Origin: Oscillibacter valericigenes
GTDB lineage: Bacteria; Bacillota; Clostridia; Oscillospirales; Oscillospiraceae
Assembly: GCF_021531435.1 (NCBI RefSeq)
Contig: NZ_JAFBIS010000007.1
Location: forward strand, 1-64,000
Length of the DNA: 64,000 nucleotides
Direction of reading: 5' to 3'
Shown piece after piece: positions 1 through 64,000 of the stretch (the stretch's first letter is position 1; each line of letters begins with the position of its first letter). A program made the translations under genes and the position numbers. The notes under the pieces are model-generated. The model saw only the letters and a list, made by a program, of their open reading frames with translations. It made no database searches and was not told where the DNA came from.

Positions 1-19
1 TAGCAAACAAGTTTTACCG

Positions 20-61
20 GCGAAAGCACACGGGTTTCATAACCCCGTCGGTGCCTTTCGC
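20..61 (+). promoter_or_regulatory. Leader hairpin before the YgjV-like gene
   Basis: A long stem-loop lies just before the ribosome-binding site at 62-71. The arms GCGAAAGCAC (20-29) and GTGCCTTTCGC (51-61) pair with one bulge, and ACGGG (30-34) pairs with CCCGT (44-48) inside. It resembles a tRNA anticodon arm, but no T arm follows, so I do not call a tRNA. The window edge hides what lies upstream. It could control translation of the next gene; I recognise no riboswitch class. Confidence 0.35.
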
Positions 62-80
62 AGAAAGGCGGATTATACGA

Positions 81-617
81 ATGAATGTGCTTTATCAGAT
101 GATCGGCTTTGGTGCATTAATTACTATGGGACTCAGCTACTGGCAGAAGGACAAGCGCATGATCTTGCTGTGGCAGGTAGTTGCCAATTTGATTTTTGCC
201 ATCCATTATGCACTACTTCACGCCCTGTCCGGTGCAGTATGTAGCTTTTTTCAAATTATCGTGTTGATGCTTTTCCTATTACAGGAGCGGTTTCGTTGGA
301 ACAAGGTCGCCACGGCGATGCCCATCGCAGCGGTGTTCCTGCTGATTGCTGTGTTAACCTACGAAACGCCAGTGACGCTGTTGCCTATTTTGGCATCGTT
401 GGTGGCTCTGCTGCCCTTCTTCCAGTCCAACAAGCGGGTGATACAGGGCGCGGGCATTGTCAGCGGCCTTTCGTGGCTGGTGTATGTCATTGCGGTGCGC
501 TCCTATTCCGGCATGGTGACGGAGTCCGTGCTGACGGTGATCACAGCGGCATCCCTGATGAAAAAAGAGCCGAAAGGCGGCGCGGAGCAGGAAGACGCCC
601 GGATAATGGGGAGGTAA
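81..617 (+). CDS. YgjV-family inner-membrane protein
   Basis: A small integral membrane protein (178 aa) of the YgjV family, whose function is unknown. The sequence shows about five to six hydrophobic helices and the family-like opening with GFGALITMGLSYWQKDKR and WQVVANLIFAIHYALL. I chose ATG 81 over an upstream in-frame codon at 51 because AGAAAGGCGG (62-71) sits nine bases before it. The C-terminal tail is charged. It ends seven bases before the next membrane-protein gene and probably shares a transcript with it. Family assignment is fairly sure; the role is not known. Confidence 0.7.
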   Translation: MNVLYQMIGFGALITMGLSYWQKDKRMILLWQVVANLIFAIHYALLHALSGAVCSFFQIIVLMLFLLQERFRWNKVATAMPIAAVFLLIAVLTYETPVTLLPILASLVALLPFFQSNKRVIQGAGIVSGLSWLVYVIAVRSYSGMVTESVLTVITAASLMKKEPKGGAEQEDARIMGR

Positions 618-624
618 AAATAAT

Positions 625-1248
625 ATGTCTCGCAAAAAGATGATATTAAAACTTTTGACTGTCATTGTAGGAACAGTAATTGCTGCATTCGGATTGGATA
701 TAGCAATTTATGCCGGTTTTGGTTCCGCAACACTTGCGGTATTATGGCAGGGGATGGCAAAGACAATCCGTATAACCATTGGGCAGGCATCGTTGATCAT
801 TGCCGCGGCAATGGTGGTCTTTTGCTGGTTTTATGACAGAAGGCAAATCCATATAGGGACGATACTGTATCAAGTAATCTATAGCTTTTGCATCGATTTA
901 TTTGCCCCGTTTTTGCATTATAGCAGCTCAAAACTGGCGAATTTCTTTATAATGATATGCGGACTTGTTATATTCAGTTTTGGTTCAGCGCTTTATTCCC
1001 TTGCGGACTTTGGAAAAGGACCCTATGAAGCTTTAACGTTTGCTTTTGTACATAAAAATCAATGGCCCATTCAAAATGTAAGAATCATATTAGATGTGAT
1101 ATGTGTTTTGTTTGGGTGGATTTTAGGAGGTGCTGTTGGAATTTGCACGGTTGCAACAATTATGCTGTCAGGTGCGTTGTTACAGAAGTTTGTAAAAATC
1201 CTAAAGCCTGCTATAGACACAATTGTTTTGGGAAAGGCAACCCATTAA
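625..1248 (+). CDS. YczE/YyaS/YitT-like membrane protein
   Basis: A 207-aa integral membrane protein with five to six predicted helices. The internal motif ALYSLADFGKGPYEALTFAF and the AFGLDIAIYAGFGSATLAV stretch are typical of the YczE/YitT group, which has no settled biochemical function. The GGGGAGG ribosome-binding site lies inside the end of the preceding gene. The gene is visibly AT-richer than its upstream neighbour (many TTT, ATA, AAA codons), which hints at a different origin. Confidence 0.65.
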   Translation: MSRKKMILKLLTVIVGTVIAAFGLDIAIYAGFGSATLAVLWQGMAKTIRITIGQASLIIAAAMVVFCWFYDRRQIHIGTILYQVIYSFCIDLFAPFLHYSSSKLANFFIMICGLVIFSFGSALYSLADFGKGPYEALTFAFVHKNQWPIQNVRIILDVICVLFGWILGGAVGICTVATIMLSGALLQKFVKILKPAIDTIVLGKATH

Positions 1249-1564
1249 GACTGTTTTTGAACTAAAGTTGTACTAAACTTGAACTGTTTTCGAATTGCAT
1301 CTGTATTCTATATAGGGCATACTGAATGACTGGCTATTTTGAGAAGATCACAAATTATATGTCAGAATTACGGTAAAACAAGCTGAAATCAGCAGAATTG
1401 CGAAAAGGGGCGGGATCATTTGCCCATCTGTAAAAATATAGTCTGTAGTCTTTTTCCTAAATAACCGCAATAAAGTTATAACGTTTCTAATCAAAGCAGA
1501 GAAAAACCTTTTATTTCTCTTATCCTTATGGTATATTAAATTCGAATTGGGAGGTGCTTACGAT
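1249..1564. other. AT-rich intergenic stretch
   Basis: About 315 bases with no convincing gene. It is AT-rich and contains a TATATT-like -10 candidate near 1532-1537 in front of the DUF4160 gene, but I see no good -35 partner. No strong terminator follows the upstream membrane-protein gene. Confidence 0.5.
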
Positions 1565-1825
1565 ATGCCCGAAGTCAGTTTGTTTTATGGAATTCGTATC
1601 ACAATGTTTTATAGCGACCACAATCCGCCGCACTTCCATGCAGAGTACGCCGGGAACAAAGCATTGGTAGACATTCAGGGTGGTTATGTGATTCGGGGTG
1701 CCTTACCTTCCCGTCAGTTGAAATTGATTCTGGCATGGTGCGAGCTGCATCGTGATGAACTCATGCAGAACTGGGAGCTTTCCAAGGATGCCAAGCCCCT
1801 CAACCGCATTGCCCCGCTTGCTTGA
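1565..1825 (+). CDS. DUF4160-domain protein
   Basis: An 86-aa protein covering one DUF4160 domain. The diagnostic pattern is YSDHNPPHFHAEYAG near residues 17-31, followed by a helix ending in W-x-E-L-H-R-x-E-L. GGGAGGTG (1549-1556) precedes the chosen ATG. DUF4160 genes are very often paired with DUF2442 genes, as here, and the pair behaves in genomes like a toxin-antitoxin cassette. The biochemical activity is not established. The DUF2442 gene starts 20 bases downstream. Confidence 0.8.
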   Translation: MPEVSLFYGIRITMFYSDHNPPHFHAEYAGNKALVDIQGGYVIRGALPSRQLKLILAWCELHRDELMQNWELSKDAKPLNRIAPLA

Positions 1826-1844
1826 GAGAAGGGAGCGTGTTTTG

Positions 1845-2135
1845 ATGATCCCCAAAGTCGTTCAGGTTGTTGCGGGAAGCGATTTTACCGTTTATGCCTA
1901 TTTCCTGGATGGTTCCATTCGTTTGTTGGATGCAAAGCCGTTATTGGAGAAAGGCGGCGTGTTTGCTCCGCTCCAGGATGAGGAAACCTTTCGGAATTGT
2001 CTGACTGTATTGAACGATGCTGTTGCCTGGGACCTGGATGGTACCAGAGACCCCTGCACCTGCATCGACCTTGATCCCTGTGAATTGTACGATCATTGTC
2101 CGGCTGTCGAAGATCCTCTGCGAGAGACTATTTGA
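1845..2135 (+). CDS. DUF2442-domain protein
   Basis: A 96-aa protein. The motif DGSIRLLDAKPLLEKGGVFAPL (middle part) followed by F..C.TVL.D.VAWDLDG fits DUF2442. ATG 1845 follows AGAAGGGA (1827-1834). It is the partner of the DUF4160 gene directly upstream. By family context it is the likely second component of a putative toxin-antitoxin-like pair. The acidic, Cys-containing tail (TCIDLDPCELYDHCP) is usual for gut-clostridial members. Confidence 0.75.
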   Translation: MIPKVVQVVAGSDFTVYAYFLDGSIRLLDAKPLLEKGGVFAPLQDEETFRNCLTVLNDAVAWDLDGTRDPCTCIDLDPCELYDHCPAVEDPLRETI

Positions 2136-2228
2136 GCGCTTGACCCAAACCGTGACCCAGACTGGAATTGGGGCAGGTAGTAGACAACGGAAACAACGGA
2201 GCGGACAGCAAATCATTTTGAGCCAAAA

Positions 2229-2266
2229 GGGGCGGAAAGGACGGGATAACCCGTTCTTTCCGCCCC
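2229..2266 (+). terminator. GC-rich hairpin before the tRNA fragment
   Basis: GGGGCGGAAAG-G-ACGGG (2229-2245) pairs with CCCGT-T-CTTTCCGCCCC (2250-2266) around an ATAA loop, with a single wobble. It lies between the DUF2442 gene and the tRNA-Val fragment. There is no T-tract, so it may be a structural or boundary element rather than a true terminator. Confidence 0.4.
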
Positions 2267-2320
2267 CGACGTATCTTCACACGCAGGAGGTCACTGGTTC
2301 GAGTCCAGTAGTCTCCACCA
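2267..2320 (+). pseudogene. 3' fragment of tRNA-Val(CAC), probable att remnant
   Basis: From the anticodon loop onward this is a good tRNA: TTCACAC loop (anticodon CAC), 3' anticodon stem GCAGG, variable AGGTC, T arm ACTGG-TTCGAGT-CCAGT, acceptor strand AGTCTCC and encoded ACCA. The 5' half (D arm, 5' acceptor strand, CCTGC stem) is missing. It sits about 150 bases from the 3' end of a tyrosine-recombinase remnant, the usual layout where an integrase gene borders its tRNA 3' attachment site. A related, more degenerate copy is at 17901-17950. Confidence 0.65.
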
Positions 2321-2321
2321 A

Positions 2322-2366
2322 TCGGAATCCCTTGTAGTCGTTGCACTGCAAGGGATTCCGACTTTT
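2322..2366 (+). terminator. Terminator hairpin after the tRNA fragment
   Basis: TCGGAATCCCTTG (2322-2334) pairs perfectly with CAAGGGATTCCGA (2349-2361), and CTTTTT follows. This is a normal tRNA-type intrinsic terminator, so the tRNA fragment has kept its downstream terminator. Confidence 0.65.
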
Positions 2367-2469
2367 TATGTCCGTTTTATCTGTCCTCAGTACACGGACA
2401 ATTTCCCGGCTTGTGTTACGAAATGTTGGGTGATTTTAGGTCTGTAGCTGTATGAAGCTGTACGGCTTT

Positions 2470-2661
2470 TCAGGCGTAGCGCACCTTGATCTCCACATCC
2501 TCGGAAAGCAGCGGGTCCAACTGCCGCAGCTGATTGCGGACCTGGGCCTCGTTCATCTTTGGTGTATAGGTTCCTGCCAGCAGCTTCTCCGATGCGTCGT
2601 TCACAGCTGTTGTCACGCCCGAAAACACCTCCGGCACCACATGAGTATAGACGCCCAGTGA
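2470..2661 (-). pseudogene. Tyrosine recombinase/integrase C-terminal remnant
   Basis: The frame carries LGVYTHVVPEV followed by a helical tail. The G-x-Y-T-H-V pattern is the end of the tyrosine-recombinase catalytic domain, where the Tyr is the usual nucleophile. All upstream catalytic residues (the two Arg, His) are gone. At about 2660 the reading joins a RepA-like ATPase fragment in another frame, so an internal deletion removed the end of the ATPase gene and most of the integrase. It ends near the tRNA-Val fragment. Confidence 0.6.
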
Positions 2662-3154
2662 ACAGCTTGAAAGGGCGAATGTCCTTATAGTCTGAGCTGT
2701 AGCTGTACGCGGTGCCATCGCCGCCCTCTCTGGCAAGGTAAAGCGTATCGATGACAATCAGCCGTGTCTCCGGGTGGTCAAAGACAAAGTTTTCAAGCTG
2801 CTGGATCAGGTCATTTCCGCTCAGCGTGGTACGAAATGTCAGATGCAGCTTCGTTCCATCCCAGTCTGTGCCGAACATCCGGGCCAGCCGCTCCTGAATA
2901 CGAGCGTCCGTGTCCTCCAGGGTCAGATACAGCACCTCGGACTGCCGCGTTTCAAAACCCAGGAAGGGCTTTCCCTCCGACACACACCAGCAGAGCATGA
3001 GCATCAGAAAGGATTTGCCGATTTTCGGTTGCCCGGACAGGATGAATGTCCCAGCCGGCAGAAAATTTTCCACAACGCTGTGTCTGGGGAGAAACTGCCT
3101 GTCCATCAGCTCTCCCGCCGTGATGGTGATCAGGTCATTTTGATTGTCTGTCAT
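2660..3154 (-). pseudogene. RepA/AAA_25-like ATPase, truncated by deletion
   Basis: The fragment keeps the N-terminal ATPase core: Walker A GQPKIGKSF near residue 45 and Walker B LIVIDTL near residue 135, then YSSDYKDIRPFK, where family members continue into the rest of the RecA-like fold. Here the frame breaks at about 2660 into integrase-tail sequence. The ATG at 3154 overlaps the stop of the excisionase-like gene (TAATG), so the two were translationally coupled. RepA-like ATPases of this kind are common in clostridial integrative elements next to xis and int. Confidence 0.7.
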
Positions 3155-3390
3155 TACTCGATCCTCCAAACTTTTCGGCCGACACTCTCTGAAGGCGCAG
3201 GCGCGGTTTCACCGCCGGAGAGATATGCTTCCAGCGCTTCGATGGTGACCAGGTACTTCTTCCCTACCCGGACACAGGGGACACGACCGCTTCGCAGCAG
3301 CGTGCGGATGGCGGTCTCTGTCAGGCAGGTCTGCGGGTCCTGGCTTTTGAACCAGGCCGCCGCTTCCCGAATTGTTCTTGTGTGCAACAT
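3154..3390 (-). CDS. Excisionase-like helix-turn-helix protein
   Basis: A 78-aa protein with a winged-helix/MerR-like DNA-binding fold: TAIRTLLRSGRVPCVRVGKKYLVTIEALEAYL is the typical helix-turn-helix plus wing seen in excisionase and AlpA-type proteins. I chose ATG 3390 because GAGGA lies six bases before it; the longer form would need a TTG at 3414. It overlaps the RepA-like fragment by TAATG. It is the only intact gene of the decayed element and would bind DNA near att or replication sites. Confidence 0.65.
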   Translation of the reverse strand: MLHTRTIREAAAWFKSQDPQTCLTETAIRTLLRSGRVPCVRVGKKYLVTIEALEAYLSGGETAPAPSESVGRKVWRIE

Positions 3391-3436
3391 AGATTTCCTC
3401 ACTTTCTGATTCAAAACTGTGTTCGAAAAAAGAGTC

Positions 3437-3785
3437 TTTCGTAATAAATAGAGAAAACGGGCTATTTTTTAAGGTCTCCTATGCAAAGAGTTCACATTTT
3501 GTTCACAATTTGCGGTGGGGTCTTCAGAAGTGCCCTGCATATCCCTTCATAATAAATGGAGAAAAAGCGGGGCCGATTATACCCGTCTCAGACAAAATAT
3601 TTTCTTCTTCGAGTGATTTCCCTCCTTCTCCGTTGGTTGGCAAGAGAGATTTACAGGCATAGCCTTCATATGCCCTCATATAAACGGAGAAATAGAGGGG
3701 TAAAATGAAACCCCCTTCGGCAAAAAAAATTTACTTTGAGCGATGACCGGTGATCCTCACGTAATAAATGTAGAAAACAGGCCCC
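3437..3785. repeat. Four degenerate direct repeats, about 25 bases each
   Basis: Copies start at about 3437, 3546, 3676 and 3757. They share a core near TAATAAATGGAGAAAACGGG (copy 3 lacks a few bases), each preceded by a C/T-rich TTC or CTC A. Spacing is irregular (about 109, 130 and 81 bases), and the intervening DNA is not of uniform length, so this is not a CRISPR array. Lying between the excisionase-like gene and cas1, they could be recombinase or excisionase arm sites or iterons. No gene lies in this 370-base stretch. Confidence 0.5.
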
Positions 3786-4363
3786 TATTGACCACCCATG
3801 GAAGCAGAAAAAATACATTCAACGTAGACTTTTGTAAACACAACAATTGCTGTATTTGCATTAGGTCTACGGGTAAACCCTGCTCCAAATAAGGCAGGGA
3901 AATAAAACTGCGCTGCCGTCGCTTCTATATTTTCCGGGTCACCGGAACGCACGGATTTTTCCATAGCAAACAGCGCATTGCTCTCATCCTGCCGTCCACA
4001 CAGCCGCAGGCAAACTGCCTGGTTTCGAATTTTTCCTTTGACGATGGCTTGCCAGAGCCGCTTTTTCAGTGGTTCTCTGGCGGATAGCTGATTTTTGATT
4101 ACAGAAAGCTCTCTGCTATGCCGCATATACGGCAGCAGGATTCCGCAGGGCATGTGTCTTTCGTCACAAGTAAAAACAGCGCAGCCGCACTGCCCCAAAC
4201 GGGACAATGCGGCTGTGCTGATAGTAATTTGACGGTTTTCCAACAAAAGTGCAGAGATATCTTCAATGGCTACAGAGTGTTCCGCATCTGTTGTAATGAT
4301 AAGCTGCTTGTTTCTTGCGGTGATGCGGGCAGGATTTTCAACCACGATATTGCGGAATGCCAT
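3785..4363 (-). pseudogene. cas1: Cas1 (type II), C-terminally truncated
   Basis: Cas1 is the integrase of CRISPR spacer acquisition. The N-terminal domain and the start of the helical domain are clear: MAFRNIVVENPARI, the IEDISALLLEN segment, H-x-x-P-C-G, and FPALFGAGFTRRPNA. Type II Cas1 proteins run to about 290-300 aa; this one leaves the family after about residue 170 and ends in some twenty unrelated residues. The catalytic His/Asp region in the C-terminal half is therefore lost and the protein cannot be active. ATG 4363 follows GAGAGG. No cas2 or csn2 follows. Confidence 0.8.
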
Positions 4364-4365
4364 GT

Positions 4366-5430
4366 TCAACCTCTCTTTCTTTTGAACGGCTGTCTGGTTT
4401 CCTTATCGATCTTGTGGTATTCGCCGAGAACATCAACGGTGAATTTTTCAACTTTTTCCAGAGTTTTAATGCCCAAGTGAGCCTCGTAAGCACCGTCGTG
4501 TGTTTTGAGGGCAATTGCACCGCTTGAAATATTTGCGGCGGTGTAATAGAACATCTGCTCCTTTACAGTCACTTGTGAAAGCAAGGTACTGTCTTTGTTT
4601 TTCAGCGCCATATTGATGCCGCTCTTGTGAACGATCTTTATCAAATCGTTTGGATAGAGCGAGAAGATAAAATCTTCATTCCGCATGGCCTTCCATCCCG
4701 AATACGGCTTATGTGCCACGCACGCCTTGCACGGCAACTCCGGCTTCAGCGTGTCTGCCACATAAATCGGTACAAAGTAGTATCCGTCATTCTCAACATG
4801 GAACACATCGATGCGGATCATGCTGTCATTATCTGCAACGCCCATGCCGTTATGAACAGAAACATTCAGCGTACTCGGTTCGCAGAGCTTTACCTTGTTG
4901 ACGACCGGCCCCGGCGTTCCGTCACTCTTAGGCTTATGGAAAGGTTCCGTAAACGCTTTCTTTCCGTCACCACCAAACCGTTTCAGCTGAACTTTCAGCG
5001 CCTCATACAGCAACCGATCGCTGTGTGGCATATAGTAGTTGGCGATTTCACCGTCTTTGTTCAGTTTCAAATCGGTCAAGGAATGTTTTGCCACCACCAG
5101 ACCCGCTCCGATCGCCACAGGGCTCTTGATCGTTTCCTTGTGCGCAGCTCCGCTTATCTTACGCTTCGGCGCTCTGGACACGAACAGGGGACGCACTACT
5201 GCCTCTGGATTATTGACATAGAAGGAAAGCTGTCGGGTAGTGGCACGAGGATCACTGCTCAGGCGAGCCTCCAATTCCTTGCGGAAGTCCGGCCACGGAT
5301 AGGGAAATTTAGAGATGACCTCTCCAGTGGCCTCATCCACGGCGATACTGGCTTCTTCCAATGGTGTGTAGCGGCATTCCCGCCACATCGTATATTTGCT
5401 GATTTGCTGCATCATCTCTCGCTCCTCCGG
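4366..5430 (-). pseudogene. cas9: Cas9 (type II-C-like), C-terminal third only
   Basis: About 355 residues of a roughly 1,100-aa Cas9 remain. Diagnostic stretches are the FPYPWPDFRKELEAR segment, RPLFVSRAPKRKISGAAHKE, SDRLLYEAL, PGPVVNKVKL, NDSMIRIDVF, YVPIYVADTLKPELP-type sequence, and FSLYPNDLIKI. These span the end of the RuvC-III region and the WED/PAM-interacting domain. RuvC-I, RuvC-II, the HNH nuclease and the bridge helix are absent. The 5' end stops at about 5430, exactly where an unrelated histidine-kinase fragment begins on the opposite strand. The stop codon lies just before cas1. Confidence 0.85.
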
Positions 5431-5943
5431 CAGATGACCGGGGAGCCGGAGGTCGCTGCGTATCTCGATGAGCTGCTCGGGCAAAACGAAAAGATCCGCC
5501 CTGTGATACAGAGCGGAAATGAGATGCTGGATATTATTTTGAATGGTAAGCTGTCTGCCGCCGCGGACGCCGGGATCAACGTTGAGATCGTCCGGATGCA
5601 GGCGCCGGAAAAGCTGCCCTTGTCTGACGCGGAGCTGTGTTCCCTGCTGGTGAATATCATGGATAACGCGGTGGCGGCAGCCTCCGCAGCCGGGGTGGAG
5701 CAGCCTTATATCCGGCTGGACGCGCATTTGAAAAGCGGCTTCTTCGTGTTTTCCTGCAAAAACTCCGCGGCGCGGGAATGGATGCAGGGAAAGAAAGAAC
5801 AGGAAACCGGGCCGACGCACGGCTTGGGCCTGAAAATCATCCGGCAGATCTCGGAGCGCTACGGCGACCTGATGGAAACGGAGCGCGGCACGGATGATTA
5901 CAAGGTCATGCTGGCCATTCCCCTGGATCAGCCCTCCAAATAG
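5430..5943 (+). pseudogene. GHKL sensor histidine kinase, C-terminal fragment
   Basis: About 170 residues match the end of an AgrC/VirS-type GHKL kinase: YLDELLGQNEKIRPVIQSGN (end of the dimerisation region), LCSLLVNIMDNAVAAA (N box), and GLGLKIIRQISERYGD (G box). The membrane sensor domain and phosphoacceptor His are missing because the 5' end was lost at the junction with cas9. The reading frame is open upstream into antisense cas9 sequence, but that part is not kinase. It ends 16 bases inside the convergent response-regulator gene. Confidence 0.8.
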
Positions 5944-6653
5944 CGCATGAGCTGTTTTCGGATCTCAGTCTGGCGGTATTTGCTGATGGGGAGCGTGGCT
6001 CCGGATCTCAATTCCAGCTCACAGTACCGGATGGACTGGATAAAGGCCAGATTGACGAGGATGGTCCGGTGGCAGAATACAAATTGCCGCTCCGGGAGCA
6101 TGGCGGCCAGCTCCGATATTTTCAGGCCGGTTTCTTCCCGGCCGTCTTTGAGGACCAGCCGGACGCCCCGCTCCCACGTTTCCGCGTAAATCAAATCGGA
6201 CGGAAGGATCCTGCGCTGACCGCTTGCGGTTGGCAGCAGGATCTCTTTTTGCGCGAGCCGCGTCCGGTAGCAGAACATCAGGGCTTCCCGCAGCCGCTCC
6301 CGGTCAACAGGCTTGGCGAGATAGCGCGCCGCCTCCACCTCATAGCCCCGCAGGGCCATTTCCAGGTTGGAGGAAATGAAGATGATCGCCGTGTGGTCTC
6401 CCTTTTCCCGCAGGGCGGCGGCCAGGGCCATGCCGTCCAGCCCCTCCATCATCACGTCCAGCAGGAGGATCTGAAACCGCCCGCCATGTTGGATGGCGGA
6501 CAGCAGGTCTGCTCCGCTTTCGTAGGAGGTGACCCGACAGGACAGTCCTTCCTCCGGCATGATCTGATTGACCAGGTCCGCGATCCGCTGACGCTCCAGC
6601 GCTTCGTCATCGCAGACTGCGATATGCAGTTGTGGGCGAGCTGTTTCCTGCAT
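5928..6653 (-). CDS. LytTR-family response regulator
   Basis: A two-domain regulator of about 241 aa. The N-terminal receiver has CDDEAL (acidic pair), the phosphoacceptor Asp in ILLLDVMMEGLDG, and the conserved Lys in AKPVDR. The C-terminal LytTR DNA-binding domain spans about residues 140-241 (FVFCHRTILVNLAFIQSI). I chose ATG 6653 because GGAGG (6661-6665) lies seven bases before it; a GTG at 6656 is adjacent. Its natural partner would be an AgrC-like kinase such as the broken one that converges on it, so this regulator may be orphaned. Confidence 0.85.
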   Translation of the reverse strand: MQETARPQLHIAVCDDEALERQRIADLVNQIMPEEGLSCRVTSYESGADLLSAIQHGGRFQILLLDVMMEGLDGMALAAALREKGDHTAIIFISSNLEMALRGYEVEAARYLAKPVDRERLREALMFCYRTRLAQKEILLPTASGQRRILPSDLIYAETWERGVRLVLKDGREETGLKISELAAMLPERQFVFCHRTILVNLAFIQSIRYCELELRSGATLPISKYRQTEIRKQLMRYLEG

Positions 6654-6687
6654 CACGGAACCTCCAGAGGATCAATTTCTATTTCAC

Positions 6688-6715
6688 ATTATAGCATAAA
6701 TTCCTCATACCGCAA
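6688..6715 (-). promoter_or_regulatory. Sigma-A promoter of the LytTR regulator
   Basis: On the minus strand, -35 TTGCGG (6715-6710) and -10 TATAAT (6693-6688) are separated by 16 bases. The start would be near 6680, giving a short leader to ATG 6653. Confidence 0.6.
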
Positions 6716-6788
6716 CAGGTGACCATTTCGCTCCTTTACGGTACACTGGTCTTGTTTTAGATGTTTCTTCACAAATTCATCTTACAGC

Positions 6789-6836
6789 AAAAAGACGAGT
6801 AGACAACCCCTTTGCGGATCGCTACTCGTCTTTTTT
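6789..6836. terminator. Bidirectional terminator
   Basis: AAAAAGACGAGTAG (6789-6802) pairs with CTACTCGTCTTTTT (6822-6835). The A/T tracts on both sides let it work in both directions. It stands just downstream of the giant S-layer protein gene and upstream of the LytTR promoter. Confidence 0.7.
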
Positions 6837-6871
6837 AGTTTACGTTATTTCGTAATGCCCCTCATTCTCTT

Positions 6872-9800
6872 TTACCCCAAGGTTTTCAATGTCCGCCCGG
6901 CCAGTGCGCAGGCCTGACCGCGGGTGACGTTGGCACTCAGGTTGGCCTTGCCGTCAGCGGTGCCCTTCAGGACGCCGTTCTGGAGCGCCCAGGCCGCGGC
7001 CGTCTTCATGTCGTCAGGGATGGCGGAGGCATCCTTGAGCTTGGACAGGCTGCTGGTATCCTCCACAGCAGGCGAGCCTGCCGCATTATACAGCGTGCTC
7101 AGCATATCGCCGCGGGTGGCGGACTCATTTCCAGTTTTCAGGCCATTGGCCTGTCCCCAGGCGATACCGCCGCTGTAGTCCTTGACGTCCACGGCGCCGG
7201 TGATACGGCCCGCCAAGTTGGAGAGCTGGTTCAGCGTCACGCTGCTATACAGGTCGAACTTCTCCTCGCTCTTGCCCACCATGATCTCACGGGCGCTCAG
7301 GGAGCAGACCTCGCTATAGAACACATTGGAGGCGGGTACGTCAGTGAAGCTCTTGGCGTTGTCGATGATCTTGACAGTGGTGGAGCCGGTTATCGTCAGG
7401 GCGATGCCGTTCTCCGTCACCATGGAGGTGGAGACGATCTCCTCAGTGCCGTCAGCCTTCACGATGACGGCCACGGTGCCGGGAGTGACGTCCTCCACGG
7501 GGATCTCTACTCTGACAAGGCCAGTGCCCTTGGGTACGGTGATATCCACAGCGGGAGCATTCTTGGTGCTGCCGGCAGCGGGGACTTCCACAGGCAAAGT
7601 CACGGCCTTGCCGGCCTCGAAGGCTTCCTTGGCGGCGGCGGAGGACACGCTGGACTTGACCTCGGTGATGTTGCCGTTCCTGGCGGTGACCACGGTGCCG
7701 GTGGTTCCGTCAGCGGTTTTGGTAGTTTCGGTGACGGTGCCGTTCTTCTTGGTCTCCACGGTAGTGACGCTGCCGTCGGTGTTCTTGGTGGTCTCCGTCA
7801 CAGTGCCGGTGATCCGATCGATCACGGTCGTGGTGGTGGAGCCGTCGTTGTTTTTCACTGTGGTCGTGGTGGAACTGCTTTCATCACCGGAAGACGTGTC
7901 GAATTGGTCGGGAAGATCAACGATCAGAGGGTAACTCTTGAAAGACTCTCCGGCGACTGCCTTTTTGTAGATCCGAAGGGTTTTGCCGAGAGTTACAGTG
8001 TCGCCGTTTAAAATGGTTTTTGGGTGCGTCGTGATACCAGTTCTGTTATATTCCACCACTTCATAGATGCTGTCGTCGAAAGTGATCTTCTCGCTGCTGA
8101 AGTTGATGACAAACGCAGAACTGTCAGGCGCGGCGGGCCGGTCGGGGAGCGGAAGCTCCGCTGGCTTACTCTCGAAAGACTGTCCTTCGACTGCTCTTGT
8201 GCAAACATAGTAGGTTTCACCGGGGTAGAACGCCTTGCCGCTGATAACGGTTTGTTCTTCCCCAAAAATTTTGCGGTACACTCGATAGGTGGCGTCATCG
8301 TACGAAAGCTTCTCGTTGACATAGTCGATGGTGTAAGCAACACCGGCGGGCGCGGCGGGCCGGTCAGGAATTTTGTTCGCCATTGCCGGGCTGGCGGGAG
8401 TATCGCCGTTGGCGGCCTTGCGGATATAGATATTCTTGCCGAGGAAAAGAAGGGCGTCGTTTGCGACAAGAACGCCGAAGTTTGTCCAGCTCGCTTCATA
8501 GCCGTCTTCCAGCGTGATCCTCTGACGGGCATAGTCAATGCTGAAGCCCTCGCCGGGTTCGGGCGCGTTTTCGGAGGTTTTTTGGGTGACGCCTTCTTCG
8601 TTGGGGGCAGACGGTTGATAGAAACCGTTGCCCGCGTACCGGGCGTAGAAGGTGTACGCGGTCTGCGTCTCCAAGCCGCTGAAGGTGAGGCTGGTCTGCC
8701 ATGTGGTGCCGCCGTCCTTGCTGTATTCCGCGCCGGGGATGGATTTGAGCGTAATGCTGTTTGAACTTACGGAGGCGATCTCCGGCGCGCTGGGGGGCCC
8801 CGCGTAGGTCAGCTTCTTCTCCTCCGGCGTAATGGAGCCGGAGCCGGTCAGGGTGCCATAATTGATTAGAGTACCATCCTCCAGATTCATTTCGCAGTTT
8901 GTGGCGTTCAAGGCAAGGGTGCCGTAATTGGTTAGCGTACCATGCACATAAATATCGTTAACATCGTCTTGAACGGTCAGGGTTTTGCCCTTGGGAATGG
9001 TCAGGCTGGCGTTTTCATGGATTGAGAGAACGCCGAAGCCGCTGGTGAGGGTGCGGTCCTCGGTCAGGGTGACGTTGCCGTAAACCACGCCTAAAACAAC
9101 GCCCTGGGTCAGGGTCTTGGACGTGCTGGTTGTTCCCGTCCAGCCCACCCATGCGTTGCCGTTGACCGTGAGTGTGCCGGTCCCCTTGGCCTCCCCGGTG
9201 AGATCCCTTCCGCCGCCGATAGCATCCGCTTTATCGCTGCCAGCGGTAGCGGTGACGGTGCCGCCGGTAATGGTGACGTTGCCGCCAAGGCCGTGGCCCA
9301 CGATGCCGTATTGATTTGAGCCGCCGCCGATGCCGGCCCCACCCTCGCCGCCGGTAGCGGTGACCTTGCCGCCAGAAATGTTGACGGTGCCGCCATTTCC
9401 GCCAACGGACTCCTTGGCGTAGCCGCCGCCGATGCCGGGCGAGCCGAAGCCGCCGATGGCGGTGATCGTGCCGCTCTCAATGTTGACAGTGCCGCAGTTG
9501 CTCTTCATATGACCGCCGATGCCGGCGCCGGATCTAATATTGGGTTCGCTATAGCCCTGCGCAGTCAGGCTGCCGTTGCCCCGGATGGTCAGGGTGTGGC
9601 CCTCTCCAACCTCAATGCCGCCGCAGGCTATGCCGCCCCCGAGGTAGTTGGTGCCCTCAAGGGTCAGAGTCACGTTTGCTTTGCCGGTAGTTTCACTTCC
9701 CAGGAGAACCATGGCCTGATAGCCGTCCGTATCAGAAAGTCCCCTAGGCTCATGATTGTTAATGGTCAAATTTTTGATCCGGATCTTCACGGGCAGGCCT

Positions 9801-11209
9801 GTTTCGACCTTCAGGCTTTTGCCAATATAATTTGTGGCACTGGAAATAACGAACGAGCCGGTGACGGTGATCTCCTGGGAGGGGTCAAAGTCCGGCGTGG
9901 TCTTTCCGTCGCCGTATGCGACCTTGACCGTGCCTGCCGCGTCGCCGTCCAGGATCCGGATGGTGCCCTCCGCAATGTCAAAGACATAGTTATCGGGGAC
10001 GACTACTACGGGCGCGTTTACGGTGAAGCTCACGACGAAGGTCTTAGCATCCACAGAGGCTCCGCCAACGGTCACGGTTGCCGTGTAGGTACCGGCAGGC
10101 AGGCCGCTGTTGGGAACCACGGTGAAGCTGTCGGTGCCGCCGGGGGCAATGCTATTGATGCTGGTCTTACTTACGGTAAATGCGTCCGGGTTGGCGCCGG
10201 AAAGTGCCACGCTCAAAGCGCCGGTGGCGCCAGTGCCGGTATTGCTCACTGTGACGGTCCTGGACGTCTGAGCGCCGTAGCCCACATCAGCGGGGTCAAA
10301 GGTATGGGTACCGCTCACATCCAGGCCGATGCTGTAGGTCAGAGCCACATCGCCGCCGTTGGAAGTCCAGTGGGCGTAAATCGTGGTGTTTGCGTTGAAC
10401 ACGGTGTCGGTGGTGACCTGTGTGCCGCCCCCATCTGCCGTATACCAGCCGTCAAAGGTGTAGTTTTCACGGCTCGCTGTGGGCAGCGAGGCCAGCTTGC
10501 CATTCGCATCGGTGGTCAAAGTGGAAGCCTCCACCGTGCCGCCGTTGGCGTTCAGGGTAATGGTGTAGGTGGGCGCTGTGTCCCGGATCTCCACATACGT
10601 GTCTGCGACATTGTAGGTATAAGGCCCGGTGGTGGAAGCTGTGAACGAGGCAGAATCCGCGGTGCGCCACCAATAGGTGGTGGGCAGGGTCGGCGCGGTG
10701 CTCAGCGCACTCCCTCCAGGAACCTGGGCAGTCACATGACCTCCAGAGATAGCGATGCTGTCGGCATAGATGCCGTAGCTTGCGCCATCACCACTCATCT
10801 CCTGGCTACCGACGGTGACGGTGCCGCCGTTGATGGTCAGGCTACTGACTTTGATGCCGAAGCAGCCGCCGTTGACGATCAGCTGGCCGGTGCCCCCGCT
10901 CTGGCCGTAGATGGTCAGGTTTCCCACGCCCTGGATGCTGCCGTTGACGGTCAGGGTGCAGCCGTCCGCCAGGATCAGGTAGACGCTGCCGGAGATGGCG
11001 ATGTCGCCGGAGATGGTGACGCTGCCCTGTACCACATACCAGTCATTTGACCATGTGGTGCTGCCGCTGGTCACTTCCGTGGCGCTGCGGGTCTGTGTTT
11101 TGCCTTCCACGTCCAGATAGGACACGCTGTCTGCCGCCAGCGCCGCCGTGGGCAGCAGCCCTGCCAACAGGCAGGCGGTCAGCAGGATGCTCAATAACCG
11201 TTTTTTCAT
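6872..11209 (-). CDS. Giant exported beta-helix protein with InlB repeat and SLH domains
   Basis: A secreted surface protein of about 1,445 aa. A signal peptide (KKRLLSILLTACLLAGLLPTAALAA) is followed by beta-helix-like repeats rich in TINGGTVTV (about 60-200), one InlB B-type repeat with YTFDGWYTADGG (about 220-285), a choice-of-anchor/Ig-like segment, Gly-rich pectate-lyase-like repeats (AGIGGG motifs, about 540-680), EPxx-type repeats, a Thr-rich spacer (about 1,130-1,190) and C-terminal S-layer-homology repeats (FTDVPASNVFYSEV onward). SLH domains usually bind pyruvylated cell-wall polymers. ATG 11209 follows AAGGAGG. The upstream TetR gene ends four bases before it. Adhesion is the likely role. 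Confidence 0.8.
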   Translation of the reverse strand: MKKRLLSILLTACLLAGLLPTAALAADSVSYLDVEGKTQTRSATEVTSGSTTWSNDWYVVQGSVTISGDIAISGSVYLILADGCTLTVNGSIQGVGNLTIYGQSGGTGQLIVNGGCFGIKVSSLTINGGTVTVGSQEMSGDGASYGIYADSIAISGGHVTAQVPGGSALSTAPTLPTTYWWRTADSASFTASTTGPYTYNVADTYVEIRDTAPTYTITLNANGGTVEASTLTTDANGKLASLPTASRENYTFDGWYTADGGGTQVTTDTVFNANTTIYAHWTSNGGDVALTYSIGLDVSGTHTFDPADVGYGAQTSRTVTVSNTGTGATGALSVALSGANPDAFTVSKTSINSIAPGGTDSFTVVPNSGLPAGTYTATVTVGGASVDAKTFVVSFTVNAPVVVVPDNYVFDIAEGTIRILDGDAAGTVKVAYGDGKTTPDFDPSQEITVTGSFVISSATNYIGKSLKVETGLPVKIRIKNLTINNHEPRGLSDTDGYQAMVLLGSETTGKANVTLTLEGTNYLGGGIACGGIEVGEGHTLTIRGNGSLTAQGYSEPNIRSGAGIGGHMKSNCGTVNIESGTITAIGGFGSPGIGGGYAKESVGGNGGTVNISGGKVTATGGEGGAGIGGGSNQYGIVGHGLGGNVTITGGTVTATAGSDKADAIGGGRDLTGEAKGTGTLTVNGNAWVGWTGTTSTSKTLTQGVVLGVVYGNVTLTEDRTLTSGFGVLSIHENASLTIPKGKTLTVQDDVNDIYVHGTLTNYGTLALNATNCEMNLEDGTLINYGTLTGSGSITPEEKKLTYAGPPSAPEIASVSSNSITLKSIPGAEYSKDGGTTWQTSLTFSGLETQTAYTFYARYAGNGFYQPSAPNEEGVTQKTSENAPEPGEGFSIDYARQRITLEDGYEASWTNFGVLVANDALLFLGKNIYIRKAANGDTPASPAMANKIPDRPAAPAGVAYTIDYVNEKLSYDDATYRVYRKIFGEEQTVISGKAFYPGETYYVCTRAVEGQSFESKPAELPLPDRPAAPDSSAFVINFSSEKITFDDSIYEVVEYNRTGITTHPKTILNGDTVTLGKTLRIYKKAVAGESFKSYPLIVDLPDQFDTSSGDESSSTTTTVKNNDGSTTTTVIDRITGTVTETTKNTDGSVTTVETKKNGTVTETTKTADGTTGTVVTARNGNITEVKSSVSSAAAKEAFEAGKAVTLPVEVPAAGSTKNAPAVDITVPKGTGLVRVEIPVEDVTPGTVAVIVKADGTEEIVSTSMVTENGIALTITGSTTVKIIDNAKSFTDVPASNVFYSEVCSLSAREIMVGKSEEKFDLYSSVTLNQLSNLAGRITGAVDVKDYSGGIAWGQANGLKTGNESATRGDMLSTLYNAAGSPAVEDTSSLSKLKDASAIPDDMKTAAAWALQNGVLKGTADGKANLSANVTRGQACALAGRTLKTLG

Positions 11210-11213
11210 GTTT

Positions 11214-11813
11214 TCATCCCTCCTTTTGGATCGCTTTCGGGTTGTATTTCGCAACAAAGAGTTCCAGGCTTTCTTTCAGCACTTCTATCTGGGATCTCAG
11301 ATAAAACTCGTCCTCAAACAACGCGTAATGTACGCACGCCCGGATCAGAATGAAAATCAGCGGCGTCAGCTTTTGATAGGGGATCCCCAGCTTGTCCTCC
11401 AGGCTTTTTGCGTACTCGGTATAACGCTGATCGACGCCTTTAAAGAACTTCTGACCGTATTCCCTGTATTTCGGGTGGGTATAGACCTGATACATCAGTC
11501 TGTACTTCTTGCCGTGTTTTTCCGCCGTCCAGTATGGGATCTCGTCAATGAATCGCCATAAGTTCTCAACATCGGTCGGGGCTTTCGCCATGAACTCCTG
11601 CTCCACCTTGCTCATACAGTATTCGGTGGATTGAATGATGAGGTCGTCCAGATCCTTGAAATATGTATAAATCATCGATGTGTTATATCCGCAGTGCTTC
11701 GCCAGGGTGCGAATACCGGTGCCGTGCAAGCCCAACTCGGCAAAGCCGTTAAAGCACGTTTCCATCAACTCAGCCTTTTTCGCATTCCATTGTGCTTCTG
11801 TGTAATTCGCCAT
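11214..11813 (-). CDS. TetR/AcrR-family transcriptional regulator
   Basis: A 199-aa regulator. The N-terminal helix-turn-helix is clear (FAELGLHGTGIRTLAKHCGYNTSMIYTYFKDLDDLI, residues about 22-58, of which the last part is the family hallmark Y-x-Y-F-K-x-L-x-x-L). The C-terminal ligand and dimer domain is helical and not recognisable. AAAGGGG precedes ATG 11813. Its stop codon lies in the leader of the giant surface-protein gene, so the two are co-transcribed and the regulator probably controls its own operon. Confidence 0.85.
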   Translation of the reverse strand: MANYTEAQWNAKKAELMETCFNGFAELGLHGTGIRTLAKHCGYNTSMIYTYFKDLDDLIIQSTEYCMSKVEQEFMAKAPTDVENLWRFIDEIPYWTAEKHGKKYRLMYQVYTHPKYREYGQKFFKGVDQRYTEYAKSLEDKLGIPYQKLTPLIFILIRACVHYALFEDEFYLRSQIEVLKESLELFVAKYNPKAIQKEG

Positions 11814-11852
11814 CCGATCGCCCCTTTCATTTAAATCGTTCGTGTCAAATCA

Positions 11853-11881
11853 AATATAGCACATCCATGCGGAAAAATCAA
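11853..11881 (-). promoter_or_regulatory. Promoter of the TetR/surface-protein operon
   Basis: On the minus strand, -35 TTGATT (11881-11876), a 17-base spacer and -10 TATATT (11858-11853). The stretch between it and ATG 11813 holds TTTGACACGAACGATTTAAA, which could include the TetR operator, although no perfect palindrome is visible. Confidence 0.55.
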
Positions 11882-12108
11882 CGGGTCTCACGGTATCCGC
11901 CGGAATCTTAGCAACAGTCCGTCAGCGGTTTCTGCTTTGTCTGTAATTGGGTGGCCTCATTCCTGTTCCGGGTGGAACAGAATAGGGCAGCACCGGGCAA
12001 GATTTTCCCGCCCAGCACTGCTCTTTTACTCGTTTTGAAATCATTCTTCTCTCTTTTGCCCTAAGTGCTGCCGGTTTTCAGCATCGTAGATTTTGCCAAC
12101 CGTGTCTG
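11882..12108. other. Intergenic stretch without visible gene
   Basis: Part of a 460-base gap between the divergent TetR and hydrolase genes. Apart from the two flanking promoters I see no gene, RNA or repeat here. A ten-codon open frame at about 12172-12204 looks incidental. Confidence 0.5.
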
Positions 12109-12137
12109 TTGCGGATTAGTTCATAGCATGATATGAT
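12109..12137 (+). promoter_or_regulatory. Promoter of the M20 hydrolase genes
   Basis: -35 TTGCGG (12109-12114), 17-base spacer, -10 TATGAT (12132-12137). It is 138 bases ahead of ATG 12275, so a leader of about 130 bases would be made. Confidence 0.5.
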
Positions 12138-12274
12138 GAACTCAAGAAATCGAAATTTGGAGTGGTAAACTATGAAACTATTTGATTGGGGTGGCAGAGA
12201 ATAAAGATATGCTTCTTTGATGAAAGGGACTACAAATTCAAGGAAACCGATCATAAATCAGAGGAGGGGTCGTC

Positions 12275-13510
12275 ATGGTAACGATCAACGAGCGCAGGTT
12301 GCTGGATAGAATCGGCAAATTGGGACAGATTGGAAAAGACTTGGATGGCAAAAGAACCCGCCTTGCAGCGGATGATGCGGAAAAACTTGGGAGAGATGCC
12401 GTTGTCGCCTGGATGCGTGAGGCAGGCCTCCGTGTTGAGACTGATTACATCGGCAACATCTTCGGCATTTGGGAAACAGAGGAGAACAAAGGCCAGGAGC
12501 CCGTTATGACGGGGTCCCATATCGACACCGTGATCAACGCAGGACAGTATGACGGCTGCTATGGCGTGCTGGCGGGTATCGAGGTGATCCAGTCCCTCAA
12601 AGAAGCGGGTGTTAAGACCGCACGGCCAATGGCGGTGGCCGCTTTCACCAATGAGGAAGGTGTCCGCTATTCGCCGGACATGATGGGTTCTCTGGTTTAC
12701 GCGGGTGGAATGTCCGCCGCTGATGCCTGTGCTTCCGTGGGTATCGACGGAACCGTGCTGGGCGAGGAGTTAAAGCGGATCGGCTATGCCGGAACTGTCG
12801 AGCCGGGCTTCTTAAAGCCCCACGCCTTTGTAGAACTCCACATTGAACAGGGACCGATTCTGGACGCAGAAGGTTACGACATCGGTGCTGTGGAGAATCT
12901 GCAAGGTATCTCCTGGCAGCAGATCACCATTGAGGGCGCTCAAAACCACGCCGGTACTACGCCCATCTCCTACCGGCACGATGCCGGCGTTGCGGCGGCA
13001 AAGGTCATCACTTTTATGCGTGAACGGTGCCTGAAGTCCAATGGAAAAACTGTCTCTACGACGGGATGTATTGCATTTGAACCCAATGCCGTCAATGTGA
13101 TTCCATCCAAAGCTGTCTTCACCGTGGATGTTCGGAATCCTGATGAAGCTGCTCTGCAGGCGGAGGAAAAAGCCCTGGCGGACTATCTTGTGGAGCTTGA
13201 AAAAACAGACGGCGTGAAGATTACCACAGAACGCCTGTCCAGATTCAAGCCGGTCCTGTTCGACGAAGGCATTGTAAAACTGGTGGAAAAGTATGCGGGA
13301 GAGCGAAACCTCAGGTGCCGCAGAATGACATCCGGCGCAGGGCAGGACGCTCAAAATATGGCATTGCTTTGCCCCACGGCAATGATTTTTTCTCCCAGTG
13401 TCAAAGGTATCAGTCATAATCCCAAAGAATACGCAAAAGACGAGGATTTGATCCGCTGCGCACGGGTCTTTATGGATGTTATGAGTGATCTGGCAGGTGC
13501 GAATACCTGA
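12275..13510 (+). CDS. Zn-dependent M20 amidohydrolase (allantoate/N-carbamoyl-amino-acid hydrolase type)
   Basis: A 411-aa enzyme of the AllC/HyuC/AmaB group, which removes carbamoyl or ureido groups from allantoate, ureidoglycine or N-carbamoyl-L-amino acids in the cytoplasm. Metal-ligand motifs are visible: GSHIDTV near residue 85, FTNEEGVRYSPDMMGS near 128, ELHIEQGP near 190, and the terminal SGAGQDAQ / GISHNPKEY region. Length and motif order match the family. GGAGGGG precedes the ATG. The second M20 gene starts 18 bases after its stop. The exact substrate cannot be told from sequence; no allantoinase or hydantoinase lies beside it. Confidence 0.8.
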   Translation: MVTINERRLLDRIGKLGQIGKDLDGKRTRLAADDAEKLGRDAVVAWMREAGLRVETDYIGNIFGIWETEENKGQEPVMTGSHIDTVINAGQYDGCYGVLAGIEVIQSLKEAGVKTARPMAVAAFTNEEGVRYSPDMMGSLVYAGGMSAADACASVGIDGTVLGEELKRIGYAGTVEPGFLKPHAFVELHIEQGPILDAEGYDIGAVENLQGISWQQITIEGAQNHAGTTPISYRHDAGVAAAKVITFMRERCLKSNGKTVSTTGCIAFEPNAVNVIPSKAVFTVDVRNPDEAALQAEEKALADYLVELEKTDGVKITTERLSRFKPVLFDEGIVKLVEKYAGERNLRCRRMTSGAGQDAQNMALLCPTAMIFSPSVKGISHNPKEYAKDEDLIRCARVFMDVMSDLAGANT

Positions 13511-13528
13511 GAACGGATGGTGTAACAC

Positions 13529-14680
13529 ATGGAATTTGGTAAGCAGCTGCAGGAATGGCGGCATTATCTGCATCAGCATCCCGAAACGGCTTTTGAAGAA
13601 AAAGAAACCGCAAGCTTTGTTGCGAAGAAACTGCGTGAATTTGGCGTCGATGTGGTGGAAGGCGTTGGCGGTACCGGCGTAGTGGGAACCTTGAAGTGCG
13701 GCGACGGAAAGAAGGCCATCGGTATTCGAGCCGACATGGACGCCTTGCATGTGACGGAATGCGGTGTGCACGACCATGTTTCGCAAAATAAGGGGAAGAT
13801 GCACGGCTGCGGACATGATGGACATACGGTATCGCTTCTCGGCGCAGCGAAGCTGCTGTCTGAACGCAGGAATTTTGACGGTACAGTCCGATTCATTTTC
13901 CAGCCAGCCGAGGAGCCCGGTAAAGGGGCGCAGGCGATGATCGACGATGGCCTGTTTGAGCGCTTCCCGATGGACGAGATCTATGGACTCCACAATGCGC
14001 CGTTCCTTCCCGCGGGTGTCGTCCATACAAAAGTTGGCGGGGTTGCCAGCAGCGAAGATGATTTTACGATTTGTATTACCGGAAAGGGAGGGCACGCATC
14101 CAGCCCTCACGAGGGGGTAGATCCGCTGGCCTGTTTCGCTGAAATCTATTTGGCGTTGCAAACGATCGTCTCCCGCAACGCGAGATCCACCCATCCAGTT
14201 GTCATTTCCTGTACGGAGATCATCACAGATGGTGCGCACAATGCGATCCCCACCCATGTTGAAATACGGGGAGATGCAAGAACAACAACGCCGGAAGATC
14301 AGCTGTTGGTAGAGGAAAGAATGCGGGCAATTGTGGAAGGCGTCTGCGGCATGAACGGCGCACAGTACGAATTCCGCTATACCCACGAGTTCTATCCCGC
14401 TGTAAACGCTGACACATGTGTAACGGCAGCTGTTAAGGCGGCGGCCACGGTGGTCGGGGCAGAACGGGTGAACGGAGCCTGCGAGCCCTGGATGGCTTCA
14501 GAGGATTTTGCAGCCTTCGCCCGACATGTGCCTGCCTGCTTCCTGCTGTTGGGCAGCGGTAAAAATGACGCCGCTAATGTGCCGCTTCACAATAATACCT
14601 TCGACTATAACGATTCAGTCCTGGAAACAGGGGCAAAAATCTGGGCTGAGCTTGTGGCGCAACGTCTGCCACGGCAATAG
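13529..14680 (+). CDS. M20D-family amidohydrolase (hippurate hydrolase/IAA-amino-acid hydrolase type)
   Basis: A 383-aa metal-dependent amidase. Family motifs: HQHPETAFEE, GIRADMDAL, HGCGHDGH (metal ligands), FQPAEEPGKGAQAMIDDG, and the terminal PLHNNTFDYND. Members cleave N-acyl amino acids such as hippurate or N-acetyl-diaminopimelate. It follows the AllC-like gene with an 18-base gap, so the pair probably degrades one N-substituted amino acid or peptide-like compound in sequence. Substrate unknown. Confidence 0.85.
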   Translation: MEFGKQLQEWRHYLHQHPETAFEEKETASFVAKKLREFGVDVVEGVGGTGVVGTLKCGDGKKAIGIRADMDALHVTECGVHDHVSQNKGKMHGCGHDGHTVSLLGAAKLLSERRNFDGTVRFIFQPAEEPGKGAQAMIDDGLFERFPMDEIYGLHNAPFLPAGVVHTKVGGVASSEDDFTICITGKGGHASSPHEGVDPLACFAEIYLALQTIVSRNARSTHPVVISCTEIITDGAHNAIPTHVEIRGDARTTTPEDQLLVEERMRAIVEGVCGMNGAQYEFRYTHEFYPAVNADTCVTAAVKAAATVVGAERVNGACEPWMASEDFAAFARHVPACFLLLGSGKNDAANVPLHNNTFDYNDSVLETGAKIWAELVAQRLPRQ

Positions 14681-14773
14681 TCCGTTGACGAAATACCAGT
14701 ATGAAAAGTGAGGGATTTTTGATATAGTTTTCATGAAAGCTGCAAAATAATCCTTAAAAAAGGAAACGATACA

Positions 14774-15682
14774 ATGGAAATCAAACAGCTCAAATACTTT
14801 TTGGAAATTGCACAGGCAGGGAGTTTCTCCCGTGCAGCGGAAAAGCTGTCAGTATCCCAACCTGCCCTGTCAGTTGCTATGAAAAAGTTGGAAGAAGAAC
14901 TTGGCGTACAGCTTTTTTATACATTTGACAGGCGTCAGAAATTGACAGATGAAGGCTCTTGCCTGTTGACCGGTGCCAAGCGGCTTCTGGATGTTTATCA
15001 AGAGACTATTGAAAATGTTACTGCCATTAGCCGGGCTGAAAAGGGTTCTTTTGTGTTGGGTCTTTCTCCACTGTTTGGTTTCTGCTTCTTCGGAGACCTG
15101 ATCCCCAATTTTTCGAGAGACTTTCCTAATATTCAAATTCATATCATTGAGGACGGCGCAAATCGAATCGATGACGCTGTTGCTAATGGGGATGTGGATT
15201 TAGCGGTTACACTGATCACAGACCGTACTCCCTCCTTTGATAGTTGTCATTTTACAACGCAGCGGAATGTCGCACTGCTGCACAAAAGCCACCCGTTAGC
15301 GAATGCCCAGACAATTACCGTTGCGGAGCTAAAAAATGATGCATTTGCGATTTTTAATCAGGATTTTATTCTGAATCGCCAAATCATGTCCGCTTGTCGC
15401 GTCGCTGGATTTCAACCCAAAATTGCGCTGCTGAGTTCACAGTGGGATTTCATGGCAGAGCTCGTATCCCGGAACCGGGCAGTCTCTATTTTGCCGAAGC
15501 CTGTTCTGGACAAGCATCCTACGCCGAATGTATGTTGTGTTCCTCTGACCGACAGCATGAAGTACTGGGACATTGTACTTGCATGGAACAAGCAGAAATA
15601 TATGCCAAAAGCGTGCAGGCTGTTCCTGGAATATGTCAAAAGCAATCTGCCGCCGGATGACCTCTGGCCGGAAGACATGTAG
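14774..15682 (+). CDS. LysR-type transcriptional regulator
   Basis: A 302-aa regulator. The N-terminal winged helix-turn-helix is standard (LKYFLEIAQAGSFSRAAEKL and SQPALSVAMKKLEEELGVQL, residues about 5-50). The C-terminal effector domain (about 90-290) is periplasmic-binding-protein-like. AAAAGGAAACG precedes ATG 14774. It is flanked by the two hydrolase genes and the 3-hydroxybutyrate-type genes, and may regulate either. A terminator follows it. Confidence 0.9.
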   Translation: MEIKQLKYFLEIAQAGSFSRAAEKLSVSQPALSVAMKKLEEELGVQLFYTFDRRQKLTDEGSCLLTGAKRLLDVYQETIENVTAISRAEKGSFVLGLSPLFGFCFFGDLIPNFSRDFPNIQIHIIEDGANRIDDAVANGDVDLAVTLITDRTPSFDSCHFTTQRNVALLHKSHPLANAQTITVAELKNDAFAIFNQDFILNRQIMSACRVAGFQPKIALLSSQWDFMAELVSRNRAVSILPKPVLDKHPTPNVCCVPLTDSMKYWDIVLAWNKQKYMPKACRLFLEYVKSNLPPDDLWPEDM

Positions 15683-15685
15683 TTT

Positions 15686-15713
15686 GAGAGAGCCGTGATC
15701 GGCTCTCTCTTTT
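15686..15713 (+). terminator. Terminator after the LysR gene
   Basis: GAGAGAGCC (15686-15694) pairs with GGCTCTCTC (15701-15709) and a short T run (TTTT) follows. Confidence 0.75.
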
Positions 15714-15813
15714 CGATATAATATAAATTATATTTATTGTTTTCATTATAAATAATAATTGATTTGTATATTATTGATAATGAAGCAAAATCCGATTCAT
15801 GTATTCGCATGAT

Positions 15814-15841
15814 TTACAGTTATCGTGTTCGCTTGTATAAT
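15814..15841 (+). promoter_or_regulatory. Promoter of the SDR/hydroxyacyl-CoA dehydrogenase operon
   Basis: -35 TTACAG (15814-15819), 16-base spacer, -10 TATAAT (15836-15841), 42 bases before the first gene's start codon. Confidence 0.6.
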
Positions 15842-15882
15842 ATAGCCACAATCCAACGTGAAAAACGCGAAAAAGGAGCGCG

Positions 15883-16656
15883 ATGACTATGAAAACTGCT
15901 TTGATCACCGGCGGTGCATCCGGCATTGGCAAAGCCTGTGTTATCCGGATGGCGCAGGAAGGCTACGGCGTGGTCGTGGCAGACGTAAACATGCCCGCTG
16001 CCGAAGCGCTGGCAGAGGAACTGACGGCCAAAGGCCTGGCCGCTATCGCTGTCCACATGGATGTCTCCAGTGAGGAGGAGGTCGAGTCCGGCTTCGACAA
16101 AATGATGGAGACCTATGGTTCTTGTGATCTGGTCATGTCCAATGCTGGTATCCAGATCGTCCATCCTTTTGATGAGTATCCGTTCTCTGACTGGAAAAAG
16201 ATGATGGCCATTCACGCTGACGGTGCTTTTCTGGTGGCCCGCGCCGCCTTCCGCCGCATGAAAGCCAGCGGCAAGGGCGGCCGTATCGTGTTCACTGGCT
16301 CCGTCCAGTCTTTCGTGGGGTCCAAACTGAAGGAGCCCTACAACTTTGCCAAGCACGGTGTGGCCGGCATCGCCAAAGCCATCGCCCGCGAGGGAGCTGA
16401 GTATGGCATCTATACGTATACGATTTGCCCCAGCTTCATCAAGACGCCGCTGGTGGAGAAACAAATTCCCGAACAGGCCCGTGATCTGGGTATCACCGAG
16501 GAAGAAGTCGTAAAGAATATTATGCTGCGAGACACCGTGGATGGCCAGTTTACTACTGTGGAGGACGTTGCAAATACGCTGGCATTCCTCGCCAATGACC
16601 AGGGCGCTCTCACAGGTCAGTCTCTGCGCCTAACCCACGGCTGGGCAATGATGTGA
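15883..16656 (+). CDS. 3-hydroxybutyrate dehydrogenase-like short-chain dehydrogenase
   Basis: A 257-aa NAD(P)-dependent SDR. The Rossmann glycine motif is TGGASGIG, NAG is at about residue 87, and the catalytic Ser (TGSVQS) and Tyr-x3-Lys (YNFAK) are present. The segment FIKTPLVEKQIPEQARDLGITEEEV closely follows the lid region of D-3-hydroxybutyrate dehydrogenases, which interconvert 3-hydroxybutyrate and acetoacetate. ATG 15889 is an equally good start relative to AAGGAG. The next gene begins nine bases after the stop and also handles 3-hydroxyacyl compounds. Confidence 0.75.
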   Translation: MTMKTALITGGASGIGKACVIRMAQEGYGVVVADVNMPAAEALAEELTAKGLAAIAVHMDVSSEEEVESGFDKMMETYGSCDLVMSNAGIQIVHPFDEYPFSDWKKMMAIHADGAFLVARAAFRRMKASGKGGRIVFTGSVQSFVGSKLKEPYNFAKHGVAGIAKAIAREGAEYGIYTYTICPSFIKTPLVEKQIPEQARDLGITEEEVVKNIMLRDTVDGQFTTVEDVANTLAFLANDQGALTGQSLRLTHGWAMM

Positions 16657-16664
16657 GGACTGAT

Positions 16665-17594
16665 ATGGAAAAAATCGCCGTTTATGGGGCCGGGACGATC
16701 GGTTCCTGTGAGGCCACCCTCATTATTGGAAACAGCTTGCCCTGTACGGTTATCGGTCATTCTGAGGCAGGGTTGGAGCGCTGCAAAAAAGCGATCGCTC
16801 AGAACTGGGATGACCTGATCGCCCATGGGCTTGCTGCGGAATCCAACAAAACAAATGCCATGGCAATGCTGAAGGTCACAAATGACCCTGCCGCTTTGGA
16901 AGGACATACTTTCGTCTTTGAAGCAGTAGCAGAAGGAGCCGCAGAGAAACAGGAGGTTTACGAAGCCATTGCCCAATACGCAGCGGAGGATGCCGTAGTT
17001 GCTTCCTGTTCCTCATCTATGGATGCAGAGATCCTGGCCGGGCTATCTCCTAAACCGGGTAATCTTTTGATCGCCCATCCTTTCCAGCCCGTACACATGC
17101 TTCCGTTGGTGGAGGTCGTCCGCCACGAAAAGACCGCTCAGTCTGCAATTGATCGTTCTCTCTCTTTGTTGAAAACGCTCCATCGTCAAGTGGTCGTTCT
17201 GAACCGCAGTGTACCCGGTCTTTTGGTAAACCGCTTCGCGCAGGCGCTGTTCCGGGAGTCCATTTATCTCATCGAGCAGGGTATCACCAGCGCCGCCGAC
17301 ATAGACCGGGCAGTAAAATATGCAGTAGGTATGCGGTATGCCTCCATTGGCCTGCTGGAATATTTTGATGCTGTGGGTTTTGGATTGGAAAGTACCATCG
17401 CCGGGAATGTCTATCCCGACCTGTGTGACACCAAGGAACTGCAAAAAACCGTTTTGGATGGCCTTGCCTCTGGTCAAACCGGGCAAGCTGCCGGCAAAGG
17501 TCTATACGACTGGAGTCAAAAGGACAGCGATGATTTCCGCCTCCGCAAGCAGAGCCCTTATTTTGCTGGCGTCAAAGAATGGACAATGCCATGA
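16665..17594 (+). CDS. 3-hydroxyacyl-CoA dehydrogenase family protein
   Basis: A 309-aa NAD-dependent dehydrogenase of the 3HCDH family. GAGTIG is the NAD motif; FVFEAVAEGAAEKQEVY and SCSSSMDAEIL lead to the catalytic HPFQPVHMLPLVE motif, and the C-terminal domain begins near VPGLLVNRFAQALFRE. Family members oxidise (S)-3-hydroxyacyl-CoA, but short relatives act on free hydroxy acids or carnitine. I chose ATG 16665; a GTG overlapping the SDR stop is possible. Operon with the upstream SDR. Confidence 0.8.
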   Translation: MEKIAVYGAGTIGSCEATLIIGNSLPCTVIGHSEAGLERCKKAIAQNWDDLIAHGLAAESNKTNAMAMLKVTNDPAALEGHTFVFEAVAEGAAEKQEVYEAIAQYAAEDAVVASCSSSMDAEILAGLSPKPGNLLIAHPFQPVHMLPLVEVVRHEKTAQSAIDRSLSLLKTLHRQVVVLNRSVPGLLVNRFAQALFRESIYLIEQGITSAADIDRAVKYAVGMRYASIGLLEYFDAVGFGLESTIAGNVYPDLCDTKELQKTVLDGLASGQTGQAAGKGLYDWSQKDSDDFRLRKQSPYFAGVKEWTMP

Positions 17595-17900
17595 TCGGAA
17601 GCGAAGGTCCATAGCACATGCGTATTTTCGGAAGCGTCGTATCCCTTGCTCTTTAATCGCATTCGCCTTCCGTGGAAAAACCCCTTTGTGGGCCACACCG
17701 ATTTGTGCCATTCTGGTTGCTTTCACTGGCAGAGTCGATCTACTGCCCACCTATTCTGAAACGCAGCATCGCGGTATGCCCGCTGGCAGGATTTTTCTTT
17801 ATGTCTGCAGCGTCTGGAATCTCTCCGGAGGTCTTCCACTGTGTTGCCGCGATCGCTTGCGGTGGTCTCCACATCAGGCGGGGCCGGGGCTTTGACGGTC
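17595..17900. other. Intergenic stretch without supported gene
   Basis: About 300 bases between the hydroxyacyl-CoA dehydrogenase gene and the second tRNA-like fragment. Open frames exist but none has a good ribosome-binding site or recognisable protein. Confidence 0.5.
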
Positions 17901-17950
17901 CGACGCATCTTCACACGCAGGAGAGCACTGGTTTGCGTCCGGCAGTCTCC
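17901..17950 (+). pseudogene. Degenerate tRNA-Val 3'-like fragment, second copy
   Basis: CGACGCATCTTCACACGCAG at the start matches the copy at 2267 with one change, and the following T-arm region is recognisable but mutated (GGTTTGCGTCC in place of GGTTCGAGTCC, acceptor CAGTCTCC, ACCA lost). The shared CGACG-ATC lead-in is not part of a tRNA, so both copies descend from the same truncated element. Same orientation as the first copy, 15.6 kb away. Confidence 0.5.
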
Positions 17951-17992
17951 GACAAATCCTTGGAAACCACGTGTTTCCAAGGATTTGTCTGT
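17951..17992 (+). terminator. Perfect 17-bp hairpin after the second tRNA-like fragment
   Basis: GACAAATCCTTGGAAAC (17951-17967) pairs without mismatch with GTTTCCAAGGATTTGTC (17973-17989) around a CACGT loop. The tail is only weakly T-rich (TGTT). It occupies the same place as the terminator after the first copy but has a different sequence. Confidence 0.6.
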
Positions 17993-18203
17993 TCTCCCGG
18001 CGAAAAACGCTTCATTTAACTTGCCAAGATGCTCCGCAGCTTACTACTTAACAAGGCCCATTCCGGGGGAGTTCATCGAATAAATACAGCGCCGGTTTAC
18101 CATGCCGGAAGCACGGTGTATATGACGCCTGAATCGACGCGAGTTTCCGCGAGAAAATCACTATTCCATGAAAAGTGTGATGCCTGTTAAAGCCCAAAAT
18201 AGG

Positions 18204-18232
18204 TTGTATTTATCCTACTAATAGCGTATGAT
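18204..18232 (+). promoter_or_regulatory. Promoter of the Phd-type antitoxin gene
   Basis: -35 TTGTAT (18204-18209), 17-base spacer, -10 TATGAT (18227-18232). The spacer holds CTACTAATAG, a small near-palindrome that could be the autoregulatory site. Confidence 0.5.
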
Positions 18233-18252
18233 GAAAAAAAGGAGCAGATGGC

Positions 18253-18495
18253 ATGACGATCAATACCGACAATTTAGTTTCTATCACAGAAGCGAACCGG
18301 AACTTTTCACAAGTTGCCAGAATGGTAGATAAGCGTGGCTCTGTGGTTATTTTGAAAAACAATGTCCCCAAGTACCTGATTATCAAATTTGATCAGGCAG
18401 AGGCTATGCAAGATGCTTCAGGCGAAAACACCTTGCAAATATCACAGAAGCTGATCGCAAAAAACCGTGAAGCATATAAGGAACTGGCGAAATGA
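18253..18495 (+). CDS. Phd/YefM-family antitoxin
   Basis: An 80-aa DNA-binding antitoxin. The N-terminal Phd fold is clear: VSITEANRNFSQVARMVDKRGSVVILKNNVPKYLIIKF. Such proteins repress their own operon and neutralise a Doc or RelE-type toxin through the C-terminal tail. AAAGGAG precedes the ATG. No intact toxin gene follows: a frame starting ATGAAGATGCTGACTGC at 18492 overlaps the stop as a toxin gene would, but it ends after 16 codons. It therefore looks like an orphaned antitoxin. Confidence 0.85.
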   Translation: MTINTDNLVSITEANRNFSQVARMVDKRGSVVILKNNVPKYLIIKFDQAEAMQDASGENTLQISQKLIAKNREAYKELAK

Positions 18496-18830
18496 AGATG
18501 CTGACTGCCCGCCAATCGCAAGTTGGTGCTGCAATGAGGTAGGGCAGTTGAGGGCAAAAGAGCAATTCCATATGTTTCGCCAGCTGAATTCAGATGTGTT
18601 TCTGTTGATGTCGGCGGATATGGAATTGTTCGGAGCGATGCGCTCGGCCTCTCAAGTGATGGGCTATGGAAAAATGGCCGGTAATGGAGCGACCAGTTGC
18701 GAAGTGCTTCCGCCTGCGCGGAAAACTTCTGGTGAAAATATGGATATAGCAAACCAGGATACGTAATACCAGGATCTGCCTGAAGGCTGCCCGGAGAACG
18801 CCGGCCAACAGAAATGCATCTTTCCTCAAA
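18496..18830. other. Stretch after the antitoxin, probable toxin-gene scar
   Basis: About 335 bases with no supported gene. The first 50 bases may be the start of a lost toxin gene; the remainder shows short broken frames and no recognisable domain. Confidence 0.35.
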
Positions 18831-18868
18831 AAAGCCTGCGCTGCCGAAAAAACGGCAGCGCAGGCTTT
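18831..18868. terminator. Perfect 16-bp terminator hairpin
   Basis: AAAGCCTGCGCTGCCG (18831-18846) pairs with CGGCAGCGCAGGCTTT (18853-18868) around an A6 loop. It has a T tract on the minus strand and so ends the minus-strand unknown gene; on the plus strand it would bound the antitoxin region. Confidence 0.75.
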
Positions 18869-18890
18869 CTTGAATTCGGATCGATCGTGA

Positions 18891-19601
18891 TTATTCCAAG
18901 TACAGTCTGGGCTTGTCCGGCCAGATCATGCGTGCGAGAGCATCCTTAACATCTCCGAGATAATATATCGGAGACGCCTTACAAATTTTCATTATTTTCT
19001 TCATTTTATGATAGTTTGGAGATTTCATGTCCAGTCTGAAACCGCCCGTCCGCATCATAATGCGGTATTCCAGCTCGTAGGCAAGCACAACGGTAAATGG
19101 CGTAAATTTGCCCGGTTCAAAGTTTTTAAGTGTCTCGAACCGTTCCCTGCGCTCCCGCTCATCGGCAACACAGTTCCACATTGAGCAATGACTGTCATAT
19201 CTGCAGGTCTCGCAAACAAGTTGGTTGATTTGCTGGTCGATCAGTTCCTCGTCTGTGGGGACCATATAAGCATCGATTTTCCTGACCATGGCAGGCGCTC
19301 GAAGGCCGTAGTCGATCAGCTTCCCATTGCCCCTGCGCATATAACGGTAAATCTCCGCGGAAAACCACAGGCAGTCACCGGGCTGGAATCCGGCAAATCC
19401 GTCCTGGTCCATCCAGACATGATCTTCCTTGCCGTAAAAGCCGGTACCGTCACTGTATATGCCGTCAACCATGATGCGTTTGAAAATCACTTTGCCTTTG
19501 ACGGGGTCAAACCTGTCGATCTTTCCCTTGAAGTCCGTACAGGCATCGCCGCAGTAGAAGCACATCTCAAAATAATTGCGGCTTTTGCTGCAGGAGCGCA
19601 T
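18891..19601 (-). CDS. Cys-rich protein of unknown function
   Basis: I do not recognise the family. The 236-aa minimal protein contains two metal-site-like Cys clusters: FYCGDAC near residues 15-21 and CETCRYDSHCSMWNC near 130-144. A mixed alpha/beta body lies between, and a basic helix near 195-208. The start is uncertain: ATG 19601 is the first ATG, but GTG 19733 in the same open frame would add 44 residues and fits a transcript from the divergent control region better. It shares that region with the plus-strand unknown pair and ends at a strong terminator. Confidence 0.55.
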   Translation of the reverse strand: MRSCSKSRNYFEMCFYCGDACTDFKGKIDRFDPVKGKVIFKRIMVDGIYSDGTGFYGKEDHVWMDQDGFAGFQPGDCLWFSAEIYRYMRRGNGKLIDYGLRAPAMVRKIDAYMVPTDEELIDQQINQLVCETCRYDSHCSMWNCVADERERRERFETLKNFEPGKFTPFTVVLAYELEYRIMMRTGGFRLDMKSPNYHKMKKIMKICKASPIYYLGDVKDALARMIWPDKPRLYLE

Positions 19602-19788
19602 CTGCACATCAAGGTACTCATCATAGGATCTGAACTCCCCATGTGCAACCTTGTGGATGCTGTCCGGGCTGCATTGCCGTGTAATAATACCTGATAGCCC
19701 GTTGCTTTTGCTCTGCAGAGCTTGTCTTGGCACGGACTGTTTTTTGGGGGGTCTCCGGCAAATCGTGAGGTTGTCCGATTTGTTTATA

Positions 19789-19827
19789 GAACAAATGTTT
19801 GACTTGTGCGTTGTAAAGGGGTATAAT
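19789..19827 (+). promoter_or_regulatory. Strong promoter with LexA-box-like operator
   Basis: -35 TTGACT (19799-19804), 17-base spacer, -10 TATAAT (19822-19827): one of the best sigma-A promoters in the window. GAACAAATGTTT (19789-19800) overlaps the -35 and, with its flanks, matches the Gram-positive LexA/DinR consensus CGAACRNRYGTTYG except for the first base. A repressor there would block the promoter. The divergent minus-strand gene also begins from this region (TATAAA near 19780). Confidence 0.6.
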
Positions 19828-19874
19828 GGTTCAGAAAGGTGAAAACCCGAAGCAAGTCCTATGGGCGTCCCGGC

Positions 19875-20150
19875 ATGAGATGCCTGGCCCGCAGTGAGCC
19901 GGCAGGTCCGTTTCGCGTATTGCCGGATGAGCGGGGGCGCAGGAATTTGCCTCCGTCCGCTGTCGGTCTGACTCTGGAGGCCGGTGTATGGGAGGCATTT
20001 CAGGACCTCTGTCAGAGGCTTGGGCTCACGCCGGCGGACTGCTTCAGCGCATGGGCGCGCTTCATGGTCCAGCCGGAGGCGTATCAAGCCGTGAAAGAAT
20101 GGATGGGAAAGGAGAACGAATATGGGAACATTTTTGGACTGCGTCGGTAA
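19875..20150 (+). CDS. Small RelB/DinJ-like protein, first gene of the unknown pair
   Basis: The C-terminal half, LTLEAGVWEAFQDLCQRLGLTPADCFSAWARFMVQ, resembles the ribbon-helix-helix/helical part of RelB/DinJ antitoxins (residue, helix, G-L-T-xx-D-A-F). The N-terminal part is basic and not recognisable. ATG 19875 leaves a 40-base leader from the mapped promoter; a GTG at 19839 is possible but lies almost at the transcript start. It overlaps the 466-aa gene by 29 bases, so the two are coupled, as in many regulator/effector cassettes. RelB similarity is weak and tentative. Confidence 0.45.
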   Translation: MRCLARSEPAGPFRVLPDERGRRNLPPSAVGLTLEAGVWEAFQDLCQRLGLTPADCFSAWARFMVQPEAYQAVKEWMGKENEYGNIFGLRR

Positions 20151-21522
20151 GCCGCATATCCCGGAAGACCGGCGGGAAGAATTCCAGCAGCGCATGCTCC
20201 GTCTGTTCCGGGAGGGCGGAATGATGTGCTGGGAAAAGGTGGAGATGTTTGGAAAAAAGAACTCCCTTCTGTATTTTCCGGAGCCAGACGAGAATGGCCA
20301 CCTCTGGTTTAACTATAACTATTTTGAGGATGACTGCTGGGAGGACGCCGGAATGCACGATGGCAGCATTTTCAGTAATAAGGTCGGCTGGCAGCATTTC
20401 TGCAGGGTCATGTCCGCCGCTTATGTCCTGGAGGAGCGCAGCTCCGATACCCCCTGCTTCGCGGATCTCCGGGACCCTGATATTCCCCACTGGTTTACGT
20501 TAGGCTGGCTGAAATATCTCTTCGGTGAAGAACTGCCGCTGGAAAGTCCTTCTATCTGGGATACGTATGTGTTTCTGAAAAACGCCGGCGAGTATGAGCA
20601 GTATGGCGGCAGCTGGGACGACATTCTGGAGCGGAACATCAGGTCCAATTGGGACGAGCTGGACTTTTTGGCAGTCAAAACCGTGGAGCATGGCACGGAG
20701 GAAGTCCTGCGGGAACTTGAAGCAGAGGAAGCGGAAAACGGCTCGGAAAGAGAGGAAGAAAGAGAGGAAGATGGTTCCCTCCCGCTGAGTGTATGCTACG
20801 CCGGGTTTCTGGCGTACGTTAAAAAAGTCCCGGAACAGCTCACGGGAACGGAAGATGAGCAGCTCCAGCTGATTATGAAATATCTGGCAGAGCCCGACAA
20901 AGACACGCTCATCGCAAGGGCAAAAGATGAGCATGAGCCGGAGAACCTCAGAGATCTTCCGCTCATGCAAGCCTATTTTCCCCGGCAGATCGTTGTGAAA
21001 ACGCTGGCGGAAATCTATCACCGGGATTTCTGGGACTTGTGGGAGCAGGCAAAGGAAGGCTACGCCTGTCATTTTTATCAAAAAATGGTGAAGGAGGAAC
21101 AAAAGCCTGTCCAGCCGATCCCAACGGACGTCTACCTCCATCTCACTCCCGAAGAAAAACTGTTCTGTTTGTCCCCTGAAGAAATGGAAACGCTGTCCCA
21201 GGGAACCAGAATATGGCTGGAAGTGCTGCAGATTCGTTTTAACAAGGCCCTCCATGCGCCGAAGCCCTGGTCTGACGGTCTCTCCTTCCAGCGCTCTATG
21301 ATAGAAACACTGTCCGCGGTACGGGCCCGCGACACCAGGGTCCGGGCCTTCCGGGACATGTTTTATGAATTTCTGGCCAACTGGGATCAGCCCGCATATC
21401 AAGCCATGTGGAAGCTTTTTGAGGAGATAGCCGCGAAGGAAGAGACCGAGTCTTCCCGCCTGCGGCAGTACCTCGCTTTGCTGTTCAATCGTCCGCTGCG
21501 GAAAGCGGTATTCGGCGTCTGA
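20122..21522 (+). CDS. 466-aa protein of unknown function, copy 1
   Basis: I recognise no domain. GGAAAGGAG (20106-20114) precedes the ATG. The protein is soluble and acidic with no signal peptide or membrane segment. Visible landmarks: an aromatic-rich N-terminal block (WFNYNYFEDDCWEDAG, residues about 61-76), a Glu-rich charged linker (EEREEDG, about 215), a middle block LMQAYFPRQIVVKTLAEIYHRDFWDLWEQAKEG, and a strongly helical C-terminus (FRDMFYEFLANWDQPAYQAMWKLFEE onward). It is coupled to the RelB-like gene and has a 462-aa paralogue downstream. An effector role is only an inference from context. Confidence 0.8.
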   Translation: MGTFLDCVGKPHIPEDRREEFQQRMLRLFREGGMMCWEKVEMFGKKNSLLYFPEPDENGHLWFNYNYFEDDCWEDAGMHDGSIFSNKVGWQHFCRVMSAAYVLEERSSDTPCFADLRDPDIPHWFTLGWLKYLFGEELPLESPSIWDTYVFLKNAGEYEQYGGSWDDILERNIRSNWDELDFLAVKTVEHGTEEVLRELEAEEAENGSEREEEREEDGSLPLSVCYAGFLAYVKKVPEQLTGTEDEQLQLIMKYLAEPDKDTLIARAKDEHEPENLRDLPLMQAYFPRQIVVKTLAEIYHRDFWDLWEQAKEGYACHFYQKMVKEEQKPVQPIPTDVYLHLTPEEKLFCLSPEEMETLSQGTRIWLEVLQIRFNKALHAPKPWSDGLSFQRSMIETLSAVRARDTRVRAFRDMFYEFLANWDQPAYQAMWKLFEEIAAKEETESSRLRQYLALLFNRPLRKAVFGV

Positions 21523-21534
21523 AAGGAGCCGCAG

Positions 21535-21831
21535 ATGAGCCCCAGGAAAACAGATGAATGCAATGAACCTTCGGCCAACCCGGAGCAGCCTGTCTTCCGC
21601 ATCCCGAAATGCTGGGAGGAGCACGATCCTCCTCCCGGCTATTTCGACCCGGTGGACCCGTGCAGCGACCCGCCGTCACTGGTCCTTGACCACCGCGGAC
21701 TTTGGGACTATGCGAAATCCGTGCGGAAGCAGATCACCGATCTGACTTATGAGGAAGTCTCCCCGTTCCTCAGGGAGCGGCAGGATGAGGCTCAAGTTCC
21801 GAAGGAATCCGCCGGGGAACAGCACCGGTGA
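21535..21831 (+). CDS. 98-aa acidic, Pro-rich protein of unknown function
   Basis: Starts 12 bases after the 466-aa gene behind GAAAGGAG, so it belongs to the same operon. The first half is Pro- and Cys-rich (PKCWEEHDPPPGYFDPVDPCSD), the second half is a charged helix (LWDYAKSVRKQITDLTYEEVSPFLRE). No family recognised. It is present only behind copy 1; after copy 2 the corresponding ribosome-binding site is mutated and the sequence diverges. Confidence 0.6.
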   Translation: MSPRKTDECNEPSANPEQPVFRIPKCWEEHDPPPGYFDPVDPCSDPPSLVLDHRGLWDYAKSVRKQITDLTYEEVSPFLRERQDEAQVPKESAGEQHR

Positions 21832-21894
21832 TGGCCGGCATATCCCTCTTGTTCCCGAAGCCCGCAATTTATCAAATGATGCCTTTGTGATGGA

Positions 21895-21911
21895 AATTGT
21901 GAGCGGATAAC
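21895..21911. promoter_or_regulatory. Sequence identical to the core of the E. coli lac operator
   Basis: AATTGTGAGCGGATAAC matches 17 consecutive bases of lacO1. The flanks differ from lac DNA, so this is not vector. It sits between the two copies of the unknown gene pair, about 60 bases before the duplicated unit 2 begins. It may be a LacI-family operator or chance; no promoter with both elements is clear here. Confidence 0.35.
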
Positions 21912-21984
21912 GCATCAAGAGGTTTTTGTGCTGTCAAGTTTGAAAGAGCGCGAAAATAATGAAGCAAGTGTTGTGGGGGGCGGC

Positions 21985-22262
21985 ATGAGATGACCGGTCC
22001 GCAGGGAGCCGGCAGATCCGTTTCGCGTATTGCCGGATGAGCGGCGGGAGCAGGAATGTGCCTTCGTCCGCTGTCGAACGGACTCTGGAGGCCCCGTGTA
22101 CGGGAGGCATTTCAGGATCTCTGTCAAAGGCTTGAGCTCACGCCGGCGGACTGTTTCAGCGCATGGGCGCGCTTCATGGTCCAGCCGGAGGCGTATCGAG
22201 CTGTGAACGAATGGATGGGAAAGGAGAACGAATATGGGAACGTTTTTGGGCTGCGTCGGTAA
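21985..22262 (+). pseudogene. Decayed second copy of the RelB-like small gene
   Basis: The start ATGAGA of copy 1 is kept but the third codon is TGA. Further on, an extra base before GTGTACGGGAGG shifts the frame relative to copy 1. The last 50 codons (REAFQDLCQRLELTPADCFSAWARF and onward) are intact and could be read from ATG 22056 as a 68-aa truncated protein. The overlap with the downstream large gene is preserved. Confidence 0.65.
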
Positions 22263-23622
22263 GCCGCATATCCCGGAAGACCGGCAGGAAGAATTCCAGC
22301 AGCGCATGCTCCGCCTGTTCCGGGAGGGCGGCATGATGTGCGATGAAAGTGCGGAAATGTTCGGCAAAAAAATTACCCTTCTGTATGCCCCGGAGCTGCG
22401 CGAGGATGGCCGCCTCTGGTTTAACTATAACTATTTTGAGAATGACTGCTGGGAGGACGCCGGAATCGACACGGACCATATTTTCAGCAATAAGGTCGGT
22501 CGGAGCCATTTCTGCATGGTCATGGCCGCAGCTCGTGTTCTGGAGGAGCGCAGCTCGGATACGCCCTGCTTTGCGGATCTCCGGGACCCTGATATTCCCC
22601 ACCGCTATCCGCTGGGCTGGCTGAAATACCTCTTCGGTGAAGAGCTGCCGCTGGAAAATCCCTCTCTCTGGGATACTTATGTGCTTTTGAAGGCTGGCGG
22701 CAAGTATGACCGATACAGCGGCAGCTGGGACGATATTCTGGCGCGGAACGCCGGATCTTTTGTGGATCAGATGGACATACTGGCGATCAAAACCGTGGAG
22801 CACGGCACAGAGGAAGTCCTGCGGGAAATCGAAAACGATGATTCTGAAAAAAAATCGTCTGAAGGGGCTGACGATTTACCCACACTGGGTGCGTCCTATG
22901 CCGCGCTTCTGGCGTGCGTTAAAAACATTTCGAAACAGCTCCCAGGTTCAAAAGAGGAGCAGCTCCAGAAGACCATGAAATATCTGGCGGAGCCTGACAG
23001 CGACACGCTCACTGCAATGAAAGAAGACGAGAGCGAGCCAAAGGATCTCAGACAGCTTCCGTTTAAGTCTCTTTTTCTGCCGCGACAAATCATTGTGAAA
23101 GCGTTGGCGGAGCTCTACGACCGGGATTTCTGGGAATTGTGGGAGCAGGCGAAGGAAGGCGATGTCTATCATTCTTATCAGGAAATAGCAAAACTATGTC
23201 GAAAGCCCATCGTGCCGTTCCCAACGGACGTCTACCTTGATCTCACTCCCGACAGAAAATTATTCTGTTTGCCTCCCGAAGAAATGGAAACGCTGTCCCC
23301 GGAAACCAGGGCGTGGCTGGAAGATCTGAAGGTCCGTTTTAACGAGGCTCTCCATGCGCCGAAGCCCTGGTCTGACGGGACCTCCTTCCAGCGTTCCATG
23401 CTGGAAACGCTGTCCGGCGTGCAATCTCGAAATGCCAAGGTCTGGGCCTTCCGGGACATGTTCTATGAATTCCTGGTCAACTGGGATCAGCCCGCATACC
23501 AAGCCATGTGGAAGCTTTTTGAGGAGATGGCCGCGAAGGAAGAGACCGAGTCTTCCCGCCTGCGGCAGTACCTCGCTTTGCTGTTCAACCGTCCGCTGCG
23601 GAAAGCGGTATTCGGCGTCTGA
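22234..23622 (+). CDS. 462-aa protein of unknown function, copy 2
   Basis: Paralogue of the 466-aa protein, with near-identical ends (first 30 and last 55 residues) and more divergence in the middle, especially the charged linker, which is shorter here (NDDSEKKSSEGADD). GGAAAGGAG precedes the ATG. The reading frame is intact although its small partner gene is broken and no strong promoter precedes it, so it has either been kept by selection or is a recent duplicate. No domain recognised. Confidence 0.8.
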   Translation: MGTFLGCVGKPHIPEDRQEEFQQRMLRLFREGGMMCDESAEMFGKKITLLYAPELREDGRLWFNYNYFENDCWEDAGIDTDHIFSNKVGRSHFCMVMAAARVLEERSSDTPCFADLRDPDIPHRYPLGWLKYLFGEELPLENPSLWDTYVLLKAGGKYDRYSGSWDDILARNAGSFVDQMDILAIKTVEHGTEEVLREIENDDSEKKSSEGADDLPTLGASYAALLACVKNISKQLPGSKEEQLQKTMKYLAEPDSDTLTAMKEDESEPKDLRQLPFKSLFLPRQIIVKALAELYDRDFWELWEQAKEGDVYHSYQEIAKLCRKPIVPFPTDVYLDLTPDRKLFCLPPEEMETLSPETRAWLEDLKVRFNEALHAPKPWSDGTSFQRSMLETLSGVQSRNAKVWAFRDMFYEFLVNWDQPAYQAMWKLFEEMAAKEETESSRLRQYLALLFNRPLRKAVFGV

Positions 23623-23707
23623 AAAGCGCCGCAGATATGAAATCCGGCGTGGGTTTGATAATCATTTCCGCATTTTTCAAAAAAATAGTGTAGTAAGAAA
23701 CACCGCA

Positions 23708-23815
23708 CTAAGCTTCATCCACACCGGACAGCACGCCGGATCGTTCTGCCGTCAAAACAGCGCGAAACCGCTTCGACGCAATGTTTTCAAACAAAATATC
23801 CCGAATATCTTCCAT
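23708..23815 (-). pseudogene. 35-codon remnant with good start signals
   Basis: ATG 23815 is preceded by GGAGGGG at ideal distance and reads MEDIRDILFENIASKRFRAV then LTAERSGVLSGVDEA before a stop. The TAERSGVLSGVDEA pattern resembles the N-terminal strand region of nicotinate-nucleotide pyrophosphorylase/ModD-like enzymes, but the identification is tentative. The sequence after the stop is unrelated, so this is probably the 5' scar of a deleted gene. It lies in the 326-base gap between copy 2 of the unknown gene and the IclR gene. Confidence 0.4.
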
Positions 23816-23948
23816 ACGCCCCTCCTTTTGTTCGTTATTATCGGACGACGTTCTTTAATTTGGAAAAAGATGGTTTCCCGTTTCTTTCATTATTGATGAA
23901 CGGAGTTCTTAAAACTTACCATTATAGAGCCATACTACCGGGGGCTTT

Positions 23949-24719
23949 TCAGCCCCGGTAGCCCAGTCTGGCAGACAGCTCTTTTGTACGGAGCAGCAGC
24001 TCCCTTTTCACTTCCGCCACGTCAACATCCTTGATGCGGCCATAGGGAAAAGAAAGGCTGATGGCCAATTCCGGCTCACCGTCCTTCTGCAGGACCGGCG
24101 CCGCGATGCAGCACAAGCCATCCTCGATCTCCTCTTTGTCCATTGCGATGCCGGTACTGCGGATCTCAGACAGTTCCCGGATAAGTTCCTGTTTGGTAGT
24201 GATGGTGTTTGGGGTCAGTTTCTTTAGCGGGAAAGTCAGGTACTGGTCCACGTAGGACTCCGGCAGATATGCCAGCATGGCTTTTCCCACGCCTGTGCAG
24301 TGCATGGGGGCTCTTTTTCCAACATTGGAGGCACTGATCAAAGAGGTTCCCGCATCCAGCTTGTCAATATAAATGACTTCGCCTTCACTGTGGGTCGCAA
24401 TATGCACCGTGGCCGGATACTTTTCCGCAAGCGGCATGCAGAGCTCCTTTGCCTCATTCCGCACATCAATGCGGGACAGGACCAAATTCCCCATCTCAAA
24501 CAAGGTGATCCCCAGGCGATACTTCTTATTGCTCTCCACCTGCTCCAGATAGCCGTATCGAGTCAATGTGTTCACCAGGCCAAATACCGTGCTCTTGTTC
24601 AGATCCATTTCTGCCGCAATTTCGGAAATTCCCATTTCAGGTGTGTACAAAAAGCACTTTAATATCTCCGCAGCACGGGCAACAGACTGCACTTGCACAC
24701 CGGTCTTTTTCTTCTCCAT
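23949..24719 (-). CDS. IclR-family transcriptional regulator
   Basis: A regulator of about 256 aa. The N-terminal winged helix-turn-helix (SVARAAEILKCFLYTPEMGISEIAAEMDLNKSTVFGLVNTL, of which the SVARAAEIL and LNKSTVFGLVNTL parts are typical) is followed by the IclR effector domain (about 80-255: LGITLFEMGNLVL, MHCTGVGKAMLAYLPE, GIAMDKEEIEDGLCCIAAPV). ATG 24719 follows AAAGGGG; a GTG at 24725 is the alternative. It is the second gene after DUF3842, 36 bases downstream, divergent from the lar operon, which it could regulate in response to a small organic acid. Confidence 0.9.
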   Translation of the reverse strand: MEKKKTGVQVQSVARAAEILKCFLYTPEMGISEIAAEMDLNKSTVFGLVNTLTRYGYLEQVESNKKYRLGITLFEMGNLVLSRIDVRNEAKELCMPLAEKYPATVHIATHSEGEVIYIDKLDAGTSLISASNVGKRAPMHCTGVGKAMLAYLPESYVDQYLTFPLKKLTPNTITTKQELIRELSEIRSTGIAMDKEEIEDGLCCIAAPVLQKDGEPELAISLSFPYGRIKDVDVAEVKRELLLRTKELSARLGYRG

Positions 24720-24755
24720 TCTCACGACCCCTTTTGTATATGCTCTTCTAAATCT

Positions 24756-25175
24756 TCATGCCTCGGGATGGTCAAGTTCTTCCCGCAGCATACGAACAGC
24801 TTCATCCAGATACCTCTGCATCGGCTGCAAAGGCCCGATCGCAAGGCGGATCCTGCACCGCTGCGAGGGAAGCAGTATTTTCAGAGCATCACTCTCTCCC
24901 ACAGCAGCCGCCATGGCAGGCGTCACTTCACCCAGCAATGCGTTTGCCGACAGCACTGCCACGGGCCCCATAATGATCTCCACCCGTCCCGCATTATAAA
25001 CGATGGCGTTTTCGCCGGTGGCTCCGTCATTCGCGCCCGCTTTCATCATAGCGGCCGTAGCCTGCGCATTGGTTCCCAGCGCACGAATGTGAATATCCGG
25101 AAACTCCGCCCTGACCCGCTCCACCAGGGCTCTGCCAACTCCGCCGCCCTGACCATCGATCACCGCGACCTTCAT
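24756..25175 (-). CDS. DUF3842-family protein
   Basis: A 139-aa cytoplasmic protein. The start KVAVIDGQGGGVGRALVERVR and the block GTNAQATAAMMKAGANDGATGENAIVYN are the family signatures; the beta-strand plus Gly-rich loop looks like a nucleotide-binding fold. Function unknown. I chose ATG 25175, seven bases after GAGG; ATG 25187 is possible. It heads a two-gene operon with the IclR regulator and is divergent from the nickel-pincer genes, a neighbourhood that may hint at a related metabolic role. Confidence 0.8.
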   Translation of the reverse strand: MKVAVIDGQGGGVGRALVERVRAEFPDIHIRALGTNAQATAAMMKAGANDGATGENAIVYNAGRVEIIMGPVAVLSANALLGEVTPAMAAAVGESDALKILLPSQRCRIRLAIGPLQPMQRYLDEAVRMLREELDHPEA

Positions 25176-25231
25176 GGGATGCCTCATCTTTCTCCGCGCC
25201 TTTCCCGGCAAACTTCACCTTTATATTACAT

Positions 25232-25261
25232 ATCATAAAGGATCCTGCATATTATTTCCAA
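25232..25261 (-). promoter_or_regulatory. Promoter of the DUF3842/IclR operon
   Basis: On the minus strand, -35 TTGGAA (25261-25256), 18-base spacer, -10 TATGAT (25237-25232). The palindrome at 25263-25279 abuts the -35. Confidence 0.45.
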
Positions 25262-25262
25262 C

Positions 25263-25279
25263 ATCATTATCATAATGAT
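25263..25279. promoter_or_regulatory. Perfect 8-1-8 palindrome, Fur-family-box-like
   Basis: ATCATTAT-C-ATAATGAT is a perfect inverted repeat resembling Fur/Zur/PerR boxes (the classic Fur box is built from GATAAT-type hexamers). It lies immediately upstream of the -35 of the minus-strand DUF3842 promoter and about 95 bases upstream of the lar promoter, so a metal-responsive regulator could act on either operon. Confidence 0.5.
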
Positions 25280-25372
25280 TCAACAGTTTTCTGTCAACAG
25301 TTTTCGTAAATGTCAAATAAAGTTTGTTAATATCAAACAACCTTGTGATTCCCTTTTTATATATTGCAACGA

Positions 25373-25402
25373 TTGACTTTTATAGACCCTTTTCACTATA
25401 AT
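25373..25402 (+). promoter_or_regulatory. Promoter of the nickel-pincer (lar) operon
   Basis: -35 TTGACT (25373-25378), 18-base spacer, -10 TATAAT (25397-25402). The transcript should start near 25409, which leaves a leader of about 160 bases before larE. Confidence 0.65.
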
Positions 25403-25408
25403 AAACGT

Positions 25409-25558
25409 ACACAGTCAGAAGACTGTTGCGAAGCCAGAAGGCTCCCAATGAACATTCCAGCGCCCCCTTCCGCACACGTATTAGATCGCGGACCATTATG
25501 ACAGAAGTCGTCGCAGATGTCTGAAGACATACCTATTGGGTATGTCTTTTTTTGTTGA
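25409..25558 (+). ncRNA. Structured leader of the lar operon, candidate riboswitch
   Basis: The leader folds into ACAGTC-AGAA-GACTGT (25411-25426), a closing helix TGCGA (25427-25431) with TCGCA (25511-25515), AGCC-AGAA-GGCT (25432-25443), and GAC-AGAA-GTC (25500-25509). Three hairpins thus share an AGAA loop. Downstream, AGATGTC-TGAA-GACAT (25516-25530) overlaps and excludes the 5' arm of the terminator at 25524-25553, the usual riboswitch expression platform. I recognise no known class; a nickel, cofactor or metabolite ligand is only inferred from the genes controlled. Confidence 0.55.
25524..25554 (+). terminator. Intrinsic terminator just before larE (attenuator)
   Basis: AAGACATACC (25524-25533) pairs with GGTATGTCTT (25539-25548) around TATTG, followed by a T run. 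It stands right in front of the larE ribosome-binding site (GAGAGGAG), so it ends transcription inside the operon leader rather than after a gene. Confidence 0.85.
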
Positions 25559-25569
25559 GAGGAGCAAAC

Positions 25570-26325
25570 ATGGAACTGAAAGATTTTTTTGAACAAAACC
25601 CAAGCGGTGCATTGGCCTTTTCCGGCGGAGTGGACTCGTCCCTGCTGGTCTGGGCGTCCGCGCAATACGGAAAAGATTGGCGCGCCTACTATGTCCATTC
25701 CGCCTTCCAGCCCGCTTTTGAGCTGGAGGACGCCAAACGGATCGCTGCCCAGTGCGGCATGCCCCTTACCGTTATTGAAGGAGACATTCTTCAGTATCCG
25801 GAGGTGACCGCCAATCCCCCTGACCGCTGCTATTACTGCAAGCGCCGCATCTTCTCCGGTATCCTCCAGAGAGCCGCAGAAGATGGATACCGGCTGGTCA
25901 TCGACGGGACCAACGCCTCCGATGACGCAGGGGACCGTCCCGGCATGAAGGCCCTGCGGGAACTGGAGGTCCGCTCGCCCCTGCGGGAGTGCGGTCTGAC
26001 CAAGTCCGACGTTCGTGCGCTGTGCCGGGAGGCCGGCCTGTTCGTCTGGAACAAGCCCTCCTATGCCTGCCTCGCCACCCGCATCCCCGCCGGGACTCCC
26101 ATCACGGAGGAAGCCCTGCGGAAGGTGGAGCAGGGAGAGGGCCTTCTCGCCTCCCTGGGCCTCCGGGATTTCCGCATCAGGCTCCGAGGAGACGCGGCAG
26201 TCATCCAGGTAACGGACGCCCAGCAGGACGATGCCTGGGCAATGCGCCATGAGATCCGCTCTGCGCTGGCCCCCATCTTCCCGTTGGTGTCTCTGGACCT
26301 GACGGCCCGGAAAAACAGCGACTGA
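25570..26325 (+). CDS. larE: LarE, pyridinium-biscarboxylate sulfur transferase
   Basis: LarE supplies the two sulfur atoms of the nickel-pincer nucleotide cofactor. The 251-aa protein has the ATP-pyrophosphatase PP-loop SGGVDSS near residue 19, the CYYC pair in PPDRCYYCKRR near 86, and KPSYACLATRIP near 170, whose Cys corresponds to the sulfur-donating Cys of single-Cys LarE. The presence of three cysteines in these places suggests the iron-sulfur-dependent, non-sacrificial type. GAGAGGAG precedes the ATG, directly after the attenuator. First gene of the lar operon; larB follows 14 bases later. Confidence 0.9.
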   Translation: MELKDFFEQNPSGALAFSGGVDSSLLVWASAQYGKDWRAYYVHSAFQPAFELEDAKRIAAQCGMPLTVIEGDILQYPEVTANPPDRCYYCKRRIFSGILQRAAEDGYRLVIDGTNASDDAGDRPGMKALRELEVRSPLRECGLTKSDVRALCREAGLFVWNKPSYACLATRIPAGTPITEEALRKVEQGEGLLASLGLRDFRIRLRGDAAVIQVTDAQQDDAWAMRHEIRSALAPIFPLVSLDLTARKNSD

Positions 26326-26339
26326 AAGGAGTAACAGAC

Positions 26340-27101
26340 GTGGCAAGCAAGCACGATATTCTCTCTGTCCTGCAGGACGTGCAGTCCGGCGCGCTGACGC
26401 CGGAGGAGGCCCTTCTGCACCTGAAGCTGGCCCCTTTCGAGGACCTGGGCTACGCCAAGGTGGATTACCACCGGGCCGTCCGCCAGGGCGTGCCGGAGGT
26501 GATCTACGGCCAGTCCAAGACCAAGGAGCAGATCAGCGGCATCCTGGGTGCCATGGAGAAGCGGGGAAGCCGCAATATTCTGGTGACCCGCATTGGGCAG
26601 GAGGTAGCGGACTACCTGGCGGAGCAGTTCCCGCTGCGATATGAGCCTCTCGCAAAATTGGCAGTGGCCCTGCCGGAGCCGGTGGAAGGGCATGGTTCTA
26701 TCGTGGTGGCCACCGGCGGCACCAGCGACATGGGCGTGGCAGAGGAGGCCGCCATCACCGCCGAGACCCTGGGCAACCGGGTCACCCGGCTCTACGACGT
26801 GGGCGTGGCGGGACTGCACAGGCTGCTTGGCAATCTGGAGCCGCTGATGAGCGCCCGGGTGGTCATCGCCGTGGCGGGCATGGAGGGGGCTCTCGCCAGT
26901 GTGGTAGGCGGCCTTGTGGACTGCCCCGTCATCGCGGTCCCTACCAGTGTGGGCTACGGCGCGTCCCTAGGCGGGATCTCCGCCCTGTTGTCCATGCTGA
27001 ACTCCTGCGCCAGCGGGACCAGCGTGGTGAATATCGACAACGGCTTCGGCGCGGGCTTCCTGGCCAGCCGGATCAATCAGATGGAGAGTGCGAAAGAATG
27101 A
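26340..27101 (+). CDS. larB: LarB, NaAD pyridinium carboxylase/hydrolase
   Basis: LarB carboxylates the pyridine ring of nicotinic acid adenine dinucleotide and cleaves off AMP, the first step of nickel-pincer synthesis. The 253-aa protein has the N-terminal family helix bundle (LEDLGYAKVDYHRAVRQG-like stretch) and a C-terminal PurE/AIR-carboxylase-like domain (VVATGGTSDMGVAEEAA, VIAVAGMEGALASVVGGL, VPTSVGYGASLGG). The start is GTG 26340 behind AAAGGAG. It overlaps larC by four bases (ATGA). Confidence 0.92.
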   Translation: MASKHDILSVLQDVQSGALTPEEALLHLKLAPFEDLGYAKVDYHRAVRQGVPEVIYGQSKTKEQISGILGAMEKRGSRNILVTRIGQEVADYLAEQFPLRYEPLAKLAVALPEPVEGHGSIVVATGGTSDMGVAEEAAITAETLGNRVTRLYDVGVAGLHRLLGNLEPLMSARVVIAVAGMEGALASVVGGLVDCPVIAVPTSVGYGASLGGISALLSMLNSCASGTSVVNIDNGFGAGFLASRINQMESAKE

Positions 27102-28477
27102 AAACATTATATCTGGAATGCAACATGGGCGCCGCCGGCGATATGCTGATGGCAGCGCTGTACGAGCTGATGACCGAATCCGAAAAGCATGATTTTCTGG
27201 AGACCATGAACCGCCTGTTTCCCGGCGTGGAAATTCACTCCCGGCAAGCCGTCACCTGCGGCATCACCGGCACCCATATGGACGTCACCGTCCGCGGTGA
27301 GGAGGAGCACAGCCACGATGTGGCCCTGGGCTGTGGGCAGGAGCATATTCATGTCCATGAGCACGTGCATGACCATGACCACGACCATCACCACGACCAC
27401 GAGCATGAGCATGAACATGAGCATGAGCATGACCACGCGCACGATCACGGCCACGTCCATGACCACGATCATGACCATCACCATGACCATGACCACGGCC
27501 ACACCCACCACCACACCGCCCCGGCGGACATTTACGCCCTGCTGGATGCTCTGGACGCCCCGGCAAAGGTAAAGGACGATGCCAAGGCCATCTATGCCCG
27601 CATCGCAGGCGCGGAGGCCAAGGCCCACGGGATGCCGGTGGAGCAGATCCATTTCCATGAGGTAGGCGCCCTGGACGCGGTGGCGGACGTCACCGGCGTC
27701 TGTCTGGCGGTCCACATGCTGCACCCCGACCGCATCGTGGCGTCCCCCGTTCATCTGGGCAGCGGACAGGTCCGCTGCGCCCACGGCATCGTACCGGTGC
27801 CCGCTCCCGCCACCGCCCACCTGCTGGAGGGCGTTCCCTGCTACACCGGGGACATCCGTGGCGAGCTGTGCACCCCCACCGGCGCGGCCCTGCTGACCCA
27901 CTTCGCCGAAGCTTTCGGCCCCATGCCCGTCATGTCCCTGGAGAAGACCGGCTACGGCGTGGGCAAAAAGGAATTCCCCGCCGCCAACTGCGTCCGGGCC
28001 TTCTGGGGCGAGAGCGGTGACCCCCAGCAGGCGGAGATCGTGGAGCTGTGCTGCCACATCGACGACATGACGGCGGAGGCCCTGGCTTTTGCCGGGGAGC
28101 AGTTGCTGGCCCAGGGGGCCCTGGACATCTCCTGCGCCCCCCTGACCATGAAGAAGGGCCGGGCCGGTGTCAGCTTTACCGTGCTCTGCAAGCCCAAGGA
28201 CGAGGAGCGCATCGCCCACGCCATCCTGCGGGAGACCAACACCAACGGCGTCCGCTCCCGCCGCTGCGGGAAGTACATTCTGACGCCCTCCGTCAGAACC
28301 GTGGAGACCGCCTACGGTCCCATCCGCGTCAAGTGTGCCGACGGTGAGGGCATCCACCGGGAAAAGCCGGAATACGAGGATGTGGCCTCTGCCGCCAGAG
28401 CTGCTGGGCTGCCCTTCCAGAAGGTCTGGGAGGACGTGCTGTCCGTTATTCACGGGGAGGTGTCCCAGAATGGATAA
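27098..28477 (+). CDS. larC: LarC, nickel insertion protein with His-rich insert
   Basis: LarC is the CTP-dependent cyclometallase that puts nickel into the pincer nucleotide. Here it is one continuous frame of 459 aa. Family motifs: LYLECNMGAAGDML at the start, QIHFHEVGALDAVADVTG near 185, EKTGYGVGKKEFP near 285, LCCHIDDMTAEALAF near 318. Residues about 68-145 are a dense His/Asp/Glu tract, probably for nickel binding or storage. In some lactobacilli larC is made from two frames by frameshifting; that is not needed here. It overlaps the FmdE gene by eight bases. Confidence 0.92.
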   Translation: MKTLYLECNMGAAGDMLMAALYELMTESEKHDFLETMNRLFPGVEIHSRQAVTCGITGTHMDVTVRGEEEHSHDVALGCGQEHIHVHEHVHDHDHDHHHDHEHEHEHEHEHDHAHDHGHVHDHDHDHHHDHDHGHTHHHTAPADIYALLDALDAPAKVKDDAKAIYARIAGAEAKAHGMPVEQIHFHEVGALDAVADVTGVCLAVHMLHPDRIVASPVHLGSGQVRCAHGIVPVPAPATAHLLEGVPCYTGDIRGELCTPTGAALLTHFAEAFGPMPVMSLEKTGYGVGKKEFPAANCVRAFWGESGDPQQAEIVELCCHIDDMTAEALAFAGEQLLAQGALDISCAPLTMKKGRAGVSFTVLCKPKDEERIAHAILRETNTNGVRSRRCGKYILTPSVRTVETAYGPIRVKCADGEGIHREKPEYEDVASAARAAGLPFQKVWEDVLSVIHGEVSQNG

Positions 28478-28988
28478 GGCCATGTGGGAAAAAGCAGTGG
28501 CCTTCCACGGCCACGAGTGCCCGGGTCTGGCCCTGGGCGTGCGGTTGTGCGAATTCGTACAGGCGCGGCTGGGCCATGCCTCCACCCCTGACGAGGAGCT
28601 GGTCTGCATTGCCGAGACCGACGCCTGCCCCGGCGACGCCATTCAGTCCCTGCTGGGCTGCACCCTGGGCAAGGGGAATTTCATCTACCACTGCACCGGC
28701 AAGACCGCCTACACCTTTTATGACCGTGCCTCCGGCGAAGGCTTCCGGGTGGTCGCCAGGCGGAACCAAACGTCCCTCAGCCGAGAGGAGCGCAAGCAGC
28801 AAATTCTCACTGCGCCGCTGGAGGAGCTGTTCACCGTGACGGAGCCCAAGGAGCCCCTGCCGGAAAAGGCCCGCATCTTCACCACCCTCACCTGCGCCTG
28901 CTGCGGCGAGGGCGTGGCGGAGCACATGGCCCGTCTGCAGGGCGGCAAGGTGGTCTGCCTCCATTGCTTCCGTCCCTATGACCGCTGA
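28470..28988 (+). CDS. FmdE-family protein with C-terminal zinc ribbon
   Basis: A 172-aa protein. The N-terminal FmdE domain shows HGHECPGLALGVRLCE near residue 13, ETDACPGDAIQSLLGCTLGKGN near 50, and YDRASGEGFRV near 85. The C-terminal CACCGE...CLHC pairs (about 140-165) form a zinc ribbon. FmdE proteins accompany formylmethanofuran dehydrogenase in archaea but are widespread in anaerobes with an unsettled, possibly metal- or cofactor-handling role. GGGGAGG inside the end of larC precedes ATG 28470. Its place between larC and a metal-type importer suggests nickel handling. Confidence 0.85.
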   Translation: MDKAMWEKAVAFHGHECPGLALGVRLCEFVQARLGHASTPDEELVCIAETDACPGDAIQSLLGCTLGKGNFIYHCTGKTAYTFYDRASGEGFRVVARRNQTSLSREERKQQILTAPLEELFTVTEPKEPLPEKARIFTTLTCACCGEGVAEHMARLQGGKVVCLHCFRPYDR

Positions 28989-29007
28989 TAAGAAAAGAAT
29001 TAGCTCT

Positions 29008-30138
29008 ATGAAAAAACTGTTTTCCATCCTGTTAGTCTGTATCCTGCTGCTGTCGCTGGCCGCCTGCGGTCAAAAGGAAGCGCCCGCCCCGGAGGAACCT
29101 GCTGAATCCGAAGCACCTGTTACCCGCACTGTCACCGACAGCTTTGGGCGAGAGGTCACCATCCCCGCGGAGGTGAAAACCATCGTCTGCACCGGCTCCG
29201 GCGCCCTGCGCATGGTGACCTACCTGCAATGCACCGACCGTCTGGTGGGCGTGGAGGACTGCGACAAGGAATATGCGACCTCCACCCTCCGGGATTACGC
29301 CTACGCTTATCACGATACCTTTGACGCCCTGCCCTCCATCGGCAAGGGCGGCGGCACCGCCAACACCGCCTATGTAGAGGAGCTGATCCGCCTGCAGCCG
29401 GACGTGATTCTGTCCGGCTATACCCAGGAGGCGCTGGAGGACCTGGCGCAGTCCACCGGCATTCCCTGCGTGTCCATCCGCGCCAAGAGCATTAACTTCA
29501 TTGACGACAGCTTCTACACCGCCATGCGGGTGGCCGCCGAGGTGCTGGGCGTTCAGGAACGGTGCGAGGAAGTCCTTCAGTACATCGACGGCTGCAAGGC
29601 CGATCTGGATGCCCGGACATCGGACATCCCCGACGAAGACAAGCCCGCCGTCTACGCCGGCGCCGTGACCTTCTCCGGCGCCCACGGCTTTACCGGGACC
29701 TACTCCAACTTCGGCCCCTTCATGGCCATCCACGCCAACAACGTGGCCGACGAGATGGGAGAGACCGGCTATTTCGACGCCGACCCGGAACGGGTGGTGG
29801 CCTGGGACCCGGAGCTGATTTTCCTGGACCCCGGCAACATGAGCCTGGTGCGGGACGAGTATCAGACCAACCCCGGTTTCTTTGACTCCCTGACCGCGGT
29901 CCGGGAGGGCAAGCTCTACGCCTGTGTCTCCTTCAACAACTATTCCACTAACGTAGGCTACGCCCTGGCGGACGCCTACTACGCCGGCAGCGTCATCTAT
30001 CCAGAGCGTTTTACCGACGTGGATATTGCAGAGAAAGCCGACGATATTCTGGAGTTCTTGCTGGGAACTCGCTATTACAACGACATGAAGGCCGACGGCC
30101 TCATCTTTGGAGTGATCGAACTTGGATCTGCACAGTGA
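29008..30138 (+). CDS. Periplasmic-binding lipoprotein of a FecBCD/BtuFCD-type importer
   Basis: A 376-aa substrate-binding lipoprotein. The signal peptide ends in the lipobox LSLAACG, followed by an acidic Pro linker. The body is a class III (helical-hinge) binding protein: RTVTDSFGREVTIP, MVTYLQCTDRLVGVED, IRLQPDVILSGY, and VVAWDPELIFLDP are typical of metal-chelate and corrinoid binders. I chose ATG 29008 because it begins the signal peptide; an ATG at 28978 is in frame. Context with lar genes favours nickel or a nickel chelate, but siderophore, heme or cobamide cannot be excluded. Confidence 0.85.
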   Translation: MKKLFSILLVCILLLSLAACGQKEAPAPEEPAESEAPVTRTVTDSFGREVTIPAEVKTIVCTGSGALRMVTYLQCTDRLVGVEDCDKEYATSTLRDYAYAYHDTFDALPSIGKGGGTANTAYVEELIRLQPDVILSGYTQEALEDLAQSTGIPCVSIRAKSINFIDDSFYTAMRVAAEVLGVQERCEEVLQYIDGCKADLDARTSDIPDEDKPAVYAGAVTFSGAHGFTGTYSNFGPFMAIHANNVADEMGETGYFDADPERVVAWDPELIFLDPGNMSLVRDEYQTNPGFFDSLTAVREGKLYACVSFNNYSTNVGYALADAYYAGSVIYPERFTDVDIAEKADDILEFLLGTRYYNDMKADGLIFGVIELGSAQ

Positions 30139-31207
30139 ACAGCTTCATACGGCGACACCTGACAGCTACCGCCTGTTTCTCCGGCGGAAGCGGCTGGTGA
30201 CCCTTGTCCTGCTGACGGCAGTATTGACGGCAGCTCTGCTGTCCCTGACCTCGGGCTCCGCCGGGCTGTCCCTTGCGGAGCTGGCGGACACCCTGACAGG
30301 CGGCGGCACGGCCCAGAGCCGGGCCATCGTGTTCCATGTCCGTCTGCCCCGCGTCGCCGTGGCAGTGGTCGTGGGGGCCGCTCTTGCTCTGGCGGGCTGT
30401 GTCATGCAGAACATCCTGCGGAATCCTCTGGCCTCGGCCTCCACGCTGGGCGTGTCCCAGGGCGCCGCCTTCGGCGCGGCATTGGCCATCATTGCCCTGG
30501 ACGCCGGCGCTCAGAACGCCGCCAACGCAGGCACTGCCGTTACCATCAGCTCCCCCGGCACCGTGACCCTCTGCGCCTTTCTGGGGGGACTGGCGACCAC
30601 GGCGGTCATCCTGGGCCTGTGCCGCCTGCGGTCCGCGTCGCCCTCCTCCATGATCCTTGCGGGCGTGGCCCTCAGTTCCCTCTTTTCCGGGGCCACTACC
30701 CTGCTGCAGTACTTTGCCGACGATGTACAGCTGTCCGCCGTGGTCTACTGGACCTTCGGCGACCTGGGTCGCCCCGGCTGGTCGGAGATCCGGCTGATGT
30801 ACGCCGTCACCCTGGCGGCGCTGGTCTACTTTCTCTGGAACTGCTGGAACTATAATGCATTGAGCAGCGGCGTCCAGACCGCCAAAAGCCTGGGGGTGAA
30901 CGTGGACCTGCTGAGCTTTGTCAGCATGGGACTCTGCACCCTGATTTCCGCTACGGCGGTGGCCTTTGTGGGCATCGTCAGCTTTGTGGGCCTCATCGCC
31001 CCCCACATCGTCCGCCGGTTCGTGGGCAGCGACTACCGTTTTCTGCTGCCCTGCTCCGCCCTGGCGGGCAGTCTCCTCCTTCTGCTGGGCGACCTGGCGG
31101 CCAAAGCCATCCTGCCCCCGGCCATTCTGCCCATCGGCGCCATTACGTCCTTTCTGGGGGCACCGCTGTTCCTGCTGTTGATCTTCCGGGGGGAGGCGCT
31201 GAAATGA
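30122..31207 (+). CDS. FecCD-family ABC importer permease
   Basis: A 361-aa polytopic membrane protein with about ten helices. The family signatures LPRVAVAVVVGAALALAGCVMQNILRNPLASASTLGVSQGA (start part), SLGVNV, and GIVSFVGLIAPHIVRRFVGSDYRFLLP are clear. The first codon is TTG 30122 and overlaps the end of the binding-protein gene by 17 bases behind GGAG; later starts are possible but would cut the first helix region. It overlaps the ATPase gene by four bases (ATGA). Together with its neighbours it forms a complete importer. Confidence 0.9.
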   Translation: MDLHSEQLHTATPDSYRLFLRRKRLVTLVLLTAVLTAALLSLTSGSAGLSLAELADTLTGGGTAQSRAIVFHVRLPRVAVAVVVGAALALAGCVMQNILRNPLASASTLGVSQGAAFGAALAIIALDAGAQNAANAGTAVTISSPGTVTLCAFLGGLATTAVILGLCRLRSASPSSMILAGVALSSLFSGATTLLQYFADDVQLSAVVYWTFGDLGRPGWSEIRLMYAVTLAALVYFLWNCWNYNALSSGVQTAKSLGVNVDLLSFVSMGLCTLISATAVAFVGIVSFVGLIAPHIVRRFVGSDYRFLLPCSALAGSLLLLLGDLAAKAILPPAILPIGAITSFLGAPLFLLLIFRGEALK

Positions 31208-31989
31208 TCCAAGTCGAAAACCTGTCTTTTTCCTATGGCTCCCACCCCATTTTGCAGAATGTGAGCTTCACTCTGGAGCAGGGCGAATGTGTGGCGATAC
31301 TGGGCAACAACGGCGCGGGAAAATCCACCCTGATCTCCTGCATCAGCCGCCTGCGCAAGCCGTCATCGGGAAATGTCCTGATTGACGGCAGCCCCATCTC
31401 TCAGCTTTCCCGGAACCAGCTGGCCCGGCAGATCGCCTACGTGTCCCAAAAAAATGAACTGGCTCACGCCACCGTGTTCGACGCCGTGCTGCTGGGCCGC
31501 AAGCCCCACATGAAGTGGGGCCCCTCCGCCGTTGACTACGACGTGGCGGAGCACGCCCTGCGGGCCGTGGGCATGGAGGACTGCCGCCTGCGGTATGTGG
31601 ACCAGCTCTCCGGCGGCGAGCAGCAGAAGGTGATGCTGGCACGGGCCATTGCCCAGGAGCCCAAGCTGCTGCTTCTGGATGAGCCCACAAGCAGTCTGGA
31701 CCTGCGGAACCAGTACGAGTCCATGGAACTCATCCGCCACTGCGCCCACGACCACCATATCGCCGTGCTGGTGGTCATCCACGACCTGAATCTGGCCCTG
31801 CGGTTCTGTGACCGCTTCCTGTTCCTGCAGGGCGGCACTATCTTCGCCTCCGGCGGGGCGGAGGCGGTGACGCCGGAGAACATCCGGGCCGTCTACGGGA
31901 TGGAGGCCAGCGTGGAGCAATTCCGCGAGGTCCCAGTGGTCATTCCACTCTTTCACAGGCATGAGCCTTGTTCAGCAATGTATGAGTGA
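31204..31989 (+). CDS. ABC importer ATPase (FecE/BtuD type)
   Basis: A 261-aa ATPase. Walker A GNNGAGKST near residue 38, Q-loop VSQKN, signature LSGGEQQKVMLARAI, Walker B LLLLDEPTSSLD, and switch His (VVIHDLNLAL) are all intact. It energises the permease encoded directly upstream. Last gene of the lar/importer operon; no obvious terminator follows within 100 bases. Confidence 0.92.
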   Translation: MIQVENLSFSYGSHPILQNVSFTLEQGECVAILGNNGAGKSTLISCISRLRKPSSGNVLIDGSPISQLSRNQLARQIAYVSQKNELAHATVFDAVLLGRKPHMKWGPSAVDYDVAEHALRAVGMEDCRLRYVDQLSGGEQQKVMLARAIAQEPKLLLLDEPTSSLDLRNQYESMELIRHCAHDHHIAVLVVIHDLNLALRFCDRFLFLQGGTIFASGGAEAVTPENIRAVYGMEASVEQFREVPVVIPLFHRHEPCSAMYE

Positions 31990-32100
31990 CTTTACTGCGG
32001 AGCAGATCTCCGAAACCGGCCATACGGCACCTATATGAAAAGCCCGAGAAGCGCTGAAAGACAGCATGGCCGCCCATTTTCAAAACACGGAGGAATGACC

Positions 32101-32490
32101 ATGAAGAGAATCATGCCCCTTTTGATGGCCCTGCTGCTTTTGGCCGGATGCGGGGCACAGCCGGAGGAAAGCACCTACCGCCAGATCACAGCAGAGGAAG
32201 CCGCCGCCATGATGGAGGAGGAGAGCGGCTATCTCATTCTGGATGTCCGGACTGCCGGGGAATACAGCGAGAAGCATATCCCCGGGGCCATCAATGTCCC
32301 CAACGAAACCATCGGTAACCAGGACATCCCGGAGCTGCCGGACAAAGAACAGCTGATCCTGGTATATTGCCGCAGCGGGAACCGCAGCAAGCAGGCGGCC
32401 GAAAAGCTGGTAAAGCTTGGCTACACCAACATTGTCGAGTTTGGCGGCATCCATGACTGGACGGGCGAGACCGTCAGCGGCGCTTCGTGA
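32101..32490 (+). CDS. Rhodanese-domain lipoprotein
   Basis: A 129-aa exported protein. The lipobox LLLAGCG gives a membrane-anchored lipoprotein, and a single rhodanese domain follows: YLILDVRTAGEYSEKHIPGAINVPNE, then the active-site loop VYCRSGNRSKQAA with catalytic Cys. Such proteins carry or transfer sulfane sulfur at the cell surface. ATG 32101 is chosen because ATG 32095 is too close to GGAGGA. A broken rhodanese copy lies directly downstream. Confidence 0.88.
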   Translation: MKRIMPLLMALLLLAGCGAQPEESTYRQITAEEAAAMMEEESGYLILDVRTAGEYSEKHIPGAINVPNETIGNQDIPELPDKEQLILVYCRSGNRSKQAAEKLVKLGYTNIVEFGGIHDWTGETVSGAS

Positions 32491-32559
32491 CAATGTGACG
32501 GAACTTGCCGGTTATCATGGAATCATCAGGCAAACGAAAGCAAAGCGGATGAAACGATA

Positions 32560-32805
32560 CCTGTTGTCCATATCACAAAGGAAAACCGCAGATCCCAAGC
32601 CGCCCGTCCTGCTGAACTTCTGGGTGCCCTGATGCGGCCGGACGTCCGCACGCCGGAGGAGTACCGCCATATCCCCGGCAGCAAAAATGTGCCGCTGCAG
32701 TCCATCGGTGACGCGGCCGCCGTCATCAAAGAAAAAGATGCGCCTATGATTGCGGATACTACGAGGAATACGGCGTTTATAATGGCGGCACGGCAAAGGG
32801 CGTGA
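32560..32805 (+). pseudogene. Rhodanese remnant
   Basis: The frame starting near 32641 reads DVRTPEEYRHIPGSKNVPLQ and SIGDAAAVIKEKDAP, a clear rhodanese N-terminal half, but the active-site Cys loop is missing and the frame is lost soon after. The text further on (EEYGVYNGGTAKGVTQEQY) is in another frame. The 640-base stretch 32491-33130 holds no intact gene. Confidence 0.6.
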
Positions 32806-33048
32806 CGCAGGAGCAATACCAGCACGCCGTGCGCCGGCAAAATGCTGCAGCGGCCACCGCTTCTCCCTCTGAAAGGATTTCGGCTTTGACACTTCACCGG
32901 GCAAATATCAGGAGCGGAGGAGCTGGGCGGTATGCCGTTCATTGGTGAGCAAACAGGAGAGATGGCGGTTCTTATACAGGCCCTTGGCTGAGCGGCCGGG
33001 ACGCGTTTCCCCGATTTCCATGGAGTATCCCCTCCCAGAAAACGGATC

Positions 33049-33080
33049 AGCGGGGCGGCAATTTTGCCGCCCCGCTTTGT
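33049..33080 (+). terminator. Terminator hairpin
   Basis: AGCGGGGCGGCA (33049-33060) pairs with TGCCGCCCCGCT (33065-33076), followed by a T-rich tail on the plus strand. It separates the rhodanese region from the convergent cysteine-catabolic arm. Confidence 0.7.
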
Positions 33081-33130
33081 TGTTTATCGCACAGTATGAT
33101 CTTTTGCGGCCGCAGTCAACCGGATTTCCT

Positions 33131-33577
33131 TTACGCGGCCTCCCGCAGCAGGGCCTCCAGAAGTTCCACGGCAGTCACCACCATAATGTCACAGTAGGCG
33201 GTCAAACCCAGCCGGGCCGCCGCGGTCGTTTTTTCGCTGACGCCGCACCGGGCCCGCAGCAGATCACCACACCGAGTATGGCCGAAGGTCTCAAAGAACC
33301 GCTGGCGGAACTGCTTCGCAAGGCCGTAAATCTGCCGCTTGCCGTCCCGGTCCTCTCCCTGCGTATGGGGAAACAGCAGCCCCAGCACCAGCAGGCCGCC
33401 GCTGACGGCGCCGCACAGCTCCTCATGGCTGCCGCCTACCCCACCGCCAAAGCTCCCGACGGCGGCAAACAGCTGTTCCGGCTCCCATCCGGTCAGGTCC
33501 GCGAAGGCCCCTGCTACGGACTGGGCGCAGCTGTATCCCTGCTGGTGGTACTGGTGGGCCAATGCACAGCGGTCCAT
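33131..33577 (-). CDS. C_GCAxxG_C_C family protein
   Basis: A 148-aa protein of the C_GCAxxG_C_C group, small putative redox or metal-site proteins. The motif appears as YSCAQSV near residue 15 and LCGAVSGGLLVLG near 55; further Cys are at CGDLLRARCG and AYCDIM. The family has no firmly proven function. It lies three bases after the cysteine desulfidase gene and is co-transcribed with it from the sigma-54 promoter, so it probably takes part in sulfur or cysteine handling. Confidence 0.82.
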   Translation of the reverse strand: MDRCALAHQYHQQGYSCAQSVAGAFADLTGWEPEQLFAAVGSFGGGVGGSHEELCGAVSGGLLVLGLLFPHTQGEDRDGKRQIYGLAKQFRQRFFETFGHTRCGDLLRARCGVSEKTTAAARLGLTAYCDIMVVTAVELLEALLREAA

Positions 33578-33580
33578 CGT

Positions 33581-34873
33581 TCAGCCCTCCTGGTCTTTCT
33601 CCATCATGATGTTCAGGATGGTCTTGTCGGTCTCCACCATGCCCGGCGTGCTGACCCGGCCCATATTGCGGATGGCCTGCTCCGGCGTGGCGCCGCAGAT
33701 GCCGTCGGTGGCCTGGAGGACCACGTCGCTCATGGCGAGGTACGCGCACATCATGGCGGCGTTGGTGGCGGTGGCCAGCTTCAGTGCGCAGCCGATCTTG
33801 CCGCCGTCGCAGATCATGCCGGTGAGGTTGCCGCTCATGTTGATGATGGCCTTGCCGATCTGCTCATCCGTGCCGCCCATGAGCCACACCATGGCGGCAG
33901 CGGCGGCGGTGGCGGCGGAGACGCCGCAGCCGCAGGTGGCGGAGAGCTTGCCTGTAAAGGACTTGATGTACACATTCAGGGTGTGGGAGAAGGCCAGGGC
34001 CTTTTCCAGCATCTCGTTGGAGGCGCCCAGGTGATGGGCCATCTCCACCACGGGGATGACGGCGGTAATGCCGTGGTTGCCGCTGCCGGCGCTGCTCATA
34101 ACGGCGTAGGGGCAGCCGCTCATACGGCCCTCGGCGCTGCTGGCCACCCGCATCATGGTGCGGCTGAACAGGTTGTCGCCCATGGCGCCCTCCGTGACCT
34201 GCTTCTGCAATGAGGCGGCGATGCCGATGCCCATCTTGTGCTCCAGGCCGAAGTCCGCCAGCTTTTCGTTCATCTCCATGCCCTCCAGCATGAAGGTAAG
34301 GTCCGCCTCGGAGCACTGGTCCACCACGGCCCTGATCTCCGCGACCGTCATGGGCATCAGACGGGCGTGGATGTCGTCCTGGGTGCTGGCGCTGTACGGC
34401 TTTTCCAGCAGGACCTGGTTGTTCCGCTTGGTGAAGATGATGTTGGAGTGGGTGCCCCGGATCTCGCTGATGCCGATGCCGGCGGTGGTGATGACCTCCG
34501 CGTGGGCATAGAGCTGGGTCTCGTCGTTTTTGATCATGACGATGACGTGGCGGTCCTCCACCAGGCCGATAGAATCGGCGGTGACGGTCTCGTCGATGTC
34601 CTCCAGCAGCTGCAGGCTTTTCTCAGGATTGCTCAGGCAGGCGCCCAGGGCGGCGGCGTACTTCAGGCCCACCCGGGGGAAGCCGGGGATGCCCACGCTC
34701 ATGCCGTTTTTGTAGATGCCGGGGTTCACCTCCACCTTCACGGAGACGATGTCGCCGCCGATGGCGTGGTGGGCGTCGGCGGCGGCCAGAGCCACGCACA
34801 CCGGCTCGGTGCAGCCCAGGGCGGGGACGACCTCCTGGCGCAGCAGTGTCAGCAGTTCTTCTTTGGTGATCAT
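33581..34873 (-). CDS. cyuA: L-cysteine desulfidase (CyuA/CdsB/YhaM family)
   Basis: A 430-aa iron-sulfur enzyme of the UPF0597/serine-dehydratase-alpha family. It converts L-cysteine to sulfide, ammonia and pyruvate through 2-aminoacrylate. Visible family features: [19 protein letters not shown] near residue 18, [32 protein letters not shown] near 265, [17 protein letters not shown] near 313, and [21 protein letters not shown] near 350, carrying the cluster cysteines. AGGAGG-like sequence precedes the ATG. The gene starts a two-gene operon behind a perfect sigma-54 promoter. Confidence 0.88.
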
Positions 34874-34932
34874 AGGAAAGCTCCTCCTTTTTGTTCTTTT
34901 CGGCGCTGTGTTTTTGTTTGCCTGAACTTTAA

Positions 34933-34948
34933 AGCAAGTTCCGTGCCA
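34933..34948 (-). promoter_or_regulatory. Sigma-54 promoter of the cysteine desulfidase operon
   Basis: On the minus strand, TGGCAC (34948-34943), five bases GGAAC, TTGCT (34937-34933). This is a perfect -24/-12 element, so transcription must be activated by an enhancer-binding protein such as the one encoded next door. Confidence 0.9.
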
Positions 34949-35001
34949 ACTCTTTTTTCGGTAATTTTCCGGATTTTCCCTTGCAAAACGCCGGTCCTCA
35001 T

Positions 35002-35033
35002 GTTTAAATGGTTGAAGTAAATGGTCAAAAGGA
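35002..35033. promoter_or_regulatory. Enhancer sites between cyuA and its activator gene
   Basis: Two direct repeats, TTTAAATGGTTGAAG (35003-35017) and GTAAATGGTCAAAAG (about 35017-35031), lie about 55-80 bases upstream of the -24 element of cyuA. GTTTAAATGGT (35002-35012) recurs as an exact inverted copy at 37115-37125, upstream of the other sigma-54 promoter. The second repeat overlaps the ribosome-binding site of the activator gene, which fits autoregulation. Confidence 0.6.
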
Positions 35034-35041
35034 GTGATCTT

Positions 35042-37105
35042 GTGGCGACCAAAAAGAAAATCTCTGTCATCGCTCTGGACCCCCGGGCGGGCAAGTCCTA
35101 CGGAGAGGACATTGCCGGATTGTTTTCGGACGTGGCGGACGTCTCCGTTTTTTCCGTACTGGACGGCAGCGCCGCAGGCGTTCTGGACCGGGCGGATTTA
35201 TTTGTGGCCTCCACCGACGCCTACGGCTCCCCGGAGGAGTTGGCGAAGCACATCCCCCTGGACAGCCAGACCATGGCGGTAGAGGTCTCCTTTCGTTGGA
35301 GCGACCTGCGGAAGCTGAAAGCCCTGCCCGCCGGCAGCAAGGTGCTGTTTGTCAACATGACCCAGACCATGGCACGGGAGGCCATCGCCCAGCTGGAGCA
35401 GTTCGGCGTCACCCACGTCCACTGGATCCCCTTCTATCCCGGCGCCCGGCTGGATGAGGATGTACACATCGCCGTGACGCCGGACGAAATGCGGTACGTC
35501 CCGCCGGGAATGGAAACGGTCATCGACCTGGGCCAGCGGGTATGCACCTCCGGCATGATGATCGAGATCGCCCTGCGGCTGGGGCTGGAGTCTCTCCTGG
35601 AGGGCCCCGCCTTTCAGGAGTACGCCCGCAGCGTGGCCACCAGCAATTACAGCTTTGACCAGATGTTTGCCCGTTCTATCCGCCTGGAGAGCCGCTTTCA
35701 CATTTTAATGGAAAGCCTGGAAGACGGCGTCATCGGCATCAACGAAAAGGGCGAGATCTTCGCCTGCAGCCGCCGGGCAGAGGACATGACCCGCGTCAGC
35801 GCCGCCCTCATCCAGGGGAAGCGGTGTGAAGAGGTGTTCCCTTACATTCCCTTCGCCGAGTGCCTCCGCACCCGCCAGACCCTGCCCGCCAGGGTCATCA
35901 AGGTCAACGGCGTCAACCTCAGCGTGGAGGTGGTGCCGGTCATCCGGCAGAATGCCTGCATCGGCGCCTTCGCCCTTCTCCAGCGGTTCAACGACGTGGA
36001 GGTGCGGCAGAATGAACTGCGGGGGCAGCTGCTCCACAAGGGCTACTACGCCAAATACAGCTTTGACGACGTCATCGGCCAGTCGGCGGCCATCCGCAAA
36101 ACGAAGGAGACCCTGGCCCGGATGGCCGTCAGCGAAAGTCCCATTCTTTTAATAGGTGAGACCGGCACCGGCAAGGAGCTGTTCGCCCACGCCGTCCACC
36201 GGGCCTCCCGCCGGGCCGGCGGCCCCTTTGTGGCCATCAACGTGGCTGCCTTCCCGGAAAACCTGCTGGAGAGCGAGCTGTTCGGCTACGAGGAGGGCGC
36301 GTTCACCGGCGCCAAAAAGGGCGGCCGTCCCGGTCTGTTCGAGCTGGCCCACAAGGGCACGCTGTTTCTGGACGAGGTAGAGGGCATGAGCCCCGCCCTG
36401 CAGATCAAGCTGCTGCGGGCGTTGCAGGAGCGGGAGGTCATGCGGGTGGGCGGCAACCGCATCATCCACGTGGACGTGCGCATCGTGGCCGCCACCAACG
36501 AGGCGCTGGAACAGAAAGTGCGGGAGGGCACCTTCCGCCGGGACCTCTATTACCGCCTCAACACCCTCCCGGCGGTCATCCCGCCCCTGACGGAGCGGGG
36601 CGACGACATGTTCCTGCTGATGGACCACTTCCGCCGGGAGCTCAACGGCGACTTCCGGCTGACGGAGCCGGTGCGGGACTTCTTCCGCCGCCACACCTGG
36701 CCCGGCAACATCCGGGAGCTGCGGAACGTGGTGGAATACTTTATTTATACGGGCCACCGGGACATCACCATGGAGGACCTGCCTCCCACGCTGTTCCTCT
36801 CCGGGGAGACGGTCTCCCGTCCGGCTCCCGCCCCGGCTGCGCCGGAGGCGCGGTCCCCCGCCATGTCTGACGCTTTCCAATTCGTTCTCTCCCGGCTGTA
36901 CGAGGCCTCCGAGACGGGGACGCCCATGGGCCGGGACAAGCTGCTGCAAAAGGCCCGGGAGTCCCACGTGCCCCTCTCCCAGCAGGAGGTCCGGGCCATC
37001 CTATCCGATATGGCGGACCGGGGCCTGGCCCGGGTCAGCCGGGGCCGGGGAGGTAGCCAGCTGACCCCCAAGGGCCGGGAGCTCTGGGAAAACGGTCAAA
37101 GATAA
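35042..37105 (+). CDS. Sigma-54-dependent enhancer-binding regulator
   Basis: A regulator of about 687 aa. An N-terminal PrpR-like sensor domain (about 1-200), a PAS domain (about 215-330: [19 protein letters not shown]), and a central AAA+ domain (about 345-590) with Walker A GETGTGKE, the sigma-54 contact loop GAFTGA, and Walker [10 protein letters not shown]. Unlike most relatives, the C-terminus lacks a Fis-type helix-turn-helix; residues about 615-687 look like a winged helix ([20 protein letters not shown]...LTPKGRELW). GTG 35042 follows AAAGGAG. It sits between two sigma-54 operons. Confidence 0.88.
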
Positions 37106-37168
37106 ACAGCTATGACCATTTAAACAATTTTAACCAAAAGCTGACCAGTTGAGGCCATTTTTAACCCC
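37093..37168. promoter_or_regulatory. Enhancer sites upstream of the C-S lyase operon
   Basis: Clustered half-sites: CGGTCAAAG (about 37093), TGACCATTTAAAC (37113-37125), TTTTAACC (about 37129), CTGACCAGTTGAGG (37141-37154) and GGCCATTTTTAACC (37153-37166). ACCATTTAAAC is the exact reverse complement of the site at 35002-35012. They lie about 120-200 bases upstream of the -24 box at 37290, a usual enhancer distance. Confidence 0.55.
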
Positions 37169-37181
37169 ATGATTGGATACG

Positions 37182-37235
37182 AACGCCCGGGAGGGACTTT
37201 GGCGATTTGCCAAAATCCCTCCCGGGCGTTTTATA
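37182..37235 (+). terminator. Terminator of the activator gene
   Basis: AACGCCCGGGAGGGA (37182-37196) pairs with TCCCTCCCGGGCGTT (37216-37230), with an inner TTTGGC/GCCAAA helix, then TTTT. It insulates the sigma-54 promoter downstream. Confidence 0.85.
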
Positions 37236-37289
37236 CGCTTTTCCGATTTCAAGGCGATTTCCCGCGAAAAACACCTGTTCGCCCTGTTT

Positions 37290-37305
37290 TGGCACGGTTC
37301 TTGCT
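37290..37305 (+). promoter_or_regulatory. Sigma-54 promoter of the C-S lyase operon
   Basis: TGGCAC (37290-37295), GGTTC, TTGCT (37301-37305): a perfect -24/-12 element, almost identical to the one for cyuA. Start expected near 37316, 50 bases before the first gene. Confidence 0.9.
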
Positions 37306-37366
37306 TAAATAGTCTGACGAAAACACGCAGACGACCCATTGACATACCAAGAAAGGAAGCGAGATC

Positions 37367-38536
37367 ATGCGATACGATTTCGACCAAGTGGTGGACCGGT
37401 CCAAAAACCTCTCCGCCAAGTACGACGAGCGGATGAAGAAGTTCGGCACCGACGATGTGATCCCCCTGTGGATCGCGGACATGGACTTCAAAACCGCCCA
37501 GCCCATCATCGACGCCCTGAAAGCCCGTGCCGAGGAGGGCATCTGGGGCTACACCGCCCGGCCCGCCAGCTACTTTGAGGCCGTGAAGAACTGGCAGAAG
37601 CGTCGCAACGGCTGGGACACCGACACCGCCCTGATGAGCTTCTGCCCCGGCGTGGTCCAGACCCTCAGCGTGATGATCCAGCTCTACACCCCCCAGGGCG
37701 GCAACGTTCTCATCCAGACCCCGGTATACGGCGAGTTCTACGACATGGCCGAGTTCGCCGGGCGGCACGTCATTGAGAATCAGATGGTGGAGCAGGGCGG
37801 ACAGTGGACCGTGGACTGGGCCGACTTCGAGGAGAAGCTCCGCAGCGCGGACATCTTTCTGCTGTGCAATCCCCATAACCCCCTCGGCATCGTGTGGACG
37901 GAGGAGGAACTGCGCCGGATGATGGAGCTGTGCCTGAAATACCACGTTCTGGTGGTCAGCGATGAGATTCACTCCGACCTCATCTTCCACGGCAAGCGCC
38001 ACATCCCCACCGCCTCCCTGTCCCCCGAAATCGCCGCCAACGTGGTCACCGGCATCTCCGCTACCAAAACCTTCAACCTGGCGGGCCTCCAGGCCAGCAC
38101 CGTAGTCTTCCCTAACGCCCACATGAAGGCCATGTTCGACAAGTTCTGGGCCAACATGGACATCCACCGGAACAACGCCTTCTCCGTCACCGCCATGGAG
38201 GTGGCCTTCAACCAGGGCGAGGAGTGGCTGGAGCAGCTCCTGCCCTACATCAGCGATAACTTTGACTTCGTGGTAAACTACTGCGAAAAGCACATCCCGA
38301 AGATCAGGACCTACGCCCCCGACGCCACCTACCTCATGTGGCTGGACTGCCGGGACCTGGGCCTGAGCAATGAGGAACTTCACGACTTTATGATCCAGAA
38401 GGCCAAGCTGGGCCTGAACGACGGCTGTGCCTTCGGGCGGAGCCTGAACGGTTACATGCGCCTCAACGCCGCCTGCCCCCGCAGCGTGCTGGAGCAGGCC
38501 ATGCGCCAGCTGGAGGCCGCCGTCAACAGCCTGTAA
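37367..38536 (+). CDS. MalY/PatB-family PLP-dependent C-S lyase or aminotransferase
   Basis: A 389-aa fold-type I PLP enzyme. IPLWIADMDFKTAQPIIDAL is the MalY/PatB signature near residue 32; further on are NPHNPLGIVWTEEEL, DEIHSDLIF and the PLP Lys in SATKTFNLAGLQ near 230. These enzymes cleave cystathionine or cysteine to pyruvate, ammonia and a thiol or sulfide. GAAAGGAAG precedes the ATG. First gene of a sigma-54 operon with a symporter, RidA and a glutaredoxin-like protein, so cysteine or cystine is a likely substrate. Confidence 0.88.
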   Translation: MRYDFDQVVDRSKNLSAKYDERMKKFGTDDVIPLWIADMDFKTAQPIIDALKARAEEGIWGYTARPASYFEAVKNWQKRRNGWDTDTALMSFCPGVVQTLSVMIQLYTPQGGNVLIQTPVYGEFYDMAEFAGRHVIENQMVEQGGQWTVDWADFEEKLRSADIFLLCNPHNPLGIVWTEEELRRMMELCLKYHVLVVSDEIHSDLIFHGKRHIPTASLSPEIAANVVTGISATKTFNLAGLQASTVVFPNAHMKAMFDKFWANMDIHRNNAFSVTAMEVAFNQGEEWLEQLLPYISDNFDFVVNYCEKHIPKIRTYAPDATYLMWLDCRDLGLSNEELHDFMIQKAKLGLNDGCAFGRSLNGYMRLNAACPRSVLEQAMRQLEAAVNSL

Positions 38537-38596
38537 GGGCCGGCGGTTTCAAATAAATCCATAGAAGAGAGAGAAAACAGAAAAGGAGACATCACT

Positions 38597-39844
38597 ATGC
38601 AGAAAAAATCCTTCTGGGAGCAGTACAAGATGCCTATCCTGCTCCTCGGCGGTATCGCCATCGGTTCCATCATCGGTATCATCTCTCCCGCCTTCGGTCA
38701 GAAGCTCAAGCCCATCGGCGACATCTTCCTGAACCTGCTGTTCACCATCGTGGTGCCCCTGGTGTTCGTGTCCATCGCCTCCGCCGTGGGCAGCATGGTG
38801 AACATGAAGCGCCTGGGCAAGATCCTGGGCAGCACCATCGCCGTGTTCCTCATCACCGGCGCCATCGCCGGCGTGTGCGTCCTGACCTGGGTCAACATCT
38901 TCAGCCCCTCCGCCGGCACCAACATCCAGCTGGGCGCCGCCGAGATGGGCGAGGCCAAGACCGCCGCGGAGCTGATCGTGGAGTCCCTGACCGTCAGTGA
39001 CTTCAACCAGCTGCTGAGCAAGTCCCACATGCTGCCCCTCATCATCTTCTCCATCATCTTCGGCTTCTGCACCGCCCTCTGCGGCGGTGAGGAGAGTCCT
39101 GTTGGCAAGCTGCTGGCCAACCTGAACAACATCATTATGAAGTTCGTGGGCGTCATCATGACCATCGCCCCCCTGGGCCTGGGCGCTTACTTCGCCAACC
39201 TCATCGGCGAGTACGGCCCCCAGCTGCTGGGCGACTACGGCCGGGCCATGGTGGTCTACTATCCCCTGTGCCTGCTGTATGTGGTCATCTTCTTCCCCCT
39301 GTACGCCCTGTTCGCCGGCGGCAAGCTGGGCTTCCGGCGGATGCTGAAGTACATCCTCACCCCCGCCGTCACCGCCTTCGCAACCCAGAGCTCCGCCGCC
39401 ACCCTGCCTGTCAACAAGGAGGCCTGTGACAACATCGGCGTGCCCAAGGACGTCAGCGACCTGGTGCTGCCCATGGGCTGCACTATGCACATGGACGGCT
39501 CCGTCCTCAGCTCCATCGTGAAGATCGCGTTCCTGTTCGGCGTGTTCGGCATGGACTTCACCGGCGTGGGCACCTACGCCATGTCTATCGCCGTGGCCAT
39601 TCTCAGCGCCTTTGTGCTCTCCGGCGCCCCCGGCGGCGGTCTGGTGGGTGAGATGCTCATTGTCAGCATGTTCGGCTTCCCAGCCGAGGCCTTTCCCCTG
39701 ATCGCCACCCTGGGCTTCCTGTTCGATCCCCCGGCCACCTGCCTGAACGCCTCCGGCGATACGATTGCCTCCATGATGGTCTCCCGCCTGGTGGAGGGCA
39801 AGGACTGGCTGTCCCGGAAGATGGCCGCCGGCGAGCTGAAATAA
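38597..39844 (+). CDS. Dicarboxylate/amino acid:cation symporter (DAACS family)
   Basis: A 415-aa membrane transporter with about eight helices plus two re-entrant loops. Family marks: NLLFTIVVPLVFVSIASAVG near residue 45, ATQSSAATLPV (the Ser-rich hairpin) near 265, and LPMGCTMHMDGSV near 295, and FLFDPPATCLNASGD near 380. Substrates of the family are glutamate, aspartate, C4 acids, serine/threonine or cystine. Its place in a cysteine-catabolic operon points to cystine or cysteine uptake. AAAAGGAGA precedes the ATG. Confidence 0.88.
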   Translation: MQKKSFWEQYKMPILLLGGIAIGSIIGIISPAFGQKLKPIGDIFLNLLFTIVVPLVFVSIASAVGSMVNMKRLGKILGSTIAVFLITGAIAGVCVLTWVNIFSPSAGTNIQLGAAEMGEAKTAAELIVESLTVSDFNQLLSKSHMLPLIIFSIIFGFCTALCGGEESPVGKLLANLNNIIMKFVGVIMTIAPLGLGAYFANLIGEYGPQLLGDYGRAMVVYYPLCLLYVVIFFPLYALFAGGKLGFRRMLKYILTPAVTAFATQSSAATLPVNKEACDNIGVPKDVSDLVLPMGCTMHMDGSVLSSIVKIAFLFGVFGMDFTGVGTYAMSIAVAILSAFVLSGAPGGGLVGEMLIVSMFGFPAEAFPLIATLGFLFDPPATCLNASGDTIASMMVSRLVEGKDWLSRKMAAGELK

Positions 39845-39876
39845 GTCCAACATCATCTGAAAAAGGAGTTTTTATC

Positions 39877-40245
39877 ATGAACGTACTGGAAACCAAAAAC
39901 GCACCCGGCGCTATCGGCCCCTATTCCCAGGGCTATGAGGCAAACGGCCTCGTCATCACCTCCGGCCAGATTCCCGTCAACCCCGCCGACGGCACTGTGC
40001 CCCAGGGTATTTCCGCCCAGGCGGAGCAGAGCTGCAAGAACGTGGGCGCCATCCTGGAGGCCGCCGACACCGGCTTTGGCAAGGTCGTCAAGACCACCTG
40101 CTTCCTGGCCGACATGGGCAACTTCACTGCTTTTAACGAGGTCTACGCCCGTTACTTCACCTCCAAGCCCGCCCGCTCCTGCGTGGCGGTAAAGGACCTG
40201 CCCAAGGGCGTCCTGTGCGAGATCGAAGCCATCGCCGTCAAATAA
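39877..40245 (+). CDS. ridA: RidA-family enamine/imine deaminase
   Basis: A 122-aa protein. GAIGPYSQGYEANGLVITSGQ and ADMGNFTAFNEVYARYF and ARSCVAVKDLPKGVLCEIEAIA are standard RidA features, with the catalytic Arg just before SCVAV. RidA hydrolyses 2-aminoacrylate, the reactive intermediate made by cysteine desulfidase and by PLP C-S lyases, so its place in this operon makes chemical sense. AAAAGGAG precedes the ATG. Confidence 0.93.
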   Translation: MNVLETKNAPGAIGPYSQGYEANGLVITSGQIPVNPADGTVPQGISAQAEQSCKNVGAILEAADTGFGKVVKTTCFLADMGNFTAFNEVYARYFTSKPARSCVAVKDLPKGVLCEIEAIAVK

Positions 40246-40279
40246 ACCGCCAAATTTCATTATAAAAGGAGTTTTTACC

Positions 40280-40531
40280 ATGAAAGTCACCGTTATCGGC
40301 AGCCACCTGTGCCCCGACACCCTGTACGCCCTGAACCGCCTCAGCGAGGCCAAGGCGGAGATCGATTTCAAGAATATGTCCGCCAGCCTCTCCGACCTGA
40401 AGGTCTACCTGGCCCTGCGGCAGGACAGTCCCGTCTACGCCGACATCCGGGCAAACGGCGGCATCGGCATCCCCTGCTTCGTCCTGGAGGACGGCACCGT
40501 CACCCGGAACCTGGACGCTGTTTTGAAATAA
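40280..40531 (+). CDS. Glutaredoxin-like small protein with CPDT motif
   Basis: An 83-aa thioredoxin-fold protein: KVTVIGSHLCPDTLYALNRL at the start places one Cys at the usual first active-site position, but the second is Thr (C-P-D-T). GIPCFVLEDG contains the cis-Pro loop. This is a monothiol-type glutaredoxin-related protein; it may bind glutathione-like thiols or a cluster, or reduce cystine or mixed disulfides. Last gene of the sigma-54 operon, before a bidirectional terminator. Confidence 0.8.
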   Translation: MKVTVIGSHLCPDTLYALNRLSEAKAEIDFKNMSASLSDLKVYLALRQDSPVYADIRANGGIGIPCFVLEDGTVTRNLDAVLK

Positions 40532-40550
40532 GTCCGCACTCTCCCACTAC

Positions 40551-40588
40551 GGTAAAAGGCACGGTTCATTTGAACCGTGCCTTTTACC
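40551..40588. terminator. Bidirectional 17-bp terminator
   Basis: GGTAAAAGGCACGGTTC (40551-40567) pairs perfectly with GAACCGTGCCTTTTACC (40572-40588). It lies between the end of the sigma-54 operon and the end of the convergent ABC exporter operon. Confidence 0.85.
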
Positions 40589-40615
40589 GTATTCGCTGCT
40601 TTTCAGGCAGTCGTT

Positions 40616-41812
40616 TCAATCGTACCGCAGCGCGTCGATGGGATTCAGGTTTGCGGCTTTTTGGGCCGGGAGGTAGCCGAACGCAATGCCGATGCCGGTG
40701 GACACGCCGAAAGCCAGCAGCACGGCCCCCGCGCTGGGGCTGACGGTCAGGGCCTCGCCCAGCACATTGTCAATGACCACTGTGGCGACGGAGGACAGGC
40801 CGAAGCCCGCCAGGATGCCCAGCACGCCGCCCAACGCGGAGGTGGTGGCCGCCTCGATCACGAACTGCCGCATAATGGCCCCCTCCTTCGCCCCCAGGGC
40901 CTTCCGGATGCCGATCTCCTTCGTGCGTTCCGTGACGGACACCAGCATGATGTTCATAATGCCGATGCCGCCCACCACCAGGGAGATGGCCGCGATAGCC
41001 GCCAGAATGTAAATGATGACATTCACCATGGCGTTCATAGTGTCCAGCATCTCCGACATGCTGATGACGTTATAGGCGTCGTCATCCTCAAAAATGCTGT
41101 ACAGCTGGTTCTCCACCAGCAGCTTTGCCTCGCTGATCCGGTCCTTGTCCCACACCGTGACCACGTAGCTGCTGATGGTCCCGGCGGAGCTGATGCGGGA
41201 CGCGGTGGAGTAGGGCAGATACACGCAGTCGTCGGCGCCGCCCTCCTCCAGATCGCTGCCTTCCGCCGCCAGGACGCCCACGATGGTCAGGGTATTCTGT
41301 CCCACCTTCAAAGTCTGCCCCACGGCGCTGCCGCCGTAATAGGCCATGTTCAGGTACTGGCCCACGACGCAGACCTTCTCCCGGTTGCGCATATCCGTGT
41401 ACTGAAGCCCCCGGCCCTGGGTGATGTCGTAGCCCTTCATGGAAAAATAGTCCTCGCTGACGCCGGTGACGCTGGTGGAGGTAACGGTGTCGCTGCCGAT
41501 TTTCAGAGGAAAGCTCACCGTCACGCTGGGGGACAGCTGCTTCAGAACGTCGCTGTTGTCCTCCACCATCTGGTACATCTCGTCCTCGGAGACGCTCCGG
41601 GATGAGCCCCGGCCCATGATCATCACCGTCAGGGAGTCGGTGCCCAGTTCGTCAAAGCTGTCCTCGATGTAGCCCTGCATGCCGTTTCCCAGGCCCACGA
41701 TGACGATGACCGCGCACACGCCGATAATGATGCCCAGCATGGTGAGGAAGGAGCGCATCTTGCTGCCCCAGATATTCCGCAGGGACAGCTGAAAGGTTTC
41801 AAGCAGGCTCAT
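40616..41812 (-). CDS. MacB-type ABC exporter permease
   Basis: A 398-aa FtsX/MacB-like permease. One helix near the N-terminus (FLTMLGIIIGVCAVIVIVGLGNG), an extracellular MacB periplasmic core domain (about 45-240), and three C-terminal helices (VVGGIGIMNIMLVSVTERTKEIGIRKALGA is the family hallmark). Overlaps the ATPase gene by four bases (ATGA). Such exporters expel peptides or antibiotics with an adaptor protein; here the adaptor gene is frameshifted. Confidence 0.9.
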   Translation of the reverse strand: MSLLETFQLSLRNIWGSKMRSFLTMLGIIIGVCAVIVIVGLGNGMQGYIEDSFDELGTDSLTVMIMGRGSSRSVSEDEMYQMVEDNSDVLKQLSPSVTVSFPLKIGSDTVTSTSVTGVSEDYFSMKGYDITQGRGLQYTDMRNREKVCVVGQYLNMAYYGGSAVGQTLKVGQNTLTIVGVLAAEGSDLEEGGADDCVYLPYSTASRISSAGTISSYVVTVWDKDRISEAKLLVENQLYSIFEDDDAYNVISMSEMLDTMNAMVNVIIYILAAIAAISLVVGGIGIMNIMLVSVTERTKEIGIRKALGAKEGAIMRQFVIEAATTSALGGVLGILAGFGLSSVATVVIDNVLGEALTVSPSAGAVLLAFGVSTGIGIAFGYLPAQKAANLNPIDALRYD

Positions 41813-42546
41813 TGTCCGCCTCCGTTTCCGGCCAGTGTGGGCCGCACCACCGCCTCCGGCGCGTGGGCGTCGCCGTCGTAGACCACCCGGCCGTCCTCCA
41901 GGCGGATGATCCGCTGGGCCTGGACGGCGATGGAATTGTCGTGGGTGATGAGCACCACGGTGTTGCCCGCCTCATGGAGCATCTGCAGCATGTTGAGGAC
42001 CTCCCGGCTGGTGTGGGAGTCCAGGGCGCCGGTGGGCTCGTCGGCCAGGATGACGGCGGGCTCCCCCACTAGGGCCCGGGCGATGGAGGCCCGCTGCTGC
42101 TGGCCGCCGGAGAGCTGATTCGGCTTGTTCCTGACCTTGTCCCCCAGCCCCACCAGCTCCAGGGCCAGCTTTGCCCGCTCATGGCGCTCGCTTTTGGGCA
42201 CGCCGGCGTACATCAGGGGGACCTCCACGTTCTCCAGCAGCGTCAGCTTGGGCAGCAAATTGTACTGCTGGAAGATGAAGCCCAGCATTTTGTTGCGGAT
42301 GGCCGCCAGCTCGTCTTTGTCCATGGCGCCCACATCCTGCCCGTTCAGCAGGTACGTGCCGGAGGTGGGGACGTCCAGGCAGCCGATGATATTCATGCAG
42401 GTGGACTTGCCGGAACCGGACTGGCCCACGATGGCCACGAACTCCCCCTTTTCGATTTTCATGGTGATATGATCCGCCGCCCGGACCACGGCATCGCCCA
42501 TGTAATATGTCTTGCAGACGTCCCGGAATTTGATCAGTGCGCTCAT
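41809..42546 (-). CDS. MacB/LolD-type ABC exporter ATPase
   Basis: A 245-aa ATPase. Walker A GQSGSGKST, Q-loop FIFQQYNLLP, signature LSGGQQQRASIARAL, Walker B VILADEPTGALD and switch His (ITHD) are intact. It overlaps both neighbours by ATGA junctions, so adaptor, ATPase and permease form one coupled operon. Confidence 0.92.
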   Translation of the reverse strand: MSALIKFRDVCKTYYMGDAVVRAADHITMKIEKGEFVAIVGQSGSGKSTCMNIIGCLDVPTSGTYLLNGQDVGAMDKDELAAIRNKMLGFIFQQYNLLPKLTLLENVEVPLMYAGVPKSERHERAKLALELVGLGDKVRNKPNQLSGGQQQRASIARALVGEPAVILADEPTGALDSHTSREVLNMLQMLHEAGNTVVLITHDNSIAVQAQRIIRLEDGRVVYDGDAHAPEAVVRPTLAGNGGGQ

Positions 42547-43526
42547 CCCATGGGCCCTCCGCCGCCGCGTCCGCCGCTGGGCATTCCTCCGGAGGGCATC
42601 CCGCTGCCGGGCATGCCGCCGGGCATCCCGCCCATCATCATGCCGCTGTCGCCCGAGGAGCTGACCCGGATATAGGCCACGGTGTCCCCCTCCTGCAAGC
42701 CGGAGGTGACCTCAATATAGCTGCCGTCGCTGACGCCGGTCTCTACCTCCACGTAGACGTAGCCCTCCGGGGCCTCCTGGTCCAGCGCGTTGACCGCGCT
42801 GGGAGAACCGGCGGTGATGAGAACGGTATCCCCCCGGTTCAGTGCCCCGCAGGGGATGGCCAGAGTGTCCCGGCTCTCCTCGATGACGATCTCGGCGTCC
42901 ACATTCATGCCGGGCAGGAGCCCATCGGTCTCGTCGATGCGGACGGTAACGGGATACGCGGTGATGCCGCCGCTGGTAACGCCGGCCACGGACACCCTGG
43001 TCACCACCCCGGTATACGTTTTGCTTTCCACCGCGTCGGCGGTGACCTCCACGGTCTGCCCCACCGCCACGTCGGAGATGTCCAGCTCGTCGATATTCAT
43101 GGTCATCTCCAGATAGGTCAGGTCGTAAATGGTGCAGAGGGTGCCGGAGGAGCCGCCTTCGATCTTGTCGCCGGCCTTGGCGCTCTTGGTGACCACCGTG
43201 CCGGAGATAGGCGCCGTGACCTCATAGTCGCTGAGCCGGTCCTGGGCGTTTTCCAGAGAGCTGCCGGCATTGCTGACGCTGATGCGGGCGTTTTCAATGG
43301 CGTTGTCCACACTGTCGCCGGTGATGGTGCAGACGCGGTCCCCCTTGGAAACGGTGTCGCCCGCCAGCAGATTCAATCCGGACACCTTGCCGGAGGTCTC
43401 CGCCGTGACGGTGCTGGATTCGCTGACCTTGACGGAGGCGCTGCCATAGCTGGAGTAGCTGCCGATCACAGCGCTGGCGGTGTAGTCCTCCGTCACCAGG
43501 CCCGGATTCGCGGCCTTCACCCGCAC
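42543..43526 (-). CDS. Periplasmic adaptor (HlyD/MacA-like), C-terminal half after frameshift
   Basis: The frame, which begins only at GTG 43526, contains the second part of a membrane-fusion protein: lipoyl-like segment (GKVSGLNLLAGDTVSKGDRV), beta-barrel segment (LEMTMNIDELDISDVAVGQTV), membrane-proximal domain, and a Gly/Met-rich tail. It continues the upstream frame without a gap: reading upstream in its own frame gives RELTTVRVKAANPG, which belongs right after the end of the N-terminal half. A single-base indel near 43540-43560 therefore splits one gene of about 560 codons. Confidence 0.75.
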   Translation of the reverse strand: MRVKAANPGLVTEDYTASAVIGSYSSYGSASVKVSESSTVTAETSGKVSGLNLLAGDTVSKGDRVCTITGDSVDNAIENARISVSNAGSSLENAQDRLSDYEVTAPISGTVVTKSAKAGDKIEGGSSGTLCTIYDLTYLEMTMNIDELDISDVAVGQTVEVTADAVESKTYTGVVTRVSVAGVTSGGITAYPVTVRIDETDGLLPGMNVDAEIVIEESRDTLAIPCGALNRGDTVLITAGSPSAVNALDQEAPEGYVYVEVETGVSDGSYIEVTSGLQEGDTVAYIRVSSSGDSGMMMGGMPGGMPGSGMPSGGMPSGGRGGGGPMG

Positions 43527-43531
43527 GGTGG

Positions 43532-44221
43532 TCAGTTCCCGGCCGCTGCCGCGGCGTTTCCGGAGGCGGTGGAGGACTGGGAGACCTGCTGGACCGTGCC
43601 CTGGAGCGTACCGGCGAAGCCGTTGATGAAGATGGTGGCGCTCTGGCCCACATAGAAATCGCCGCTGTCGGCATAGGAGAACATGAAGTCGATGTAGATG
43701 CTGTTGTCCCCCACGATCTTCAGGAGCGCCGTTCCCGCGTTCACCGTGTCTCCGTTCCGGACGTAGACCTCACTGACCGTGCCGGACATATCCGCGGTGG
43801 GATACTTATGCTTCACCGCCTGGTCGTAATTGTTCTGGGCCTGGGTGTAGCTGTTCCGGGACTGCGTCAGGGCGCTGCTGGCGTCGGAGGAATCCAGCGT
43901 GTACAACAGCTGGCCCTTTTCCACCAGGTCGCCCTCCTCGAAGGTATCGCTGAGGATCTCCCCGTCCACCAGGGTGCTGACGGTGTAGGAGTCCGCGGGT
44001 TCCAGCGTGCCGCTGGCAGTCAGGGACCGTGTGATGTCCCGGGCCTCCACCGCGGCCTCCTGATAGCTGACGGCGGCCGCCGCCTGCTGCCCGCCCAGGT
44101 GCCGCAGGGCCAGAAAGCCGATGCCCGCCGCCAAAACCAGCGCAAGCAGCAGCCATTTTCCTTTTCTGCCGAGCCGCTTTTTCTTCGGCGGCGACTGTAC
44201 TTCCTTTTGCAATTCTTCCAT
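43532..44221 (-). CDS. Periplasmic adaptor (HlyD/MacA-like), N-terminal half before frameshift
   Basis: 229 residues: an N-terminal membrane anchor (KWLLLALVLAAGIGFLALRHL), then the first lipoyl/coiled-coil region (ARDITRSLTASGTLEPADSY, SSDASSALTQSRNSYTQAQ). The frame runs into TGA at 43534-43532 after a GCG/GCC-rich run. Family adaptors are single proteins of about 500-560 aa, so this is half a gene. A sequencing error in the GC-rich stretch, real gene loss, or less likely a programmed frameshift are the options. Confidence 0.75.
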   Translation of the reverse strand: MEELQKEVQSPPKKKRLGRKGKWLLLALVLAAGIGFLALRHLGGQQAAAAVSYQEAAVEARDITRSLTASGTLEPADSYTVSTLVDGEILSDTFEEGDLVEKGQLLYTLDSSDASSALTQSRNSYTQAQNNYDQAVKHKYPTADMSGTVSEVYVRNGDTVNAGTALLKIVGDNSIYIDFMFSYADSGDFYVGQSATIFINGFAGTLQGTVQQVSQSSTASGNAAAAAGN

Positions 44222-44506
44222 AAGCTCTGCCGTTCCTTTCCGGACTCCTCATGCACGGGGAGCCATTGTATGCAGAATAGCGCCCAATACTGAAATCTTT
44301 CTGAAAAGCGGCGGCACAATTTCATTTTCAGGAAAAATTTCATGTCGGTTTTCCTTTTGTGTATCCGATGCACCAATCTTTTCAGGTGATTTCGTGCAGC
44401 CCGTGAATAGCTTTTTTCCCTCCGGGCTTTTATAATATAAATGCAAGCGATCCGCGAAAAGCGGCCCCACCGCGGCGGGTGCGATAAAAAGCAAAGGAGA
44501 GTTTCT

Positions 44507-45526
44507 ATGAAAGAAGTAAAAGTTGGCATTGTCGGCCTGGGTCGGCTGGGCTCCGTCCATGCTGAAAATCTGGCGTTCAAAATTCCCGGCTGTAAGCTGG
44601 TCGCCGCCTGCTCCCTGGTGGAAAAGGAGCTGGAATGGGCGAAGGACTCCCTCAAGGTCGAGTTCGTCACCACCGACTACAAGAAGATGGTCGATGAGGC
44701 AGATATTGAAGCCGTCGTCATCGTCTCCTCCTCCCCCGAGCACTGCTGGATGATCGAGTACGCCCTGGACGCCGGCAAGCACGTATTCTGCGACAAGCCC
44801 CTGGGCTGCTCCCTGGAGGAGTGCAAGCGGGCGGAGGCCGCTGTGGAGCGCCATCCGGACAAGCTGTTCTTCCTGGGCTTCATGCGCCGCTATGACCCCT
44901 CCTACGCCCACGCCAAGGAGCAGATCGACGCGGGCAAGATCGGCAAGCCCTACCTGGTCAAGGCCACCGGCCTGGACCCCGAGGCGCTGGTGGAGAGCTG
45001 CATCAAGTTCTCCAAGACCTCCGGCGGCATTTTCATCGACGCCGCATCCCACGACATCGACCTGATGCGTTGGTTCCTGGGCGGTGAGATCACCGAGGTC
45101 TACGCGGCCGGCACCACCTTCAAGCATCCCGAATTTGCCGAAAACGGCGACACCGAGACCGGCATGGCCATGCTGAAGCTGGACAACGGCACCGTCGCCT
45201 TCCTGCACGTGGGCCGCACCGCGCCCCACGGCTACCACACCGAGACGGAAATTGTCGGCACCGAGGGCCACCTCCGCATCGCCGGTGTGCCCTGGAAGGA
45301 CCGCACCATGATCTATGACCAGTACGGCGCGCGGCAGGAGATCATCGAGAACTTCCCCCAGCGCTTCGCGGAAGCCTACCTGCTGGAGATGGTGGATTTC
45401 ATCGACTGCATCCAGAAGGACCGCAAGCCGGAGCTGACGGTCTACGACGGCACCAAGGCCACCATCGTCACCTACGCCATCACCGATTCCTTCCACAGCG
45501 GCAAGGCCGTCAAGGTCGAGTACTAA
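44507..45526 (+). CDS. Gfo/Idh/MocA-family NAD(P)-dependent oxidoreductase
   Basis: A 339-aa dehydrogenase. N-terminal Rossmann domain with GIVGLGRLGSVHAENL, the catalytic CDKPLG loop near residue 95, GFMRRYDPSYA, and the C-terminal domain with the SGGIFIDAASHDIDLMRWFLGGE motif typical of inositol 2-dehydrogenase-like enzymes. Substrate is a polyol or sugar derivative, not determinable here. I chose ATG 44507 behind AAAGGAGA. A TATAAT at 44431-44436 precedes it with a poor -35. Monocistronic, closed by a terminator. Confidence 0.88.
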   Translation: MKEVKVGIVGLGRLGSVHAENLAFKIPGCKLVAACSLVEKELEWAKDSLKVEFVTTDYKKMVDEADIEAVVIVSSSPEHCWMIEYALDAGKHVFCDKPLGCSLEECKRAEAAVERHPDKLFFLGFMRRYDPSYAHAKEQIDAGKIGKPYLVKATGLDPEALVESCIKFSKTSGGIFIDAASHDIDLMRWFLGGEITEVYAAGTTFKHPEFAENGDTETGMAMLKLDNGTVAFLHVGRTAPHGYHTETEIVGTEGHLRIAGVPWKDRTMIYDQYGARQEIIENFPQRFAEAYLLEMVDFIDCIQKDRKPELTVYDGTKATIVTYAITDSFHSGKAVKVEY

Positions 45527-45546
45527 GCCGCGCCCAATACAGCAGA

Positions 45547-45584
45547 AAAAAGTTCCTGATTTCGTAAGAAATCAGGAACTTTTT
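45547..45584. terminator. Bidirectional terminator
   Basis: AAAAAGTTCCTGATTTC (45547-45563) pairs with GAAATCAGGAACTTTTT (45568-45584) around GTAA. It serves both the plus-strand oxidoreductase gene and the minus-strand NHL/SLH gene. Confidence 0.85.
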
Positions 45585-45611
45585 CTTAATATCATGTCTC
45601 GTTTAAGGCCA

Positions 45612-47126
45612 TCAGATACCGAAGGCATCCATAAAGCTCACCAGCATCTTAGCGGTCTGGGCGCGGGTGGCGGTCCCTTTGGGCGCCAGCGTGCCGTCGG
45701 TCTTGCCGCCGAGGATGCCCTCCGCCACCGCCCAGCTCATGGCGTCCGCGGCATAGGCGGACACACCGGAGGCATCGGGGAAGCGGCTCAGGTCAGCCCG
45801 GGCGGAGGTGTCGAGGCCCACGGATCCGGCATAGCGGTACAGCAGCGCGGCCAGCGCCTCCCGCGTTATGCCGGCGGAGGGCCGGAAGCTGCCGTTATCC
45901 CCCAGAACGATCTGCTGATCGGCGGCCCACCGTGCCGCGGAGTCATACCACGCGTCAGCCGGGACATCGGCAAAGGCGGAAACGCCGTCGATCACAGTAC
46001 CGCCGTCCGTCCCCTGGTGGAGGCGGGACAGCATCACCACGAACATGGCCCGGGTCACCGGGGCGTTGGGCGTGAAATAACCGTTTCCGGTCCCGGAGGT
46101 AAGTCCCCGCTCCGTCGCCTGCCGCACCGCGTCCTCGCACCATGCGCCCGCAGGCACATCCCGGTAGCTCACCGGCACGGTGCTGAGGGTCAGCAGGTTC
46201 TGGGCGAACAGGTCGGTCACCACCAGGGTATTCCCCTGCACCAGCATCCCTCTGGGCTGTACAGGGGCCTCCGGAGTCTGCTTGGCGGAGGCCATGGTGG
46301 TCACCCGTCCATTTGCCAGCCGGCGCACGGCGTGATTCCCGGTGTCGGCAATGTACACCGTGCCGTCCTCCCCGACGGCCACGCCCTGGGGATGGTCAAA
46401 CCGGGCCTTCGCCGCGGGGCCGTCCGTATAGCCGCCCTCGTACTCGCCGCCGCCCAGTGATGTGCTCTCGCCCGCCAGCACCTCCATCCTGCCATTCGTG
46501 ACGCGCAGGATGCGGCTGCGGCCCGTCTCCGCCACGTACAGAGACCCGTCGGCCCAGCACAGGCCGGTGGGGTCGGACAGGCCGGTGAGGATCGTCGTCA
46601 CCTTGCCCTTGGCGTCCATTCTGCGGATGGAGCCGTTGCCGGTGTCGGCGATATACAGTTCTCCGTTATCCCCCGCCGTCAAGCCGGTGGGATAGTCAAA
46701 GGAGACCCGTTCCGCAACTCCGTCGGCTCCTCCGGCCTTGCCGCTGCCCGCGGCGGTGCGGACGCCGCTGCTGTCGATATAGCGAATGACATTGGCCGCC
46801 GCGTCGGACACGGCCCAGCCATCCAGGAAGGGCGCGATGGCCCAGGGCTCCATAAACAGGGCCGTGGACAGCGTACCGTCATCGTATTTTCCGATGGGCT
46901 CCCCGTCCAGGCCGGACACGCTGATCTGCCCGGCAAAACGGGAGACTTCTCCGTCCTCCACCCGCCAGACCACCTTGTTGAAGGTGTCCGTGACCAGCAG
47001 GGCGCCGCCGTCCGCCGCAACGCCGGAGAGGGCGCCGCCGGAAAAGTCCGCGGGCGTCAGGGCAGCCGCCGAAACCGTCAGCGCCATGGCCGCCGCCAGC
47101 AGCAGGGAAATGATTTTCCGTTTCAT
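45612..47126 (-). CDS. Exported NHL-repeat beta-propeller protein with SLH domains
   Basis: A 504-aa surface protein. A signal peptide (about 1-24) is followed by NHL-type repeats (about 35-310; recurring LYIADTGNGSIRRMDA and VYIADTGNHAVRRLAN), then three S-layer-homology domains (about 318-504; YRDVPAGAWCEDAVRQATERG, FADVPADAWYDSAARWAADQ). The propeller usually binds ligands or carbohydrates; SLH anchors it to the wall. Last gene of the five-gene signalling operon. Confidence 0.88.
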   Translation of the reverse strand: MKRKIISLLLAAAMALTVSAAALTPADFSGGALSGVAADGGALLVTDTFNKVVWRVEDGEVSRFAGQISVSGLDGEPIGKYDDGTLSTALFMEPWAIAPFLDGWAVSDAAANVIRYIDSSGVRTAAGSGKAGGADGVAERVSFDYPTGLTAGDNGELYIADTGNGSIRRMDAKGKVTTILTGLSDPTGLCWADGSLYVAETGRSRILRVTNGRMEVLAGESTSLGGGEYEGGYTDGPAAKARFDHPQGVAVGEDGTVYIADTGNHAVRRLANGRVTTMASAKQTPEAPVQPRGMLVQGNTLVVTDLFAQNLLTLSTVPVSYRDVPAGAWCEDAVRQATERGLTSGTGNGYFTPNAPVTRAMFVVMLSRLHQGTDGGTVIDGVSAFADVPADAWYDSAARWAADQQIVLGDNGSFRPSAGITREALAALLYRYAGSVGLDTSARADLSRFPDASGVSAYAADAMSWAVAEGILGGKTDGTLAPKGTATRAQTAKMLVSFMDAFGI

Positions 47127-47164
47127 AGTTTCTCTCCCCTTTATCAGGTTGAAGTTTGCCGGGG

Positions 47165-48982
47165 TCAGCCGCTTCGACGGCAGTTTCGCTTCAGGGAATC
47201 CAGGGTCAGGGTCTCAAAGCCCTCGGCCTTGCCCTTGAGCTTGATGGAGCCGCCGAGGGAGGTGGTCTCCGCCCGGTCGCCCAGGGCGTCCGCCACGGCC
47301 CGGGAGATGAGCACCTTGCCGCCGGGGGCGTTGGCCTCCAGCCGGGCGGAGGTGTTCACCGTGTCGCCGATGGCAGTGTAGTCCATCCGCTGGGGGGCGC
47401 CGATGTTGCCCACGACCGCGGGGCCCACATGGACGCCCACGCCGAAGCTGACAGTGCGGCCGTACTTGGCCTCCAGCTCCTCGCCCAGGGCCTTAGAGCC
47501 CTCCACCATGTCCATGGCGGCGCAGCAGGCCAAATAGACTGCGTCCTCCTGGGGCAGGGGGGCGTTCCAGAAGGCCATGGTGCAGTCACCCACGAACTTG
47601 TCCAGCGTGCCGTGGTAGCGCATGATACACTCGGTGGTCAGGGTCAGGTAGCGGTTCAGAATTTCCACGATGGTTGTGGGAGGCAGGGCCTCGCTCATGG
47701 TGGTGAAGCCCCGGATGTCCACGAACAGCACCGCGATGTCAAACATCTTGCCACCCAGGTCCTCGGCGGAGCCGCCCTGGACCAGCAGTTCTTTCAGAAT
47801 GGCCGGGTCCACATAGCGGCCGAAGGTGTCCGTGACACGGCGCTTTTCCTTTTGGGCCCGAATGTAGTTGACCGCCACGGAGCCAATGAACAGCACCGTC
47901 ACCGCCAGGGGCACCCACAGCACATGGAGCACCCAGCCCGCCCGGTACAGTGCCGCGCACAGGCCCACCCATCCGGCGGACACCGCCAGCCAACCCAGCA
48001 GGGCGGGGCCGACCCGCCGGTCGTGGAACCAGATGAGCGCCAGGGCGCTGATGAGGAACAGCAGCGCCAGCTGGAGCGCCCGGGAGACCTCCCGGGGCAG
48101 GAAACCGGAGCGGTAGGCGTCGATCTGATTGGCCTGAATTTCAATGCCGTACATGGGGGCGGCGTGGTCGATGGCCGTGCGGTACTCGTCCTGGAGCCCG
48201 GCGGCGTAGGGGCCGATGAGCACGATCTTCCCCGCGAAGTAAGACGGGTCCACCGCGCCGTCCAGCACGTCCAGGAAGGACACGCCGTCGTAGTAGCCGC
48301 CGGGGGCGGTGGAGTAGGGCAGGTAGAAGAAGCCGTCCTCCGTCTCCGGCAGGGACGTCACGTCCAGCTCGTGGTACGTGGCGTAGCGCTCGTAAATGGT
48401 GCGGGCAAAGGAGTTCACCCGCTCCCCCGCCGGGGTGTCCACGTAGAGCAGGGCGTGGCGGATGATGCCGTCGTTGTCCGCCATGGCATTGATGTGGCCG
48501 GTGTCCGTGACGGCTGCCAGGGCGTCAAAGGGCTCGTCCCAGGCCAGCACCGCCCGGGTGTCCATGTAGAAGCCGTCGGTGCCCTCCACCAGACCACTGC
48601 CGAAGGTAGCAGCGGCGGCGGTGACCACGTTGCCGCCCGCCTCGGCGGCGTCGGCCAGGGCCGCGTCGCCGTCAGGGTCGGCGCTCTCACCCACATACAG
48701 CACGTCGATGCCGATGACGGCGGGGGCCTGCTCCGGGTCGGCGTTCAGGTAATTGATGGCGTCCGCCATGTAGGAGCGGGGCCAGGGCATGGGGCCCAGG
48801 GCGTCCAGCGCCCGCTGGTCCATGCCGATGACCACGATCTCACCGTCAGACGCGGCGGGGCGCTGGTACAGCGCGTCACTCACCGCGCCATCCGGGCTGT
48901 CCAGCAGCCCGAACCCGGCCACGGCGGTAAACAGGGCGGCGACGGCAAGGGACGCCGCAAGGGTACGAATAGAGCGTTTCAT
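47165..48982 (-). CDS. CHASE2-domain class III nucleotide cyclase
   Basis: A 605-aa membrane protein. N-terminal signal-anchor, extracellular CHASE2 sensor (about 25-310: IVVIGMDQRALDALGPMPWPRSYMADAI and the typical FAGKIVLIGPYAAGLQDEY), three helices (about 320-385), then a class III adenylate/guanylate cyclase domain (about 420-590: AVLFVDIRGFTTMSE with metal Asp, FVGDCTMAFW, MDYTAIGDTVNTSARLEA). It makes cAMP or cGMP in response to an outside signal. It lies between the FecR-type and NHL/SLH exported proteins. Confidence 0.9.
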   Translation of the reverse strand: MKRSIRTLAASLAVAALFTAVAGFGLLDSPDGAVSDALYQRPAASDGEIVVIGMDQRALDALGPMPWPRSYMADAINYLNADPEQAPAVIGIDVLYVGESADPDGDAALADAAEAGGNVVTAAAATFGSGLVEGTDGFYMDTRAVLAWDEPFDALAAVTDTGHINAMADNDGIIRHALLYVDTPAGERVNSFARTIYERYATYHELDVTSLPETEDGFFYLPYSTAPGGYYDGVSFLDVLDGAVDPSYFAGKIVLIGPYAAGLQDEYRTAIDHAAPMYGIEIQANQIDAYRSGFLPREVSRALQLALLFLISALALIWFHDRRVGPALLGWLAVSAGWVGLCAALYRAGWVLHVLWVPLAVTVLFIGSVAVNYIRAQKEKRRVTDTFGRYVDPAILKELLVQGGSAEDLGGKMFDIAVLFVDIRGFTTMSEALPPTTIVEILNRYLTLTTECIMRYHGTLDKFVGDCTMAFWNAPLPQEDAVYLACCAAMDMVEGSKALGEELEAKYGRTVSFGVGVHVGPAVVGNIGAPQRMDYTAIGDTVNTSARLEANAPGGKVLISRAVADALGDRAETTSLGGSIKLKGKAEGFETLTLDSLKRNCRRSG

Positions 48983-48993
48983 AGGCGGGTACC

Positions 48994-51900
48994 TCAGTTA
49001 GCTGCCTGCAGAATGCTAATGAGCTTGCCGTATGCGTCCTCGACTTCTTCGATTATTGTATAGCCGGTCTCAACATTGGTTAGAAGGCTTTTGGAGGAAG
49101 CCTCCAGATGGCCGTTTCCGGAAAGGTGGAAAATGTCGGAAGCGATCCCTATCAGATCATTGGCAAACCGTACGGCATAAACATAGGAATCAGGCATGTC
49201 AGGCTCAACAGCGGTCGTGGCAACAGCGCCATCCGAGATATTCAGCACGCCGCCGTTCAGTTGTACACCATCGCCAATGGATTCGACTCGTCCACCGTTG
49301 ATATTCAGTTCTCCGCCGCTTATGATAATGGCAGTTCCGAGTTTCTTTGTCTCAACAGAGCAGTTTTCCAACGTGACTGTGCCGTTGGAGGAGATAGCCG
49401 CACCAATACCCATATTGCTAATGGATACGCCGCCTGTTACGGTAAGTTTCGCGCCCTGTTCCACGGTGACCACACTGCTGCCGGAGCCGGAGATCCTGGT
49501 TTGAATGCTTATGCTGTCCGTGATGGTCAAGGAGGCTCCTTCGCCTACGGTGAGCACCGGGTCTGTCAGGGTCTTAGGCGCATCGTAATAATGCCCCGAC
49601 AGGTCCAGCGTTACATTCTTACCGCCGGAGGTGAGCTGTTTCGTGCAATCAGCCATCAGCTGTATGGTGGTGTTGTCGCTCCATGGCATAGTGCTGTCGC
49701 CCGCCGGGCCGATATACGTTACGGTTTTTGAGGTATTATCCATCACGGCAACTGTCGACACGGAATCGCTCATCAATTTTCCGTGGTTGATCAAGGTCAG
49801 AGGTGCCTGGGACTCCGGGGCGACAGACACTGTGCCATTCTTGAGTGCAAGCGTGCCGTAATTGACCAGGGTTCCCGGGCCGGAGAGAACGTTGTAAAGA
49901 TTTACGGTTGTTCCCGCCGGTATGATGACCGTCTTGCCCTTCGGGATCGTAAGCGCTTGATTTATCAGAATACTCGTTTCAGGAGAATAAAGCGTAACGA
50001 AATCCGAGGTTTGGAAAGCACTCTCCAGGGCATCGGTGCTGGGTATCCTCCGGGAGAGCACATACCAGTCTCCGTTCTGTGCCTCAACATAGCCCTCCGG
50101 CAGTGCGGAACAAACGTTATTAGCCGTTTTGGCCTGCACCGTACCGCCGGTGTAGGTGAAGGGGCCGGACACGGCATAACCGGAAGGCTTTTCTGCCGTC
50201 AGCGTGACCGTGCCGCCGTTTATGGCCAGCGTGCCTTGACCCGTCACTGCAATAGCATCGTAACCGGTGCTATTGCTGGTAACCGCGCCGCCGTTTACCG
50301 TCACCTTGCCGCTACTCATTATATAAATACCATCGCCGCTGGCGCTGGTGACCGTGCCGCCCGAAATGATAACAGTTCCATCAACAGTATCGCTATCACT
50401 GGCAGCACTGCTATACACATTCATGCCGCTGCCGCTGACACTGGAAACCGTGCCGCCGGTCATGGTCAACGTGCCGCCGGATATACTCGCACCTTGGCCA
50501 ATTTCGGAGGAAACTGTGCCGCCGGAGATTTCGACAGTTCCGCCTGTCATCTCAATACCGGCGCCGCCGGAGGTGGTGACCGTGCCTTTTTTCATATTCA
50601 ATGTGCCGCCGGACACCAAAATACCGGCTGTATTGCTGGTAACCGCGCCGTCGGAGAAGTTGAGCGTTCCAGCCGCCAACTCAATGCCGTTGCCGCCGGA
50701 ACTGGTAACCGTGCTGCCGGAGATTTCGGCAGTCCCGCCGCCCACTTTAAGGCCGCATCCCTTGGAACCAGCGGCGGTGCCGCCGTTCAGCGTCAGCTTT
50801 CCACTGCTGTAAATGGCATAACCATCCGAAACAGTCACGCTGCAGTCTGTCAGATCCATCGTGCCTGTATTGTACAGTTGGCAGGCAGCAGACACGTCCA
50901 GCATCGTGAGAGTTCCGTCATTGCTCAAGCCGGCGGCGGTCAGCGTGGTGGCGGTAAGCCCGCTTCCCGCACCGCCCCGAACCTTCAGTTCGCCCGCAAT
51001 GGTCAGCGTACTGCTCAGGTCAGCGGTATGGCCGTTCAGGTCCAGCACCGCGCCGGAAGCGGAGACAGTGCCGCCGCTCAGCGTGCCGCTGGACGCGCCC
51101 AACAGGGTCACGGTGGCGCCGGTGTACCAGCCCGACATCTGCGAGGCAGACCCCAGGTAATACACGGTGCCGTCAGTGCTCTTTGACAGGGCGTAGAGCT
51201 GGTCGGTGCGTCCTTCGGTATAGGTGCCGGTGCAGGTAAACGCTCCCGCGCCGTCCACGGAGAAGTTTCCGGCGTTGGTCAGGCTTCCGGCATTGGCAAT
51301 ACTTCCGTTGTTGGTAACAGTACTGTTCGCCGCCACCGAAATGCTGCCGCTCTGGCTGTTATTCAGCGTGCCGCCCGCCTGGATGTCCAGCAGGCCGAGA
51401 GCGGCTGTGCCGCCAACCTGGATCGTACCGTTGTTGGTCAGAGTGCCCGCCACATGGAGGCTGTTGGCGCTGGTGATCGTGATGGTGCCGCTGTTTTCGG
51501 CGGTTCCGGTGATATTCGCGGTACCCGCCACATCGAGGGTGCCGCTGTTGGTCAGCGTGCCCGCCACGTCCAGAGTCTGGCCGCTTCCCACGGTGAAGGT
51601 GCCGGACCGGATGTCCAGCGTCTGGCCGCTGGACACGGTATAGCTCTCGGTACTCAGGTCATTGGCCCCCGCGTTCGTCACAGTCACGTTGGTCACACCG
51701 GGCGTCTCCAGCGCGGCTTTCAGCGCGGCGGCCGTAGGGCCGTCCAGATCCATATCGGACGGCGTCGGGTCAGGAGTGGGAGTGGGGTCCGGCTGAGGCG
51801 GCACAGAGGGCGCATCATCGTCGTCATCGTCCTCCGCCGTGTTCTGGAATACCTGATCCACTTCATCGGCCGCGATATTGTTCAGATCCTTCTGGATCTT

Positions 51901-52668
51901 TTGATCCGCCGCGTTGGCGGACGCCTGCTCATTTTTCAGGCGAGCCCCGGCGTTCCCGATGATCGCCGGGATGGAGAGCCGAGACTTTGCTGCAATTTTC
52001 TGCTGCAAAGCAGGGTCCTTTTCCACCTCAACGGCCACAAAGCCGGGAACCTGCTTCTCCTGCAAGTTCGTTACGGTCAGCGACATCTGCCTGCCGGCCT
52101 GGGCAAGCCCCTTCAGGGTCGCCGTGGCGGTCTGGCCGCTGGTGATGGTCGCCTGCCGCATTTGCCCGGTAGCGGGCTCCGAGCTGGTGACCGTCAGCGT
52201 GCCCTCCAGCAAATGGACGCGGGAGGTGAAACGGTCTATCACAACCACCCAGCCGCTGGTACCCCGCACGCCGGTGACCATGGTGGAGGTGCGGATGTTC
52301 AGGCTCTCGTCCTTATCCACGGGAGCGGTGACATTGAAAAACAGGCTGCCGGAGACAGCGTTCAGCTCCAGCTTTTTGCCGGACTTCCGCACCTCGGCCT
52401 TGCTGGAGGCGTCCAGCTTCACGGCCTTGGTGCTGTCCAGGCTCACATAGGCATAGCTGTTTTTCTCCGTGGCGATGGTATAGCCGCTGTACAGCCGCAT
52501 TCCGTCGGTGACCGTCACGCTCTTTCCGGAGGCGTTGCTCACCTTGACGGTGCCCTCCGCCTTCTCCAGGCGCAGCGTGGCAGCTGCGGCGGTCTCCGCG
52601 GCCGCCGCCGGGAGCGCCATGCTCCACAAAAGCAGCAGGGCCATCAGGATCGATAGCGTCTTTTTCAT
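48994..52668 (-). CDS. Exported FecR-domain protein with long beta-helix repeat region
   Basis: A secreted protein of about 1,224 aa. Signal peptide ending PAAAAE, a FecR domain (about 30-150: LRLEKAEGTVKVSN, GYTIATEKNSYAYVSLD, STMVTGVRGTSGWVV), a helical linker with an acidic Pro-rich stretch (about 280-310), then several hundred residues of beta-helix repeats (recurring SGGTVTSASGDG, LTNAGNFSV patterns). No SLH domain or sortase motif is seen, so anchoring is unclear. ATG 52668 follows GGAGGAG and overlaps the HD-GYP stop (ATGA). Confidence 0.85.
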   Translation of the reverse strand: MKKTLSILMALLLLWSMALPAAAAETAAAATLRLEKAEGTVKVSNASGKSVTVTDGMRLYSGYTIATEKNSYAYVSLDSTKAVKLDASSKAEVRKSGKKLELNAVSGSLFFNVTAPVDKDESLNIRTSTMVTGVRGTSGWVVVIDRFTSRVHLLEGTLTVTSSEPATGQMRQATITSGQTATATLKGLAQAGRQMSLTVTNLQEKQVPGFVAVEVEKDPALQQKIAAKSRLSIPAIIGNAGARLKNEQASANAADQKIQKDLNNIAADEVDQVFQNTAEDDDDDDAPSVPPQPDPTPTPDPTPSDMDLDGPTAAALKAALETPGVTNVTVTNAGANDLSTESYTVSSGQTLDIRSGTFTVGSGQTLDVAGTLTNSGTLDVAGTANITGTAENSGTITITSANSLHVAGTLTNNGTIQVGGTAALGLLDIQAGGTLNNSQSGSISVAANSTVTNNGSIANAGSLTNAGNFSVDGAGAFTCTGTYTEGRTDQLYALSKSTDGTVYYLGSASQMSGWYTGATVTLLGASSGTLSGGTVSASGAVLDLNGHTADLSSTLTIAGELKVRGGAGSGLTATTLTAAGLSNDGTLTMLDVSAACQLYNTGTMDLTDCSVTVSDGYAIYSSGKLTLNGGTAAGSKGCGLKVGGGTAEISGSTVTSSGGNGIELAAGTLNFSDGAVTSNTAGILVSGGTLNMKKGTVTTSGGAGIEMTGGTVEISGGTVSSEIGQGASISGGTLTMTGGTVSSVSGSGMNVYSSAASDSDTVDGTVIISGGTVTSASGDGIYIMSSGKVTVNGGAVTSNSTGYDAIAVTGQGTLAINGGTVTLTAEKPSGYAVSGPFTYTGGTVQAKTANNVCSALPEGYVEAQNGDWYVLSRRIPSTDALESAFQTSDFVTLYSPETSILINQALTIPKGKTVIIPAGTTVNLYNVLSGPGTLVNYGTLALKNGTVSVAPESQAPLTLINHGKLMSDSVSTVAVMDNTSKTVTYIGPAGDSTMPWSDNTTIQLMADCTKQLTSGGKNVTLDLSGHYYDAPKTLTDPVLTVGEGASLTITDSISIQTRISGSGSSVVTVEQGAKLTVTGGVSISNMGIGAAISSNGTVTLENCSVETKKLGTAIIISGGELNINGGRVESIGDGVQLNGGVLNISDGAVATTAVEPDMPDSYVYAVRFANDLIGIASDIFHLSGNGHLEASSKSLLTNVETGYTIIEEVEDAYGKLISILQAAN

Positions 52669-54116
52669 GTTGTCTCCTCCCATGCCTGGCTCTCTTCAAA
52701 CAGGGCCAAAATGGTTTCATCCAAGCTTCCCTCCCGCACCATGCTGTGCAGGATGGCGAGGGCCTTTTCCACCGGCATCGGCGGCTTGTAGGGCCGGTCC
52801 CGGGCGGTCAGCGCGTCAAACACATCCAGGATGGTCAGCAGCCGCACCTCCCGGGGCAGGGACTCCGCCGTCCGGTGGTCCGGGTAGCCCGTGCCGTTGA
52901 GCAGCTCATGGTGGGCGGCGGCCCACTCCGGCACCTGGGCGTACTGCCGGGGAAACACCACCTGCTCCAGGATGCGGGCGGTGGCGGTGACGTGGCTCTC
53001 CATCACGCCCCGCTCGGCGGCGGTGAGCGTTCCCTTGCGGACAGTCAGGCAGACGCGCTCGGTCTCCGTCAGCCAGGGGCGGACTTCGCCGTTTTCGTCG
53101 GTGTAGGTCCGCTTTGCGATCTCCTCTACCCGGGCAAGGTTCTCGTCTGGCATAAAGCCGGCGGTATTGGCCTTGCGGATAAATTCCAGGGCCTCTTCCC
53201 GCTCTGCTGTTCTGGCGGAAAACGCCTCCTCATCCAGGCGCCCTTTCAGCATGGCGATGCGGTCCAGCAGGGCCATGGCCGCAAAGCGGCTTTCCACCCG
53301 CTCCAGCGCGGGGCCAAGACGGGTGGATTTGTCCATGACCTCCAGCGGGACCACCAGCTTGCCCACGTCGTGCAGCCACACGCTCAGCAGGAAGGCACGG
53401 CGGCGGTCGGCGTCAAAGCTCCAGTCGTTTCCGGTGCGCTCCAGCCAGTCCAGAAAGCGGGCGGCGTACTTCACCATGTTGCGGGTGTGGTTGGCGTTAT
53501 ACGGCGTGCGCTGGTCAATGGCCGTGGAAAGCGCACCCACCAGGGAGTCCAGCAGCCCGGTGACCTGCTCGGCGTACTGCATATTCGTCAGGCTGATGGC
53601 GGCCTGGGAAGCCAAGGCTGTCACCAGCGGCTCCATGTCGGAGGTAAAGTCGGTGGGCTTTCCATCCTCTGTCAGCGCGTTGATGAGCTGCAGCACGCCG
53701 ATGAGCTCGCCCCGGTCATTGGTCAGGGGCACCACCAGCATAGAGCGGGTGCAGTAGCCGGTCATGGCGTCGTACCGGCGGGCGCCGGAGAAATCAAATT
53801 CCTGGTCCTGATGGACGTCCGGCACGTTGATGAGCCGGTCCTCCAGCACCGCCCTGGCGCAGACGTGGGACGGCTTCAGCGGCACCGGCGGCAGCGTGAT
53901 GGGATCGTCGTGTCCCCCCTGCCGCAGGCCGAAGGAGCGGGTCACCATGCGGCAGAAATGGAGGCCGTCCTCCTCCAGCAGGTACAGTGTACCGCCGTCG
54001 CAGGCGGTCAGGTCCATCGCCGCGTCCAGAATCCGGGAGAGCAGGGCTTCCCGGTCCCGCTCCGCGGACAGGGCGGCGCAGATGTCCAGAAGGGTCTGCA
54101 TATGCTGTGTGGTCAT
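52665..54116 (-). CDS. GAF-HD-GYP protein (cyclic-dinucleotide phosphodiesterase-like)
   Basis: A 483-aa cytoplasmic protein. A GAF domain (about 1-165: LTACDGGTLYLLEEDGL, RSMLVVPLTNDRGELIGVLQLIN) is followed by an HD-GYP-like domain (about 190-470). The metal His-Asp pair is in VWLHDVGKLVVP, and the C-terminal HHELLNGTGYPDH carries the GYP motif. A long insert separates the two. HD-GYP domains hydrolyse c-di-GMP or related dinucleotides. ATG 54116 overlaps the upstream stop (ATGA); the longer open frame upstream is antisense-like and not part of the gene. Confidence 0.88.
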   Translation of the reverse strand: MTTQHMQTLLDICAALSAERDREALLSRILDAAMDLTACDGGTLYLLEEDGLHFCRMVTRSFGLRQGGHDDPITLPPVPLKPSHVCARAVLEDRLINVPDVHQDQEFDFSGARRYDAMTGYCTRSMLVVPLTNDRGELIGVLQLINALTEDGKPTDFTSDMEPLVTALASQAAISLTNMQYAEQVTGLLDSLVGALSTAIDQRTPYNANHTRNMVKYAARFLDWLERTGNDWSFDADRRRAFLLSVWLHDVGKLVVPLEVMDKSTRLGPALERVESRFAAMALLDRIAMLKGRLDEEAFSARTAEREEALEFIRKANTAGFMPDENLARVEEIAKRTYTDENGEVRPWLTETERVCLTVRKGTLTAAERGVMESHVTATARILEQVVFPRQYAQVPEWAAAHHELLNGTGYPDHRTAESLPREVRLLTILDVFDALTARDRPYKPPMPVEKALAILHSMVREGSLDETILALFEESQAWEETT

Positions 54117-54922
54117 AAGAGGACCTCCTCTCCGGCGCGGGCAAACGCGCAGTCTGGGTGGATGCGGCGCAGCTCCTCCGCCGCCGCGTCCAGTTGGCAG
54201 TCCGTGTGGGCAGGGTCGTGATGGATCACCAGGACCCGTTTCGCGCCGCAGTCCCGGCCCAGCCGGGCGGCGGCGGTCCATGTGTTGTGGCCGAAACCGG
54301 CCCGGGTGGGCCACTCATCGTCACTGTACTGCCCGTCGACCAGGAGCAGGTCGCAGTCCCGGGCAAACTCCTTCAGCGCGGGCAGCAGGCTGTCTGTGAT
54401 GGTGCAGTCCGTGACAAACACCACCCGCCGTCCTCCGCCGGTCAGCCGCAGCAGCGACACGCCGCCGGGGTGGACGCCCTCCATGCTCTCCACCGTGACA
54501 GGCCCCAGTTCCAGCCGGGGCGGCAGGTCGTGAAAGGCCGGCGGAAAGGGCAGTTGATGCGGTCCCACGGGCCACAGGGGCGGAGACAGCAGCGCCCGCA
54601 CCTGGCCTTCCGCGTCCAGTCCATGACGCCGGGCGGCATAGATGTCCACCCGAAATCCCGGCTGGAGCAAAAGCGGACACAGGGGCAGGCCCAGCAGGTG
54701 ATCCGCGTGGGGATGGCTCAGCAGCAGGGGGATCCGGCGCTCTTCGTCCTCCAGCAGACGCGGCAGCTCCAGCAGGCCGGTGCCAGCGTCCAGCACCACG
54801 GCCTGCCCCGCCAGCCGGGCCAAAACGCAGACGGTGGCGCCGCCGTAACCCATAAAATCCGGGCCGCTGACGGGAACGGAGCCTCTGGCTCCCAGGACCG
54901 TGACCGACGCGCCGTTCTTCAT
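54113..54922 (-). CDS. Metallo-beta-lactamase-fold hydrolase, cyclic-nucleotide phosphodiesterase-like
   Basis: A 269-aa MBL-fold enzyme. SHPHADHLLGLP carries the metal ligands near residue 69, with FVTDCTITD and VDGQYSDDEW plus GFGHNTW giving further ligands. This set resembles ribonuclease Z-like and class II cAMP phosphodiesterase-like proteins. As first gene of an operon with a nucleotide cyclase, degradation of cyclic nucleotide is plausible but unproven. Confidence 0.82.
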   Translation of the reverse strand: MKNGASVTVLGARGSVPVSGPDFMGYGGATVCVLARLAGQAVVLDAGTGLLELPRLLEDEERRIPLLLSHPHADHLLGLPLCPLLLQPGFRVDIYAARRHGLDAEGQVRALLSPPLWPVGPHQLPFPPAFHDLPPRLELGPVTVESMEGVHPGGVSLLRLTGGGRRVVFVTDCTITDSLLPALKEFARDCDLLLVDGQYSDDEWPTRAGFGHNTWTAAARLGRDCGAKRVLVIHHDPAHTDCQLDAAAEELRRIHPDCAFARAGEEVLL

Positions 54923-54982
54923 TTTCCCATCATCCTTCCGTTCAGGGCAGGGATTTGCTCAGATTCCCCCATTTTTTATCAC

Positions 54983-55011
54983 ATCATATCATAAATCAGT
55001 CATACTTGCAA
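54983..55011 (-). promoter_or_regulatory. Promoter of the five-gene signalling operon
   Basis: On the minus strand, -35 TTGCAA (55011-55006), 17-base spacer, -10 TATGAT (54988-54983). About 55 bases ahead of the first gene's ATG. Confidence 0.6.
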
Positions 55012-55223
55012 TTATTTTAGACAAACCATACCATTTTAGGCCAAATTTTTCATACAGAAGCGCCTTCTGCTCATAAGGATTTCTTTTCCGGAAAGGTGCT
55101 TTCCTTTCCACGGCCTGTGTGGTATAGTACTCTGTGCCGGAAAACGCTTTCACAGCGGGCCGCATGTCGATCCGAAAGCGTCATCCACGGCGTATTTTCC
55201 TGTTTGTAAGAAAGGCGGCCGGC

Positions 55224-55976
55224 ATGGATATGAAACGCCCGTTGTTGTTTGCGCACCGCGGTTTTTCCGGTGAATACCCGGAAAACAGTCCCCTGGCTTT
55301 TCAAATGGCGGTGGAAAAGACCTGTGCGGATGGCATTGAAAGCGACGTCCACATTTCAAAAGACGGAAAACTGGTCATTTTCCACGATGCCTCCGTGGAG
55401 CGCACCTCCAACGGCACCGGCTTTATCAAGGACATGACCTATGACGAGCTGCTGGCGCTGGACATCGGCGCGTGGAAGTCCCCGGCTTTCGCAGGGCAGC
55501 ACATCTGGACCCTGGGCCAGCTTCTGGATTTCTGCAAAGAGACCCGCCTGCTTTTGAATCTGGAGCTGAAAAACTACGAGGTCTTTTACAGCGGGCTGGA
55601 GCAGCGGGTCATTGACGAGGTCCGCGCCCGGAACATGCAGGACCGGGTATTCGTATCCTCCTTCAACCACATCTCCATGCAGCGTTTCAAGGAGCTGTGC
55701 CCCGATATTGAGACCGGGCTCCTGTACGACAAGCCTCTTCTCGACATGGAGCATTACATCCGGCGTTCCAGCGCCGACAACATGCATCCCCGGTACATGC
55801 TCCTGCAGTACCAGCCGGAGCTGGTGGACTTGTTCCACAGCCGGGGCATGAAGGTGAACACCTGGACGGTCAACGACGCGGAGAACATGGCGGACATGAT
55901 GCGGCGGGGCGTGGACTGCATCATCTCCAACCACCCGGACCTGCTGTGCCGCGTGGCGGACGAGGTCTGCGGCTGA
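55224..55976 (+). CDS. Glycerophosphodiester phosphodiesterase
   Basis: A 250-aa cytoplasmic GDPD that splits glycerophosphodiesters into glycerol 3-phosphate and an alcohol. Catalytic motifs: FAHRGFSGEYPENSPLAF (His, Arg, Glu) at residue 10 and GIESDVHISKDGKLVIFHD (Glu, Asp, His) near 43; NTWTVND is close to the end. ATG 55224 follows AGAAAGG. A TATAGT lies near 55122. It is convergent with the HAD gene across a bidirectional terminator. Confidence 0.9.
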   Translation: MDMKRPLLFAHRGFSGEYPENSPLAFQMAVEKTCADGIESDVHISKDGKLVIFHDASVERTSNGTGFIKDMTYDELLALDIGAWKSPAFAGQHIWTLGQLLDFCKETRLLLNLELKNYEVFYSGLEQRVIDEVRARNMQDRVFVSSFNHISMQRFKELCPDIETGLLYDKPLLDMEHYIRRSSADNMHPRYMLLQYQPELVDLFHSRGMKVNTWTVNDAENMADMMRRGVDCIISNHPDLLCRVADEVCG

Positions 55977-55983
55977 AAAACAA

Positions 55984-56015
55984 ACTGCCGGAGAGCAAGC
56001 TCTCCGGCAGTTTTT
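55984..56015. terminator. Bidirectional terminator
   Basis: ACTGCCGGAGAG (55984-55995), CAAG loop, CTCTCCGGCAGT (56000-56011), with T runs on both strands. It separates the convergent GDPD and HAD genes. Confidence 0.88.
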
Positions 56016-56019
56016 GTAA

Positions 56020-56793
56020 TCATGCATGCAGGGCCATTTCCGGGTTCTCCTGGTCCAGCCAGGCCAGAAACTCCTCGAAGTTCTGAATGACCACGTCGGG
56101 CTTTTCCGCCTCCGCGATGGGGATGCCCTCGTCCTTCTGGGCGGTCAGGAAGGAGTAGATCTGCACCGCCTTGCCGAAACCGGCCCGCTTGGCGCCGATG
56201 ATGTCCCGGGAGACGGTGTCGCCCACGTAGACGCAGTTCTCCGGCTTGCAGCGCATCTGCCGCATGGAGATGCGGAACAGCTCCGGGTGGGGCTTGCGGT
56301 AGCCGGTGATGCTGGAGACGGTGACGTCCTCCATGTAGTCCCGGATGCCGTACTGCTCCAGCACGTTGAACACGTTGTAGAGGGAGGCGTTGTTGGAGAT
56401 GACGCCGATGCGGTAGCCCCGGGCTTTCAGGCCGTCCAGCATCTCCTTGACGCCGGGGCGCAGCTCCCGGTGGTAGTAGGTGACCTCCCAGAGGTTGGCC
56501 AGCTCCTCGGTGATGGGCAGCAGCTTTTCACGGTCAAAGCCAAAGGACTTCAGGTAGTACTCCGGCCAGATCTCCTCCGGCTTGGCCTCCAGCATGTTGC
56601 CCTCGCTCCAGCGCTTATATTCCTTGAGGCCGGCCAGCACCCGCTCCCGGAATTCCTGATCCGTGCAGCCGGGCTCCAGGCCGTTGCCCCGCAGGGTCTC
56701 CCGCAGCTTTTTCATCACGTCGGCGGTGGTCTCCTCGTTGTACCAGATGTCCTCCAGCGTACCGCCCATATCGAACAGGACTGTATTCAGCAT
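56020..56793 (-). CDS. HAD-family hydrolase with DxGGT motif
   Basis: A 257-aa HAD-like protein. The first motif is LFDMGGTLE, so the nucleophile Asp is present but the usual second Asp (general acid) is Gly, a known subgroup with unclear activity. Other motifs are normal: GVISNNASLYN (motif II), YRKPHPELF (Lys, motif III) and YVGDTVSRDIIGAKRAGF (motif IV). ATG 56793 follows TAGGAG. It is the last gene after the endonuclease/phosphatase-like gene and may release phosphate from the product of that enzyme. Confidence 0.85.
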   Translation of the reverse strand: MLNTVLFDMGGTLEDIWYNEETTADVMKKLRETLRGNGLEPGCTDQEFRERVLAGLKEYKRWSEGNMLEAKPEEIWPEYYLKSFGFDREKLLPITEELANLWEVTYYHRELRPGVKEMLDGLKARGYRIGVISNNASLYNVFNVLEQYGIRDYMEDVTVSSITGYRKPHPELFRISMRQMRCKPENCVYVGDTVSRDIIGAKRAGFGKAVQIYSFLTAQKDEGIPIAEAEKPDVVIQNFEEFLAWLDQENPEMALHA

Positions 56794-56815
56794 CGCATGA
56801 TCTCCTATCTGTCTG

Positions 56816-57853
56816 TTATTTCGAGAGGGTGCAGGATGCCCACACGGCATTGTGGTCGGAGAGCTCCCGGCCGCCGAATGCCTCCAGCGCGGAACCGGGA
56901 ACGGCGAAGGGCCAGACCTCCCGGCAGGTGGAAATGGTGCGGCTGTCCGTGGGCTCCAGATCCCGCAGCAGCAGCCAGTCCAGGCGGAGGTCCAGGTGTC
57001 CGCCGCCGGGCAGGGGCTTGCGGCGGGTGAGGATCGGCTGGTCCGGCATGGCCTTGTAGCCGGCCTTTTCCGCGGCGCCGAGGCAGCCCTCCCAGGTGGC
57101 CACGTCCTCCAGGCAGCGGCGCTGCAGCGCGGGGCTGCCCGCGATCTCCTGGATGGCGTCCTTGTCCCGGCCGTCGAAGGTGTTGGTGTTCAGGTCACCG
57201 CCCAGCGCCACCGGCATTCCGGGGAACATCTCGTCGGCGGCCTTCAGGATGGTCTCCAGCTGCTCCTGGCGGCCGGGGCCGTGGGTGCGGTTCTCCAGGT
57301 GGATCGTGCCCACGCCCACACTTTTGCCGTTCACGTCCAGCTCCGCCAGGATAGCCAGGCGGCCACCGATGCGGCGCTGGCGGTCAAAGTACCAGTTGTA
57401 CTCCTCCGGCAGGCGGACGACCTGCGCCCGCTTGATGGGCCAGCGGGAGAAGATGGCGTTGCCGTGGAAGCCCTTGGCGTCCTGGCCGTTCACCAGCTCG
57501 ATGAACTCCAGGCCGAACACGTAGTTCATGCCCAGCCGCTCCGCCAGCTCCTTCGTGGTGTCCTTCTGGCCGGAGCGGACGCAGCCGTCGTCCAGCTCAT
57601 TAGCCAGGATGACATCGTAAGGCATTGCCTCCGGGCAGGTCTCCAGAAAGTCGCCCAGCTCCGCCAGGTGGACGCCCCGCTCCATGTTGAATACCAGCAG
57701 GCCTAGGGAGTCCGGGGCCTGCGCCGGGGTGGGAGCGATATTGTGGATCTCCGCCTGGGAGAACTGAGAAATTTGCGCCATGACCTCCGCCTGGGAGGTA
57801 TGCTCCAGCAGCGCGCCCAGGCGCTGCCGCTCTTCATTGGGAAGTCCGTTCAT
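56816..57853 (-). CDS. Endonuclease/exonuclease/phosphatase-family protein
   Basis: A 345-aa DNase I-like fold enzyme. Mg/catalytic features: LLVFNMERG, ILANELDDG (Glu), GTIHLENRTHGPGRQEQ, GGDLNTNTFDGRD (Asp/Asn pair), LDWLLLRDL and the terminal SDHNAVWA (Asp-His). No signal peptide is present. The fold includes nucleases, inositol-phosphate phosphatases and sphingomyelinases; beside a HAD hydrolase and a transporter, a phosphodiesterase on an imported compound is plausible. AAGGAGG precedes the ATG. Confidence 0.85.
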   Translation of the reverse strand: MNGLPNEERQRLGALLEHTSQAEVMAQISQFSQAEIHNIAPTPAQAPDSLGLLVFNMERGVHLAELGDFLETCPEAMPYDVILANELDDGCVRSGQKDTTKELAERLGMNYVFGLEFIELVNGQDAKGFHGNAIFSRWPIKRAQVVRLPEEYNWYFDRQRRIGGRLAILAELDVNGKSVGVGTIHLENRTHGPGRQEQLETILKAADEMFPGMPVALGGDLNTNTFDGRDKDAIQEIAGSPALQRRCLEDVATWEGCLGAAEKAGYKAMPDQPILTRRKPLPGGGHLDLRLDWLLLRDLEPTDSRTISTCREVWPFAVPGSALEAFGGRELSDHNAVWASCTLSK

Positions 57854-57864
57854 AGGAACCCTCC

Positions 57865-58878
57865 TTATGGATAGGATAGATTTTTCGCGCAGGTGGAGCG
57901 GATGATAAGCTCCGGCTCCAGCAGGTCCACGGTGTTGGCCCTGGAGCCGCCGATCTTCTCCAGCAGCCGTTCCACCGCAATGCGGCTCTGCTGGAACTTG
58001 TGCTGGGAGACCGTGGTGAGGTGGATCCGGGAAAGGGCCGTGAACGCAATGTTATCATAGCCCACCAAGGACACATCCTCCGGAACACGGACGCCCCGCT
58101 CTTCCGCCGCCTCTAAAACCTTCAGGGCGGTCATGTCGGAAAAGGCAAAAATGGCGTCCGGCAGGGGGCCCTTCAAAAGCTCGGAGGCAGCCTCGTAGCT
58201 CCACTGGCGCATCAGCGTCACATTGGGCGGGGCCGGCAGCTCCCGGCCCTCCAGTCCGGCCTCCTTCAACGCCCTGTGAAAGCCCCGCAGGCGCAGTTCC
58301 CGGGTGCGGGACGTGGGGCGGCCGCCCAGGAACAAGATGTCCCGGTGGCCCAGTTGGATCAGATAGCGGGCGGCCAGGTAGGCGCCGGCCTCGTTGTCCG
58401 CCATGACGTAGCTGCAGTTTTCGCCGTGGTTCACCCCCAGGTAAACGCAGGGGAGATTCCCCAGAATGTCCCGGTGGCGGGCCTGGGTCTGGGGGGAGAT
58501 GGGAGAGATCAGCACGCCGTCCACCTGGCGGGCCGTAAAGTTCTCAATAGCCCGCAGCTCCTGCTCCGGCTTCCGGAGGGAATTGCTCAGAAACACCCGG
58601 TAGCCGTGGGCGGCGGCAGTCTGTTCAATGGCGGTGGCCATGCCGGAAAAATAGGGGTTGGAAATATCGGGCACCACTAGGCCGATGGTATGGGTGGCCT
58701 GCCCCACCAGGCCCCTGGCCGCGGCGTTGGGCACATAGCCCAATTCGGCGCAGGCGGCGCGGACGCTCTCCTTCGTCTCCGTGCTGATCTCGGGCCGGTC
58801 ATCCAGGGCGCGGGAGACGGTAGCGGCACTGACCCCCGCCAGGGCCGCCACATCTTTAATCGTCGCCCGTTTCTTCAT
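57865..58878 (-). CDS. LacI-family transcriptional regulator
   Basis: A 337-aa regulator. The N-terminal helix-turn-helix is canonical: RATIKDVAALAGVSAATVSRAL with hinge helix NAAARGLVGQ. The sugar-binding-like effector domain runs from about 60 (IGLVVPDISNPYFSGMATAIE) to the end. ATG 58878 has GAGGA nine bases ahead; ATG 58884 is too close to it. The gene start overlaps the membrane-protein gene by 23 bases. It probably regulates this importer/hydrolase cluster. Confidence 0.92.
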   Translation of the reverse strand: MKKRATIKDVAALAGVSAATVSRALDDRPEISTETKESVRAACAELGYVPNAAARGLVGQATHTIGLVVPDISNPYFSGMATAIEQTAAAHGYRVFLSNSLRKPEQELRAIENFTARQVDGVLISPISPQTQARHRDILGNLPCVYLGVNHGENCSYVMADNEAGAYLAARYLIQLGHRDILFLGGRPTSRTRELRLRGFHRALKEAGLEGRELPAPPNVTLMRQWSYEAASELLKGPLPDAIFAFSDMTALKVLEAAEERGVRVPEDVSLVGYDNIAFTALSRIHLTTVSQHKFQQSRIAVERLLEKIGGSRANTVDLLEPELIIRSTCAKNLSYP

Positions 58879-59527
58879 CGTCATCGTCCTCGTAAAACAG
58901 CATGGCTTCCTCCTGGGCGGAGCGGGAGACCGCGGGGCTGCGGTCGGCCTGGGGACCGAACAGGGCGTCGCCGGAGGGCTCCGGCGCCTGGGAAGGAGCG
59001 GGTTTTGGAGGCTGGGAAGGCTTGGACTGGGCGGACTTTTTGGCAGCCTCCTTCGCCACTGCCTCCTGCAGTTCTTCCGCAATGGTCTTTCTATGGTTCA
59101 GCGCAGGATTGTCGCGCTTCATTTTCAAGTAAATGGGCCACGTCACGGCATTGCCCACCAGAACGGGGGCCAGGCCGTAGATCGTGATGAGGTACAGCAT
59201 CAGGGAACGGGCGTCGCCCTCCAGCAGGATAGCGGCGGCATAAAACATGCCCAGGACCACCGCCAGGCCGAAAAAGCCGTAAGGGGCCACCCGCTTGTCC
59301 TTCAGCAGGAACAGCAGGCAGCAGACCGCCGTGCCGATCACGGCGATGATCACGGTGTGGCACACAGTGGTGGCAGTGGGGCTGCCCAGGGAAACGGCAT
59401 GGTACAGCGGCTCCGCCAGGAGCGCGTACAGCACGCCGAAAATGACGGCATACAGCAAGGCCGCGCCGAAGGCGGCCAGGGCAATGGGACTTTTTCTGCG
59501 GTTAAAGCGGTCGATAAAAAAACTCAT
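58856..59527 (-). CDS. Polytopic membrane protein of unknown function
   Basis: A 223-aa protein with about five to six helices (residues 12-150) and a long, charged, Pro/Ala/Lys-rich cytoplasmic C-terminus ending in an acidic DDDDEETGDD run. I recognise no family. AAGGAG precedes ATG 59527. It lies between the importer operon and the LacI gene and overlaps the latter. Confidence 0.7.
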   Translation of the reverse strand: MSFFIDRFNRRKSPIALAAFGAALLYAVIFGVLYALLAEPLYHAVSLGSPTATTVCHTVIIAVIGTAVCCLLFLLKDKRVAPYGFFGLAVVLGMFYAAAILLEGDARSLMLYLITIYGLAPVLVGNAVTWPIYLKMKRDNPALNHRKTIAEELQEAVAKEAAKKSAQSKPSQPPKPAPSQAPEPSGDALFGPQADRSPAVSRSAQEEAMLFYEDDDDEETGDD

Positions 59528-59592
59528 AGCAGGCTCCTTGTAAGCGGAGGGTTTCTTCGGTAACAAGGGAGGGAAAGCGGCCAGTCAACAGG

Positions 59593-59626
59593 ATAAGCGG
59601 CGGGCGGGGATCCGCCCGCCGCTTAT
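59593..59626. other. 15-bp hairpin after the binding-protein gene
   Basis: ATAAGCGGCGGGCGG (59593-59607) pairs with CCGCCCGCCGCTTAT (59612-59626) around GGAT. There is no T tract, so it is more likely a transcript-stabilising or partial-terminator structure between the importer genes and the next gene. Confidence 0.5.
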
Positions 59627-59656
59627 TGGTGGATGAATCAGTCAGCCGACAGGAGA

Positions 59657-60892
59657 TCAGCCGAGCATCTGCCAGAAGTCGCGCACGGTATTGTAGTTCA
59701 CGTAGATCTCGTTGGCATCGAAGGGAGCCACATTGATCTCGGAATAATCGACGGAGCCTTCAGCGGGCTCGATGTCGTCACGGACAGGCCAGCCGCCCAG
59801 GGTGTTGAAGGGCTTGTAGCCGGAGGTGTCGCCGTCGATGCCGCCCATCATGAAGCGGACCAGCAGCTTGGCGGCGGCGGGATGGGGCGTGCCTTCCACG
59901 ATGTACAGGGTGTTGACGGCGGGGATGCCGGTGTCGGGCTCCAGGTTCACGGGAGCGAAGACCCAGCCGTTCTCCTCGGCCTTACGCAGCTTGGAGGAGG
60001 CGCAGAAGCCAACGGGAGGATCGGACTGGCCGGGAGTGCCGACAGCCTCGGCGATCTCGTCGGAGGAAGAGGTGAAGATGGGCTCGTTGGCGTGCAGGCG
60101 CTTCAGGAACTCATAGCCGGCGTTCTCGCAGCCGTCGGACAGGACCAGGTCCTCGCCGTAGCAGTTCTTGTAGGCCTCGGCCAGACGGTCGGGCTCCTCA
60201 CCCACGCAGAAGCCGGTGATCCAGGAGCCCCAGGACAGGTTGTCCAGAGGATTCTGCATCATGATCTTGCCCTTCCACTGGGGCTCGGTCAGCTGCCAGA
60301 TGTTGGTGATGGGAGAACCATCGGGATAAGCCTCGGTGTTGTAGAAGAGCTGGGTCAGCTCGATGTACAGGGGAGTGGCGGTAGCGGTATAGGAAGGATC
60401 AATGTGGTCGAAGATGTCGGCGGGCTGGAAGTTATAGAACTTGCCACCCTGGACGTACTCGTTGTACATGGAACCGTCCTGGTCCTTGATGTGGACCACG
60501 TCAGCGGTGGGGGCGCCGGCGTCATACTCGCGGGTGACCTTCTCCAGCAGCTCGTTGGTGGAGATGTCGAAGGGCACGCACTCGATGCCGGGGTACTTGG
60601 CCATGAAGGCGTCAGCGACCTTGGTGCAGCGAGAGGAGATGGAGTACAGGGTCACGGTGGCACCCTCCTCCAGGGCTTTCTGATACAGTTCTTCGTCGGT
60701 CTCGTCGGTGTTGTAGATGCCGGAGCTCTGCTCCCACTCGGTCAGGTCAGACTCAGCGGGCTTTTCGGCGGGCTGCTCGGTCTGGGCGGGGGTCTCGGCG
60801 GGGGCTTGCTCAGCTTTCTTGCCGCAGGCGGTCAGGCTGAAGAGCATGACCACGGCCATCAGCGCGGCCAGAGCGTTCTTGTGCTTGAACAT
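59657..60892 (-). CDS. ABC importer substrate-binding lipoprotein (Fbp/AfuA/PhnS-like)
   Basis: A 411-aa lipoprotein: signal peptide with lipobox FSLTACG, acidic Pro/Ala linker, then a periplasmic-binding fold of the iron(III)/2-aminoethylphosphonate/polyamine class (VTLYSISSRCTKVADAFMAKYPGIECVPF, PTADVVHIKDQD, EPQWKGKIMMQNPLD). Ligand not certain: no clear Tyr pair of ferric binders is visible. Third gene of the importer operon. Confidence 0.86.
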   Translation of the reverse strand: MFKHKNALAALMAVVMLFSLTACGKKAEQAPAETPAQTEQPAEKPAESDLTEWEQSSGIYNTDETDEELYQKALEEGATVTLYSISSRCTKVADAFMAKYPGIECVPFDISTNELLEKVTREYDAGAPTADVVHIKDQDGSMYNEYVQGGKFYNFQPADIFDHIDPSYTATATPLYIELTQLFYNTEAYPDGSPITNIWQLTEPQWKGKIMMQNPLDNLSWGSWITGFCVGEEPDRLAEAYKNCYGEDLVLSDGCENAGYEFLKRLHANEPIFTSSSDEIAEAVGTPGQSDPPVGFCASSKLRKAEENGWVFAPVNLEPDTGIPAVNTLYIVEGTPHPAAAKLLVRFMMGGIDGDTSGYKPFNTLGGWPVRDDIEPAEGSVDYSEINVAPFDANEIYVNYNTVRDFWQMLG

Positions 60893-60954
60893 TTCCTTTT
60901 CCTCCTTGATTTCTTCCTTTTTATTTCATGCGGCATCCGCCGCTAGGGCACGGA

Positions 60955-62076
60955 TCAGACGCAGTACTTGATGAGGTTCTCTGTGGTAGAGTCGAAGACG
61001 TTGATCTTCTTGGGATTGAAGCCCAGGTAGACCTTCTCGTCGCTGCCGTAGTGGGTGGAGCCCAGCTCCTTGACGGTGAGCATATCGCCGCCCACCCGGA
61101 CGGAGACCAGGGTCTCGGAGCCGGCGGGCATGCCGGAGTAGACATGGCCCTCAATGCGGTGCTCGTCGTCGGCGGTGCGGCTGATGGTCAGCTGCTCGGG
61201 CCGGATGCCCAGGGTCACGTCGAGCTTGCCGCTCTGGGGCGCTTCGGGCGTCATGTCCGCCCGGTCAAAGCTGACCTGTCCCACGGAGCTCTCCGTCACC
61301 ATGCCGCCCGCGTCCACGGTGGCGGTGCCCTTGACGAAGTTGATGCTGGGGTTGCCGATGAAGTCCGCGGTGTACAGGTTCACGGGGTTGTCATACAGCT
61401 CCAGGGGCGGCGCTACCTGGACCAGCTCGCCCTTGCGGAACAGGGCAATGCGGGTGGACATGGTCAGGGCCTCCACCTGGTCGTGAGTGACGTAGATGAT
61501 GGTGGTGCCGGTCTCATGGTGCAGCCGCTTCAGCTCGGCACGCATATCCACGCGGAGCTTGGCGTCCAGGTTGGAAAGAGGCTCGTCCAGCAGCAGCAGA
61601 CGGGGCTCGGACACAATGGCGCGGGCGATGGCGACACGCTGCTGCTGGCCGCCGGAGAGCTCCGTGGGGTAGCGCTTGGCGTACTCGCCGATCTGCATCC
61701 GCTCCAGGGCGCTGGCGACCTTCTTGGCGATGACATCGCTGGACTCCTTGCGGATCTTCAACCCGAAGGCCACGTTGTCAAACACGGTCATGTGGGGCCA
61801 CAGGGCGTAGGACTGGAACACCAGGTTCAGGTTACGCTTGCTGGGAGGCGCGAAGTAGGCCTCGGCGGCGTTGACGATCTCCTTGTCGTCCATGTGGATG
61901 AAGCCGTTCTGGGGCTTTTCCAGGCCGGAGACCACACGCAGGGTGGTGGTCTTGCCGCAGCCGGAGGGACCCAGCAGGGTCATGAAGTCGCCATCCTCGA
62001 TGGTCAGGTTCAGGTTCTTCAGGACGTGGTTCTTGCCGTAGAATTTATCAATATTCGTCAGTACGATCTTGCTCAT
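60955..62076 (-). CDS. ABC importer ATPase (FbpC/PotA type)
   Basis: A 373-aa ATPase. Walker A GPSGCGKTT, Q-loop LVFQSYALWPHM, signature LSGGQQQRVAIARAI, Walker B LLLLDEPLSNLDAKLR and switch His (YVTHDQ) are intact. A C-terminal TOBE domain (about 285-365, VTLGIRPEQLTIS) is typical of importers of polyamines, iron, sugars and phosphonates. It lies between the permease and binding-protein genes. Confidence 0.92.
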   Translation of the reverse strand: MSKIVLTNIDKFYGKNHVLKNLNLTIEDGDFMTLLGPSGCGKTTTLRVVSGLEKPQNGFIHMDDKEIVNAAEAYFAPPSKRNLNLVFQSYALWPHMTVFDNVAFGLKIRKESSDVIAKKVASALERMQIGEYAKRYPTELSGGQQQRVAIARAIVSEPRLLLLDEPLSNLDAKLRVDMRAELKRLHHETGTTIIYVTHDQVEALTMSTRIALFRKGELVQVAPPLELYDNPVNLYTADFIGNPSINFVKGTATVDAGGMVTESSVGQVSFDRADMTPEAPQSGKLDVTLGIRPEQLTISRTADDEHRIEGHVYSGMPAGSETLVSVRVGGDMLTVKELGSTHYGSDEKVYLGFNPKKINVFDSTTENLIKYCV

Positions 62077-62096
62077 AATTGCTCTCCTTTCTGTTC

Positions 62097-63962
62097 TCAG
62101 CCGGCCATGCTCTTGGCCAGGTCAGCGTCTCCGAAGATATTCGCCAGCGCGTACACCAGGAACACGATGGAGAACATCACGATGGCCACGCAGTTAGATG
62201 CCTGGGGGCAGTTCTGATTCTGATACTGGAACGCCAGGTAGGGCAGCGTGGAGGTCTTGGGGGTCATGATCAGGATGATCAGGTCCAGTTCCTTCATAAT
62301 GGAGACGAAGATCAGCATGAAGCCGGAGATGAAACCGCTCTTGGACAGCGGGAACACGATCTTGACGAAGCGCTTGAAGAAGCCGGCGCCTTCGATCATG
62401 GCGGCCTCCTCCAGCTCGCCGCTGATCTGCAGCATGTTGGAGGTGCCGGCGCGGGAGGCGAAGGGCAGGTGCTTCACCACGGAGGTCAGCGTCAGCAGGG
62501 CGAAGGTGCCGTACAGCGCCGGGACCAGGGTCACGCCAAACAGGGTCTGGGGCTTGGAGAACATGGAGAGGTAGATGCCGCCGAAGGCCACGGAGGGGAT
62601 CAGGTAGGGGATGAACACCAGCTGCTCCACCAGCTTGCCGTGGAACTTGCCGCGGCCCTTGGCGCAGATGTAGCCCAGCAGCTGGCCGAAGATGGTGCCG
62701 AACACGCCGTTGACAATGGTCAGCTTCAGGGAGTTCCACAGCGCCAGCTTGAAGTTGCTGTTCTTGAAGATGCCGGGAACGCCCTCCATGATGTTCGGGT
62801 CGCCCTCGCCGATCCAGTAGTACAGCGTGAAGTTATCCAGGGAGTACACGCCCTCTTTCAGCATGCAGCTCTCGACGATCAGGATGACCACCGGCATGAT
62901 GATGCCGACGATGAAGAAGATGATCAGGATGAGGGTGATCAAAGGCTTCCATCCGCCCAGTCCGATGAGGGTGGAGCGGCCGCCCTTGCCGCCGATGGTG
63001 GCGTAGGACTTCCGGGAGCCGATGAGCTTCTGGTTGATGAACACGGACAGGGCGGCGATGCAGATCATCAGGATGGCCATGGCGAAGGCCGTCTGGGTGT
63101 TCTGGGACTTGGAGTTGGAGTACAGCTCACTGGACAGCGTCCGGAAGCTGACGGGAGAGCCCAGGTAATTGATGGTGCCGAAGGTACCGATGGCCTTGGA
63201 GAAGGTCAGGATGACGGCGGACAGCATGGAGGGCAGCACCAGGGGAAGGGTGATCTTCCGCAGGATGAGGCTCTTGCTGGCGCCCTGGATCTCGCCCATC
63301 TCCTCCAGCTCGGAGTTGATGGAGCCCAGCGCACCGGAGACCAGCAGGTACGTATAGGCGTAATAGTGCAGCGTCAGCACGATGATGATGGCGATGGGGC
63401 CGTAGGCAATGGGCGAGAGGATCGTTTCAATGGCCTCATTGGACATGCCCATGGAGGTCATGATCGACGCCACAAAGCCCGCCGAGCCGCCGACACGGGG
63501 CGTCTTGAACATACTGAGCCACGCCTGGGACTTCACCCAGGAGGGGATCATGTAGGGGATGATGACCGCCAGGGAGAAGAAGGGCTTGAAGGGCAGGTCG
63601 GAGCGGACCATCAGCCAGGCCAGAATGGAGCCCAGGGCAATGGCGCACACGGACACGCCGACGCCGATCTTCAAAGAGTTCACCAGGGGGACGATCAGCA
63701 GGTTTTTGGACAGCTCGCTGGCCAGCAGCCGCTGCCAGTAGTAGAACGTAAATTCACCGGCCACGCCGCCGGGAACCGCCCGCAGATCCCGCTGGGACAG
63801 TTGGAAGGTCGTGGACAGCATGTCCACCAGGGGGAAGATGATCAGGTAGGTCAGCAGGACGATGGCGATCAGTACGATCACATTGTAGGGGTTCGTGACC
63901 ACAGCCTTGATCTGGTTCTTGAGACGCCTGGACCGGGAATAGCTTCGCTCATTTTGCTTCAT
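62097..63962 (-). CDS. Fused two-domain ABC importer permease (FbpB-type)
   Basis: A 621-aa permease with about twelve helices in two homologous halves. Each half has its EAA loop: GEIQGASKSLILRKITLPLVLPS near residue 235 and EEAAMIEGAGFFKRFVKIVFPLSKSG near 525. Fused permeases of this form are found in FbpABC iron importers and some phosphonate importers. AGGAAAGAGAG precedes the ATG, just before the window end. First gene of the operon on this strand. Confidence 0.9.
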   Translation of the reverse strand: MKQNERSYSRSRRLKNQIKAVVTNPYNVIVLIAIVLLTYLIIFPLVDMLSTTFQLSQRDLRAVPGGVAGEFTFYYWQRLLASELSKNLLIVPLVNSLKIGVGVSVCAIALGSILAWLMVRSDLPFKPFFSLAVIIPYMIPSWVKSQAWLSMFKTPRVGGSAGFVASIMTSMGMSNEAIETILSPIAYGPIAIIIVLTLHYYAYTYLLVSGALGSINSELEEMGEIQGASKSLILRKITLPLVLPSMLSAVILTFSKAIGTFGTINYLGSPVSFRTLSSELYSNSKSQNTQTAFAMAILMICIAALSVFINQKLIGSRKSYATIGGKGGRSTLIGLGGWKPLITLILIIFFIVGIIMPVVILIVESCMLKEGVYSLDNFTLYYWIGEGDPNIMEGVPGIFKNSNFKLALWNSLKLTIVNGVFGTIFGQLLGYICAKGRGKFHGKLVEQLVFIPYLIPSVAFGGIYLSMFSKPQTLFGVTLVPALYGTFALLTLTSVVKHLPFASRAGTSNMLQISGELEEAAMIEGAGFFKRFVKIVFPLSKSGFISGFMLIFVSIMKELDLIILIMTPKTSTLPYLAFQYQNQNCPQASNCVAIVMFSIVFLVYALANIFGDADLAKSMAG

Positions 63963-64000
63963 TGCGTGAAGGCACCCTCTCTCTTTCCTGAGATTTCAAA

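Follow-up and report, generated by a model that had tools for sequence, protein, structure and literature searches.

A conserved tandem-hairpin leader upstream of larE in Clostridia: a putative antitermination element of a nickel and nickel-pincer nucleotide regulon

Introduction

The nickel-pincer nucleotide (NPN) is produced from NaAD by LarB, LarE and LarC, and in the 64,000-nt stretch of Oscillibacter valericigenes DNA analysed here (the window) the genes for all three stand behind a leader of about 150 nt that is rich in small hairpins. An earlier note on this DNA had regarded the leader as riboswitch architecture of a class it did not recognise. The question raised by the locus is what reads these hairpins: does the RNA itself bind a ligand, or are the loops displayed for a protein? 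As set out below, we consider it somewhat more probable than not that this is a nickel- or NPN-responsive antitermination leader whose loops are read by a trans-acting factor, and such a leader of a nickel/NPN regulon is apparently undescribed.

The operon and its leader

The operon is on the forward strand. Its first gene, larE (25570..26325), for the sulfur transferase of NPN synthesis, scored over the cut-off of the NCBIfam equivalog TIGR00268 (E 1.2e-69), and is followed by an AIR carboxylase-like gene (26340..27101; Pfam PF00731), named larB from operon order, and by larC (27098..28477; PF01969, E 1.7e-129), for a nickel insertion protein with a His-rich insert. In Lactobacillus plantarum, larC requires a programmed frameshift; the larC of the window is a single frame of 459 aa with a long His/Asp-rich insert, and a frameshift is unnecessary. 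Next come a gene assigned by domain match to an FmdE-like protein with a dksA/traR zinc finger (28473..28988, start approximate), an ABC importer composed of binding protein, FecCD permease and ATPase (29008..31989; PF01497, PF01032, PF00005), and, after the ATPase, a rhodanese gene. The importer is probably for metal uptake, and the metal may be nickel, to judge from the operon only. Upstream of the leader and divergent from it are a DUF3842 gene (24756..25175, reverse strand; PF12953, E 1.2e-48) and an IclR regulator gene. Elsewhere in the window, two open reading frames (20122-21522, 466 aa, and 22234-23622, 462 aa) look like tandem paralogues, with similar starts and ends.

The leader (25409-25553, forward strand) consists of two tandem-hairpin units with loops of the form C-(A)NGAA-G, and its first hairpin starts about 8 nt after the -10 hexamer of a promoter-like sequence (TTGACT, 18 nt, TATAAT; 25373..25402). 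Unit 1 comprises P1 (ACAGUC-AGAA-GACUGU, 25411..25426), a 5-nt linker (25427..25431) that places the two loops 15 nt apart, and P2 (AGCC-AGAA-GGCU, 25432..25443); unit 2 has the same layout, with P3 (AUGAC-AGAA-GUCGU, 25498..25511), a 5-nt linker (25512..25516), again with 15 nt from loop to loop, and P4 (AUGUC-UGAA-GACAU, 25517..25530), the putative antiterminator hairpin. The three AGAA-loop hairpins that the earlier note had pointed out, P1 to P3, were confirmed, and it had overlooked that the hairpins are paired at a nearly fixed loop-to-loop distance. Between the units, the fold of the window leader has an extra stem (UCCGC/GCGGA, 25469..25492), and a stem resembling it was seen by eye in one other leader (L003).

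Unit 2 runs into an intrinsic terminator (25523..25553), a hairpin at about 25523-25549 followed by a run of U's. Since the loop and 3' arm of P4 overlap the 5' arm of this terminator, P4 and terminator are mutually exclusive as judged from sequence and folding only, and the exclusive antiterminator and terminator that had been proposed right before larE were borne out. The 150-nt leader folds at -42.3 kcal/mol, as against a mean of -33.2 for shuffled sequences (z -2.49), and 4 of 200 shuffles folded equally well. A long-range closing helix had also been proposed (25427-25431 with 25511-25515), and it is present in the window's own fold (25409-25531); its conservation did not hold up, in that the pairing of the linkers, read by hand in 12 leaders including that of the window, had a mean of 2.92 versus 2.62 when permuted (p 0.12).

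Conservation and covariation among larE leaders

A larE search in 300 genomes of the family gave 154 with a match, and a search in one species-genome set gave 496 loci, of which the best 80 were used. Small C-(A)NGAA-G hairpins proved common to many of 110 larE upstream regions, and they precede larE in both Oscillospiraceae and Lachnospiraceae; in other Clostridia, similar ones lie upstream of operons that begin with metal-transporter genes. In 105 non-redundant leaders, hairpins with AGAA loops numbered 46 (1.55 expected), those with AGGAA loops 40 (0.3 expected) and those with UGAA loops 16 (1.8 expected), counts that are not independent events because the leaders are related. The loop repertoire across leaders is of 4-5 nt, with AGAA, AGGAA, UGAA, CAGA, AUGAA and similar. 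In 107 leaders, 49 pairs of hairpins had their loops 8-40 nt apart; the distance peaked sharply at 15 nt (22 pairs), and the opposite strand of these regions yielded no pair. In seven leaders of Lachnospiraceae type, the partner assigned to P4 by the script is a GAA-type loop 13-14 nt further on, at the tip of the terminator.

Absence of covariation had been named as something that would refute the riboswitch candidate, and covariation was found. Unguided analysis of seven hand-picked relatives with MAFFT and RNAalifold, two of the input stretches stopping before the terminator end, recovered P1, with compensatory changes, as well as P2, P3 and the terminator, and 16 of the 29 pairs had changed on both sides. 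Two alignments were also made, one of 28 of the 110 leaders, chosen by eye, and one of 26 distinct dual units with a spacing of exactly 15 nt. The covariation score of the dual unit was 0.832 versus 0.192 when shuffled and at most 0.176 when slid, a comparison biased by rows having been picked for pairing; P1, P2 and P4 together scored 0.659 versus 0.223 shuffled, with hairpins picked by hand, which likewise favours pairing. The pair that closes the loop is nearly invariant, being C-G in 25 of the 26 units for both hairpins. The leader before larE is real and conserved, and it belongs to a subset of larE genes, since dual units were present in only 2 of 40 further larE upstream stretches.

Some larE leaders are of other appearance. 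Those of L089, L075 and L082 differ in their second half (GGGAAGCAG...CGAAGCGUGCC and similar) and may be a further variant. Those of L007, L012 and L013 (genomes G145, G066 and G202, respectively) have a terminator and hairpins without GAA loops; these three genomes have DUF3842 and an ANTAR gene, and their control of larE is possibly different or has diverged.

Attenuation by a leader peptide, with a ribosome stalled on a short reading frame setting the choice between P4 and terminator, had been named as something that would account for the leader without a riboswitch. The window does have a 17-codon frame that starts at 25448 and is preceded by AGAAGG; frames of at least 8 codons with a Shine-Dalgarno-like site occur in 8 of 28 leaders, and as their peptides look unrelated and no conserved peptide emerged, we consider this explanation barely conceivable.

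Similar hairpins at other loci

The scan for dual units by script covered 0.77 Mb of loci, most of them fetched for larE, on both strands (1.54 Mb in all), and returned 58 rows, of which 55 were at larE leaders (repeat loci counted), two at L125 and one at L074. L125, from another family (f31), has two full units before the gene for the S component of an ECF transporter, with DUF3842 just upstream (L125 / L272 4604-5426). At L279 (G291) DUF3842 is followed by an apparently similar S component gene without the hairpin. The L074 row is a dual-unit-like pair with AGGAA and AGAA loops (about 45-139), located 2.9 kb ahead of larE and on its strand.

The neighbourhoods of DUF3842 genes supplied further cases. 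In G124, one AGGAA hairpin lies between DUF3842 and a gene that was named CbiM/NikM-like by eye, which is followed by two transporter-like genes and then larE-larB-larC. In G227, hairpins lie between DUF3842 and a binding-protein gene, with permease, ATPase and larEBC behind; the binding protein is of the same general type as the window's, its best NCBIfam matches being TIGR04281 and a ferrichrome family, both below cut-off. G150 has a dual UGAA unit after DUF3842, and behind it come a gene resembling those for methyltransferases and an operon for a transporter that includes a nikA-like protein. In G543, one AUGAA hairpin precedes DUF3842 and a second, over a terminator, separates DUF3842 from a nikA-like gene, and in G727 a nikA-like gene (by eye) is divergent from DUF3842; an AGGAA hairpin lies close to the promoter of this nikA-like gene, and the terminator contains an AUGAA motif. 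The nikA names are best NCBIfam matches with scores (136.9 and 117.7 bits) far below the curated cut-off of 393, and because of these scores nickel is likely, and not proven, for the nikA-like genes.

With the nikA-like protein of G543 as query, 196 Clostridia genomes yielded 10 loci, spread over 9 of them. Hairpins over terminators were read at those of G543, G577, G429 and G461, with a variant in G422 (partly by eye), and none was recognised at those of G452 (behind larC), G508, G539 (two loci) and G455 (also partly by eye). Because similar hairpins also precede probable nickel-uptake genes, the list of ligands put forward in the earlier note, namely nickel, the pincer nucleotide, NaAD and lactate-like acids, narrows towards nickel or NPN status.

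Apart from the window itself, the leader DNA used as query matched 6 of 400 family genomes, in each case with the 3' part only (query 93-164 of 172). The pattern GCAGGAAGC-N2-18-GCAGAAGC occurred in 14 of 391 Clostridia genomes, its reversed control in 3, and among the 15 places matching the pattern only L125 has dual units by script. A first covariance model (R1) gave 24 matches at E<=1 in 94 loci and missed L125, whose units are far apart. A second (R2), of the dual unit, matched 26 of 33 genomes at E<=2; it missed the leaders of the window, G082 and G115 because just 150 of the thousands of first-look candidates were scored, and it matched genomes that have no leader, with E down to 0.015. 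Among 30 loci fetched from its matches, 12 had a dual unit by script, and of six others inspected by eye, those about 2.8 kb past larE resemble coding sequence. Owing to these weaknesses, our claim of a regulon is founded on the DUF3842 neighbourhoods, single finds and the nikA search rather than on a genome-wide RNA scan.

DUF3842 and the reading of the loops

DUF3842 and the leader go together. Among 70 genomes with larE (70 of the 71 best-scoring of the 154, G067 having been passed over), DUF3842 was present in 19 of the 20 with the leader versus 12 of the 50 without (p = 3.5e-8, uncorrected for phylogeny). The leader was judged by eye rather than by the dual-unit script in four of the 20 (G214, G089, G287 and G246); G281, with a sub-threshold match, was counted as lacking DUF3842, and G124, G227, G150 and G247, with hairpins elsewhere or partial, as lacking the leader. 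With leader calls by script only, the figures were 15/16 versus 16/54 (p 4.8e-6, again uncorrected). Adjacency gave a similar picture in the 78 of the 80 loci that were long enough, some of which have less than 3 kb upstream: the hairpin was present in 16 of 17 larE loci with DUF3842 in the upstream sequence covered versus 12 of 61 others (p 2.5e-8), and dual units in 10 of the 17 versus 7 of the 61 (p 1.5e-4), neither value being corrected for phylogeny. DUF3842 was also present in all 11 further genomes with such hairpins, five of which (G543, G727, G150, G227 and G124) had been found via DUF3842. As for the ten nikA-like loci, the five read as positive are all in genomes with DUF3842, the query G543 included, and the three in genomes without it are all negative for the hairpin; G452 and G508 have DUF3842 and nikA-like genes without a recognisable hairpin. 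There are exceptions at larE as well: G118, a genome that is 99% complete, has an intact leader and no DUF3842, and at L041 DUF3842 adjoins larE without a hairpin. In the wider class, DUF3842 was present in 115 of 341 sampled Clostridia genomes; a hairpin lay within 400 nt at 12 of 56 DUF3842 loci, of which L301 at least may be chance, and the downstream neighbours, as recognised by eye, were varied and mostly non-nickel genes.

DUF3842 is unnamed in the literature searched. Its predicted structure (pLDDT 87.7) is Rossmann-like, and the model resembles NAD-binding domains and flavin decarboxylases (Z up to 9.7, rmsd 4.2 over 125 residues), an arrangement that is a common one; Rossmann proteins are mostly enzymes. 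When its sequence profile was compared with PDB chains, there was no significant match (best uL1, E 0.019), and neither this comparison nor the fold searches brought out a relative that binds RNA. C107 is an invariant cysteine in 15 sequences, which were those used of 20 proteins after extraction had failed in 22 of 42 loci. On the model, a dinucleotide-sensing role for DUF3842 would fit. We regard DUF3842 as the best, though tentative, candidate for the trans-acting partner of the leader, one that we would not back at even odds, and we hold slightly more loosely the wider idea that it constitutes a new family of RNA-binding antiterminators, small and with a Rossmann fold, which would sense nickel or NPN (or NaAD), grip tandem C-(A)NGAA-G hairpins and control nickel uptake and NPN synthesis in Clostridia.

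The main alternative to a trans-acting factor is that the RNA is itself a riboswitch of a new class, built like guanidine-II from minimal tandem hairpins. The paired loops would then bind nickel, NPN or NaAD, and the bound ligand would tip the balance towards either P4 or the terminator. The absence of a recognised class was upheld: neither the 64-kb window nor any of 10 related loci had a match to an Rfam 15 family, NiCo included, at the gathering score, and at E up to 10 the region 25200-25620 gave five matches, all far below gathering score, with none to NiCo for the leader. The exclusive antiterminator and terminator, the conserved loops at nearly fixed spacing within units, the narrow range of associated genes, for NPN and probably for nickel uptake, and the one genome that has the leader without DUF3842 would all suit such a riboswitch. 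It is harder to reconcile with how little appears to be conserved beyond the loops, their closing pairs and the P4/terminator region: the spacers vary, the stretch from P2 to P4 ranges from 21 to 110 nt among 28 leaders, the starts of the two units in L125 are separated by about 190 nt, the number of hairpins differs between leaders, and the proposed closing helix is unconserved. It also leaves the association with DUF3842 unexplained. For this variability of length and hairpin number, riboswitch architecture as originally put forward was not supported. Because what is conserved is mainly the loops, the C-G closing pair, the unit spacing and the overlap with the terminator, the leader looks more like a set of protein sites than an aptamer, and we consider a ligand-binding riboswitch unlikely, and less likely than a loop-reading trans-acting factor.

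A protein other than DUF3842, and other than an ANTAR protein, may instead bind the loops, with DUF3842 merely a member of the nickel regulon. G118, which keeps the leader without DUF3842, would then be no exception, and the DUF3842 gene of G543, which follows one such hairpin and precedes a nik-like operon, is placed as a regulon member would be. No further shared neighbour was noticed in the neighbourhoods that were read. The weight we give to this alternative is a part of what we give to trans-acting factors as a whole, and is marginally smaller than what we give to the riboswitch.

Comparison with ANTAR targets

The known RNAs that most invite comparison are the targets of ANTAR antiterminator proteins. 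As described in PMC3369931 and PMC8934654, these have dual hairpins, a constrained linker and a last hairpin overlapping an intrinsic terminator, and their hexaloops begin with A and have G as the fourth base. The larE leader shares the dual hairpins, the constraint on linker length and the overlap of last hairpin and terminator, and could be the target of an ANTAR protein with a relaxed loop rule; its own loops, of 4-5 nt and mostly (A)NGAA, depart from the A1/G4 hexaloop rule (PMC3369931, PMC8934654). Among larE genomes, every one of the 20 that carry the leader has an ANTAR gene, as do 28 of the 50 that do not (p 1.3e-4, uncorrected for phylogeny); of the 11 further genomes with such hairpins, three (G543, G429 and G227) lack ANTAR.

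Judged by eye, the ANTAR gene of G000, G232 and G271 adjoins the gene for glutamine synthetase, and in G000 and G271 its neighbour on the other side codes for glutamate synthase; this location speaks against a role at larE. Of 11 glnA leaders read in genomes of this kind, 9 have a hairpin with an (A/G)AAGGC hexaloop (GAAC-(A/G)AAGGC-GUUC or longer) that has G at loop position 4 and overlaps a terminator, and the loop begins with A in 2 of the 9; no such hexaloop hairpin was present in the glnA leaders of the window's own genome and of G082. In most of these genomes, then, the ANTAR-like hexaloop is found at glnA, and larE has a loop of another, shorter kind. The ANTAR genes beside glnA (L154, L157 and L139), together with the glnA leaders (L189-L200), likely constitute a nitrogen ANTAR system. 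Membership of the larE leader in the ANTAR class was rejected on the loop rule and on the genomes without ANTAR, and as an explanation we consider it very improbable; the resemblance in mechanism was retained.

Proposed mechanism and its meaning

With a loop-reading trans-acting factor as the preferred explanation, the leader would work as follows. Transcription would start just before P1, and the two units, P1+P2 and P3+P4, would display their C-(A)NGAA-G loops at nearly fixed 15-nt spacing. Unaided, the terminator would take the 3' arm of P4, and RNA polymerase would stop before larE. A trans-acting RNA-binding factor would recognise the loops, those of unit 1 as it emerges and then those of unit 2, and by keeping P4 closed would prevent termination, so that larE-larB-larC and the transporter are made. 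Read-through would presumably occur under nickel or NPN shortage, a sign of response suggested by how genes for uptake and for cofactors generally behave. The candidate factor, the Rossmann-like DUF3842, might have a dinucleotide as its signal, for example NPN or the NPN precursor NaAD.

If this is true, a so far undescribed RNA element controls the nickel-pincer cofactor, and probably nickel uptake as well, in gut Clostridia, the uncharacterised DUF3842 gains a testable role, and the question arises of how NPN synthesis is matched to nickel supply. Should the RNA itself bind nickel or NPN, it would represent a new riboswitch class.

Comparison with known systems

Among the matches listed in our searches, seen as titles and the starts of abstracts with few subscription journals, and covering the literature on larE, NPN, lar, larA, the nik operon and nickel-transporter leaders, the element is undescribed. 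It is best placed by its likeness to systems that are known. CsrA targets carry GGA in hairpin loops, and a CsrA target was rejected since the window's four loops, AGAA and UGAA, contain no GGA; AGGAA loops do occur in relatives of the window leader. The NiCo (czcD) riboswitch has a four-way junction and is associated with efflux genes; the larE leader shares with it the connection to nickel-related genes, the junction and the efflux genes being NiCo's own. The guanidine-II riboswitch (mini-ykkC) consists of tandem small hairpins with conserved ACGR tetraloops in a variable context and goes with guanidine genes. The larE leader is like it in tandem small hairpins, conserved loops and variable context, and differs in having neither ACGR loops nor guanidine genes, and no Rfam match. 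In antitermination of the PyrR or BglG type, hairpins in the leader are read by a sensor or a metabolic protein, which thereby determines whether a terminator forms, and the mode proposed here, with a protein reading hairpins, is similar, although the RNA sites differ (a comparison made via the Rfam scan only). Closest in design are the ANTAR dual-hexaloop antiterminators (EutV/eutP, NasR/nasF and AmiR), with tandem small hairpins, conserved loops and an overlap with the terminator as in the larE leader. Compared with their targets, the larE leader has loops closed by C-G and, in the window, two dual units in tandem, and hairpins of its type sit at NPN and probable nickel genes.
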